Source: Snowella sp. (GTDB lineage Bacteria > Cyanobacteriota > Cyanobacteriia > Cyanobacteriales > Microcystaceae). From it: 36,214 nt of DNA. The stretch lies in assembly GCA_003249095.1 (NCBI GenBank), contig QBMS01000015.1, positions 1 to 36,214 of the forward strand, given 5' to 3'. Every line of letters begins with the position of its first letter. Positions within the stretch are counted from its first letter, which is position 1. Both the position numbers and the translations under genes were made by a program. Shown one piece after another: positions 1-36,214 of the stretch. Under the pieces are notes generated by a model. The model ran no database searches and had not been told where the DNA came from. It saw only the letters and a program-made list of their open reading frames with translations.

Positions 1-170
1 TCTAAGCCTTACACCATACCTTTTTTCGCCTTTAATCAAACTACACCAGTGCCAAAATAGTCAGATTTGGAATAGGGGGCGATGATTATCACGCGATCGC
101 CCGTAAGCCCCTCAAGAAACCCCAGGATTACGGACAAAACATGGTAGGATCGTCTTTAAATCAACCAATT

Positions 171-179
171 TGTTATATT
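171..179 (+). promoter_or_regulatory. Probable extended -10 promoter of psbK
   Basis: TGtTATATT forms an extended -10 element (TG, one base, then TATATT at 174-179) about 27 bases before the psbK start. No good -35 is seen, which is tolerated by extended -10 promoters. A purine-rich AAGGGA near 192-197 would be the ribosome binding site. Further upstream, 77-102 holds an inverted repeat (GGGCGAT/ATCGCCC) that includes a HIP1 site; its role is unknown. Confidence 0.45.
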
Positions 180-205
180 TGTCTGTTAAAAAGGGAACTC
201 AAACA

Positions 206-343
206 ATGGAAATCACGCTATTATTGGCTAAATTGCCCGAAGCCTACCAGATCTTTGATCCTTTGGTGGACGTTCTACCTGTTATTCCAGTCTTCTTTTT
301 GTTACTTGCTTTCGTTTGGCAAGCCGCCGTTGGTTTTAAGTAA
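206..343 (+). CDS. psbK: Photosystem II reaction center protein K (PsbK)
   Basis: This is a 45-codon gene for the small PSII subunit PsbK, a one-helix protein of the thylakoid membrane next to CP43 and PsbZ. The translated product begins [20 protein letters not shown] and ends in VWQAAVGFK. The KLPEAY motif is where the precursor is normally cleaved, leaving a mature peptide of about 37 residues starting near KLPEAY. The rest is the proline-broken hydrophobic helix ([15 protein letters not shown]) typical of the family. The start is preceded by AAGGGA at a good distance. A different, longer reading frame covers the same bases but has no family resemblance. It appears monocistronic, with its own promoter and terminator. 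Confidence 0.95.
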
Positions 344-367
344 ATTACCTATTCAGGCGAAATTTGG

Positions 368-391
368 GGCATCTGTCATGGATGCCTTTTT
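368..391 (+). terminator. Rho-independent terminator of psbK
   Basis: GGCATC, a 7-base loop, GATGCC, then a run of five T. It lies 25 bases after the psbK stop and faces the same way. Confidence 0.7.
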
Positions 392-428
392 GTTATGAGG
401 GTTTTCGCGATCGCCTTTTTAAGTCCAC

Positions 429-459
429 AAAAAAATCCCCTGTTACCTAAAACAAGGGA
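429..459 (-). terminator. Rho-independent terminator of dxs
   Basis: On the minus strand the arms TCCCTTGT and ACAGGGGA pair around a short loop with one wobble. They are followed by a run of T (a run of A at 429-435 on the plus strand). It sits about 28 bases past the dxs stop, back to back with the psbK terminator. Confidence 0.6.
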
Positions 460-486
460 AATGAATGATTCACAATCCAAGCAAAA

Positions 487-2400
487 TTAACCGACCGCAA
501 CAGGCGTTTTGTTCTCACTGAAAAATGCTTCCAAAACCTGATCCGCAATTTGGGGAGTGGTTAAACCCAAACTAGCAAAGGATTCATTCGGTTCAGCATG
601 ATCCACCAAGATATCAGGAACGCCCAAGCGTTTGACAGGAACCAACACATTATTGTCTGAGAAAGCTTCTAAGACCGCCGAACCAAAACCGCCCATCAGA
701 CAGCCTTCTTCGAGGGTGACAACTTTACCGATACGTTTCGCTAGGGGCAAAATCAATTCCGTATCGAGGGGTTTCACAAAACGAGCATTAATCACCGTAG
801 CCTCTACCCCATGTTCACTGAGAATTTCGGCGGCTTGCAAAGCAGGATAAACCATAGAGCCATAGCCCAAAATCAGGACATCATCCCCACTCCGCAAAAT
901 CTCTGCCTTGCCGATGGGTAAGGCTTCCCAACCTTCTTCCATCAGAGGAACGCCTTGACCATTACCCCTGGGATAACGCATCGCGATCGCGCCTTCGGTA
1001 TATTCAACCCCCGTGACCACCATCCGTTGCAATTCGGCTTCATCCTTGGGAGCCATAATCACCAGATTAGGAATACACCGCAGATAGGCAATGTCATACA
1101 TCCCTTGATGGGTGGGGCCATCCGCACCGACAATTCCTGCTCGGTCTAAACAGAAAAAGACGGGTAAATTTTGAATACAAACATCATGGATAATCTGGTC
1201 GTAACCCCTCTGTAAGAACGTCGAATAAATCGCCACCACAGGACGCATTCCCTCACAGGCCAGACCTGCGGCAAGGGTAACGGCGTGTTGTTCTGCGATA
1301 CCGACATCTATGTATTGTTTAGGCAATTTAGCCTGAAATTTATCCAATCCCGTTCCCGTGGCCATAGCCGCCGTAATGCCAATGATTTTAGGATTGTTTT
1401 CGGCAAGCGTCGTGAGAGTATGGGCAAAAACCTTGGAATAACCAGGGGGTTTAGGTTTACTGGAAGGAATCGCCTTACCTGTCGCCAGATTAAAGGGACT
1501 TTGGGCGTGGTAACCAACCTGATCTTTTTCGGCTAACTCATAACCCTTGCCTTTAATCGTGGCAACATGGACAAAAACGGGGCCTTGTACCTTATGGGCT
1601 TGTTTAAAGGTATCGATTAATTCCTCTAAATTATGCCCATCAATAGGGCCAAAATATTTAAAACCAAGTTCTTCAATGACGGCTCCCACCTTGGGAACGG
1701 CTAGGCGTTTCATGCCTTCCTTAACTCGTTCCATCTCTGGAGTTAAAGAGTCACCGAAAAAGGGTAAATGTTTAAATTGTTCTTCTAAATTGTCCGCTAA
1801 ATTTTGGACAGCAGGATTAAGTCGGACTTTATTGAGATAGCGAGAAATTGCACCCACATTAGGAGAAATGGACATCTCGTTGTCATTGAGGATTACCATC
1901 AAGTTTGTATGGGGTAAGTGGCCCGCGTGGTTAATCGCCTCTAGGGCCATGCCCCCCGTGAGTGCGCCATCGCCGATGATAGAGACAACTTTAAAGTTTT
2001 CCCCTTTGGCATCCCGCGCCAGAGCCATCCCTAAACCCGCCGAAATACTGGTAGAAGCGTGACCTGCGCCAAAATGGTCGAATCTGTTTTCAGAACGTTT
2101 TAAATAACCCGCGATCCCGTCCTTTTGTCGGAGGGTATGGAAACGATGATACCGCCCCGTTAACATTTTGTGGGGATAGGCTTGATGTCCCACGTCCCAG
2201 AGGACTTTATCATGGTCTAGATCTAGGGTGGAATAGAGCGCGACGGTGAGTTCAACTACGCCTAGACCTGGCCCTAGATGACCACCGCTTTTGGCAACGG
2301 TCTCTAAGTGCTTTTCTCGGATTTGTCGAGAGATTTCCTCTAGTTGACGTATTGACAACCCGTGCAACTGGTTTGGATGTGTCAGTTCACTGATGTGCAT
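487..2400 (-). CDS. dxs: 1-deoxy-D-xylulose-5-phosphate synthase (DXS)
   Basis: DXS is the thiamine-diphosphate enzyme that joins pyruvate and glyceraldehyde-3-phosphate, the first and flux-controlling step of the MEP pathway to carotenoids, phytol and quinone side chains. The product has the family order: the N-terminal [14 protein letters not shown] and [11 protein letters not shown] motifs, the ThDP-binding [13 protein letters not shown] motif with a later [12 protein letters not shown], a transketolase pyrimidine-binding domain ([15 protein letters not shown]) and a C-terminal transketolase domain. Its length of about 637 residues is normal. An in-frame ATG exists 9 bases further upstream, but the conserved cyanobacterial start is MHISELTHP, so 2400 is chosen. 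It is transcribed alone, away from the PepSY-type gene and towards psbK. Confidence 0.96.
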
Positions 2401-2723
2401 AGAGTACAATTCTTATTCATTTTTATCGCTTCTCACACTTTAATCTATTTCAACGTCCTGGGTTAGTTTTTGGGGTCTGGAAACCCAACTGTCGCGATCG
2501 CATTCCTGGAACCCTAGACTCCACTCTTCCCAAATTCAAGCCCAAATTAAATTGGTCGGACTTTCTAACTTTTCTTTGTGACAGCTTATCAAAGACTAAA
2601 TTTAAACTTGCTTAGCAATCAAAAATCTGCTTTTTGGATTATTTTAGACTTAGGTACTGATAACCTGGATTATTTGTGATTATATGAGTGGTTTAGCTCG
2701 TCACTTTAAATAATTTTAAATAA
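2401..2723. other. Intergenic region between divergent dxs and the PepSY-type gene
   Basis: About 320 bases between two divergent genes, so promoters for both should lie here. It has a HIP1 site at 2494-2501 and an AT-rich right half. I see no RNA gene, no credible small reading frame and no clear -35/-10 pair. Confidence 0.5.
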
Positions 2724-3050
2724 ATGGATATTCGACAATTCCGCACACTACATCGCAAGGCAGCCCCCCTTGTATTGCTACCCCTGACCGTTACAGTTTT
2801 CACAGGAGTTTTCTATCGGCTAGGAAAAAGTTGGCTAGGACTCAATCGAGACCAACTACATTTTTTAATGGTGATTCATGAAGGGGAATATTTGGGGACA
2901 ACCCTTGAGCCGCTTTATGTACTCTTAAATGGTTTGGGTCTGCTGTGGATGTTAGCAACTGGTTGCGTCATGCTTTGGCAAAATATCAGTCACTCAAGTT
3001 GGTTCCAGCAGTTAATCTCTTTCAGGCAAAAATTTTCTGATGATTCGTAG
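2724..3050 (+). CDS. Small PepSY-associated TM helix protein
   Basis: A 108-residue membrane protein. The N-terminal RQFRTLHRKAAPLVLLPL followed by a hydrophobic stretch with TGVFYRLGKSWLG matches the first helix of PepSY-associated membrane proteins, where an RxxHxxxG/A-type start leads into the membrane. A second helix lies at about residues 68-88 (LYVLLNGLGLLWMLATGCVML). Between them is a short loop with HFLMVIHEGEYLG, where the two histidines could in principle bind a metal or heme; this is a guess. The gene looks intact and short rather than truncated, because similar 100-residue proteins occur in cyanobacteria. The substrate and role are unknown. The next feature downstream is a decayed oxidoreductase fragment. 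Confidence 0.6.
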   Translation: MDIRQFRTLHRKAAPLVLLPLTVTVFTGVFYRLGKSWLGLNRDQLHFLMVIHEGEYLGTTLEPLYVLLNGLGLLWMLATGCVMLWQNISHSSWFQQLISFRQKFSDDS

Positions 3051-3071
3051 TTCTAAATATCCAAAAGTACC

Positions 3072-3443
3072 ATGTTTGAGAATCTTCTTCCTCCCCTAAA
3101 CGACCATAATTTACCCTATCCTGATACGATTCATCTGTACGAAGTGAGTTGATTAAATGGGTTAAAAAGTATCGAAAAAAATCTAGATGATTTCCATCGT
3201 GGCATCATGTACTCGCGTGGAGAAGTGCCTTTACAGGTTATGGCGAATCAGTGCGGAATCTGTCGTTTTGGCGATGCTCCCCAAACGTCGGTTTTAGACC
3301 GTGATTATCGCGCCTACGATCTGGATAATCTCTATGTAGTGGATGGTAGTTTTTTCCCTTCTAATGCGGCGGTGAGTCCAGCTTTGACGATTATTGCAAA
3401 TGCTCTACGGGTCAGCGATCGGTTAATTGAGTATTTGAAATAG
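3072..3443 (+). pseudogene. C-terminal remnant of a GMC-family oxidoreductase
   Basis: From 3207 the frame encodes a clear GMC (glucose-methanol-choline) oxidoreductase C-terminus: PLQVMANQCGICRFGDAP, SVLD, then NLYVVDGSFFPSNAAV and ALTIIANALRVSD. A complete enzyme has over 450 residues with an N-terminal FAD-binding domain; nothing of that is present. The same frame stays open back to 3072 except for a TGA at 3150-3152. The two active-site positions also look lost: the usual HQCGT histidine reads N (ANQCGI) and the usual VNPALTI asparagine reads S (VSPALTI). This is therefore best read as a decaying fragment left after a deletion. The 78-codon open part starting at 3207 may still be translated, but it cannot be an enzyme. 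Confidence 0.8.
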
Positions 3444-3514
3444 GATAATATAATAATAGTTGACATTAAATTAAACTGAATTAACGAGAGATTACTTTTT
3501 GGATTAAAAAAGCA

Positions 3515-4537
3515 ATGATTGTCAAGGAATTAGACTCCCTAGAATTAGGTGATAAATTTGAACAAGCAGGTTATTCTGCTGAATCTCAACTTGCTTTCTA
3601 TTTAAAACGAGAATTTAAGGATGATCCACAAATATTCGTTTTTAATCATTTACGCTTGGAAAAAGCGGGAGATGCTTGCCAGATCGATCACTTGGTATTA
3701 CACCCTTATGGAATCATTATTATTGAAAGCAAAAGCGTCACAACTCGTTTAGAAGTCAACGAACTTGGCGAATGGAAGCGTTGGTTTAATAATGGTTGGC
3801 AAGGAATTCCTTCACCAGTTTTACAAGCGCAACGACAAAGCAAATTTCTCAAAAATTATTTGGAAGACCATGTTGAAAAGCTACTCAATACTATGTTGTT
3901 TGGAAAACAAGCACATTTTATAAAAATGCCTATAGATCTATTTGTAGCAATTTCTGATTCTGGCATCATTAATCGTCCCAAAAATAGCAAACTAGATAGC
4001 GTAAGTAAAGCAGATCAAATTCCTGATAAGATTAAAGCGATCATCGCAGAATACCGTAAAAAAGACAGTCTGTTAAGTCTGACTCCTCCTTATGCGTTTG
4101 ACAAGAATGAAATACCAAAGATTTGTGAATTTTTCCTAACTCACCATCAACCCGCAAAAACAAAAATTGCTTCTCCCGAAAAATCTACTCCTGTTATTAC
4201 CGAAAAAATAGAATTAATTCCCCAAAAGAGCATTTCTGTCTCTCTAAACAAAATTCATAAACCTGAGTTTAAAAATAAGCCAGTCGTAAAAAAGATAAAT
4301 ATAAATTCACAAAATACTTGCTCACACTGCCAAAATCAAAATCTATCAATTTTATATGGTCATAGTTATTACTTCAAATGTCACAATTGCAATAAAAATA
4401 CAGCGATCAAAAATATTTGTTCCCAGTGTGGCAATCCAGAAAAAACGCGAAAGAGTGGCTTACAGTTTTTTACAGAATGTCAAAAATGTGAGACTTCAAG
4501 ATTATTGCATACGAACTCTTCTATAACTACGGATTAA
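3515..4537 (+). CDS. NERD nuclease-related domain protein with C-terminal zinc ribbons
   Basis: A 340-residue protein. Residues about 18-125 form a NERD domain: AGYSAESQLAFYL at the start, then QIDHLVLHPYGIIIIESKS, which supplies the D...ExK arrangement of the restriction-endonuclease-like fold. A basic, charged linker of about 80 residues follows (near 205-265). The C-terminal 75 residues contain four CxxC pairs (CSHC, CHNC, CSQC, CQKC), enough for two zinc ribbons of the topoisomerase type. NERD proteins are thought to act on DNA or RNA, but most are uncharacterised. The gene stands alone, is noticeably AT-rich and has no HIP1 site inside. It neighbours two toxin-antitoxin modules and a DUF790 gene, which fits a small accessory or defence stretch. 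Confidence 0.8.
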   Translation: MIVKELDSLELGDKFEQAGYSAESQLAFYLKREFKDDPQIFVFNHLRLEKAGDACQIDHLVLHPYGIIIIESKSVTTRLEVNELGEWKRWFNNGWQGIPSPVLQAQRQSKFLKNYLEDHVEKLLNTMLFGKQAHFIKMPIDLFVAISDSGIINRPKNSKLDSVSKADQIPDKIKAIIAEYRKKDSLLSLTPPYAFDKNEIPKICEFFLTHHQPAKTKIASPEKSTPVITEKIELIPQKSISVSLNKIHKPEFKNKPVVKKININSQNTCSHCQNQNLSILYGHSYYFKCHNCNKNTAIKNICSQCGNPEKTRKSGLQFFTECQKCETSRLLHTNSSITTD

Positions 4538-4580
4538 CTATAAACAAGAGGTGAAAAATATTTGCCGATAAACTACTTTA

Positions 4581-4638
4581 GCGATCGCGTTTTGGTGTGT
4601 TGATTTGGCGATCGCGTTGTGAGTAATTGGGCGATCGC
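4581..4638. repeat. Cluster of three HIP1 palindromes
   Basis: GCGATCGC occurs at 4581-4588, 4608-4615 and 4631-4638. The first two are each followed by GTT and a G/T-rich spacer of similar composition. This makes a short imperfect tandem array between the convergent NERD gene and the ParE gene. Confidence 0.8.
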
Positions 4639-4644
4639 CATACA

Positions 4645-4941
4645 TTAGTTCTCCTTAAATACTTCCTCAATATCCCTTGAACCATGAAGCAAACGAATCA
4701 CATCAATACCGCCATCAATTTGCTGATAAAACACAACATAATTATCAATCGGAAAACTTCGTAAATCTGGCAACAACTCTGACCTTTTTCGACCCAAACC
4801 CGAATTCTGAGCTAAACTCATCAACTTACTTTCAATTCGATCTAAAAAATCATCTGCCCTATCTGGACTATCGTCCGCAATATAATCCCAAATATTCAGC
4901 AAGTCTAACTCAGCAAGCGGACGCTTTAAAAGGATTGCCAT
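4645..4941 (-). CDS. parE: RelE/ParE-family toxin
   Basis: A 98-residue toxin of the RelE/ParE superfamily. The characteristic features are the early AxxDLxxIWDYIADDSPxxADDFLDRIE helix pair, the central GLGRKRSELLPDLRSFPIDNYVVFYQ strand segment and the C-terminal VIRLLHGSRDIEEVF. Together these match ParE toxins, whose known members inhibit DNA gyrase. RelE-type catalytic ribonuclease residues are not obvious, so ParE is preferred. Its ATG overlaps the stop codon of the upstream antitoxin (TAATG, one shared base), the usual sign of translational coupling. Antitoxin first, toxin second is the standard ParDE order. Confidence 0.88.
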   Translation of the reverse strand: MAILLKRPLAELDLLNIWDYIADDSPDRADDFLDRIESKLMSLAQNSGLGRKRSELLPDLRSFPIDNYVVFYQQIDGGIDVIRLLHGSRDIEEVFKEN

Positions 4942-5198
4942 TATTGAACCTGCTTCTGTTGCTTGCGTTGCCGAGCTTTTGCCTTCACTGCCTGTATATC
5001 GAAGGGCGTAGCATCACCACTATCTAAACCCGCCTGAATATCTTGACGTAACTCCTGCAAACGCAATTGCTGAAGTTGATCCCGTTCTTGCAACAATCTC
5101 AACCCTTCGCGCACAACTTCACTAGCAGAATAGTACAAACCAGTATTCACCTTTCCCTGTATAAAGCTTTCTAGCTCAGGCGTTAGAGACACATTCAT
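4941..5198 (-). CDS. parD: ParD-family antitoxin
   Basis: An 85-residue antitoxin. Residues 1-40 (MNVSLTPELESFI, then GLYYSASEVVREGLRLL) form the ribbon-helix-helix DNA-binding domain of ParD proteins. The C-terminal half is highly charged, Q- and K-rich and probably disordered until it binds the toxin. ParD both neutralises ParE and represses its own operon. An inverted repeat 45-71 bases upstream overlaps the likely -35 box and is a good operator candidate. The gene is followed without a gap by parE. Confidence 0.88.
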   Translation of the reverse strand: MNVSLTPELESFIQGKVNTGLYYSASEVVREGLRLLQERDQLQQLRLQELRQDIQAGLDSGDATPFDIQAVKAKARQRKQQKQVQ

Positions 5199-5230
5199 AA
5201 ACTCAATCCTGTAATAATCGTGATATCAAT

Positions 5231-5269
5231 ATTGTCGCTGTAATAACAGTAAATAGCAATAACTGTTAT
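5231..5269 (-). promoter_or_regulatory. Putative parDE promoter with overlapping operator
   Basis: On the minus strand TTGCTA (5254-5259) and GACAAT (5231-5236) are separated by 17 bases, each matching 4 of 6 consensus positions. A perfect 8-base inverted repeat, ATAACAGT (5243-5250) and ACTGTTAT (5262-5269), brackets the -35 box. A 9-base direct repeat, CTGTAATAA, also occurs at 5209-5217 and 5238-5246. This is suited to autoregulation by a ribbon-helix-helix ParD; the binding itself is inferred. Confidence 0.5.
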
Positions 5270-5352
5270 CAGATTTATTAGCGTTATTGTTTTCTGGTTG
5301 GTGAGTGGTTAGGCGATCGCGAAGCCGCAGTGGATGATCATACCTTAAAACA

Positions 5353-5391
5353 TTGACAAGACAATGCAACTACATTACCCTTAAAATAAGG
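5353..5391 (+). promoter_or_regulatory. Putative prlF-yhaV promoter and operator
   Basis: A perfect -35 TTGACA (5353-5358) lies 17 bases before TACCCT (5376-5381), a weak -10. The palindrome CCTTA-AAA-TAAGG covers 5379-5391 at the expected start of transcription. CCTTAAAA is repeated 36 bases upstream at 5343-5350. An autoregulatory antitoxin could bind here; this is inference. Confidence 0.45.
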
Positions 5392-5418
5392 TTGAACAAA
5401 ATAATTTTCAATATTCCC

Positions 5419-5751
5419 ATGACTTCGATCATAACCCTATGTTCAGAATCGACACTGACTGATCGCTATCAAACAACTGTGCCTGAATCTGTTCGCAAAG
5501 CCCTTGGTTTAAATAAACGGGATAAAATTTGCTACACCATCCAATCGGACGGTCGAGTTCTTATTTCTCGCGTTGATCAACGAGAAGAAGACCCCATTCT
5601 GAAGAAATTTTTAGACTTTCTAGAGCAAGATATGGAAAAAAATCCTCACCATTTACAGATGATTAGCTCTAGTTTAGTCAATCGTGTTCAGTCTTTAGTT
5701 GCAGAGACAAAAATAGATCTCAATGCCCCACTTTTGGACGAGGATGAATAG
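5419..5751 (+). CDS. prlF: PrlF/SohA-like antitoxin (AbrB fold)
   Basis: A 110-residue antitoxin. Residues about 8-52 form a swapped-hairpin AbrB DNA-binding domain (ESTLTDRYQTTVPESVRKAL, then VLISR). The C-terminal part resembles E. coli PrlF: DPILKKFLDFLEQDM, a central helix and an acidic end, LNAPLLDEDE. PrlF neutralises the ribonuclease YhaV and represses the operon. The frame is open further upstream from a TTG at 5353, but that TTG is the -35 box of the promoter, and MTSIITLCSESTLTDRYQ is the natural start. The toxin gene follows after two bases. Confidence 0.88.
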   Translation: MTSIITLCSESTLTDRYQTTVPESVRKALGLNKRDKICYTIQSDGRVLISRVDQREEDPILKKFLDFLEQDMEKNPHHLQMISSSLVNRVQSLVAETKIDLNAPLLDEDE

Positions 5752-5753
5752 AT

Positions 5754-6251
5754 TTGTCTGAAAATAAACGGCTCGTGATTAATGGTTGGCATATTTTCGT
5801 CCATCCTTTATTTCTTAATCAAGTTGAAGAACTCTTAGAAAAAGTCGAACATTTACGACAAAAATATCCCAAAGATTACCAAAGTAAAAACGCAACAAAA
5901 CGTTTAGCCGCGATCGCAAAACTAGCATTTCAAGATATTCCACAAGACCCAACTCGTAGCGAATATCGTCAAGGAAATACCCTTCGAGATGATTACAAAC
6001 ATTGGTTTAGAGCTAAGTTTTTTCAGCAGTACCGATTATTTTTTAGATATCATCAACAGAGTAAAATTATTATTTTTGCTTGGGTTAATGACGAAACCTC
6101 TAAACGAGCCTATGAAAGCAACACAGATGCCTATCGAGTTTTTAAGAAAATGCTTGAAAATGGGAATCCTCCAGATCATTGGGATAATTTATTAAAAGAG
6201 TCAAAAGGTGAAATTAGTCATTTAGAAAAAGTGATTAAAACAGAAAATTAA
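5754..6251 (+). CDS. yhaV: YhaV-like toxin (type II, ribonuclease)
   Basis: A 165-residue toxin matching YhaV: NGWHIFVHPLF at the start, then YQSKNATKRLAAIAKLAF, KHWFRAKFFQQYRLFFRYH, IIFAWVNDE and a C-terminal KTDAY-like NTDAYRVFKKMLENGNPPDHW. E. coli YhaV is a ribosome-dependent ribonuclease of the RelE superfamily. The start used is TTG at 5754, two bases after the prlF stop; no ATG lies early enough. A GTG at 5772 is the alternative and would remove six residues. The weak start may keep toxin synthesis below that of the antitoxin. Confidence 0.88.
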   Translation: MSENKRLVINGWHIFVHPLFLNQVEELLEKVEHLRQKYPKDYQSKNATKRLAAIAKLAFQDIPQDPTRSEYRQGNTLRDDYKHWFRAKFFQQYRLFFRYHQQSKIIIFAWVNDETSKRAYESNTDAYRVFKKMLENGNPPDHWDNLLKESKGEISHLEKVIKTEN

Positions 6252-6313
6252 TTGGGGAAAAGTGTCGTGATCGCCAATTCTTCTCTTAATTATCGCCAAT
6301 TTCTTGTTAATAC

Positions 6314-7531
6314 TTATTGCTCTAAAACTTCTAAAACAGCTTTTGCATTGAGTTTATCTTTAAACCAAATAATCTGAGCAGGGGTATCGGTAAATTTAAC
6401 GCCCGCTTTTTCCAAATTAAGCCTTTCTGAAATCGCTAAAATCAAATTATCTACCTCAGCGCGACGTACTTGATAAAATTTCTTCTGTAAATATTCAGGC
6501 CGCCAATAACCGACAATTTCTAATAAAAAAGTTCTGCCATCGGGATGGACTAAGCGAAAATCGGGAATCATGACACTCCCAGGTAAGGGAATTAAATCGA
6601 CCTCCCGCTCTAATCGCCAATCGGTTTTCAGTTTCTCCCAGCTATTAGCAAAAGAAGCTTCTAACATACTGTCGTAGGGTTTCCCTGGTGGATAATGGGT
6701 AACTAAATCACAGCGATCGCTTAACTGAAAATAGGTAATTTTTTCTTCTCCACTATAACTATCTTGACTGGTTAACTTAGCCTGGAGATTCCACTTACTG
6801 ACGTGCAGTAGGGCGGGAAGTAATTTTGCTAAAGCCAGACCATAGCGGGTATTAGCTTTAAATAAACTGGTGGGGCCATCAATAGTAATGGTAAAACCCG
6901 TATCGGCATCGCCTTCAATGTAGGCCATTAATTGAAATAATTTAAGATAACGAAAAAGTAATTTATATTCCCCTGGATCGTTGCGATGGGCATTAATAAT
7001 AATATGATTCGCTCGATAGAAAATTCCTTGAACCTGGGAGAGATTATACCGATGAATTAACGTCTCCGTTACAGGAGGTTCAAATTGGGTAAAAATACGA
7101 TTTTCGGGTAAGTCTGCATAGAGTCCCTTTTCAATTTCTGGCGGCAAAACCTCTCGATTTAACTCCTGGCTTAAAGTCGTTGCTAATTTTTCTAACAGTT
7201 CTTGTCTTTGTTGGGGGGTGAAAATCTTAGAGGCGGCTGCGGTAAAAACTTTTTTTCTGAGGGCGATCGGCTCTAGGGGGCTAATGATTTCAAAGGTTGA
7301 AAAATGATTTTTTAAAAGGTGTGCCAAGCCCCGAATGACTTTATAATTAGGGCTATCTCCTTCTAATTCTAGACATTTTTGATCAAGGATCCCCTGGGTT
7401 TCTCCTAAGGTTCCTTGAAATAAATCAATTTGTTCCTGGGCTAAATCAGTAATACTATTGTCAATCGGCAAACGTTTAGGGATAATAGTTTCACCACTAC
7501 GTCGATGGATCAGTAATTCAGACGGTAACAT
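6314..7531 (-). CDS. DUF790 / Bax1-like nuclease
   Basis: A 405-residue protein of the DUF790 family (Bax1), archaeal members of which form a helicase-nuclease pair with XPB/Rad25. The N-terminus (MLPSELLIHR, ETIIPKRLP) and the middle (GIFYRANHIIINAHRNDPGEYKLLFRYLKLF; TITIDGPTSLFKANTRYG) are typical. The nuclease core is near residues 285-355: DSMLEASFANSW, IPDFRLVHPDG and LLEIVGYWRPEYLQKK, an E...D...E-x-x arrangement. The start is the ATG at 7531; a GTG two codons upstream is possible. The expected XPB-type helicase is not next to it: coaE lies beyond the TPR gene on one side and yhaV on the other. It may work with a helicase elsewhere in the genome, in nucleotide excision repair or defence. 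Confidence 0.85.
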   Translation of the reverse strand: MLPSELLIHRRSGETIIPKRLPIDNSITDLAQEQIDLFQGTLGETQGILDQKCLELEGDSPNYKVIRGLAHLLKNHFSTFEIISPLEPIALRKKVFTAAASKIFTPQQRQELLEKLATTLSQELNREVLPPEIEKGLYADLPENRIFTQFEPPVTETLIHRYNLSQVQGIFYRANHIIINAHRNDPGEYKLLFRYLKLFQLMAYIEGDADTGFTITIDGPTSLFKANTRYGLALAKLLPALLHVSKWNLQAKLTSQDSYSGEEKITYFQLSDRCDLVTHYPPGKPYDSMLEASFANSWEKLKTDWRLEREVDLIPLPGSVMIPDFRLVHPDGRTFLLEIVGYWRPEYLQKKFYQVRRAEVDNLILAISERLNLEKAGVKFTDTPAQIIWFKDKLNAKAVLEVLEQ

Positions 7532-7635
7532 TATCACCCACTCATAACTTGTTATTAAAGAATTATTTATCTTAATTTTTGCATTGTGTCAAAGTTTGAT
7601 TACCTAAAAAATTGCTCACGATTCCCTTCATCCCT

Positions 7636-8496
7636 ATGGCTAAATCTACCTTTGTGACTGTTTTTAATACCCTAGAATGCCGTCCTGATAATTACCAAGG
7701 CTGGTATCAGCAGGCTAATGCCCTGTCAGATCAGGGGCGTTATCCCGAAGCTTTGATGAGTTATGAGAGAGCTTTGGATTATTATCCCCAGGATTATTGG
7801 TCATGGTACAAACGAGGGGTGATTTTAGAGAATCTGGGACGACATGAGGCGGCGATCGCAAGTTACGACAATGCCCTAAAAATTGATCCCCAAAACTATT
7901 GGGCTTGGTATGACCAGGGTTACGTTTACCTCGAAGGCTTAAAGCAATACGAACAGGCGATCGCGTGTTTTGAAAAAGCTCTGTTGACTCTCCCGAATGA
8001 TTACTGGGCCCATTACCGCATAGCAGAAGCCTATCGTCTTTGGGGGAGGTATTCCCAAGCTTTGAGGGCCTTTGATCAAACCTTGGCGGTTCGTCCCGAT
8101 GATTATTGGGCAACCTACCGGAGGGCCGATTGTCTGCGCTACTGGGGACGCTTTGCCGATGCTCTCAAAAATTATCAGCAAGCCTTATTAATAAAGCCCA
8201 AGGATTATTGGTCGTGGTATCAACAGGGACAAATTTTCCAAACGATCGGTCGTTTTAATCAAGCGATCGCCTGTTATCAAAAAGCCCTAGCGATCAATCC
8301 AGACGATGATTACGCTTGGTATGACCAGGCTCTTTGTCAGATGGCCGCAGGTTACTGGGAACTAGCGGTGGATTGTCTCGAAAAAGCGATCGCTCTCTTC
8401 CCCGATACCTATACGGATTTAGCGATGACGGAACCGCTCTTTACGCCTCTCCAACAATATCCTCGATTTAAGTTATTAATGACTGAATATCTTTAA
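7636..8496 (+). CDS. Tetratricopeptide repeat protein with DYW-marked repeats
   Basis: A 286-residue soluble protein made almost wholly of seven TPR units of 34 residues. Each unit opens with an unusually constant P-x-(D/N)YW-(S/A)-x-Y signature: DYWSWYKRG, NYWAWYDQG, DYWAHYRIA, DYWATYRRA, DYWSWYQQG, DDYAWYDQA. Each continues with the usual GRYxxALxxYxxAL helix B. Such repeats bind protein partners; no enzymatic domain is present. The final 35 residues (LFTPLQQYPRFKLLM) cap the array. The start is the ATG giving MAKSTFVTVF; the frame is also open from a TTG eight codons upstream. It is divergent from the DUF790 gene and no functional link is evident. Confidence 0.85.
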   Translation: MAKSTFVTVFNTLECRPDNYQGWYQQANALSDQGRYPEALMSYERALDYYPQDYWSWYKRGVILENLGRHEAAIASYDNALKIDPQNYWAWYDQGYVYLEGLKQYEQAIACFEKALLTLPNDYWAHYRIAEAYRLWGRYSQALRAFDQTLAVRPDDYWATYRRADCLRYWGRFADALKNYQQALLIKPKDYWSWYQQGQIFQTIGRFNQAIACYQKALAINPDDDYAWYDQALCQMAAGYWELAVDCLEKAIALFPDTYTDLAMTEPLFTPLQQYPRFKLLMTEYL

Positions 8497-8560
8497 TTTT
8501 TAATGATTTGTGAAATCTATTCGTTGATTTCTCGATTAACTACGCTCACGATGCGATCGC

Positions 8561-9157
8561 CTATGGTTGAATCCTTTTTTTAACAATTTGATCAATCTGT
8601 TGATAAAGAAAATCTAGACCACCAGAATTATCTAAGACCACATCTGCCCTAGTTATTTTTTCGGTAAGAGGTAATTGATTTTTAATACGGGCGATCGCCT
8701 GTTGTTCTGTTAAATAATTGCGTTGCTGTAGGCGTTGAATTTGTTGGTCATAGTGACAAAAAACGACCCAGATTTCACTTACTAAATGGGTTAAATTTGC
8801 TTCTATTAATAAAGGAATAGATAACACGATAATTTGGTTGTCTAGAGAATCAATTACTTCCTGAAAACGCTTTCTGACGTAGGGATGAATCTGAGCTTCT
8901 AGCCATTTTTTTTCTTCGTGATCATTAAAAATAATATCGCCTAACTTTGTTCTATTTAATGCTCGATTTTCTAATTGAATCTCTGATCCGTAACGTTTAA
9001 CAATTTCTTGAAAAATAGGCGAATCCACTTCTACGGCTTCTTTGGCATAGATATCTGCATCTAAAATGGGGAATCCATAGCGATCGCGTAGATAATTAGA
9101 AACCGTTGTTTTTCCTGTGGCAATTCCCCCCGTTAACCCAATTAGGCATTGATTCAT
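8561..9157 (-). CDS. coaE: Dephospho-CoA kinase
   Basis: CoaE phosphorylates the 3'-hydroxyl of dephospho-CoA, the last step of coenzyme A synthesis in the cytoplasm. The product of about 198 residues starts MNQCLIGLTGGIATGKTT, whose GGIATGKTT is the P-loop. It continues with PILDADIYAKEAV (CoA-binding region), HPYVRKRF, and IPLLIEANL, all family hallmarks. The frame stays open 35 codons upstream, but that region lies inside the Xer gene in another frame. The ATG at 9157 matches the family length and sits 16 bases after the Xer stop, so the two are probably cotranscribed. Confidence 0.93.
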   Translation of the reverse strand: MNQCLIGLTGGIATGKTTVSNYLRDRYGFPILDADIYAKEAVEVDSPIFQEIVKRYGSEIQLENRALNRTKLGDIIFNDHEEKKWLEAQIHPYVRKRFQEVIDSLDNQIIVLSIPLLIEANLTHLVSEIWVVFCHYDQQIQRLQQRNYLTEQQAIARIKNQLPLTEKITRADVVLDNSGGLDFLYQQIDQIVKKRIQP

Positions 9158-9173
9158 ATCACTCTCAAAAATC

Positions 9174-10148
9174 CTATAAATCAATCTCCACATTAAGGGC
9201 AGGATTATTTTCCCAGCGATCGGCAACATGGGCATAAATGGCCGTTGTTCTCGGATCGGCATGACCTAACAGATCCTGAACTTGTCGTAATTCTGCCCCT
9301 GATCGCAACGCCAAAGTCCCTGCTGTATGACGCAAGCTATGGGTCGAAATCACTCGACCAGGCATATATTTTAACTCTGTTTCTATTAAATAACCATCTA
9401 CAATTAAACGAATCCCCCGTCGAGAAATTCGTTTTCCCTTGGCACGATTACCCACTGCAATAAATAAAGGAGTATCGGGCTTTAATTTTTCACCTTTTTC
9501 AGTGCGGACTGTTAAATAATGTAATAATAAATTGGCCAAATCAGTTGTTAGAGGAACAATCCGAATACTACGTTTTCCTTCTACTCGAATGCCATAATTA
9601 CTGCCCTGTTTGATTAAGTCTTTGATATTAGCACGGTGTAATTCTACCGTCCGAGGCCCTTCTAGAGCCATAATCGCAATCAACGCCTTATCCCTCACAG
9701 ATTTTAAGCTGTTATCATCGGGAATGACCGCGAGTAAAGATTCAACTTCTTCTTTTTCCAAATAATTTATATTCGCCGTCGTATCTCGTTTAGGTTTAGG
9801 TGGTTTAATGCCACTGGCAGGATTTAAACTAATTAATCCCCGTTCTAGAGCGGCTTGATAAAAACGTCGAACAACGGATAATTTTAGAGCAACGGTTGAA
9901 GGCTTCAGTTGACGGGAATCAATCAACCAGCGTCGATAGCGTTTAATTTGTTCTGCGGTAATTTGGGCGGGATGAATCGCTAAACTATTACACCAGAGCA
10001 GAAATTGTTGGAGTTGCCGACGATAGGTGATTAGGGTATCCGTGGCCGCATCTCCCGCACTGACATCGATCGCGAGAAAATCAGCAAAAACTGCTAACAG
10101 ATCATCTTGACTAACGCTCGTAATGGGAGAAGACGGCAACGGTAACAT
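9174..10148 (-). CDS. XerC/XerD-like tyrosine recombinase
   Basis: A 324-residue tyrosine recombinase. Residues about 15-115 form the SAM-like core-binding domain ([32 protein letters not shown]). Residues about 125-315 form the catalytic domain. The catalytic set is visible: R166 (EGPRTVEL), K193 ([11 protein letters not shown]), H270 and R273 (HSLRHTAG), H296 ([10 protein letters not shown]) and Y305 (YAHV). All are intact, so the enzyme should cut and rejoin DNA. Its size and chromosomal setting upstream of coaE suggest a housekeeping Xer rather than a phage integrase. I saw no dif-like site or attachment repeats nearby. Confidence 0.85.
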
Positions 10149-10168
10149 AGGATGTACAAAAATAGAAT

Positions 10169-11539
10169 TTAACTACGACCAATGCCAATATAACGGAAAC
10201 CAGCTTGCTCTAACGTCGTTTGATCTAAGAAGTTACGACCATCAATCATCACAGGATTGACCATTAATTTGCTCATTTTGCCGTAATCTAATTTCAAAAA
10301 TTCTTGCCATTCAGTGACAATAACTAGGGCATCGCAAGCATCCGCTAGACGCTGGGGATCGGTTTCGATTAATACCCCCGATAATCCATGACTCAAACCC
10401 GACGCGGAGACGATGGGATCGTAGGCTTTGACCTTTGCCCCTAAGCGATTGAGTTGTTCAATGATATTTAAAGCAGGAGCATCCCTCATGTCATCGGTAT
10501 CGGGTTTAAAGGTGAGTCCCAACAGGCCGATCACCTTACCTTTGAGAATTTTAAGTTCCTGCTGTAATTTCTCAATAATAATCACCCGTTGACGAGTATT
10601 TACATTCACTGCCGCATTAAGCAATTCTGTGTTGTAACCATAATCGGAAGCTGTGTGAATCAAAGCAGATACATCCTTGGGAAAACAGGAACCGCCCCAA
10701 CCAATGCCTGCCTGGAGAAATTTGTTGCCAATCCGAGAATCGAGTCCAATCCCCTTAGCAACCTGGGTAACATTTGCCCCGACGCGATCGCAAATATTAG
10801 CGACTTCATTGATAAAACTAATTTTGGTTGCCAGAAAAGCATTGGCCGCGTACTTGATCATCTCGGCAGAACTGAGATCGGTCACCACCACAGGCACAGG
10901 GGGAAGGCTGGGATCTTCCGAGAATTTTCGCTCCACAATGGGCTGATAAAGTTCTTGCATCATCGTGATCGCCTTTTCGCTATGCCCACCCAAAACAATG
11001 CGATCGGGATTAAAGGTATCATAAATCGCCGAGCCTTCTCGAAGAAACTCTGGATTACTGATTACCTCAAAGTTAACATCACTGCCATTTCCCGTTGCTT
11101 CTTCAGACATTTGGCGATCGGCCAAACCATCCAGAACAATTCTTCTGACCCAATCCCCTGAACCAATGGGAACCGTTGACTTATTGACAATCACCCGAAA
11201 TCCACTATCCAGATGGGCCCCGATCCCGCGCGCAACGGCTTCCACATAACGGGTATCACTTTCTCCTGTGGGTAAAGGAGGGGTTCCCACTGCGACAAAT
11301 AAAATTTCACCGTGCTTGACTCCCAATCCTAAATCCGCCGTAAACTCTAACCTTCCTGCTTCGGTGGCAGATTGCATTAATTCCGATAACCCAGGCTCAT
11401 AAATCGGAGATTGACCCGACTTCATCAGCTTAACTTTTTCTTCGTTATTATCCACACAGATCACCTGATGACCAATGTGAGCCAAACATACTCCCGTTAC
11501 CAAACCCACGTAACCTGTCCCAATAACACAAACTCGCAT
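10169..11539 (-). CDS. ugd: UDP-glucose 6-dehydrogenase
   Basis: Ugd oxidises UDP-glucose twice with NAD+ to UDP-glucuronate, a precursor of acidic exopolysaccharides and of UDP-xylose. The 456-residue product has the N-terminal Rossmann motif [10 protein letters not shown] (7-16), EPGLSEL, VGTPP, the central [11 protein letters not shown] and the catalytic cysteine C285 in [10 protein letters not shown]. The C-terminal UDP-binding domain starts near [16 protein letters not shown] strong ribosome binding site (GAGGAG) precedes the ATG. It lies 91 bases downstream of the UDP-glucuronate decarboxylase gene on the same strand. Together they convert UDP-glucose to UDP-xylose. Confidence 0.95.
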
Positions 11540-11630
11540 CTAGTTTTCTCCTCTCATTTAAGTTTTTTTGAACAATTATTAAAAAATTTGCTACTGAAGA
11601 TCCATTGGTGATATGAAACTAACCTAGATA

Positions 11631-12563
11631 TTAAACCCGATCAACGCGAGATTTAAAATCCTTAATGGTCATCTCCAATCCTTCCTTGAGGGGAATGGTT
11701 GGCTCCCAATTCAAATAGGTCTGGGCGCGGGTAATATCGGGTTGACGCTGTTTGGGGTCATCTTCGGGTAGGGGTTTATAAATTAACTCTGTATCGGGAT
11801 TAATCATGCCTTGAATAATTTGGGCAAGCTCTAAAATGGTATATTCCCCAGGATTTCCCAAATTGACAGGGCCAATAAAATCGCCATTCATTAACCGCAT
11901 TAATCCTTCAACCAGATCAGACACATAACAAAAACTGCGAGTTTGGGAACCATCACCATAAATCGTCAGGGGTGTACCTTTTAAAGATTGAACAATAAAA
12001 TTACTGACAACCCTTCCATCTTGTTCCTGCATTCGTGGCCCATAGGTGTTAAAAATTCGTGCAACTCGAATATCAACTTTATGTTCACGGTAGTATTCAA
12101 AGGCTAGGGTTTCCGCCACACGCTTGCCTTCGTCGTAACAGGATCGGGGGCCGATGCAATTGACGTTGCCGCGATATTCCTCGCTTTGGGGATGGACATC
12201 TGGATCGCCATAGACTTCTGAGGTAGAAGCGAGTAAAAATCTAGCTTTTACCCGTTTTGCAAGGCCCAGCATATTCAACGTCCCCATTACGTTGGTTTTG
12301 ATGGTTTTAACGGGATTGAACTGATAATGGATGGGGGAAGCAGGACAGGCGAGATGATAAACCTGATCAACTTCTAGCCGAATCGGTTCGGTAACATCAT
12401 GGCGAATGAGTTCAAATTTAGGATTATCCAGCCATTGAAGAATATTTTGTTTACTACCTGTATAAAAATTATCTAAACAAAGGACTTCGTGTCCCTGCTC
12501 CATCAATCGATCAATGAGGTGGGAACCAATAAAGCCCGCACCGCCCGTTACTAAAATTTTCAT
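11631..12563 (-). CDS. uxs: UDP-glucuronate decarboxylase (UDP-xylose synthase), SDR family
   Basis: A 310-residue extended short-chain dehydrogenase. It shows the NAD-binding [10 protein letters not shown] (7-16), [21 protein letters not shown], the [11 protein letters not shown] strand, the catalytic Y143 and K147 in [11 protein letters not shown], and [11 protein letters not shown]. These are the marks of UDP-xylose synthase: it oxidises UDP-glucuronate at C4, decarboxylates it and reduces it to UDP-xylose. There is no membrane anchor, so it is cytosolic. ugd, which makes its substrate, follows on the same strand, a pathway-logical pair. Related dTDP-glucose dehydratases are less likely because of the CPASPIHYQ and [11 protein letters not shown] motifs. 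Confidence 0.92.
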
Positions 12564-12593
12564 TCTTAAACTATTTTCCTTAAATAATTATTG

Positions 12594-12599
12594 AGTATA
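12594..12599 (-). promoter_or_regulatory. Possible -10 box upstream of uxs-ugd
   Basis: TATACT on the minus strand lies 31 bases before the uxs start, within a 116-base gap after cruG. No convincing -35 is found at 16-18 bases, so this is tentative. Confidence 0.3.
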
Positions 12600-12679
12600 T
12601 ACCCCTAAAATACCTCTAGTTTGGATTGTTCGATAATTTTTTTGTCGTGATTTTTCGGAAAATATCCACAAGAGACCTC

Positions 12680-13867
12680 TTAATAGGCTCTACCTCGCCA
12701 TTGCTTGGGTTTTTGGGTTGCAGATAGCACAATCCTGAGAACAGCCAGAGGATCAGCAAAAGGAGAGAGAAAGAAAAATAGGGATTTAATTGACGCTTTG
12801 GGACGGTAATAGGAGGGATAGACGGCTAAAAGTAAGGCAAAACGGATGAATAGTAAAACAATATTCAAAGCGATCGCCAATCTTATCATCAAGAAATCGT
12901 AACCTGAGAATAGACTAATACTCAACATTCCGAGCAAGAATAACGGCAAACCCTGAACGAGCGTTAATAAGGCCACATCTACCCAAAGTTGAGACACCGA
13001 GGACGCATCTTTTAGATCCAGCGATCGCCCCCATTCCCGCCAGGTTTCCTGAAAACCCTCATACATTCTGACTCGAATCACTTTAGATCCGTCGAAAAAT
13101 CCGACTTTATAACCCTGTTGGGCGGCATAACGAGCGAGGGTGACATCATCACAAAAAGAACTAGCCGCGATTTTGTAACCCTCTATTTTTTCTAGAACCG
13201 TCCGACGACAGAGAAAACATTGACCGTTAGCCATGACTCTTTCAGGGGATTGATTGCGAACGCCTGCTGAATCAAAACGATACAATAGGGTCATTAATAG
13301 GGCGGGTTGTAGCCACCATTCTCCCGCAGACTCCAGAATAAATTGGGGGGCTAGGGACAATAAATCATAACCTTCTGCTTGGGCGGCTTTGAGCATACTG
13401 GGAACTAATCCCTTTTGGGGTTGGGTGTCGGCATCGATTCCTAGAAACCATTCACTTTCGGGGGAACTTTGGTAAAAACCGTAATTTAACGCCCAGGGTC
13501 TGCCCACCCATCCCTTCGGCAGAGGATCATCGGTTAGTAACTGAAAACGGGAATCAAGTTCGGCGATCGCCTTAACCTTTTCCCTAGTACCGTCCTGGGA
13601 TTGACTATCAACAATGAGAATTTCTCGAACTTCTGAGGTTTGTTGATGGAGTCCCGCCAAACAGGGGCCAATGCGATCGACTTCATTGAGAGTCGGAACC
13701 ACCACCGTGACCTTACCAACCATTTCAGGGGTAACTTTTTCAGGTAAAAGGGGAGGCCGACGAACGGCCCCTTTACATAAACGAGACAATAGGATTAGGG
13801 TGGCACTACCTTGAAACAATAGGATCAAGATAGAAAATAAACCAATTAGCAGGGATAAGTCACTCAC
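12680..13867 (-). CDS. cruG: Carotenoid 2'-O-glycosyltransferase CruG
   Basis: A 395-residue family-2 glycosyltransferase anchored in the membrane. There is an N-terminal hydrophobic helix (about 5-28), then a GT-A domain with VVVPTLNEVDRIGPCL, VDSQSQDGT, the metal-binding DADT (FLGIDADTQP) and an acceptor-side FCDDVTLARYA. At the C-terminus are two or three helices from about residue 290. Its position, 6 bases after cruF on the same strand, identifies it as CruG. CruG was shown in Synechococcus PCC 7002 to glycosylate the 2'-hydroxyl of myxol, giving myxoxanthophyll. The sugar here cannot be read from the sequence, although UDP-xylose, UDP-glucuronate and dTDP-rhamnose pathway genes are in the window. 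Confidence 0.88.
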   Translation of the reverse strand: MSDLSLLIGLFSILILLFQGSATLILLSRLCKGAVRRPPLLPEKVTPEMVGKVTVVVPTLNEVDRIGPCLAGLHQQTSEVREILIVDSQSQDGTREKVKAIAELDSRFQLLTDDPLPKGWVGRPWALNYGFYQSSPESEWFLGIDADTQPQKGLVPSMLKAAQAEGYDLLSLAPQFILESAGEWWLQPALLMTLLYRFDSAGVRNQSPERVMANGQCFLCRRTVLEKIEGYKIAASSFCDDVTLARYAAQQGYKVGFFDGSKVIRVRMYEGFQETWREWGRSLDLKDASSVSQLWVDVALLTLVQGLPLFLLGMLSISLFSGYDFLMIRLAIALNIVLLFIRFALLLAVYPSYYRPKASIKSLFFFLSPFADPLAVLRIVLSATQKPKQWRGRAY

Positions 13868-13873
13868 AATTGC

Positions 13874-14785
13874 CTATTTAACTGCCGCTAAATCTGTTTT
13901 ATCCCTTTCAATCACGCCTTTAAGTCTTTCAACTGCAATAGAGCGAGATTCGGATAAGGACATCCGATAAAAAATATAGGCGGGAAGCACCCCTAAAATT
14001 AAACCCAAGAAAATGGGGGGATAAATGCCTGCTCCCAAGCTCATGATGGTGGCAAAGCCAAAGTTACTAAGATAAATCGCAAAGGGAACACCAGGCTGTT
14101 CTTCGGGCAAGTTAAGGGGCTTCAGCCGCCAAATAATGGTTGCAACAGTCATAAAGACGGCTCCTGTGCCGAACCAACCCGCAAAATTTTGGTAGGGCAT
14201 TCCAAAGAAGGCACCGGGTTGATCCCAGACCCAAAAGGGCATTGTGGTCTGACTCATGGCAGGATCAAGCACAAAATCCCAGGACATTAACAGTAAGGAA
14301 CCAAAGGCGATCGCGCCTAATTCCTGTCCCCAAACGGGCAAAGACTTTTTCGCTAAACCCATGCGAACGATGAGATAGGCACTGAAACCGACATAAAACC
14401 AAGATAGGGGGATGGTAAAGGGGACTAAACCTGAAATTTTGTAACCCAATCCCGATAGATAGCGATAATCTCCAAAGGGAAAACCCGTACTGGTTCCCAA
14501 TAATTCGCTGGACAATGAAAGGGCGATCGCAGGAATCATAAATCCCAACCAATGCCAAATTCCCAAAGTGCGATAGGCGTAGAGCGCGACGGTTGCCGTG
14601 CCGAGTAACATATACATCACACCACCGCCCGCCATTGACCAGGCAAAGACCGTTTTGCCAAATTCGGGTAAATTCGCAATAAAATCGGCATTAGGAAGAA
14701 CGATTAGTAGACCTGCTAATCCGAAAGCCATCGACGCAATATGGCCAATCAGCAGGGAACGTTCCATCGATATGAGTTTATTCAT
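13874..14785 (-). CDS. cruF: Carotenoid C-1'-hydroxylase CruF (bisanhydrobacterioruberin hydratase family)
   Basis: A 303-residue integral membrane protein with about seven to eight hydrophobic helices. CruF adds water to the psi end of monocyclic gamma-carotene, giving the 1'-hydroxyl needed for myxol. Family signs are the LSSELLGTSTGFPFGDYRYLSGLG loop with its acidic and aromatic residues, VPFTIPLSWFYVGFSAY, and SWDFVLDPAM, which carries conserved aspartates. The start may be either the first ATG (14785) or the one six codons on, MERSLLIGH, closer to some relatives. It is followed directly by cruG. The promoter should lie in the AT-rich 157 bases shared with the divergent GNAT gene. Confidence 0.9.
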   Translation of the reverse strand: MNKLISMERSLLIGHIASMAFGLAGLLIVLPNADFIANLPEFGKTVFAWSMAGGGVMYMLLGTATVALYAYRTLGIWHWLGFMIPAIALSLSSELLGTSTGFPFGDYRYLSGLGYKISGLVPFTIPLSWFYVGFSAYLIVRMGLAKKSLPVWGQELGAIAFGSLLLMSWDFVLDPAMSQTTMPFWVWDQPGAFFGMPYQNFAGWFGTGAVFMTVATIIWRLKPLNLPEEQPGVPFAIYLSNFGFATIMSLGAGIYPPIFLGLILGVLPAYIFYRMSLSESRSIAVERLKGVIERDKTDLAAVK

Positions 14786-14942
14786 TAAGTTCTGAGTAGA
14801 AGTAAAAATTATTTGACTAACTTATAGTTTACAAATCTTTACGAAAAAAAATAAGAAAATTAAAAACGTGCCGAGGGAAAACGTACCATAGGGTAGAAAT
14901 AACGGCTAAGATAGGGGCATCAGCCATACCTCCCAGAAGATT

Positions 14943-15659
14943 ATGACTTTGTCAACAGACCATTCTGGCGTTCTCATCCGTCCAGTCCAGTATCGGGACT
15001 TAGAAAGTATTGACAGCTTAACATCAAATTCTCTAAAAGCTGAACTAGGCAATACTGAATTTAGTCTGACCGAGCAATTGCAGCAGGCCCGTTCTTGGTA
15101 TGGATTACTGAAATTTTTGAGCTATTTTCCCAATCCCTTTCAGCACCTCTTTTCAGGTTATGTGGCAGAAAGGACAGAATCGGGTCAAATTGGTGGTTTT
15201 GTACAGGTTTCTCCTTTTAATAGTAGTCGTAGCACCTGGCGAGTTGAGCGAATTGTAGTCGAAGAACTCGCGATTCAGCCTGATTTGGTAACTGACCCTA
15301 AAGGAATTGGTTCTCAGTTGTTGCGTTTTTGTTTTGAAAGAATTTGGGAAGCCCGCACCTGGTTATTAGAAATTAATATCCACGAAAAAAATCTGCTGGC
15401 CCTCTATCGGCAAAATGGCTTTCAACCCCTGGCCCAAATGACCTATTGGTCGCTCCCTCCCGAATTATTAGCTCAATTGGCAGAAAATGACCCCGATTTA
15501 CCCAATCTTTTACCCGTTAGTCATGCCGATGCCCAATTGCTTTATCAACTTGATTGCGTCTCCATGCCTCCTTTGATGCGTCAGGTGTTTGATCGTCACA
15601 CCCAGGATTTTAAATCTCGTTTTCTGATGGGTTTAATCAATAAAATTCAGCATTGGTAG
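14943..15659 (+). CDS. GNAT-family N-acetyltransferase, N-terminal part before an in-frame TAG
   Basis: This is the first 238 codons of a GNAT-type acetyltransferase. Residues 10-145 hold the acetyl-CoA-binding fold: VLIRPVQYRDLESI at strand 1, then RIVVEELAIQPDLVTDPKGIGSQLLRFCFE. In the latter, the RGxGIGxxL-type loop reads PKGIGSQLL. A second motif, LLEINIHEKNLLALYRQNGFQPL, follows. The end of this piece (LINKIQHW) runs straight into a TAG. The same frame continues without a gap for another 168 codons that clearly belong to the same protein. The GNAT core itself is complete, so a shortened but active enzyme is possible. The substrate is unknown. Confidence 0.75.
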   Translation: MTLSTDHSGVLIRPVQYRDLESIDSLTSNSLKAELGNTEFSLTEQLQQARSWYGLLKFLSYFPNPFQHLFSGYVAERTESGQIGGFVQVSPFNSSRSTWRVERIVVEELAIQPDLVTDPKGIGSQLLRFCFERIWEARTWLLEINIHEKNLLALYRQNGFQPLAQMTYWSLPPELLAQLAENDPDLPNLLPVSHADAQLLYQLDCVSMPPLMRQVFDRHTQDFKSRFLMGLINKIQHW

Positions 15660-16166
15660 TTGAAACGGGGTGTTGTCAGTGGTTATGTTTTTGAACCCAA
15701 ACGGAAAGCTGCGATCGCCTATTTTAAATTAATTTTGTCTAAAGATGGTTCCCGTCCCCATCAAGCCGAACTCACGGTTCATCCTGCCTATACTTGGCTT
15801 TATCCCAAACTATTATTCCAAATGTCACGATTAGTCCAGGGTCTGCCGATTCAATCTTTGGAACTGCTTTCAGCCGATTATCAACACGAACGGGAAGAAT
15901 ATCTAGATCAATTAGGGGCCGAGCGGGTTGAGCATACATTACTAATGTCTCGTTCTGTCTGGCATAAATTGAAGGAAACCAAACTGGAAAGATTGCAGCT
16001 ATCAGAAATGTTACAAGGTCTGCAACCTGTTCCGAGAACGCCGATTCCGAGCCGAATTTCCTGGTTAAAATTATCAGATTCAGCCGATGTTACGCCCAAA
16101 GGTAGTAATGGCGATAAAAATCTCGATCAAACGCCTGATTTGCCTGAAAAAGGACACCAAACTTAA
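15660..16166 (+). pseudogene. C-terminal part of the same GNAT protein, cut off by the TAG at 15657-15659
   Basis: The frame is exactly that of the GNAT gene upstream; it is 168 codons long and begins LKRGVVSGYVFEPKRKAAI immediately after the TAG. It carries a second GNAT-like half (AYFKLILSKDGSRP, AELTVHPAYTWLYPKLL, LLMSRSVWHKL) and a hydrophilic tail. Without the stop, the protein would have about 407 residues, the length I recall for cyanobacterial relatives. The junction codons TGG TAG suggest an ancestral TGG TGG (Trp-Trp) with one base change. A TTG directly after the stop could allow reinitiation, but no ribosome binding site is visible. Sequencing error, true pseudogene and readthrough all remain open. 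Confidence 0.75.
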
Positions 16167-16185
16167 AATAGCGAAAAATTGACCG

Positions 16186-16213
16186 TTGATAGTCAATAAT
16201 GGGTGATTATATT
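16186..16213 (+). promoter_or_regulatory. Probable sigma-70-type promoter of ruvX
   Basis: TTGATA (16186-16191), a 16-base spacer and TATATT (16208-16213) lie 21 bases before the ruvX ATG. The -35 box sits in the loop of a 6-base inverted repeat, ATTGAC (16179-16184)/GTCAAT (16192-16197). Confidence 0.55.
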
Positions 16214-16234
16214 GATAATTATTCATAAAGTCCT

Positions 16235-16666
16235 ATGGAACGAGTGGCGGCTTTGGGGTTGGATGTGGGCAAAAAAAGAATTGGGGTTGCGGGTTGTGAT
16301 GGCACGGGTCTGATTGCAACAGGATTAACGACAATTGAAAGAACGACCTTTGAGGCAGATGTTCAGCAGTTAAAAGACCTGATTGAGGAGCGACAGGTTG
16401 AGATTTTAGTCATTGGTTTTCCCTATTCGATGGATGGCAGTATTGGTTTTCAGGCCAAACACGTCCAGAAGTTTAGTCGTCGTCTTGAAAAGATTTTACA
16501 GTTGCCCATTGAGTTTATGGATGAGCGATTATCGTCGGTGGAAGCAGAAATTCAATTGAAGGAACAAAAACGGTTTTCTAGCTATAACAAGGGCTTAATT
16601 GATCAGCAAGCGGCTGAAATCATTTTACAACAATGGTTAGACCAGCGACGTTTTAATTCAATTTAA
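16235..16666 (+). CDS. ruvX: Putative pre-16S rRNA nuclease / Holliday junction resolvase-like (YqgF/RuvX)
   Basis: A 143-residue RNase H-fold protein of the YqgF family. The first strand reads LGLDVGKKRIGVA, whose aspartate is the first metal ligand. Next come ILVIGFPYSMDGSIG with its conserved G-x-P, the FMDERLSSVEAE segment with the second acidic set, and a C-terminal DQQAAEIILQQWLD containing the last aspartate. All expected acidic residues are present. The E. coli protein processes the 5' end of 16S rRNA; a role in recombination is suggested by fold only. It follows the GNAT gene by 68 bases with its own promoter, and converges with the M42 peptidase gene. Confidence 0.92.
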   Translation: MERVAALGLDVGKKRIGVAGCDGTGLIATGLTTIERTTFEADVQQLKDLIEERQVEILVIGFPYSMDGSIGFQAKHVQKFSRRLEKILQLPIEFMDERLSSVEAEIQLKEQKRFSSYNKGLIDQQAAEIILQQWLDQRRFNSI

Positions 16667-16697
16667 GCAAATCCTTTCTCTAGTTAATTAATCGATT

Positions 16698-17795
16698 TTA
16701 AACGTAAGACATCAAAAGATTAATGACAGCATAAATAGAGGCTAAAGAAGCCGTTTCTTCTGTGGTGTGATAACCCGTTGTCGGAATTTGTAGGGTTGTT
16801 CCATTGATATTTCCATCAGTAGCCACTACTAAACGACCTAACTCTGTTCTACCCAAGGAAAGGGGTTTAGTCCGTTCCCGATTTCGTGCTTCAATATAGA
16901 CATCTTTAAAACTATAAGTAATCCCTAATTCTAAACATTTTTGCACAATTTCTTCGGTAATTTCGGTTGCAAATAATCCACTGGCATCTTTGTGACGTAG
17001 AACAATATCTTGGGCATCTGCCGCTTCTCGCGTTGGGTAAGGACTGGTATCTAGAACGATTAAACGTTGTGTACTAAGATTATGACGCAAAAACCAAGCC
17101 AGAGCATACCGCCAACTGCGTCCAGCTTCTTCTTGGGCCGTAAAAAGAGCCGTTCCTTGAAAGCCACAACGAAAGAGATAAACGATAATTGCCGCACTTA
17201 ATACGTTATCCAATTGGGCAGAAGCGTAACCATCGTTAATTTTTAATCTATCCAAAAAAGAAACGGGTGTACCAGGTTGCAAAAAATCTAAACCATCCAA
17301 TTCAAAAATTAGATTTTTTCGGGCAGGGCAGATATAGGAATTGGTAATTACGCCTTGTCCTAAATACGTTCCTGTGTAGGGTAAATGAGCTTGCACACGC
17401 TGGCCTTGAAAACGATTATCGATGGTGTACATCATTTGTTCAGACACCGAATCCCCCGTTAATTCGCTTTGGTTACTGGCGATAAATGCGGCATACTGAA
17501 ATTCATTCGCTCCTGTACATAAAAGTCCGTGACGGTCAATATGGGCTGACAAAACGAGACTTTCGGGTTCTTTTCCTTGGGCAACTAAAATTCCTTGATA
17601 ATATTGCACATTAACGCCAACTTCCTCTAATTCTCGTTTCAGCGATCGAAAAAAAGCATCTTCACAGCCGACAACGGAAGGTTCACGAATCAAATCGTGT
17701 AAAATATTGATAAAATCCCTTAATTCGACGGAAAGATCGATGCTTTTACCGTTCTCTTCAGCCATTTTTTCTGTCGTTAAGTCTAATTTGCTCAT
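16698..17795 (-). CDS. M42-family-like peptidase (metallo-aminopeptidase type)
   Basis: A protein of about 365 residues with the metal-ligand pattern of M42/M20 clan peptidases: H in LVLSAHIDRHG, D in SAQLDNVLSA, the paired glutamates in LFTAQEEAGRSW, D in LIVLDTSPY and the last H in TTGYHTTEE. These bind two metals and the general base. The usual M42 motif SHxDEIG is here SAHIDRHG, so substrate handling may differ. Soluble M42 enzymes form large tetrahedral assemblies that trim peptides. The start chosen is the ATG at 17795 (MSKLDLTTEK), preceded by GAGAGA; the frame is open 10 codons further. No partner gene is adjacent. Confidence 0.8.
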   Translation of the reverse strand: MSKLDLTTEKMAEENGKSIDLSVELRDFINILHDLIREPSVVGCEDAFFRSLKRELEEVGVNVQYYQGILVAQGKEPESLVLSAHIDRHGLLCTGANEFQYAAFIASNQSELTGDSVSEQMMYTIDNRFQGQRVQAHLPYTGTYLGQGVITNSYICPARKNLIFELDGLDFLQPGTPVSFLDRLKINDGYASAQLDNVLSAAIIVYLFRCGFQGTALFTAQEEAGRSWRYALAWFLRHNLSTQRLIVLDTSPYPTREAADAQDIVLRHKDASGLFATEITEEIVQKCLELGITYSFKDVYIEARNRERTKPLSLGRTELGRLVVATDGNINGTTLQIPTTGYHTTEETASLASIYAVINLLMSYV

Positions 17796-18309
17796 TTTAA
17801 TCTCTCGTCTTCCTAACAAAGACAATTATTAATTGTTTTTTTAAACAATACAACCAATGTCAGATACACTGTCGTTAATTTTGATACCATTACAAAATTT
17901 TTCTTAGAGAGATTTTCTATTATTTTTTGATTATTTATCTAACATTTCAGCAATCATTAAACTGTTAATTATTTAAAATATATACAAGCAAGGGGCTTAA
18001 GCTCCTTTTTGCAAAACTTTTAAAAAACATTACACAATCTAAATTTGTGACAGCTGAGGATTAATTTTTATTCCAAAATCTAACTATTCACTATTCAAAA
18101 AAATACTGAATTGACTAAATTTATAACCATAAGTCACCCATTAATCAGTTGTTCAACCTTCGTAATTTTCTATGATGTTGGATTTGAGTTTCAATAAGGT
18201 AAGCATCGTAATAATCTAGTCGCACTTTTTTTAGGAATCAATTAATAATTCAAACGGTTTTAAAATTTATGTTATTCTAGCTGATACGGTTAGTCGAAGG
18301 AGTCCAGCG
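17796..18309. other. AT-rich intergenic region between the divergent peptidase and Uma2 genes
   Basis: A gap of 514 bases, strongly AT-rich and free of HIP1. It contains one terminator-like hairpin (17990-18010) facing right, and at its right end a possible -10 (TATTCT, 18273-18278) and an AAGGAG ribosome binding site (18297-18302) for the Uma2 gene. I found no tRNA and no protein-like reading frame. Confidence 0.5.
17990..18010 (+). terminator. Orphan terminator-like hairpin
   Basis: AAGGGGC-TTAA-GCTCCTT with one G-T pair makes a 7-base stem, continued by T residues. No plus-strand gene ends nearby, so it may end a short unannotated transcript or be chance. Confidence 0.4.
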
Positions 18310-19053
18310 ATGACAACTACTCTACCTTTAATTATTTCAGATACTGACTATCCTGATAGTGACGGTTTGCCGATGGCAGAAAGTGATGTGGCTCGTAATT
18401 ATTTGGTCTATGGGGTGGAAGCTCTGAATTTTTATTTTCGGGATCAACCCCAGGTTTACGTTTCGGGTAATTTGTTTATTTATTACGAAAAAGGTAACCC
18501 GAAAGCGGTTATCGCTCCTGATGTCTTTGTCATTTTTGGGGTTACAAAAAAGGAAAGACGTTCCTACAAAGTCTGGGAAGAAGATAATAAAGTTCCTGCT
18601 TTTGTATTAGAAATTACTTCAAAAAGCACTGTTAGCGAAGATCAGGGTATAAAATGGGGACTCTATGCTTATCTGGGGGTAAGGGAATATTTTCAGTATG
18701 ATCCTACTGCGGATTATCTCAAACCTGCGCTTCAGGGTTATCGTTTAGTGGGGAAGAGTTATGAAGCAATTTCTGCTCGTAGTACATCACAAAAATCTAT
18801 TTTATTTTCAGAAGTATTAGGGTTAGAGTTACATCTCGAAAATGGAGAAATGCGTTTTTATAATCCTCGCTCTGGGGAAACTTTATTAACACCTCTCGAA
18901 TTAGCCGATCGCGATCGCCTTTCTCAGCAGGCGTTAGAGGAATCGGAAAAAACCAGATTAGCAACGGAAGAGGCTCTTTCTATTGCTGAACAACGTAATC
19001 GCCAACTCAGGGAAAAGTTAATGGCATTGGGAGTTGATCCAGACTCCCTTTAA
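18310..19053 (+). CDS. Uma2-family (DUF820) putative endonuclease
   Basis: A 247-residue member of the Uma2/DUF820 family, which is greatly expanded in cyanobacteria and has a PD-(D/E)XK restriction-endonuclease-like fold. The core is visible as AVIAPDVFVIFGV, then VPAFVLEITSKST with the E-x-x-S/K catalytic strand, then KWGLYAYLGVREYFQYDP. The last 50 residues are a charged helix (ADRDRLSQQALEESEKT, EQRNRQLREKL) likely to form a coiled coil, common in this family. The biological role is not settled; links to transposons and toxin loci have been proposed. A good AAGGAG ribosome binding site lies 7 bases before the ATG. It is single and convergent with the 926-codon gene. Confidence 0.88.
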   Translation: MTTTLPLIISDTDYPDSDGLPMAESDVARNYLVYGVEALNFYFRDQPQVYVSGNLFIYYEKGNPKAVIAPDVFVIFGVTKKERRSYKVWEEDNKVPAFVLEITSKSTVSEDQGIKWGLYAYLGVREYFQYDPTADYLKPALQGYRLVGKSYEAISARSTSQKSILFSEVLGLELHLENGEMRFYNPRSGETLLTPLELADRDRLSQQALEESEKTRLATEEALSIAEQRNRQLREKLMALGVDPDSL

Positions 19054-19287
19054 TTGAACCATGATTTTGTTATTTTTGAGCAAATAAATGCGATCGCATT
19101 TTTAGGTTGAAGGGGTTAAGGGCGATCGCCAATTATCTCAAAGTCATAGGAAGATCGCCATTATTTCTGTAGGTTGAGTCAGAGAACGCAACGAATTGTC
19201 AAGCTAATTAATAGGAGCCGCGATCGCCGCAATTATTTGAACCGCACTAAATTACAAATAGATGCCATGATAGTTTTGATTTCTCTG

Positions 19288-22068
19288 TTAGGATTTTTTT
19301 CGCCGTTTATATTCTGAGCAATTAGAGTTCCCGTAATCATCAACTCTGCAATAACCACATTTTGGACAAATCAGGTAATGACATTCAGGACAAGTATTAC
19401 CTTTTTTAATGATTAAGGGAGAGTAACGACATTTTTCATCTTCTTTTATTTTTCCTCCACAGTATGCTAGAAGTTTTATATAAGAAGTTTCACCTTTCCG
19501 CTTACCTTCCAAAAGGCCTCGACCGCTAAACTTAAAGATATTAAAACCATTCAGATTGACTTCTTTTCTAGCATTCCACAACGTAGCTAAGGTTTTACAA
19601 AAATTCTGAATAATAGCTTTCCGAATAATACCTAATGGATCATAAATTTTTAATGGATGAGTATTGTTGCCTAATAAATTTATCATATTAGATGAATCAG
19701 TCTTGCCGTCTAATAAATTCATAATATTAGTAGGATCATAATTAGTATTTTCATTATATAGCATGATCAAAAAGTGTTTCAGTATTGACATATAAATATG
19801 AGATAATGTCAAACAACTATTATCCTGACGATACAGCAATTCAATCAATGTTATTTTCCATTGAGGTATCTGTTGTCGCCATGTTTCAGGAATAGGTTTA
19901 TTTGCAAAAATAAATAAGGGAATATATGCTTCAATTGATCCTTCATTAAGAATTTTAAAATCATCATAAGAAGGAATCTCACTATCTTGTAAAGTTTTTA
20001 ATTTGTCAGAAATGGAAATTTGATTTTGGTAAAACTGCTCGTCATAATCAAATAACCAAGGTGGTAAATAGCTCTCAGGCTCAAATCCTCTGGTCATATC
20101 TAACTCAATACCCTTATCACTAAAAATTCCAGCGAGACTTTGCAGTCTTTTATAACTTAATTCTCCTAAATAAATAGAAATAGGAGGATCAACATAAAAA
20201 TCTGGAGTATTACTACCATCCATGTATTTAAGTTGAAGATTGGGAGATAAGACAGCCGCGATAATAACATCTTCCCCTTGAATTTCTTTAAATTTGCGGA
20301 CGCACACGTCTGAGTAAACCTTGGATTTAAAAGCTTGACGAGTATTTTTTACATCAAGTAGCTTTTGGGATTTGTTTGAACTAACTCGAATATCTGCTTG
20401 TTTCCAAAGCTCACTTTTCTTCGTGACTTGATGAATAGCAATATCTTCTACGTTATTACCTAAATTTTCATAAAATTTCCGAACTAATTTTTCTGCCCCT
20501 CGCGCTGATAGCATTTTAGCTCGAACAGATTCACTGGCGTTGCTTCCTGCCCATAAACTCGCAAGAGTTTTATCATTTATATTAAATTGATATAAATCTC
20601 TATAATTCATGCTGATTCCATCTACACCAACATATCCAGAGTCTTTAAATTCATTGACTAGACTAAAAAATACAGAATATCTTGCTTCAATTATTTTTTT
20701 CTTAGAACTGATAGGAGCAAAATTCCACAAATAGTTATGATATTCAAGACCTATCTCTAAGTAAGTAATTTTTTTCCACAGAGTATCTCGATCCTCATTG
20801 GAGCAGTTACTATTACTAATAGTTTCAAACAATTCAGTCCAAGCCTTTTGGCGAAAAATGCGGAGATCTTCGACTTCGTTATGAAAATTGAGAATTTCTT
20901 GGATTAATCCTGCATATTGGTTAATATTACGTTCTTTTAGCAAATTTCTTAAATCTTCAGAGCATAAAAATAGTCCTTTTGAAAGAGACAGTAATCTTTC
21001 AATAAAACTATCCAATTGATCTAATGGAATTGACCGAATTTTATTACAGACAAGTGCTACGGAGTGTTGAATTTCAACTTTAGAAATATATAACCATAAA
21101 AAAGGCTCAAAAATTTTATAATCAGGGCTGTTTAAATATTCTAAAAACTCTGTCCATAGTATTTGACGAATAGATTCATCTTCATAGTCTAAATTTTTCT
21201 TTATAAAATCTACATATTCTTGAAAATTAAAGTTAAAAAGTACATCACGCAGTTCCCTAGATATAAAAAATAAATTTTCCGAAACTTTTTTCAATAGTTC
21301 TAAAGCTTCGTCGTTATTAGAAACAAATTTGATTTTTTCTAAAATAAAATGAATAGCTTCTGCTTCTGACAATGTTGAAACATAAGACTCGATAAACGGC
21401 TTTGAAAGATTAAAGTTAGAGCTATATACAAAATCCTTTATAGTCTTCTTATCAATAGTATTGGGATCAATCTTAACAACTTCAATAGCTGATTGTCTCC
21501 TATTATTTTTGATGGCAAAGGATACAATATCTCCATTGTTAATCCAACGATGATCTTCAACATACACCTGTGATTTATCCTCACATTCGATATAAGCTTT
21601 TTTATAAATTTCAAGTCTTAAAGACGAACGTTGGCGAACAAAAATACCATTTCTTTGGTGTAAGCGAACATTAACTGCACAGGGGCCTCTGTGATTATTT
21701 CCGATTTCAAACTCAACAACAATACCTTTTCCTTTTTCTCTGTCGCCTTCAAATAGTTCTTGTAGATGTTGAGGTACTTGATTTCGATCAACATATATTT
21801 TATTCTTGTCTATTTCTGTATAAAAAATAAACCCATAATTATTTTTTTGACCATCTTTATGTCCACCAAACCAAAGAATTTCTCCAATTGCCATAGATTT
21901 AGACTTATCGCCTTCTCTCTCACAATCGGAATTTTGTAAGACTTTGTTTTTATTAGATTCTTGCCATTCAGAAACCTTGTCAGTTGCAAATTGAGTGCAA
22001 TCTTCTAAAATACCTTCTTCTGCTAAAAAATCATCAAAAGACGAACCGATATAAGGATTATTAGTCAT
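19288..22068 (-). CDS. Chimeric 926-residue protein: antitoxin-like leader, cold-shock-like domain, PD-(D/E)XK-like core, zinc ribbon
   Basis: I do not recognise this gene as a whole. Residues 1-36 (NPYIGSSFDDFLAEEGI, then TDKVSEWQ) match the N-terminus of small XRE antitoxins that normally follow Gp49/HigB-like toxins, but no helix-turn-helix follows. From M59, MAIGEILWFGGHKDGQKNNY and RGPCAVNVRL resemble a cold-shock/OB nucleic-acid-binding domain (59-137). Residues about 210-510 are mostly helical. E526, D559 and D572-x-K574 (ADIRV; LLDVKNTR) fit a PD-(D/E)XK nuclease core. The C-terminus has a probable zinc ribbon: C893, C896, C901, C904 and C907. The ATG overlaps the toxin gene by 8 bases. 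The gene is very AT-rich and lies in the longest HIP1-free stretch of the window (about 3.4 kb), suggesting acquisition. Function unknown; a nucleic-acid-targeting effector is an inference. Confidence 0.7.
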   Translation of the reverse strand: MTNNPYIGSSFDDFLAEEGILEDCTQFATDKVSEWQESNKNKVLQNSDCEREGDKSKSMAIGEILWFGGHKDGQKNNYGFIFYTEIDKNKIYVDRNQVPQHLQELFEGDREKGKGIVVEFEIGNNHRGPCAVNVRLHQRNGIFVRQRSSLRLEIYKKAYIECEDKSQVYVEDHRWINNGDIVSFAIKNNRRQSAIEVVKIDPNTIDKKTIKDFVYSSNFNLSKPFIESYVSTLSEAEAIHFILEKIKFVSNNDEALELLKKVSENLFFISRELRDVLFNFNFQEYVDFIKKNLDYEDESIRQILWTEFLEYLNSPDYKIFEPFLWLYISKVEIQHSVALVCNKIRSIPLDQLDSFIERLLSLSKGLFLCSEDLRNLLKERNINQYAGLIQEILNFHNEVEDLRIFRQKAWTELFETISNSNCSNEDRDTLWKKITYLEIGLEYHNYLWNFAPISSKKKIIEARYSVFFSLVNEFKDSGYVGVDGISMNYRDLYQFNINDKTLASLWAGSNASESVRAKMLSARGAEKLVRKFYENLGNNVEDIAIHQVTKKSELWKQADIRVSSNKSQKLLDVKNTRQAFKSKVYSDVCVRKFKEIQGEDVIIAAVLSPNLQLKYMDGSNTPDFYVDPPISIYLGELSYKRLQSLAGIFSDKGIELDMTRGFEPESYLPPWLFDYDEQFYQNQISISDKLKTLQDSEIPSYDDFKILNEGSIEAYIPLFIFANKPIPETWRQQIPQWKITLIELLYRQDNSCLTLSHIYMSILKHFLIMLYNENTNYDPTNIMNLLDGKTDSSNMINLLGNNTHPLKIYDPLGIIRKAIIQNFCKTLATLWNARKEVNLNGFNIFKFSGRGLLEGKRKGETSYIKLLAYCGGKIKEDEKCRYSPLIIKKGNTCPECHYLICPKCGYCRVDDYGNSNCSEYKRRKKS

Positions 22069-22429
22069 TGATTTGCCTCACTAAAGATTGTCTGTTACGA
22101 GCGATAGTTAAATCTCGTTGGGGTGTTTTTTGCGTTTTCTTAATAATGCCGTGCAGTAACACCATCCGTTCATTATGAATACAAAAAAAGATTCTTGCTT
22201 CTCTGTTTGACGGCAAAGTTGTACGGACTTCATAAAGACCATTACGCAATGGACGACAAGTCGGCATTCCAACGGGCCAGCCATACTCTAACATTTTAAC
22301 AGCTTGTCCTATTTTTGTCTTATCAAGGTTATCTAGGCTTTTGAGCCAATCACGAACTGGTTCAATACCTTTTTTACTCCTGTAAAACTCAACGGGCAAG
22401 CGTTTCACATTATCCGATGAATCTGGCAT
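22061..22429 (-). CDS. Phage-derived Gp49-like / HigB-type toxin (RelE superfamily)
   Basis: A 122-residue protein of the Gp49-like (DUF891) group of RelE/HigB toxins, presumed ribosome-dependent ribonucleases. Family motifs are intact: LPVEFYRSKKGIEPVRDWLK, MLEYGWPVGMPTCRPLRNGLYEVR, REARIFFCIHNERMVLLHG and IIKKTQKTPQRDL. The start is the ATG at 22429 (MPDSSDN); a TTG one codon upstream is possible. No strong ribosome binding site is seen. In this family the antitoxin is a small XRE protein encoded directly downstream. Here the downstream gene overlaps by 8 bases (ATGACTAA) and keeps only the antitoxin's N-terminal leader before becoming a very different protein, so a conventional antitoxin is missing from the locus. 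Confidence 0.88.
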   Translation of the reverse strand: MPDSSDNVKRLPVEFYRSKKGIEPVRDWLKSLDNLDKTKIGQAVKMLEYGWPVGMPTCRPLRNGLYEVRTTLPSNREARIFFCIHNERMVLLHGIIKKTQKTPQRDLTIARNRQSLVRQIND

Positions 22430-22713
22430 CAAGTTGATTTTAATATTTTGGGCATCCTAGCAGAACGATGTCAAAATAACAAGATTGCATGGAAAATTCT
22501 CCCATATCTCCCGTCTTACCTCAATACGATCGCCTATGCGCTTAACCATCAGATGACATTGAGATCGCCGCAAGGAACTTGTCGCCCGCGATCGCATTTC
22601 CAATCAGCCTGAAAAGAGAAGAATTTGATTTAATGATAGGCTTATAAAGGGAAACTTGAGTCTAGACAAACTCAGTTATTTCCATCACAATTCAAAAACA
22701 AAAGGAAAAAACA

Positions 22714-24249
22714 ATGGCACGTTTAGCTCTGCTGAGTGTATCGGATAAAACAGGTTTAATTGAATTTGCTCGTCAGTTAGTAGAGGAGTTTCAGTTTGAT
22801 CTCATCAGCAGTGGCGGAACTGCCCAGGCACTAAAAGCGGCGGGATTGCCCGTTACCAAGGTGAGCGATTATACGGGGTCTCCCGAAATTTTGGGTGGAA
22901 GGGTCAAAACCTTACATCCCAAGATTCATGGCGGTATTTTAGCCCGCAAGGATTTGGCGCCGGATTTTGCGGATTTGGAGGCTAATGGGATTCGTCCGTT
23001 GGATTTTGTGGTGGTTAATCTCTATCCCTTTGAACAGACGATCGCTAAACCGAATGTCACCGTTGCCGAAGCCGTCGAACAAATTGATATTGGTGGCCCT
23101 GCCATGATCCGAGCAACAGCCAAAAACTTTTTCCACACGACAATTTTATCCAATCCCAATCAGTACGACACCTTTTTAAACGCTTTACGGGAAAATAATC
23201 AAATTTCCTTGGAATTGCGCCAACAATTTGCAGGAGAAGCCTTTGCCCTGACCTGTCGCTATGATTCCGCGATCGCGACCTATTTTGCCGAGTTAAATAA
23301 TCTTGCCTCCCCAGGCTTTGCCCTCAGTGGAACCCTATTACAAACCCTACGTTACGGAGAAAATCCTCACCAAAGTGCTGCCTGGTATCAAACGGGCAAT
23401 GAAGCTTCGGGCTGGTCTAGCGCGGAGAAATTACAGGGAAAAGAATTAAGCTATAACAATTTAGTCGATTTGGAAGCTGCACGAAGAATTATTGCCGAAT
23501 TTGACCCCGTTGAACCTGCCGTTGCCATTCTCAAACATACCAATCCCTGTGGTGTGGCGATCGGTGAGAGTTTAGTTAATGCCTACGAAAAAGCCTATGG
23601 AGCCGATTCGGTTTCCGCCTTTGGGGGAATCGTGGTTTTGAATCAGTCCCTAGACGCGGCCACTGCCCAGGCGATGACTAAGACCTTTTTGGAATGTATT
23701 GTCGCCCCCGCTTGTACCCCAGAAGCTAAGGCGATTTTAGAGAAAAAACCGAATCTGCGAGTCCTGATTCTGCCCGATTTAACCACTGGCCCCGCCCAAA
23801 CCGTCAAGGCGATCGCGGGAGGACTATTAGTTCAAGCTTCGGACGATGTGGTTGATAAAGCGGAAAATTGGCAAGTTGTCACCGAAAAACAACCGACCCC
23901 AGAAGAGTTAGCTGAATTATTATTTGCCTGGAAAGTTGCCAAACACGTTAAATCCAATGCGATCGTCGTGACCAAAAATCGCGCAACCTTGGGAGTCGGG
24001 GCGGGACAAATGAATCGAGTCGGTTCCGTAGAAATTGCCCTTAAAGAAGCAGGAGAAAACGCGATCGGTGGGTTTCTGGCGAGTGATGGATTTTTTCCCT
24101 TTGATGACTCCGTGAAAACCGCAGCATCCGCAGGAATTACGGCCATTGTTCAACCTGGTGGCTCCGTCCGAGATAAGGATTCCATCCAAGCCGCAAACGA
24201 ATTGGGATTGGTCATGGTCTTAACGGGAATTCGTCATTTTCTGCACTAA
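22714..24249 (+). CDS. purH: Bifunctional AICAR transformylase / IMP cyclohydrolase
   Basis: PurH carries out the last two steps of IMP synthesis: formyl transfer from 10-formyl-THF to AICAR, then ring closure. The 511-residue product has the N-terminal MGS-like cyclohydrolase domain (LLSVSDKTGLIEFA, LISSGGTAQAL, GSPEILGGRVKTLHPKIHGG, VVVNLYPFEQT). Then follows the transformylase domain with RYGENPHQSAAWY, ELSYNNLVDLEAA, the catalytic ILKHTNPCGVA, and AGQMNRVGS near the C-terminus. The length is typical. AAAAGGAAAA precedes the ATG. It stands alone, convergent with rfbD. Confidence 0.97.
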   Translation: MARLALLSVSDKTGLIEFARQLVEEFQFDLISSGGTAQALKAAGLPVTKVSDYTGSPEILGGRVKTLHPKIHGGILARKDLAPDFADLEANGIRPLDFVVVNLYPFEQTIAKPNVTVAEAVEQIDIGGPAMIRATAKNFFHTTILSNPNQYDTFLNALRENNQISLELRQQFAGEAFALTCRYDSAIATYFAELNNLASPGFALSGTLLQTLRYGENPHQSAAWYQTGNEASGWSSAEKLQGKELSYNNLVDLEAARRIIAEFDPVEPAVAILKHTNPCGVAIGESLVNAYEKAYGADSVSAFGGIVVLNQSLDAATAQAMTKTFLECIVAPACTPEAKAILEKKPNLRVLILPDLTTGPAQTVKAIAGGLLVQASDDVVDKAENWQVVTEKQPTPEELAELLFAWKVAKHVKSNAIVVTKNRATLGVGAGQMNRVGSVEIALKEAGENAIGGFLASDGFFPFDDSVKTAASAGITAIVQPGGSVRDKDSIQAANELGLVMVLTGIRHFLH

Positions 24250-24279
24250 AACAAAATCAGGAAATGCAGTCATTTTGTT
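24250..24279. terminator. Possible bidirectional terminator between purH and rfbD
   Basis: A perfect 8-base inverted repeat, AACAAAAT (24250-24257)/ATTTTGTT (24272-24279), begins right after the purH stop and lies between convergent genes. The stem is AT-rich and no clean T run follows, so confidence is limited. Confidence 0.4.
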
Positions 24280-24305
24280 AAACTCCGCGATCGCCATTTT
24301 CTGCG

Positions 24306-25181
24306 TTAGCAATTTTCCTGCAATTGTTTGAGCATTTTTCTCAAAGAATCACGCCAGTAGGAAGGATAATCGCCTAAAGTATCGGTTATTTTTTTACCCG
24401 AAAGCACTGAGTAGGCGGGACGGGTTGCAGGAGTTGGATAGTCCGCGGTGGTAATCGGTATTACCCGTTGAACTTTTAAGGGAAATCCTAATGCCCTAGC
24501 TTCTTCAAAAATCGCGATCGCGAAATCATACCAACTGGCCACACCGCTATTGGTGAAATGATAGATTCCCCTTGCGTCGGTTTGCAGTAATTGGGCGATC
24601 GCCTCGGCAATATCTTTGGCCCAACTAGGACTACCCACTTGATCTGCAACGACTCGCAATTCTTCTCGATCTTGACCCAATCGGAGCATAGTTTTCACAA
24701 AATTACCTTTGCCATAAACGCCATAGACCCAGGCGGTTCTTAGGATCAAATAGTTATCCGTGACCTGTTGAATCCCCATTTCCCCCGCTAATTTACTTTT
24801 TCCGTAACTACTGAGGGGATAGGTAGGATCAGTTTCGAGATAGGGCGTATTTTTCCGGCCATCAAAGACATAATCCGTAGAAACGTGTAATAACAACGCT
24901 CCTATTTTTTCCGCCTCTTCGGCCAGAATGGTCGGAGCCGTACCGTTAACGGCTTGAGCCAAGTCAACTTCACCTTCTGCCTTGTCCACTGCCGTATAGG
25001 CCGCCGAATTAACAATTATGCTGGGTCGAACTTGCTGAACAAGCTGACGAATTTGCTCACCCTGACTGAGATCCAATTCTTGACGAGTCAGGGCAATAAC
25101 TTCTCCCAAGGCGGCTAGGGTTTGCTGTAGTTCTTGCCCTAGCTGTCCATCTGCACCTGTCAGCAAAATACGGTTAGTCAT
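24306..25181 (-). CDS. rfbD: dTDP-4-dehydrorhamnose reductase
   Basis: RfbD reduces dTDP-4-dehydro-L-rhamnose to dTDP-L-rhamnose with NADPH, the last step of the rhamnose donor pathway used for cell-surface polysaccharides and possibly for carotenoid glycosides. The 291-residue product is an extended short-chain dehydrogenase: GADGQLGQEL (9-18), VNSAAYTAVDKAE, HVSTDYVFDG, the catalytic Y126 and K130 in YGKSK, LRTAWVYG, and a C-terminal RPAYSVL. All match RfbD/RmlD. The other rhamnose genes (rfbA, B, C) are not in the window. It is 45 bases downstream of the BMP lipoprotein gene on the same strand, possibly cotranscribed but without obvious functional logic. Confidence 0.93.
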   Translation of the reverse strand: MTNRILLTGADGQLGQELQQTLAALGEVIALTRQELDLSQGEQIRQLVQQVRPSIIVNSAAYTAVDKAEGEVDLAQAVNGTAPTILAEEAEKIGALLLHVSTDYVFDGRKNTPYLETDPTYPLSSYGKSKLAGEMGIQQVTDNYLILRTAWVYGVYGKGNFVKTMLRLGQDREELRVVADQVGSPSWAKDIAEAIAQLLQTDARGIYHFTNSGVASWYDFAIAIFEEARALGFPLKVQRVIPITTADYPTPATRPAYSVLSGKKITDTLGDYPSYWRDSLRKMLKQLQENC

Positions 25182-25226
25182 GGCGGGTTAGGGATTGAGT
25201 GTTATTGAGTAATTGGGAATAATCAA

Positions 25227-26435
25227 CTAGTTACTCACTTTACCAATAACGCCCTCCACTAACCAATTCATTTTTTCTAATTCAGGATTCCCCTGATCAA
25301 AGGATTTATCGGCAGGAATCACGATTTTACCCGTATTATCTTTAATCGGCCCTTTATAGATAATCATGCTACCATCCATAAATTTAGCTTTGGCCGCATC
25401 AGCTTCTTTTTTCGCTTTTTCACTCACTGCCGCTCCATAGGCTGACATTTTGACAAAACCTTCCTTGAATCCTCCCCGAACCAGATGGGGAATTCCTCCA
25501 TTCATCAGGGTTTTACCCGCTTGGATTTCTTTAGCGTATCGAGAATAAATGGTTGCCCAATCCCATTCCGCGCCTGTGAGATACCCTTTAGGGGCTAATT
25601 TTGCTTGGCTGGCATGATAACCAGAGGAGAAAATACCCCGTTTTTCAGCAGTTTCTACAATAATTTTAGGGCCATCCACATGGGAGGTAAGCACATCAAC
25701 CCCTTGATCCGCCATACTATTGGCTGCTTGCGCTTCTTTAATGGGTTCTGACCAATCTCCTGTAAAAATCACCTGGGTTGTGACCTTGGGATTAACGCTT
25801 TTGGCTCCCAGGGTAAAGCTATTAATATTTCTCAATACCTGGGGAATGGGTTTGGCGGCCACAAAGCCTAATTTATTGGTTTTGGTGGTTAATCCCGCGA
25901 CAATCCCCGCGACATACTGGGCTTCATCAATGTAGCCGAAATAACTGCCGACATTTTTGGGATGAACGCCTTCCTGGTAGAGTCCGCCTGCGTGGAAAAA
26001 CTGGACTTCAGGGTATTGTTTGGCCATGACTAACACATGGGGGTCAAAATAGCCGAAGGAAGTGGGAAACAGAACTTTTGCGCCATCCTGGTCGATCATA
26101 CTCCGCATGGCTTCTTGAACTTCGTTGGTTTCGGGAACACTCGCCTGCTCTACGATTTTAATTCCAGGTAGGGCTGCGATCGCGGCGGCTCCTTCAGCAT
26201 GGGCTTGGTTATAACCAAAATCATCCTTTGAACCTACATAAATAAACCCGACAACCAAGGGTTCACCCGTTGTGCCAGAGGTAGCAGGACTCGCGCCTGT
26301 TGTCGTTTCTGGGGTAGTTTCTTGGGCGGGGGTACAACCTGTGCCAAATTTTACTGTTGCGGCAAAGGCTGATGTGGCGAGCATTCCTCGGATGATTTGA
26401 CGACGGGAGAGGGAAAATTTTTCGGGTTTCATCAT
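25227..26435 (-). CDS. BMP-family ABC transporter substrate-binding lipoprotein
   Basis: A 402-residue periplasmic binding protein of the BMP (basic membrane protein, Med/TmpC/PnrA) family, whose characterised members bind nucleosides or related compounds. The N-terminus carries a twin-arginine-like signal (SRRQIIRGMLATSAFAA) ending in a lipobox, GTGC, with the lipidated cysteine at 34; a T/P-rich linker follows. The mature domain shows VGFIYVGSKDDFGYNQAHAEG, LFPTSFGYFDPHV, VGSYFGYIDEAQYVAGIVAG and TSHVDGPKII. The permease and ATPase genes are not adjacent, so the transporter is encoded elsewhere or this is a solitary receptor. The ligand is unknown; purH nearby is not on the same strand and should not be taken as evidence. 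Confidence 0.9.
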   Translation of the reverse strand: MMKPEKFSLSRRQIIRGMLATSAFAATVKFGTGCTPAQETTPETTTGASPATSGTTGEPLVVGFIYVGSKDDFGYNQAHAEGAAAIAALPGIKIVEQASVPETNEVQEAMRSMIDQDGAKVLFPTSFGYFDPHVLVMAKQYPEVQFFHAGGLYQEGVHPKNVGSYFGYIDEAQYVAGIVAGLTTKTNKLGFVAAKPIPQVLRNINSFTLGAKSVNPKVTTQVIFTGDWSEPIKEAQAANSMADQGVDVLTSHVDGPKIIVETAEKRGIFSSGYHASQAKLAPKGYLTGAEWDWATIYSRYAKEIQAGKTLMNGGIPHLVRGGFKEGFVKMSAYGAAVSEKAKKEADAAKAKFMDGSMIIYKGPIKDNTGKIVIPADKSFDQGNPELEKMNWLVEGVIGKVSN

Positions 26436-26797
26436 TATTTAAAAAGTCCTGATTGAGCTTGAACGGTAAAGAATTGATTGGCAAAATCACCCATTTCAAG
26501 AAAAATAAAATATTATTGGATAATTTTGTCGGTTTTTATGGTAAATGTGAACTGACTGGTTGGATAAGGTTAAATTTTAACTAAAAGAAAATTACCGAAA
26601 AAAAGCGATTCCAAACCATCTAATCATTCTTTCGTAAATGGATTGTATCGTTGATTACGGTTAACTGAGCTTTTTCAATAATTGCGATCGCTGACAACCT
26701 CTCTCTCCCTTATCAGAGATAAAAAATCATCCCTAATCGACAAAAGATAACCGATAATTAATCCATTACAAGTTAAAAGCCTGATCTATCTTCCCCG
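26436..26797. other. Intergenic region between divergent BMP and kinase genes
   Basis: A 362-base gap that should hold both promoters. One weak pair on the minus strand (TTTACC, 17 bases, TATCCA) may serve the BMP gene. A HIP1 site lies near 26683. No RNA gene or small reading frame could be supported. Confidence 0.4.
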
Positions 26798-28723
26798 ATG
26801 AACCAGCCCATCAAACCCGGTAAATTAATCAATGATCATTATTTAGTCAAGCTCATCCTGGGTCAGGGAAGATTTAATCGAACCTACTTGGTAGAAGATA
26901 CCCATCGTTTTAATGAACCTTGTGTTGTCAAGGAATTCGCCCCCCAAATTGAAGATTCTATCATTCGAGAAAAAACCGCAGAGATCTTCCATCGTCAGGC
27001 GGAAATTCTTTATAACCTGTATCATCCCCAACTCGCCAATTTTAGGGAAATTTTTCGAGCATCCCAGGAAAATCCAGATTCCATTTTTCTGGTTCAAGAT
27101 TATGTTGAGGGACAAACCTATCAGGATTTATTAAATTTACGGCGGAGTCGGGGTAAATTTTTCACTGAAGCCGAAATCAGAGCTTTGTTAAAACAGCTTT
27201 TACCAATTTTGCAGTATCTCCACGAACAGGGCATCATCCATCGTGATATTTGTCCTAAAAATATTATTCAGCGTGAATTTGACTCATTACCCGTTTTAAT
27301 CGATTTTAGTAGCGTCAAACTTCTAGAATCTACCTCACCGCAAGAGCCGTCAACTAAAACCATTAATGACCAACCCAAAACTTCTTGGATTTTAAGTCAA
27401 TTGGGAAAGATGACCTATGGAAGTAAGGGACAGGAATCGCTTGAATGGGTCTCTATTGATGGGGATTTATACGGTTTAGGGGTTACGGCGGTGGTACTGC
27501 TAACGGGAAAGGAAATTTCTCTTTTAACGGATACCCAGCAAACCCTAACAGAAATATTGCACGAGCATTCTATTAGCCCCGAACTAACTAAGATTTTGCT
27601 GAAAATGTTAGCGAAGCCGACGGAGCCTCACTTTTCTTCTGCTCAGGAAATTTTGGATGATTTAAGCCGAGATGATTTTACCGATTCTGCTAATATTGGG
27701 AGAAAAAACAGGAAAAATACTCGCGAAATCCCAGTTAATCCGTCTAAATCGACTTCCGTCAATTCTATTGCTCAAAATCCTGATATGGCCGTTGTTTCTC
27801 CCCCTTCTCAAAAAGTTTTCTGGGGTTGTTTAGGTAAATTAAGTTTATTTCTCTTATTGGTCGGTACTTCTGGGCTGATGGGCTGGTTTGCGGGTAAAAC
27901 TTGGCTAGTGAAGATGTTGCAACCGACGGCGATTAATTCAACAAATTCCGATATTTTGACCTCAAACAACGGTTCCACTGGGACGACTCCTCCTACAGAA
28001 GAGGGAAATAAAACTAAGGAGCTGGTCACTCGACGGCGAGAGTTGGGGATCGATCGCCTCTTTTTTGATCAGTTAGTTGATCAACTCTTAGCTATTCAAG
28101 AAACAAATCCCGAAAATAAGACAGATTCTAAGGAAAAAGCGCGGGAAAAAGCCGCTCATGACCTATTAGACAAACTTGATCGCCTGAGTCCAGACGCATT
28201 GGGGGAATTAGGTCGTTATGGCATTGAACAACGGTCTGAATGGGCAAGACGGGTGAATCAATTGCATCTTAGTAGTCGGGCCCTCTCTAATTTAGTGAAT
28301 ATTCGTTTTTTAAAGGATTTTCCTGAGCTAGAAAACCAGAATTTTATGGATCAGCCCCTGGGTCAGGTTTGGTACGCGATCGCGTTTGATACCGTCAAAT
28401 CCCTAGAAGCCAAGCAAAACTATGAACTATTAACCAAAGATGCAACCCAGACGACTCAACAGGTCATGGGTAAACTCGAATCTGGTGAGGGAAAAGCCTA
28501 TAGTATTTCTTTGCCCGCATCTAAACCAATGGAAATTAAACTCCAAGCCAGTCCCGATGCCCTGCTGACTATTTATTCCCCCACTGGACAGGAAATTTTA
28601 TTAGACAACTCTCGCACCCATCAGTGGTCGGGAATTCTGCCCGAAAGCGGTTACTACGAAATTCTGGTTACGTCAAAAGCCAAAGAAGCCTTTGATTACC
28701 AACTGACTCTCAGTGTTTGGTAG
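26798..28723 (+). CDS. Membrane-anchored serine/threonine protein kinase with C-terminal PPC-like domain
   Basis: A 641-residue Hanks-type kinase. The kinase domain (about 12-290) has the glycine loop LGQGRFNRTYLV, ATP-anchoring K45 (CVVKEF), the catalytic HRDICPKNI with D150 and N155, and D169 in LIDFSSVK, a DFS in place of DFG. The activation segment is unusual: the normal GTxGYxPPEQ reads GKMTYGSKGQE. A single membrane helix spans about 341-366. The outer part has a charged helical region (about 400-520) and a beta-rich domain at the C-terminus (SGEGKAYSISLPASKPMEI; TIYSPTGQEILLD; LPESGYYEILVTS) like the bacterial pre-peptidase C-terminal domain. It probably senses something in the periplasm or lumen. 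The targets are unknown. Confidence 0.87.
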   Translation: MNQPIKPGKLINDHYLVKLILGQGRFNRTYLVEDTHRFNEPCVVKEFAPQIEDSIIREKTAEIFHRQAEILYNLYHPQLANFREIFRASQENPDSIFLVQDYVEGQTYQDLLNLRRSRGKFFTEAEIRALLKQLLPILQYLHEQGIIHRDICPKNIIQREFDSLPVLIDFSSVKLLESTSPQEPSTKTINDQPKTSWILSQLGKMTYGSKGQESLEWVSIDGDLYGLGVTAVVLLTGKEISLLTDTQQTLTEILHEHSISPELTKILLKMLAKPTEPHFSSAQEILDDLSRDDFTDSANIGRKNRKNTREIPVNPSKSTSVNSIAQNPDMAVVSPPSQKVFWGCLGKLSLFLLLVGTSGLMGWFAGKTWLVKMLQPTAINSTNSDILTSNNGSTGTTPPTEEGNKTKELVTRRRELGIDRLFFDQLVDQLLAIQETNPENKTDSKEKAREKAAHDLLDKLDRLSPDALGELGRYGIEQRSEWARRVNQLHLSSRALSNLVNIRFLKDFPELENQNFMDQPLGQVWYAIAFDTVKSLEAKQNYELLTKDATQTTQQVMGKLESGEGKAYSISLPASKPMEIKLQASPDALLTIYSPTGQEILLDNSRTHQWSGILPESGYYEILVTSKAKEAFDYQLTLSVW

Positions 28724-28780
28724 GGTCTGGGAACTTGAATTTTTGACCCAATTATCCCGTAACGAAACGCCACAACGCCC

Positions 28781-28786
28781 TATAAT
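28781..28786 (+). promoter_or_regulatory. Possible pdhB -10 box
   Basis: A perfect TATAAT lies 36 bases before the pdhB start in the 99-base gap after the kinase gene. No matching -35 is present at the right distance. Confidence 0.45.
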
Positions 28787-28822
28787 AACAAAATATTACG
28801 GTGAAAACGCAACTCGAAGACT

Positions 28823-29806
28823 ATGGCAGAAACCCTACTATTCAAAGCATTACAACAGGCGATCGACGAAGAAATGGGGCGGGATGAAACCGTCTATGTT
28901 CTTGGAGAAGATGTAGGGCAGTACGGCGGTTCCTACAAAGTAACGAAAGATTTATACGAAAAATACGGTGAATGGCGGGTACTCGATACTCCCATTGCTG
29001 AAAATAGCTTTACAGGAATGGCCGTTGGTTCAGCGATGACAGGTTTGCGTCCCATTATTGAAGGAATGAACATGGGCTTTTTACTGCTCGCCTTCAATCA
29101 AATTGCGAATAATGCGGGAATGCTCCGTTATACCTCTGGGGGAAATTTTAAAATTCCGATGGTGATTCGCGGGCCAGGCGGAGTCGGCAGACAACTCGGT
29201 GCAGAACATTCCCAACGACTAGAAGCCTATTTTCATGCCGTCCCAGGGCTAAAAATTGTGGCTTGTTCCACTCCCTACAATGCCAAGGGTCTTTTAAAAG
29301 CGGCTATTCGTGACGATAATCCCGTCCTATTTTTTGAACACGTTTTACTCTACAACCTCAAAGAAAACTTGCCCGATGGGGAATATATTGTTCCCTTAGA
29401 CAAGGCTGAAATCGTTCGTCCTGGGAAAGATATCACCATTCTCACCTATTCTCGGATGCGTCACCATTGTTTGCAGGCTCTTAAACAAATCGAAAAAGAT
29501 GGTTACGACCCTGAAATTATTGATCTTATTTCCCTCAAACCCTTTGACATGGAAACGATTGGAGAATCCATTCGCAAAACCCATCGAGTCATCATTGTCG
29601 AAGAATGTATGAAAACGGGTGGGATTGCGGCGGAATTAATGTCTTTAATTACTGAACAGTTTTTTGATGAACTAGATTCTCCTGTGGTGCGATTATCTTC
29701 CCAGGATATTCCGACTCCCTATAACGGAGCCTTGGAACGGTTAACCATTGTTCAGCCCCATCAGATTGCCGAAGCCGTTAAGAAAATGATGAATTTAGGT
29801 TTTTAA
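28823..29806 (+). CDS. pdhB: Pyruvate dehydrogenase E1 component, beta subunit
   Basis: PdhB pairs with PdhA to form the thiamine-diphosphate E1 enzyme that decarboxylates pyruvate and passes the acetyl group to the E2 lipoyl domain. The 327-residue product is of the plastid/cyanobacterial type: [73 protein letters not shown], the later [14 protein letters not shown] and EECMKTGGI. The conserved glutamate in IAEN assists cofactor activation. The start is the ATG giving [10 protein letters not shown]; a longer frame beginning in the kinase end is not coding. PdhA is not in the window. The E2 gene lies 2.9 kb downstream, beyond secD-secF. Confidence 0.96.
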
Positions 29807-29948
29807 GCTTAGATTAAGTTAAATAAAGCGCAATCCAATAAACACGAACGAGGGATTACAGTTTATTTAAGGATTTATTCCATTTCTTTGGGTTTAATCT
29901 AGGTTATTGGGTTCTACGGGTTATTTTATTTGTATAGAACACGTTTAA

Positions 29949-29967
29949 GGGCGCACGCCATGCGCCC
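29949..29967. repeat. GC-rich palindromic repeat (GGGCGCA/TGCGCCC)
   Basis: GGGCGCA, five bases, TGCGCCC: a perfect 7-base stem in AT-rich surroundings. Sequences of the form GGGCGCANNNNNTGCGCCCCTAC are, from memory, dispersed in many cyanobacterial genomes. It could also form a hairpin in pdhB transcripts. Confidence 0.6.
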
Positions 29968-30019
29968 CTACTAAAACTAATTTTTTTACACAACTGCATA
30001 GTAAATTAGACTCTGTTTT

Positions 30020-30046
30020 GTTGGGTTTGTCCGTATTTAACCCAAC
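30020..30046. repeat. Small interspersed palindrome (GTTGGGTT/AACCCAAC)
   Basis: GTTGGGTT (30020-30027) and AACCCAAC (30039-30046) frame an 11-base loop, and CTAC follows. This matches the common cyanobacterial element of the type GTTGGGTTTCG...AACCCAACCTAC, probably a REP or tiny MITE-like unit. The identification is from memory. Confidence 0.6.
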
Positions 30047-30148
30047 CTACCTTTTTAATGTCATAGCGTTAAGACCCTATTTTTTGGTAGAGTTCAAAAA
30101 TATCAGGCTCAACACCTATTTTTCTATTTCTTACTTCCTTCTTCCCGT

Positions 30149-31588
30149 ATGCAAAAACAGCGTTGGTTAATTGCCCTCATTCTGGCTCTAGTGGTCGGTT
30201 CCTTTGTGGTTTTGTTTAAACTACCTCTACAACTCGGTTTAGACCTCCGAGGGGGGGCGCAGTTAACGATGGAAGTCCAACCGACAAAAGAAGTCACTCA
30301 AATTAAATCGGAGGATCTAGCCGCCGTTAAAACCGTAATTGAAAATCGAGTGAATGCCCTGGGAGTCTCGGAACCCTTGGTGCAAACGGTGGGACAGGAT
30401 AAAATTTTGGTGCAATTGCCTGGGGTTACTAATCCTGAACAGGCAGAACGGATTTTAGGGGGAACGGCTCAACTGGAATTTCGGGAACAACGGCAGGGAA
30501 CTGAAGGGGAATTTCAGGCTGAATATAGCATTAAACGCCAATTAGAGGCTCAATCGGTTTTTTTGAGAAAACAAAATGTTGATCCGACTAAGTTAACCGA
30601 ATTAATTCAATCTTTGGATAATTCTAATCAAGCCTTACTTAAACTCTTTGAACCCGTTGGATTGACAGGAAAAAATCTCAAGGATGCTCGTCCTTCTCCC
30701 ACTCAGGCGGGTAATGCCTGGGAAGTGGCCATTCGTTTTGATGATGCGGGGGGTCAGAAGTTTGCGGAGTTAACCAGAAATTTAGCGGGAACGGGACGGA
30801 GTATCGGAATTTTTCTGGATAATAGCTTAGTGAGTGCGCCTGTGGTGGGAGTTGAGTTTGCGAGTACGGGAATTTCGGGGGGGAGTGCGGTTATTACGGG
30901 CAATTTTACGGTGGAAACGGCTAATGATTTAGCGGTGCAATTACGAGGGGGATCTTTACCTTTTCCTGTAAAAGTGGTGGAAAATCGGACGGTGGGAGCG
31001 ACGCTTGGGCAAGATAGTATTCGTCGTAGTATTGTTGCTGGGGCGGCGGGTTTAGCGTTAGTTCTGATCTTTATGGCAGTTTATTATCGTTTGCCTGGCG
31101 TAGTTGCGGATGTCTCGTTGTTGATCTATGCCCTGTTAAGTTTGGCAGCATTTGCCTTGATCGGGGTGACCTTGACTCTTCCAGGCATTGCAGGATTTAT
31201 TCTGAGTATCGGGATGGCGGTTGATGCCAATGTTCTGATTTTTGAGCGTACCCGTGAAGAGTTGCGGGCGGGTAATACTCTTTATCGTTCAGTAGAAGGC
31301 GGTTTCTATCGGGCTTTTTCGAGTATTTTAGACAGTAATGTAACGACGTTAATTTCTTGTGGTGCGCTCTTTTGGTTAGGTTCTGGTTTGGTTAAGGGCT
31401 TTGCTTTAACGTTGGCGATCGGGGTTATGGTTAGTATGTTTACGGCTTTAACCTGTAGCCGCACGTTTCTCTTGATGGTTGTGTTAGGGGTTCCTGGGAT
31501 TCGACAAAAACCTGAATTGTTTTGTCCCAATATCAGTAATCTCGCGATCGCGGAAAATAGAACTTCACCGAATGCGGCTAAATCATAA
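30149..31588 (+). CDS. secD: Protein translocase subunit SecD
   Basis: SecD works with SecF and uses the proton gradient to pull proteins through SecYEG, in cyanobacteria in the cytoplasmic and thylakoid membranes. The 479-residue product has an N-terminal membrane helix (about 6-26), the LGLDLRGGAQLTMEV motif and a long periplasmic P1 domain. Five C-terminal helices follow, with the conserved SIGMAVDANVLIFERTREEL, whose aspartate is in the proton path, and SSILDSNVTTLISC. Glutamine- and threonine-rich parts of P1 match the cyanobacterial form. secF follows after 21 bases, clearly cotranscribed. Confidence 0.95.
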   Translation: MQKQRWLIALILALVVGSFVVLFKLPLQLGLDLRGGAQLTMEVQPTKEVTQIKSEDLAAVKTVIENRVNALGVSEPLVQTVGQDKILVQLPGVTNPEQAERILGGTAQLEFREQRQGTEGEFQAEYSIKRQLEAQSVFLRKQNVDPTKLTELIQSLDNSNQALLKLFEPVGLTGKNLKDARPSPTQAGNAWEVAIRFDDAGGQKFAELTRNLAGTGRSIGIFLDNSLVSAPVVGVEFASTGISGGSAVITGNFTVETANDLAVQLRGGSLPFPVKVVENRTVGATLGQDSIRRSIVAGAAGLALVLIFMAVYYRLPGVVADVSLLIYALLSLAAFALIGVTLTLPGIAGFILSIGMAVDANVLIFERTREELRAGNTLYRSVEGGFYRAFSSILDSNVTTLISCGALFWLGSGLVKGFALTLAIGVMVSMFTALTCSRTFLLMVVLGVPGIRQKPELFCPNISNLAIAENRTSPNAAKS

Positions 31589-31609
31589 GTTAAATTATTA
31601 GGAGGAAAT

Positions 31610-32539
31610 ATGAAAATTAATGTAATAAAAAGAGAGCGTTTGTGGTGGGCAAGTTCGGTTTTCATTATCGCCTTTGGTCTGATTGCGATGGCGGTTTCCT
31701 GGTCAATTATTGGCACACCCTTAAAGCCTAGCTTAGATTTTATCGGTGGAACGCGGTTACAGTTGCAACTAGAATGTGCCGTTAATAAGAGTTGTGCCGA
31801 ACCGATTGATGCGGCTAAGGTACGTTCTGTTTTAGATGAGGAAGGATTGGGGTCAAGTGGTATTCAAATTGTTGAAGATTATACTTTGTCCATTCGTGCT
31901 AAAACCCTGGATGTGGGAGAAAGAACAAAACTTCAACAAGTTCTAACCGAAAAAATTGGTAAATTTAATCCTGAAACTATTCAAATTGACACGGTTGGCC
32001 CGACCATCGGCAAAGAATTATTCACCTCTGGACTGTTAGCGTTAATCCTTTCTTTTTTTGGTATTGCCGTTTATTTAAATTTTCGTTTTCAAGCAGATTA
32101 TGCTTTTTTCGCGATCGTTGCTCTATTCCACGATATTTTATTAACCGTCGGCATTTTTGCAATTTTAGGCTTAGTAGCAGGCGTAGAAGTTGATAGTTTA
32201 TTTTTAGTTGCACTGTTAACAATTATCGGTTTTTCTGTTAATGATACAGTCGTTATTTATGACCGTATTCGAGAAAATTTAGAAAAATATCCCGATGAGC
32301 CGATTAATGACGTTGTCGATGATTCCGTTAACCAAACCCTAACCCGCTCTATTAATACAACCTCAACAACTTTATTGCCTTTAATCGCAATTTTCTTTTT
32401 TGGTGGCGAGACTTTAAAATATTTTGCCTTAGCTCTCATTATTGGTTTTGTCACAGGAGCCTATTCCAGCATTTTTATTTCCAGTACCCTACTCGCTTGG
32501 TGGCGCAATCGTCCTAATTTCAAGAAAGCAACTTCGTGA
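31610..32539 (+). CDS. secF: Protein translocase subunit SecF
   Basis: The partner of SecD. The 309-residue product has an N-terminal helix (about 14-34), the [13 protein letters not shown] motif and a short periplasmic domain with a [10 protein letters not shown] insertion carrying two cysteines. Five more helices include [14 protein letters not shown] and [19 protein letters not shown], then [17 protein letters not shown]. An ideal AGGAGG lies 4 bases before the ATG, so expression may exceed that of secD. The last helices end close to the short basic tail. Nothing in it departs from the family. Confidence 0.95.
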
Positions 32540-32658
32540 TTTCGCTCTTCATTGCTAACGAGTACTCCCAAAGCGGATCACTCGCTACTGAATTCTGATA
32601 AAATTCGATTTGGCTTCCGTTTTGATTATTCATTGACCCCTATCGAGAAAAGCACACC

Positions 32659-33927
32659 ATGATTCACGACATCTTCATGCCAGCCCTGAGTTCGACTATG
32701 ACCGAAGGAAAAATCGTTTCCTGGGTTAAATCTCCTGGCGACAAAGTGGCCAAGGGAGAAACAGTTTTGGTCGTCGAGTCAGATAAGGCCGATATGGATG
32801 TGGAATCCTTTTATGAGGGTTATTTGGCCATTATTCTCGTCGAAGCAGGTAGTGAAGCTCCCGTTGGTTCTGCGATCGCGCTGATTGCCGAAACCGAAGC
32901 TGAAATTGCGATCGCCCAGGAACAGGGTAAAGCCGCCGCCGCTCCAGCCCCAACCGCAGTTCCCGCAACCGCTCCCATTGTTGTAGAAGCCGCCCCTGTA
33001 ACCGTTGCAACCACAACCAATGGCAGTGGTCGATTAATTGCTTCACCCCTTGCCAAAAAATTGGCTAAAGAATTAAAAATTGATCTAAAAGGACTCCAAG
33101 GTAGCGGGCCTCACGGTCGAATTGTCGCAGAAGATGTAGAAAAAGCCGCAGGAAAAACCCCTACGGTGGCCACTGTGATCACGCCCGCTCCCGTTGCAAC
33201 GCCTACTCCCCAACCCGTTGTCTCAACTGCACCCATCCCCGTTACCGCGATCGCAGGAGAAACCGTTCCCCTCACTACTTTTCAAAAAGCCCTAGTGCAG
33301 AACATGGTGTCCGCCATGCAGGCCCCGACCTTCCGAGTGGGTTATACCATCACCACCGATGGTCTGGATAAGCTTTATAAACAGGTCAAATCCAAGGGCG
33401 TAACCATGACCGCTCTTTTAGCCAAAGCGGTTGCTGTCACCCTCAAAAAACATCCCCTCGTCAATGCCAACTACACAGAAAAAGGCATTCAATACAACGC
33501 CGCCATCAATATTTCGATCGCGGTCGCTATGCCCGATGGCGGTTTGATTACCCCTGTGTTACAAAATGCAGACCAAGTGGATCTCTATTCCCTGTCTCGG
33601 CGTTGGAAAGAATTAGTCGAACGGGCGCGGGCTAAACAGTTGCAACCCGATGAATACAGCACAGGAACCTTCACGATTTCTAATTTAGGAATGTTTGGAG
33701 TTGATCGCTTTGATGCCATTTTACCTCCTGGTCAAGGAGCGATTTTAGCCGTTGGTGCGTCTAATCCCCAGGTTGTGGCAACCCATGAGGGTTTAATGGG
33801 AATCAAACGGCAAATGTGCGTGAATATCACCTGTGACCACCGCGTTATCTACGGGGCCCACGCCGCCGCTTTCCTACAGGACTTGGCAACGTTGATTGAA
33901 AGTAATGCTCAATCTTTAACTCTCTAG
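32659..33927 (+). CDS. pdhC: Dihydrolipoamide acetyltransferase, E2 of pyruvate dehydrogenase
   Basis: E2 takes the acetyl group from E1 on a swinging lipoyl arm and moves it to coenzyme A. The 422-residue product has one lipoyl domain (1-78) with the modified lysine K43 in ESDKADMDVES, then a long Ala/Pro/Thr/Val linker. An E3-binding domain follows (about 126-163: LIASPLAKKLAKEL, GSGPHGRIVAEDV), then a second flexible linker and the catalytic domain (about 200-422). H394 in TCDHRVIYGAHAAAFL is the active-site histidine; a Tyr where other families have Asp is normal for the plastid type. A start of MIHDIFMPALSS is typical. The gene is 119 bases after secF. Confidence 0.96.
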   Translation: MIHDIFMPALSSTMTEGKIVSWVKSPGDKVAKGETVLVVESDKADMDVESFYEGYLAIILVEAGSEAPVGSAIALIAETEAEIAIAQEQGKAAAAPAPTAVPATAPIVVEAAPVTVATTTNGSGRLIASPLAKKLAKELKIDLKGLQGSGPHGRIVAEDVEKAAGKTPTVATVITPAPVATPTPQPVVSTAPIPVTAIAGETVPLTTFQKALVQNMVSAMQAPTFRVGYTITTDGLDKLYKQVKSKGVTMTALLAKAVAVTLKKHPLVNANYTEKGIQYNAAINISIAVAMPDGGLITPVLQNADQVDLYSLSRRWKELVERARAKQLQPDEYSTGTFTISNLGMFGVDRFDAILPPGQGAILAVGASNPQVVATHEGLMGIKRQMCVNITCDHRVIYGAHAAAFLQDLATLIESNAQSLTL

Positions 33928-34056
33928 AAAATACCCTTAATGAATTTTCTCATCTCCCAAAAACTGCTCTAAAATGGAGGTAAGTTTCTTCTTGCTTGTT
34001 TGCAGTTAATCAAGCAGGGAAAAGATTAGCCAAATTATTGAGAATTGCCAAGAGAT

Positions 34057-34344
34057 ATGAGTCCCCTATTACCTCGATTTGTTAAAATTGCCTATCGCAA
34101 AGAACCCATTTCTAGTTTTATTTTGATTGTGGGGGCAGTCGATGTGGTAATTGGGGGCATGGGCGAAAAATGGAGTTTATTGTCCATTGGGTTAGCCACT
34201 GCGGCCTTAGCAGTGGGTCTGCGTTGGTGGCAATCCCAAAAATCCCAGGCGATCGCGGTTGAACAGCCTCCCAGACGCTATTTACCCCCAGCTTCTTCCC
34301 GCGCCCCGTTACCGAATTTAACCAAAGAAAATCGGCATTACTAA
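34057..34344 (+). CDS. Conserved small membrane protein of unknown function
   Basis: A 95-residue protein with a short basic N-terminus (MSPLLPRFVKIAYRKEP). Two hydrophobic segments follow at about 18-35 (ISSFILIVGAVDVVIGG) and 40-57 (WSLLSIGLATAALAVGL), then a proline- and arginine-rich tail (PPRRYLPPAS). The start is the ATG at 34057; a TTG four codons earlier is possible. I recall similar proteins as conserved hypotheticals in cyanobacteria. It may be cotranscribed with pdhC, 129 bases upstream. It converges with the phosphoglucomutase-like gene. Confidence 0.65.
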   Translation: MSPLLPRFVKIAYRKEPISSFILIVGAVDVVIGGMGEKWSLLSIGLATAALAVGLRWWQSQKSQAIAVEQPPRRYLPPASSRAPLPNLTKENRHY

Positions 34345-34358
34345 ATCCGTTAACGGCA

Positions 34359-35927
34359 TTAATATTGCTCTAATTCGGCGATCGCTTCGGCTAATTCAAA
34401 CAATGGTGAAAGAGCCGTTTCAAAGGGGAAGGTCTGTTTTTTGGCATCGGGTTCATAATTTTCAGCATAGATATTGAGATTAACCCGTTCATTGGACTGG
34501 TAGGGAGTATCTAGTTTAAAAATTAATCGTGAACCATCGGTAAAAACCAGGTTTAAGCCAACCTGTTCTACTCGCTGAAACTGTAATTCATTATAAAATT
34601 TTAGGGGCTGACTATAGGCGACTTGATAGGGCCCGTATTCTTTCCCCTTAAGGTTTAGGGTCGTCAAGGCATGCAATTTATCATACATCGCAGAGAAGGT
34701 TAATCCTGGATAAAGTTGACAGCCGTGATAATTTCTGCCGTATTTTTGCCAATGATTTTGAACAGTTTTAAGGACGGATTGGGGACGAGTCGCGAGTAAA
34801 TTTAACCAAAATAATAAAGCCCAGAGTCCATCAGTTTCTCGGCTATAATTTGCGCCAATTTGTCCCTCTTCGTTGCCGCCAAAAGTTACTCCTTGAATGT
34901 CCATCAGTTGACTGGTAAAAGTCCAATCAGTAGGGGTTTCATAACAGACAATATCTAAAGCAGTACAGGCATGATCGACCGCAGTACTGGCAAACAGCGA
35001 TCGCGTTACAGCGTTAACAGCGCCTCGGTAAGCGGGAATGAGGGGGGAATTGGCCGTTAAAATGGCTAAACTATCACTGGCTGTTACCCCAATATTGTTG
35101 CCAAAAATTCCGTAGCGATCGCCCACTAAAAGACAGGTGATATCGGGAGGATCAATTTTCCAGGGAAGATTGGTGGTTCCGATTAAAGCATCGAGGAAAA
35201 TTGGAGCGATTTCAAAGGAGACAGTTCCTGGTAATAAACCCAGATTTTTTTCTAATAAATGTTGACTATAAGCGTAGTTAATAGGGTCAAGACAGGTTAC
35301 CCCGACTCGAAAATTTTGAGTTTTTAAAAAGTGTTGAATACTATCTAAATCAAAAATCGACGACATCAATTTTTCATAGATCGTGGCCGAATTCACTACT
35401 TCAATCGTCAAGTTTTCTAGGGTAACGCTCCCTAGACGATTGAGGGAAATATCATTGCTCTCTAAAATTTGATAATGCTGAATAATTTGGGCACGTTCTT
35501 GAATTCCTTCTAAGGCGTTGAAGGTTGCCTTGGAACCATTGCCTAAATAGTAATCTAGATGGATTTCTCCGCCCTTTTCTGAAGCATGAATCTGAATTAA
35601 AATTCCCGCGATCGCCGTGTGACGACGAATGAGGTAGGAAGCGATCCCAGGAGAAAGTAATCCCTGGGAACCCACAATCACTTTCCCAAAACCATTGGCG
35701 GCGGCTAATTTGATAATGGTTTGTAAAAATTCCTGGGTAATCTGTTGACCGTCTCCCCCTAAAACGAGAGTTTGACCCTGCCGATTGGGAAGAATGGTAA
35801 AAAAACTTTGGACAGCATTTTCTAGATAATGGGGTTGCCGAAAAACCGACAGGGGCTTACGAAGACCATAGGGGAACAGTTTTTGATCCGCAAAGGGTTG
35901 GGTGGGAACTGTCCGAAGAAGGGTCAT
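34359..35927 (-). CDS. Catalytically altered phosphoglucomutase-family paralogue
   Basis: A 522-residue protein aligned by eye along its length with alpha-D-phosphohexomutases: TVPTQPFADQK, QPHYLENAVQS, LVLGGDGQQITQEFLQTIIK, AAANGFGKVIVG, and late ETDGLWALLFWLNLLA. The key motifs are changed, however. The phosphoserine loop TASHNP reads IHASEK (113-118), the GTSGLR start reads FPYGLR (18-23), the metal-binding DGDGDR is reduced to VGDR (268-271), and the sugar loop GEES reads GNEEGQIG (351-358). It is therefore unlikely to be a normal phosphoglucomutase. A regulatory, scaffold or different catalytic role is possible. It follows a GrpE-like gene by 3 bases, so the two are coupled. Confidence 0.75.
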   Translation of the reverse strand: MTLLRTVPTQPFADQKLFPYGLRKPLSVFRQPHYLENAVQSFFTILPNRQGQTLVLGGDGQQITQEFLQTIIKLAAANGFGKVIVGSQGLLSPGIASYLIRRHTAIAGILIQIHASEKGGEIHLDYYLGNGSKATFNALEGIQERAQIIQHYQILESNDISLNRLGSVTLENLTIEVVNSATIYEKLMSSIFDLDSIQHFLKTQNFRVGVTCLDPINYAYSQHLLEKNLGLLPGTVSFEIAPIFLDALIGTTNLPWKIDPPDITCLLVGDRYGIFGNNIGVTASDSLAILTANSPLIPAYRGAVNAVTRSLFASTAVDHACTALDIVCYETPTDWTFTSQLMDIQGVTFGGNEEGQIGANYSRETDGLWALLFWLNLLATRPQSVLKTVQNHWQKYGRNYHGCQLYPGLTFSAMYDKLHALTTLNLKGKEYGPYQVAYSQPLKFYNELQFQRVEQVGLNLVFTDGSRLIFKLDTPYQSNERVNLNIYAENYEPDAKKQTFPFETALSPLFELAEAIAELEQY

Positions 35928-35930
35928 AGG

Positions 35931-36214
35931 TTACTGTAAAGAGGAATGGGGGACATTTTCAGGCTGGGAAGGAGAAACGGGGGGATGCAGGTTTTCTGGT
36001 TGACTGACCTTGGCTCGATATAAAAGCTTTTTACCCTGGCGATAACCCACATAACGCACGATGACGGTACTGCCCGCTTCAACGGTTCCATCCATTAATT
36101 GATGCCATTGGGGATTATAACTGACGCTTTCTCCCACCGCCGCGATCGCTTCAATTTCCCATTGTTGCAGAAGATTCGCCAAGGGCTTCATCAGAGGTAA
36201 TAATTTAATGGCGG
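35931..36214 (-). CDS. 3' part of a GrpE-like gene (cut by the window edge)
   Basis: The frame is open to the right edge with no stop, reading AIKLLPLMKPLANLLQQWEI and continuing IEAIAAVGESVSYNPQWHQL. The internal ATG at 36191 is therefore probably not the start. The segment AVGESVSYNPQWHQLMDG, then VRYVGYRQGKKLLYRAKV, resembles the C-terminal beta domain seen in cyanobacterial GrpE-like nucleotide exchange factors for DnaK-type chaperones. The rest of the gene is outside the window, so the assignment rests on about 90 residues. A proline-rich tail ends the protein. The stop lies 3 bases before the phosphoglucomutase-like gene. Confidence 0.55.
   Translation of the reverse strand, partial: AIKLLPLMKPLANLLQQWEIEAIAAVGESVSYNPQWHQLMDGTVEAGSTVIVRYVGYRQGKKLLYRAKVSQPENLHPPVSPSQPENVPHSSLQ

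What the first reader, a model, noticed from the sequence alone, without database searches (positions are those of the whole stretch)
19288..21894. New domain combination: cold-shock-like OB domain, helical array, PD-(D/E)XK-like core and zinc ribbon
Seen: the cold-shock-like pattern from M59, E526/D559/D572-x-K574 spaced like a restriction-type nuclease, and a five-cysteine C-terminus. The combination suggests binding of RNA or single-stranded DNA followed by cleavage, with the helical middle as a sensor. The gene is strongly AT-rich and lacks HIP1 over 3.4 kb, so it is probably a recent arrival. I know of no named family with this layout.
Basis: partly seen in the sequence, partly recalled or inferred. 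Interest (0 to 1): 0.75.

Follow-up and report, generated by a model that had tools for sequence, protein, structure and literature searches.

The report
Cold-shock-domain sensor fused to DNA nuclease
This cyanobacterial gene encodes an undescribed protein in which a front end predicted to bind single-stranded nucleic acid is joined to a DNA-cutting nuclease, and because the same front end is joined in other cyanobacteria to a DNA-poisoning toxin (DarT) it looks like a plug-in sensor used in bacterial defence.

Summary
The 926-aa ORF (22068-19288, minus) encodes two cold-shock/OB domains, HEAT-like helices, a PD-(D/E)XK nuclease and an eight-cysteine zinc module. E526, D559, D572 and K574 are invariant in 23 homologues, as are all eight cysteines; a separately predicted nuclease domain matches PD-(D/E)XK enzymes throughout the structure search. 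No Pfam, NCBIfam or PADLOC family covers the protein beyond its cold-shock domain. Corrections: residues 1-36 are the N-terminus of a HigA antitoxin (HigB lies just upstream), so the native protein starts at M59; low GC is a family trait and the HIP1 gap is unremarkable. Main new result: the same CSD-CSD-helical front end is fused in other cyanobacteria to the ssDNA ADP-ribosyltransferase DarT, followed by a macrodomain or ADP-ribosylglycohydrolase gene, and to Cys-rich C-termini. The nuclease form is sporadic, often decayed, usually solitary, four times in the HmaA-HmaB slot of Hma defence loci (twice beside Hma remnants), once behind a retron-like RT, once fused to SSB. Best reading: a mobile defence effector that recognises exposed single-stranded nucleic acid, probably ssDNA, and cuts DNA. 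The architecture is well supported; function and trigger are untested inference. New variant of a known kind.

The parts
19288..22068 (-). whole ORF, 926 aa: HigA N-terminal remnant joined in frame to the CSD-nuclease
19288..21894 (-). CSD-nuclease gene proper (M59 to stop), where all homologues begin
   Evidence: homologues start at this methionine
21961..22068 (-). N-terminal 36 codons of a HigA (XRE) antitoxin; the HTH part is absent
   Evidence: matches aa 1-36 of intact cyanobacterial HigA, E 5e-10 to 5e-11; no HigA C-terminus downstream
22061..22432 (-). HigB/Gp49-type toxin, overlaps the ORF start by 8 nt
   Evidence: Pfam Gp49 E=2.8e-19
21655..21894 (-). cold-shock domain 1 (aa 59-138)
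   Evidence: Pfam CSD; Z about 10 to cold-shock proteins
21463..21657 (-). second CSD/OB domain (aa 138-202)
   Evidence: strands in the model; RNase R and Unr tandem CSD matches spanning M59-numbering 79-147, Z 7-8; clear CSD in the DarT-bearing cousins
20620..21462 (-). HEAT-like helical repeats (aa 203-483), copy number varies between homologues
   Evidence: repeat expansion in G103
20041..20607 (-). PD-(D/E)XK nuclease domain (aa 488-676)
   Evidence: separate model pLDDT 79.7, pTM 0.81; fold matches
20491..20493 (-). E526, catalytic glutamate on helix A
   Evidence: 23/23 homologues
20392..20394 (-). D559, the 'PD' aspartate
   Evidence: 23/23
20347..20355 (-). D572-V573-K574, the (D/E)xK motif
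   Evidence: D and K 23/23
19318..19461 (-). eight-cysteine zinc-binding module (C870-C917)
   Evidence: eight cysteines invariant in 23/23; low model confidence here

Best explanation
The gene encodes a mobile, self-contained defence effector. Two N-terminal cold-shock/OB domains and a HEAT-like helical array form a recognition module for single-stranded nucleic acid, most likely ssDNA exposed during phage or plasmid replication; the C-terminal PD-(D/E)XK domain, steadied by an eight-cysteine zinc module, then cuts DNA, either the invader's or the cell's own in an abortive response. Shown here: the domain layout, the nuclease fold in a predicted model, invariance of the catalytic and zinc residues, sporadic mobile distribution, and the shared front end on DarT toxins. 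Inferred: nucleic-acid binding, preference for ssDNA, DNA cleavage, activation by infection. In this genome the gene has replaced the HTH part of a HigA antitoxin, so it sits in the higBA operon and may use its promoter and translational coupling.
For: Nuclease: PD-(D/E)XK matches, E526/D542/Q547/D559/D572/K574/N575 and eight Cys invariant in 23 homologues including three proteobacterial plasmid proteins at 19-22% identity. Front end: CSD1 and CSD2 folds. Same front end on DarT: Pfam CSD and DarT in one ORF (L091 DarT E=4.4e-43 followed by a Macro-domain gene E=5e-15; L090 E=5.5e-17 followed by ADP_ribosyl_GH E=2.4e-31; L093, L094, L096, L116 likewise, L095 with DarT only by Pfam); the helical part alone aligns between nuclease and DarT proteins at E=8.9e-13, prob 97.8. 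ssDNA lead: DarT is an ssDNA thymidine ADP-ribosyltransferase (Pfam name); one homologue carries a C-terminal SSB domain, E=8.8e-20; one stands behind a retron-like RT. Defence context: HmaA-HmaB slot in four loci, PDC-S19/DUF3644 neighbour, methyltransferases, Vsr and phosphorothioation genes beside plasmid relatives. Mobility: 31 of 391 order genomes, several decayed; dS 0.09 against 0.57 for a neighbouring gene in two Nostoc strains. Purifying selection, dN/dS 0.25, G366/G324.
Against: No activity, binding or defence phenotype was tested. CSDs bind RNA as readily as ssDNA, and CSD2 is degenerate in the window protein. Most nuclease copies lie among housekeeping genes, not in defence islands. 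No dedicated immunity gene accompanies the nuclease form, unlike the DarT forms. dN/dS in the recent Nostoc pair is only 0.45. No phage record in the collection carries a relative, which neither supports nor excludes a counter-phage role.
Confidence: 0.6

Rival explanations
1. RNA-directed version: the CSDs bind RNA (phage transcripts) and the nuclease acts on RNA or on DNA in an RNA-dependent way, as proposed for CSD-bearing CoCoNuT systems.
For: CSDs commonly bind RNA; the authors of PMC11090510 read CSDs in CoCoNuTs as RNA-targeting; influenza PA, an RNA endonuclease, is among the fold matches.
Against: The best fold matches are DNA enzymes; DarT and SSB on the same chassis point to ssDNA.
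Confidence: 0.2
2. It is an accessory nuclease of the Hma (DUF499 BREX-related) system, coupled to HmaA helicase and HmaB methylase, and the solitary copies are orphans of that system.
For: Between HmaA and HmaB in G209 and on a Synechocystis plasmid; HmaA or HmaA and HmaB remnants flank it in S. salina and Tolypothrix.
Against: Twelve other close Hma loci were examined and none has it; where the HmaA-HmaB interval is visible it holds TA modules, other small genes or nothing; intact nuclease ORFs survive where Hma has decayed, so HmaB methylation is not needed to tolerate it; most copies show no trace of Hma; Synechocystis and G209 copies are only 42% identical while S. salina is 59%, suggesting separate entries.
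Confidence: 0.12
3. Retron-type effector: the protein is held by, or senses loss of, reverse-transcribed ssDNA made by a neighbouring RT.
For: In G366 the operon is retron-like RT, a 244-aa protein with an RxxxxH motif, CSD-nuclease; the RT plus 244-aa-like pair recurs in other genomes with other third genes; known retron effectors include CSD proteins (PADLOC CSD_V and NCBIfam Se72 hits).
Against: Only G366 shows the RT; G324 has the middle gene but its contig ends. No RT lies beside the window gene, and no Rfam retron RNA was found at the RT loci.
Confidence: 0.06
4. It is mainly a selfish or decaying cassette (toxin-like cargo) with no current defence role in this genome.
For: Frequent decay elsewhere, slots shared with TA modules, solitary placement.
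Against: The ORF here is intact with every catalytic and zinc residue kept; G366/G324 show purifying selection.
Confidence: 0.15

Closest known systems
DarT (of DarTG toxin-antitoxin)
   Same: Cyanobacterial DarT-domain proteins carry the same CSD-CSD-helical N-terminus
   Different: The window protein ends in a PD-(D/E)XK nuclease and zinc module instead of an ADP-ribosyltransferase and has no macrodomain or glycohydrolase partner
TOTE / TALON conflict systems (TPR-CSD, TBP, effector)
   Same: CSD joined to helical repeats and linked to exchangeable effectors (PMC12458937)
   Different: TOTE components are separate proteins with a TBP; here everything is one polypeptide and no TBP exists in the genome
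CoCoNuT type I-A McrC (CnuC)
   Different: No McrB-like GTPase, DUF2357 or coiled coil found; tandem CSDs at the N-terminus with HEAT-like repeats
Type V retron CSD effectors (Se72)
   Same: CSD; weak hits to CSD_V and Se72
   Different: Those models are about 62-64 residues long and cover only the CSD; no RT at the window locus
Hma (DUF499-centred BREX-related) defence
   Same: Four nuclease copies lie in, or once lay in, the HmaA-HmaB interval
   Different: Not a core Hma gene; most Hma loci lack it and most nuclease copies lack Hma

Membership tests
PD-(D/E)XK nuclease superfamily | alpha-beta core matching restriction enzymes or resolvases | tested here: met
   I-Ssp6803I Z 8.3 (rmsd 3.1, 111 aligned), NhoI 7.8, Hjc 7.7; list dominated by this superfamily. 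Z values are moderate and the model rests on 13 sequences
PD-(D/E)XK nuclease superfamily | conserved D...(D/E)xK with helix-A glutamate | tested here: met
   E526, D559, D572-x-K574 invariant in 23 homologues
PD-(D/E)XK nuclease superfamily | metal-dependent phosphodiester cleavage | not testable with these tools
   needs enzyme assay
Cold-shock domain | five-stranded OB barrel | tested here: met
   Z 10.1, rmsd 1.5-1.8 for CSD1; Pfam E=2.5e-5, 24.5 bits, below the 27-bit cut-off
DarTG toxin-antitoxin | DarT catalytic domain with macrodomain partner | tested here: not met
   No DarT match in the window protein; only cousins have it
TOTE conflict systems | TBP component | tested here: not met
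   No TBP domain in the whole genome; archaeal control genomes ring
CoCoNuT / McrBC | McrB-like GTPase partner and DUF2357 | tested here: not met
   No DUF2357 match in the protein; the adjacent genes, HigB and Uma2, are not GTPases
Retron | reverse transcriptase and ncRNA in the operon | tested here: not met
   Window operon is higB plus this ORF; RT seen only beside the G366 homologue, and no Rfam retron RNA there
Hma system | HmaA, HmaB and HmaC together | tested here: not met
   No Hma sequence in the window; no close HmaA in the genome at E<=1e-100
HigA antitoxin | XRE helix-turn-helix after the N-terminal segment | tested here: not met
   Homology stops at about residue 36; HTH absent

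The most novel reading that the evidence does not exclude
Cyanobacteria hold an undescribed class of modular immune proteins in which one tandem-cold-shock/HEAT-like front end, a sensor of exposed ssDNA, is plugged into interchangeable C-terminal killers: a PD-(D/E)XK nuclease with a zinc module, DarT-type DNA ADP-ribosyltransferases guarded by a macrodomain or an ADP-ribosylglycohydrolase, and cysteine-rich domains of unknown activity.
Probability: 0.55. Interest if true: 0.78.

Novelty: new variant of a known kind. Interest (0 to 1): 0.64.

Why it matters
It would add a front end with an exchangeable effector to the known repertoire of bacterial immunity, would show DarT toxins being aimed by a cold-shock module (to my knowledge and in the papers searched, not described), and offers a test of whether exposed single-stranded DNA is itself an alarm signal: swap effectors on one front end and see whether the trigger stays the same.

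Tried and rejected
Single-protein scan of genome contigs and scans of viral contigs found no relatives; whole-genome HMM searches and the A2 alignment scan did. Phage records: none. HIP1 gap as evidence of recency: rejected, similar gaps exist in the window. AT-richness as evidence of recency: weakened, all family members measured are AT-rich. Hma core component: rejected, since the other Hma loci examined lack it. Clean insertion into higA: rejected, no HigA C-terminus remains downstream. Rfam retron RNA near the RT loci: none. Full-length fold search alone did not reveal the nuclease because the CSD filled the list; the domain was therefore modelled alone. No empty site in the same genus could be compared: no other species of that genus is held. 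L118 (CSD plus GIY-YIG) shows no clear helical module and is not counted as a member.

Full report
What is there. The ORF at 22068-19288 (minus) is intact and 926 codons long. All homologues begin at its M59 (21894): S. salina, Crocosphaera, Nostoc, Tolypothrix, Okeania and others. The first 36 residues (MTNNPYIGSSFDDFLAEEGILEDCTQFATDKVSEWQ) are the N-terminus of HigA antitoxins, and the gene just upstream is a Gp49/HigB toxin (E=2.8e-19) overlapping by 8 nt. Intact HigA proteins elsewhere continue into an HTH domain that is missing here and not found downstream. The element therefore replaced the HTH part of higA and is now in frame with its start. Whether the fused form or the M59 form is made is unknown.

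Anatomy. An AlphaFold2 model of residues 59-926 (13 sequences, mean pLDDT 79.5) gives a cold-shock barrel (Z about 10, rmsd 1.5-1.8 A to CspE and YB-1), a second OB/CSD-like domain (matches to RNase R and tandem Unr CSDs, Z 7-8), a HEAT-like helical array, a nuclease region, a second helical region and a poorly modelled cysteine-rich tail. The nuclease region modelled alone (pLDDT 79.7, pTM 0.81) matches I-Ssp6803I (Z 8.3), NhoI (7.8), Hjc (7.7) and SPARDA nuclease (7.2), with nearly the whole list from the PD-(D/E)XK superfamily; Foldseek alone gave no E below 0.001, so the claim rests on the consistency of the list together with sequence conservation. In 23 homologues, including proteobacterial plasmid proteins at 19-22% identity, 28 columns are invariant, among them E526, D542, Q547, D559, D572, K574, N575 and all eight cysteines.

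The front end is shared. Searching the order with the family profile also returned proteins matching only the N-terminal half. Their C-termini differ. Pfam finds DarT in L091 (4.4e-43), L090, L093-L096 and L116, in the same ORFs as CSDs (in L095 the CSD is seen by the family profile, not by Pfam). L091 is followed by a Macro-domain gene; the others whose downstream gene was seen are followed by an ADP-ribosylglycohydrolase. L088, L117, L123 and L092 end in cysteine-rich segments of unknown function. The likeness is not only the CSD: the helical segment alone of the nuclease proteins aligns with that of the DarT proteins at E=8.9e-13, with the Cys-rich set at 4e-8, and the latter two sets with each other at 7e-17. 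In one search the helical part also matched on its own (G261, E=3.3e-12). So one recognition module is paired with at least three effectors. Cold-shock domains bind single strands and DarT acts on ssDNA (established knowledge of these families); one nuclease homologue has gained an SSB domain (8.8e-20). These observations make ssDNA the most economical target; this is inference.

Genomic behaviour. 31 of 391 genomes of the order have a match to the family profile, including front-end-only proteins; several nuclease copies carry stops or truncations. GC is 27-33% in every host measured. In two Nostoc strains with the gene at the same site its dS is 0.09 against 0.57 for a neighbouring gene, which implies recent transfer or recombination. 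Most nuclease copies stand alone among housekeeping genes. Four lie in the HmaA-HmaB interval of Hma defence loci: intact Hma in G209, Hma around it on a Synechocystis plasmid (the plasmid nuclease itself is frameshifted), remnants in S. salina and Tolypothrix. The other close Hma loci examined have TA modules, other small genes or nothing there, so it is cargo rather than core, and intact nuclease ORFs outlive Hma. In G366 it follows a retron-like RT and a 244-aa protein; that RT pair recurs elsewhere with other third genes. Other neighbours include PDC-S19/DUF3644 and, for plasmid relatives, methyltransferases, Vsr and phosphorothioation genes.

How it probably works. The CSDs and helices recognise exposed single-stranded nucleic acid; the nuclease then cuts DNA; the zinc module may hold or orient substrate. 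That the DarT forms carry antidotes while the nuclease form has none suggests tighter autoinhibition of the nuclease. None of this has been tested by experiment. The nearest published designs are TOTE/TALON (CSD with helical repeats plus effector, but with TBP; PMC12458937; no TBP in this genome) and CoCoNuT McrC proteins (CSD, PD-(D/E)xK and zinc ribbon with an McrB GTPase; PMC11090510). PMC7159879 lists cold-shock domains among the domains of other conflict systems. No paper found in the library describes CSD-DarT or this nuclease; the library is open-access only, so absence is weak evidence.

Limits. The model is predicted and shallow (13 sequences); the zinc module is not modelled with confidence; the taxonomic survey covers Cyanobacteria well but other phyla only through plasmid records; background rates for TA neighbours were not measured.

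Noticed in passing
L091, L120 (G261:C39); L121, L127, L125, L116: CSD-DarT toxins paired with a macrodomain gene or, more often, an ADP-ribosylglycohydrolase gene, usually near HicAB; an undescribed DarTG-like arrangement as far as the searches show.
   Followed up: partly
L040:6632-10960, L147:3124-6956, L149:3816-7951, L150:4064-6041: A retron-like RT (about 370 aa) is regularly followed by a small protein with an RxxxxH motif (HEPN-like?), then by different third genes: CSD-nuclease or an AAA_33-WYL protein. Possibly an undescribed RT defence family; no Rfam retron RNA found.
   Followed up: partly
L171-L182: The interval between HmaA and HmaB in cyanobacterial Hma loci is a recurrent slot for toxin-antitoxin modules (HigBA, VapBC, HicB-like).
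   Followed up: partly
L042:8402-11266: CSD-nuclease homologue with an extra C-terminal SSB domain (Pfam 8.8e-20), next to a DUF3800 gene like the type VII retron effector.
   Followed up: partly
L118:4229-6028: CSD protein with a GIY-YIG domain (Pfam 3.2e-6; PADLOC UzuA).
   Followed up: no
window 22061-22432: HigB toxin left with only the first 36 residues of its HigA antitoxin; either HigB is inactive, the remnant still neutralises it, or another antitoxin acts in trans.
   Followed up: no
window 5353-6251: PrlF-YhaV toxin-antitoxin pair (Pfam 6.9e-40 and 3.8e-64), with a NERD protein gene upstream at 3515-4537.
   Followed up: no
nuclease loci L038, L043, L044, L031, L039, L052 and the window: Toxin-antitoxin genes lie within about 1.2 kb of many CSD-nuclease copies; no background rate was measured.
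   Followed up: no

Follow-up and report, generated by a model that had tools for sequence, protein, structure and literature searches.

The ORF at positions 34359 to 35927 on the minus strand of the window (the whole stretch of 36 214 nucleotides analysed here) raises the question of what use a protein may be that resembles a phosphoglucomutase from end to end and has lost nearly all of its catalytic residues. The original prediction described a phosphoglucomutase paralogue in an intact frame, coupled to a GrpE-like gene and selected for a purpose different from the standard reaction, and proposed that it senses sugar phosphates or is a partner of the chaperone system.

34359..35927, minus strand: predicted CDS, PGM1-type pseudo-phosphoglucomutase, 522 aa plus stop codon

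Homology and fold of the predicted protein

The ORF begins with ATG and runs for 522 codons with zero internal stops. By sequence, the best solved relative of its product is PDB entry 7vss (E 1.1e-105), which bears the name Phosphoglucomutase_tlr1976 in the fold search. Residues 5-520 are aligned, which bears out the family pattern over more than 500 residues described in the original prediction. The protein also matches NCBIfam NF005737 (396.7 bits, cut-off 378). Of the Pfam domains, I, III and the C-terminal one were detected, and there was no match to domain II.

An AlphaFold2 model (mean pLDDT 81.7, pTM 0.82) has 7vst as its top PDB match in Foldseek (E 1.1e-47). Confidence is low at the old active-site regions, with values of 36-42 in residue blocks 241-270 and 56-65 in blocks 331-370. 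A canonical protein modelled as a control with the same rows gave a mean of 90.3 and a pTM of 0.91, with a smaller drop at the former site regions, and is also weak around residues 241-260. Hence both the full-length sequence homology and the fold of a PGM1-type alpha-phosphoglucomutase are present.

Orthologues with the same motifs lost were found in genomes G004 (53 % identity to the window protein) and G025 (35 %), and the three carriers belong to three genera. An assembly artefact is ruled out by these orthologues, one of which is in a genome assembled as a single 7.9-Mb contig.

Two other ORFs in the window were noted. A 93-aa ORF at 34063-34341 (plus strand) converges on the pseudoenzyme gene and gave weak phage-shock PspM/Rv2743c matches only (E 0.0085 and E 0.05). 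A 926-aa ORF at 19291-22068 (minus strand) has no Pfam match at E 1e-5.

Loss of active-site residues

The motif reference consisted of 58 canonical rows, namely 47 from among the 80 loci that a contig profile search retained, and 11 other relatives. Fragmentary matches (G017 and G043) were excluded from the motif alignments. Residue roles and human PGM1 numbering follow the available part of PMC7761743. The altered loops of the window protein, with residue ranges in its own numbering, are as follows.

35856..35876, minus strand: loop 0, residues 18-24, GTSGLRK replaced by FPYGLRK (R23 kept; T19 and S20 lost)
35571..35594, minus strand: loop 1 (phosphoserine), residues 112-119, SASHNPGG replaced by QIHASEKG
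35115..35126, minus strand: loop 2 (metal), residues 268-271, DGDGDR replaced by VGDR (aligned as --VGDR)
34860..34877, minus strand: loop 3 (sugar), residues 351-356, GEESFG replaced by GNEEGQ (GNE common to all three carriers)
34827..34841, minus strand: loop 3B, residues 363-367, REKDG replaced by RETDG (general base Lys lost)
34473..34517, minus strand: loop 4 (phosphate-binding), residues 471-485, replaced

Relative to the 58 canonical rows, the phosphate loop has changed from RLSGTGTKGATVR to KLDTPYQSNERVNLN, and TASHNP, DGDGDR, GTSGLR and GEES are all altered, as originally reported. A mere shift of TASHNP in the alignment was considered and rejected; the window protein has a Ser two residues further on (HAS), but this is absent from G004 and G025.

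Only three of 16 catalytic or ligand-contacting residues (R23, D292 and R293) are kept in the window protein and two in each of G004 and G025. All 16 are kept in 57 of the 58 canonical rows, and 15 in the remaining row. Among the other columns with conservation of 95 % or more, 108/214 are kept in the window protein, 101/214 in G004 and 87/214 in G025, so that the loss at the 16 residues is in excess in each carrier (Fisher p 0.018, 0.008 and 0.032, respectively). When the loops are defined more broadly, as 47 columns, the excess is smaller: the window protein keeps 16/47 against 95/183 elsewhere (p 0.034), and the corresponding p values are 0.003 for G004 and 0.044 for G025. Counting only positions kept in all three carriers, the difference (8/47 in the broad loops against 52/183) is not significant (p 0.14). 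The change is strongest at the catalytic and ligand residues, yet it is spread across the whole protein.

T19, S20, S117, E376, S378, K389, R503, S505 and T507 are changed in all three carriers. The catalytic phosphoserine, S117, is replaced by H, R and L. The metal aspartates D288 and D290 are lost in all three, and D292 is kept in the window protein only. In the sugar loop, E376 has become N, and S378 has become E, Q or R; the general base K389 is replaced by T, R or P. All four of the phosphate loop residues R503, S505, T507 and R515 are changed in the window protein and in G004, and R515 alone is kept in G025. R293 is retained in 3/3 carriers. Judged by its sequence, the protein is a pseudoenzyme, with its catalytic residues lost and its predicted fold and reading frame conserved across species.

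Origin and distribution of the degenerate form

The three degenerate proteins have deletions of 4, 2 and 2 residues in common, and at 20 positions they agree with one another and differ from the canonical consensus. C212, H319, C328 and the GNE motif are invariant across them. In the tree they form one group with support of 100/100, the long branches making its placement unsure.

The family (50 genomes), order (388) and phylum (386) samples that were searched overlap. A profile of the three degenerates scored 1008, 982 and 836 bits with its own members among the order genomes, and the next best match was 462 bits. The family sample includes three carriers, and the phylum sample two, the window's genome and G025, with no further ones. 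A contig profile search with the three-row alignment retained 80 loci of 559 relatives, none of them near the degenerate form (best identity among the 80 loci, 40 %).

The degenerates could not be placed among the canonical rows in the trees. Constraining the window and G004 proteins with ten canonical family rows was not rejected (p-AU 0.48, with G025 excluded for its very long branch), and vertical descent within the family is possible. The degenerate proteins appear from their sequences to be one lineage, not a copy broken in the window alone. Two more genera thus have the motifs conserved in their altered state, and each clade relative carries this altered protein or lacks the gene; a decay confined to this genome, which would have counted against the original prediction, was not found.

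Selection and evolutionary rate

With 522/522 window codons aligned to G004, differences at codon positions 1, 2 and 3 are 0.391, 0.259 and 0.563 (chi-square p 9e-14). For this pair, dN is 0.418 and dS 1.87 (NG86), giving a dN/dS of about 0.22, which is rough as dS is near saturation. The ratio rests on the window/G004 pair, since dS was not computable for the two pairs that include G025. Based on the codon-position bias and the low dN/dS, the reading frame has been under purifying selection. For the same genome pair, dN is 0.100 for the E. coli-type Pgm described below and 0.124 for SecD, and the two halves of the gene upstream of the pseudoenzyme, which encodes a helix-turn-helix (HTH)/GrpE-like protein, give 0.37 and 0.32. 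The pseudoenzyme evolves fast, at a rate close to, and slightly above, that of this neighbour. Recent decay is ruled out by the codon-position bias and the rate comparisons. A frame uninterrupted in three genera, codon bias and loss of the catalytic residues agree with the earlier proposal that the gene is selected for a role that is not the standard reaction.

Probable displacement by an E. coli-type Pgm

No other PGM1-type gene was found in the window's genome (DISPLACEMENT). An active PGM1-type twin was sought there and rejected; the sole other match (E 0.34) is in a 484-aa locus, L004, which we take from its size and motif pattern to be a likely glucose-1,6-bisphosphate synthase of the Slr1334 type (cd05800). 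The term paralogue in the original prediction is therefore misleading, as the intact enzyme in this genome belongs to another subfamily. Five other superfamily loci are present. One, L005 on contig C154, encodes an intact Pgm of the E. coli type, which scores 983.6 bits with TIGR01132 (cut-off 778), keeps the motifs FGTSGHRG, TPSHNP and GEES and is presumed to be the working phosphoglucomutase. Elsewhere in this genome, L006 (positions 406-2964, minus strand, contig C19) encodes an 853-aa nucleotidyltransferase/hexapeptide/phosphomannomutase fusion. The mutase half of this fusion is without SASHNP and GEES (GSGETGF in place of GEES) and is a second degenerate mutase domain in the genome.

TIGR01132 is present in 8/50 family genomes. 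None of these eight includes a canonical PGM1-type gene, three having the degenerate form and five no match. A PGM1-type match in the canonical score range was found in 39 of the 42 family genomes without E. coli-type Pgm (as fragments in G017; Fisher 3e-7); canonical calls were made by score range, with motifs checked in a subset only. Neither type was found in G001, G033 and G329 (completeness 78, 93 and 91). As the two types are mutually exclusive in the family, the old PGM1-type enzyme has probably been displaced and the relic repurposed. In Synechocystis, the E. coli-type protein Sll0726 accounts for nearly all phosphoglucomutase activity and is grouped in cd05801 with the Salmonella enzyme, according to the available part of PMC9426568.

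In a SecDF tree, seven of the eight genomes with E. coli-type Pgm fall in one clade (support 100/98), with G009 outside. The window's genome branches first, then G004 and then genus g12; the E. coli-type Pgm tree gives no resolution inside the clade. Since carriers span the clade root, the degenerate form probably dates back to the origin of the clade, with later losses in G011 and in G019, G030 and G301. Its absence from these four of the seven clade genomes indicates that the pseudoenzyme is dispensable or its role optional.

Across the order, a PGM1-type match at E 1e-10 is missing from 196/388 genomes, yet only 17/388 have the E. coli-type Pgm. Many genomes of the order must therefore depend on mutases of other kinds, and perhaps on nothing but the Slr1334 type.

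The upstream HTH/GrpE-like gene

35931..36212, minus strand: C-terminal part of the predicted upstream HTH/GrpE-like gene, which runs beyond the window across a 10-N gap (L038:226-667, contig C66)

The window's copy of this gene is split by the 10-base N run at the window edge, and both halves match the G004 protein. The whole form in relatives has an HTH domain and a GrpE-like region. In the G004 protein, HTH_26 is above its cut-off and GrpE (PF01025) reaches 24.5 bits against a gathering score of 25.8; with PF01025, G025 gave no match and the window fragment 13.2 bits. The match to GrpE 3a6m in phmmer is weak (E 1.9e-4).

The HTH/GrpE-like gene lies directly upstream of the pseudoenzyme gene, in the same direction, in 3/3 carriers. 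The junction is a 4-base ATGA overlap in G004 and G025, and in the window 3 bases separate the upstream stop codon from the ATG. Both the coupling and the linkage foreseen in the original prediction are therefore real. An HTH/GrpE-like gene is found in 54 of 58 relatives, mostly without the pseudoenzyme, and a relative of it was found at one of 80 canonical PGM loci (flanks of up to 6 kb, some ending at contig ends). The proposed partnership with the chaperone system is loosely supported by this GrpE-like neighbour. Against it, the neighbour is widespread without the pseudoenzyme, the true grpE of the window's genome is separate, at C170, and among the neighbourhoods fetched for the three carriers dnaK and grpE are nearby in G004 only, where ORFs resembling them, identified by eye, lie 1.3-4.3 kb upstream.

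The sequence downstream of the pseudoenzyme differs among the carriers: G004 has a metallo-beta-lactamase-fold gene there, G025 another gene, and the window a 99-codon ORF. G011 has the HTH/GrpE-like gene immediately before the metallo-beta-lactamase-fold gene that follows the relic in G004, which is the layout expected if the relic had been deleted in G011. No pseudoenzyme remnant was found near the HTH/GrpE-like gene in G011, G019, G030 or G009 (best E 0.037, taken as chance). Beyond the window, contig C66 also includes a 2694-aa ORF (L038:4022-12106, minus strand) with repeats that by eye resemble LamG/concanavalin-type repeats.

Interpretation

We favour, with a probability of roughly 50 %, the reading that the protein is a conserved pseudoenzyme derived from a PGM1-type (cd03085-like) alpha-phosphoglucomutase and is a non-catalytic partner of the HTH/GrpE-like protein. 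The E. coli-type gene would have taken over the conversion between glucose 1-phosphate and glucose 6-phosphate in the clade ancestor, and this would have freed the resident PGM1-type protein from its old task. We infer that displacement preceded degeneration. The freed protein may then have become established as a partner translated together with the upstream protein, which it would bind, as a scaffold or to regulate how that protein binds DNA or forms oligomers, and it would not work by catalysis. A protein-protein role is suggested by the conserved coupling, the similar rates and the loss of ligand residues. The secure part is a displacement-derived pseudoenzyme that has been kept intact, and its job is what we infer; the linkage is observed, and a functional partnership is what it may reflect. 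Counting against the partner reading, only three carriers are known in the family, order and phylum samples, and the gene is absent from four of the seven clade genomes. As the HTH/GrpE-like gene mostly occurs without the pseudoenzyme, its product does not need it. A more specific version can be put forward only tentatively, namely that the resident enzyme, once replaced, turned into a dedicated non-catalytic subunit of the HTH/GrpE-like DNA-binding protein, with no sugar-phosphate recognition and with its bi-lobed cleft used as a protein-binding surface.

The absence of the gene or any remnant beside the HTH/GrpE-like gene in G011, G019 and G030, the missing remnant in G009, the absence from G301, and a dN four times that of the E. 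coli-type Pgm would also suit a relic decaying by drift after displacement, with no role. However, the gene is open, full-length and codon-biased in three genera across the deepest split of the clade, its lineage-specific residues and gene coupling are conserved, and its rate is just slightly above that of the neighbour gene, and we consider simple decay unlikely. A new enzyme or binder, with a site rebuilt in the old cleft from lineage-fixed residues (e.g. N352, H401 and C321), is as unlikely, if not more so. It would account for the 20 positions shared by the carriers and for the invariant C212, H319, C328 and GNE motif, but three sequences are too few to tell function from ancestry, the residues in question are scattered along the chain, and model confidence is low at the former site regions.

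The sensor of the original prediction, binding glucose phosphates without turnover, has a precedent in the inactive relative PGM5, which binds glucose 1-phosphate (available part of PMC7761743), and R293 is kept in all three carriers. PGM5 keeps its binding residues, whereas the nine listed above are changed here, and with nearly all hexose-phosphate-binding residues of PGM1 and PGM5 (as given in that part of PMC7761743) gone, sensing via the old pocket is improbable. That the protein is still an active phosphoglucomutase with an unusual site is scarcely credible. The window protein does exceed the NCBIfam equivalog cut-off, but G004 (349.7) and G025 (212.8) fall under it, the phosphoserine, two of the three metal aspartates, the general base and the phosphate loop are gone, and the genome already has an intact Pgm. 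Compared with these alternatives, the partner reading remains the one that we prefer.

Relationship to known systems

In open-access full text, a coverage that leaves out most subscription journals, we found nothing on a pseudo-phosphoglucomutase of this kind and no study of the HTH/GrpE-like cyanobacterial protein. The available part of PMC11257934 includes no such inactive phosphoglucomutase, and that of PMC7159879 is not about the HTH/GrpE-like protein. The locus is a natural case in which an enzyme was probably displaced and the old protein retained, with the fold kept and the chemistry lost in one clade, and the sister genome G011 offers the same locus without the relic for comparison. 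It is also an annotation trap, as the window protein passes an equivalog cut-off despite the loss of nearly all of its catalytic residues. A functional link to the HTH/GrpE-like protein, if there is one, would provide a handle on a near-universal cyanobacterial protein.

The Slr1334-type glucose-1,6-bisphosphate synthase (cd05800) belongs to the same superfamily, and its likely member in this genome, L004, has intact active-site motifs. The E. coli-type Pgm (TIGR01132) shares both superfamily and genome with the window protein, but its motifs are intact. One of the closest known systems is the cyanobacterial PGM1-type alpha-phosphoglucomutase (tlr1976, PDB 7vss and 7vst; NF005737), which the window protein resembles in full-length homology and four-domain fold. 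It differs from that enzyme in the replacement of 13/16 catalytic or ligand residues, in three deletions and in the undetected Pfam domain II. Vertebrate PGM5 (aciculin, PDB 6y8x; Foldseek E 7e-44 to the window model) is also an inactive member of the PGM1 branch. However, PGM5 keeps its loops and, according to the available part of PMC7761743, binds glucose 1-phosphate, whereas the window protein is without the binding residues and, unlike PGM5, is bacterial and encoded in a coupled gene pair.
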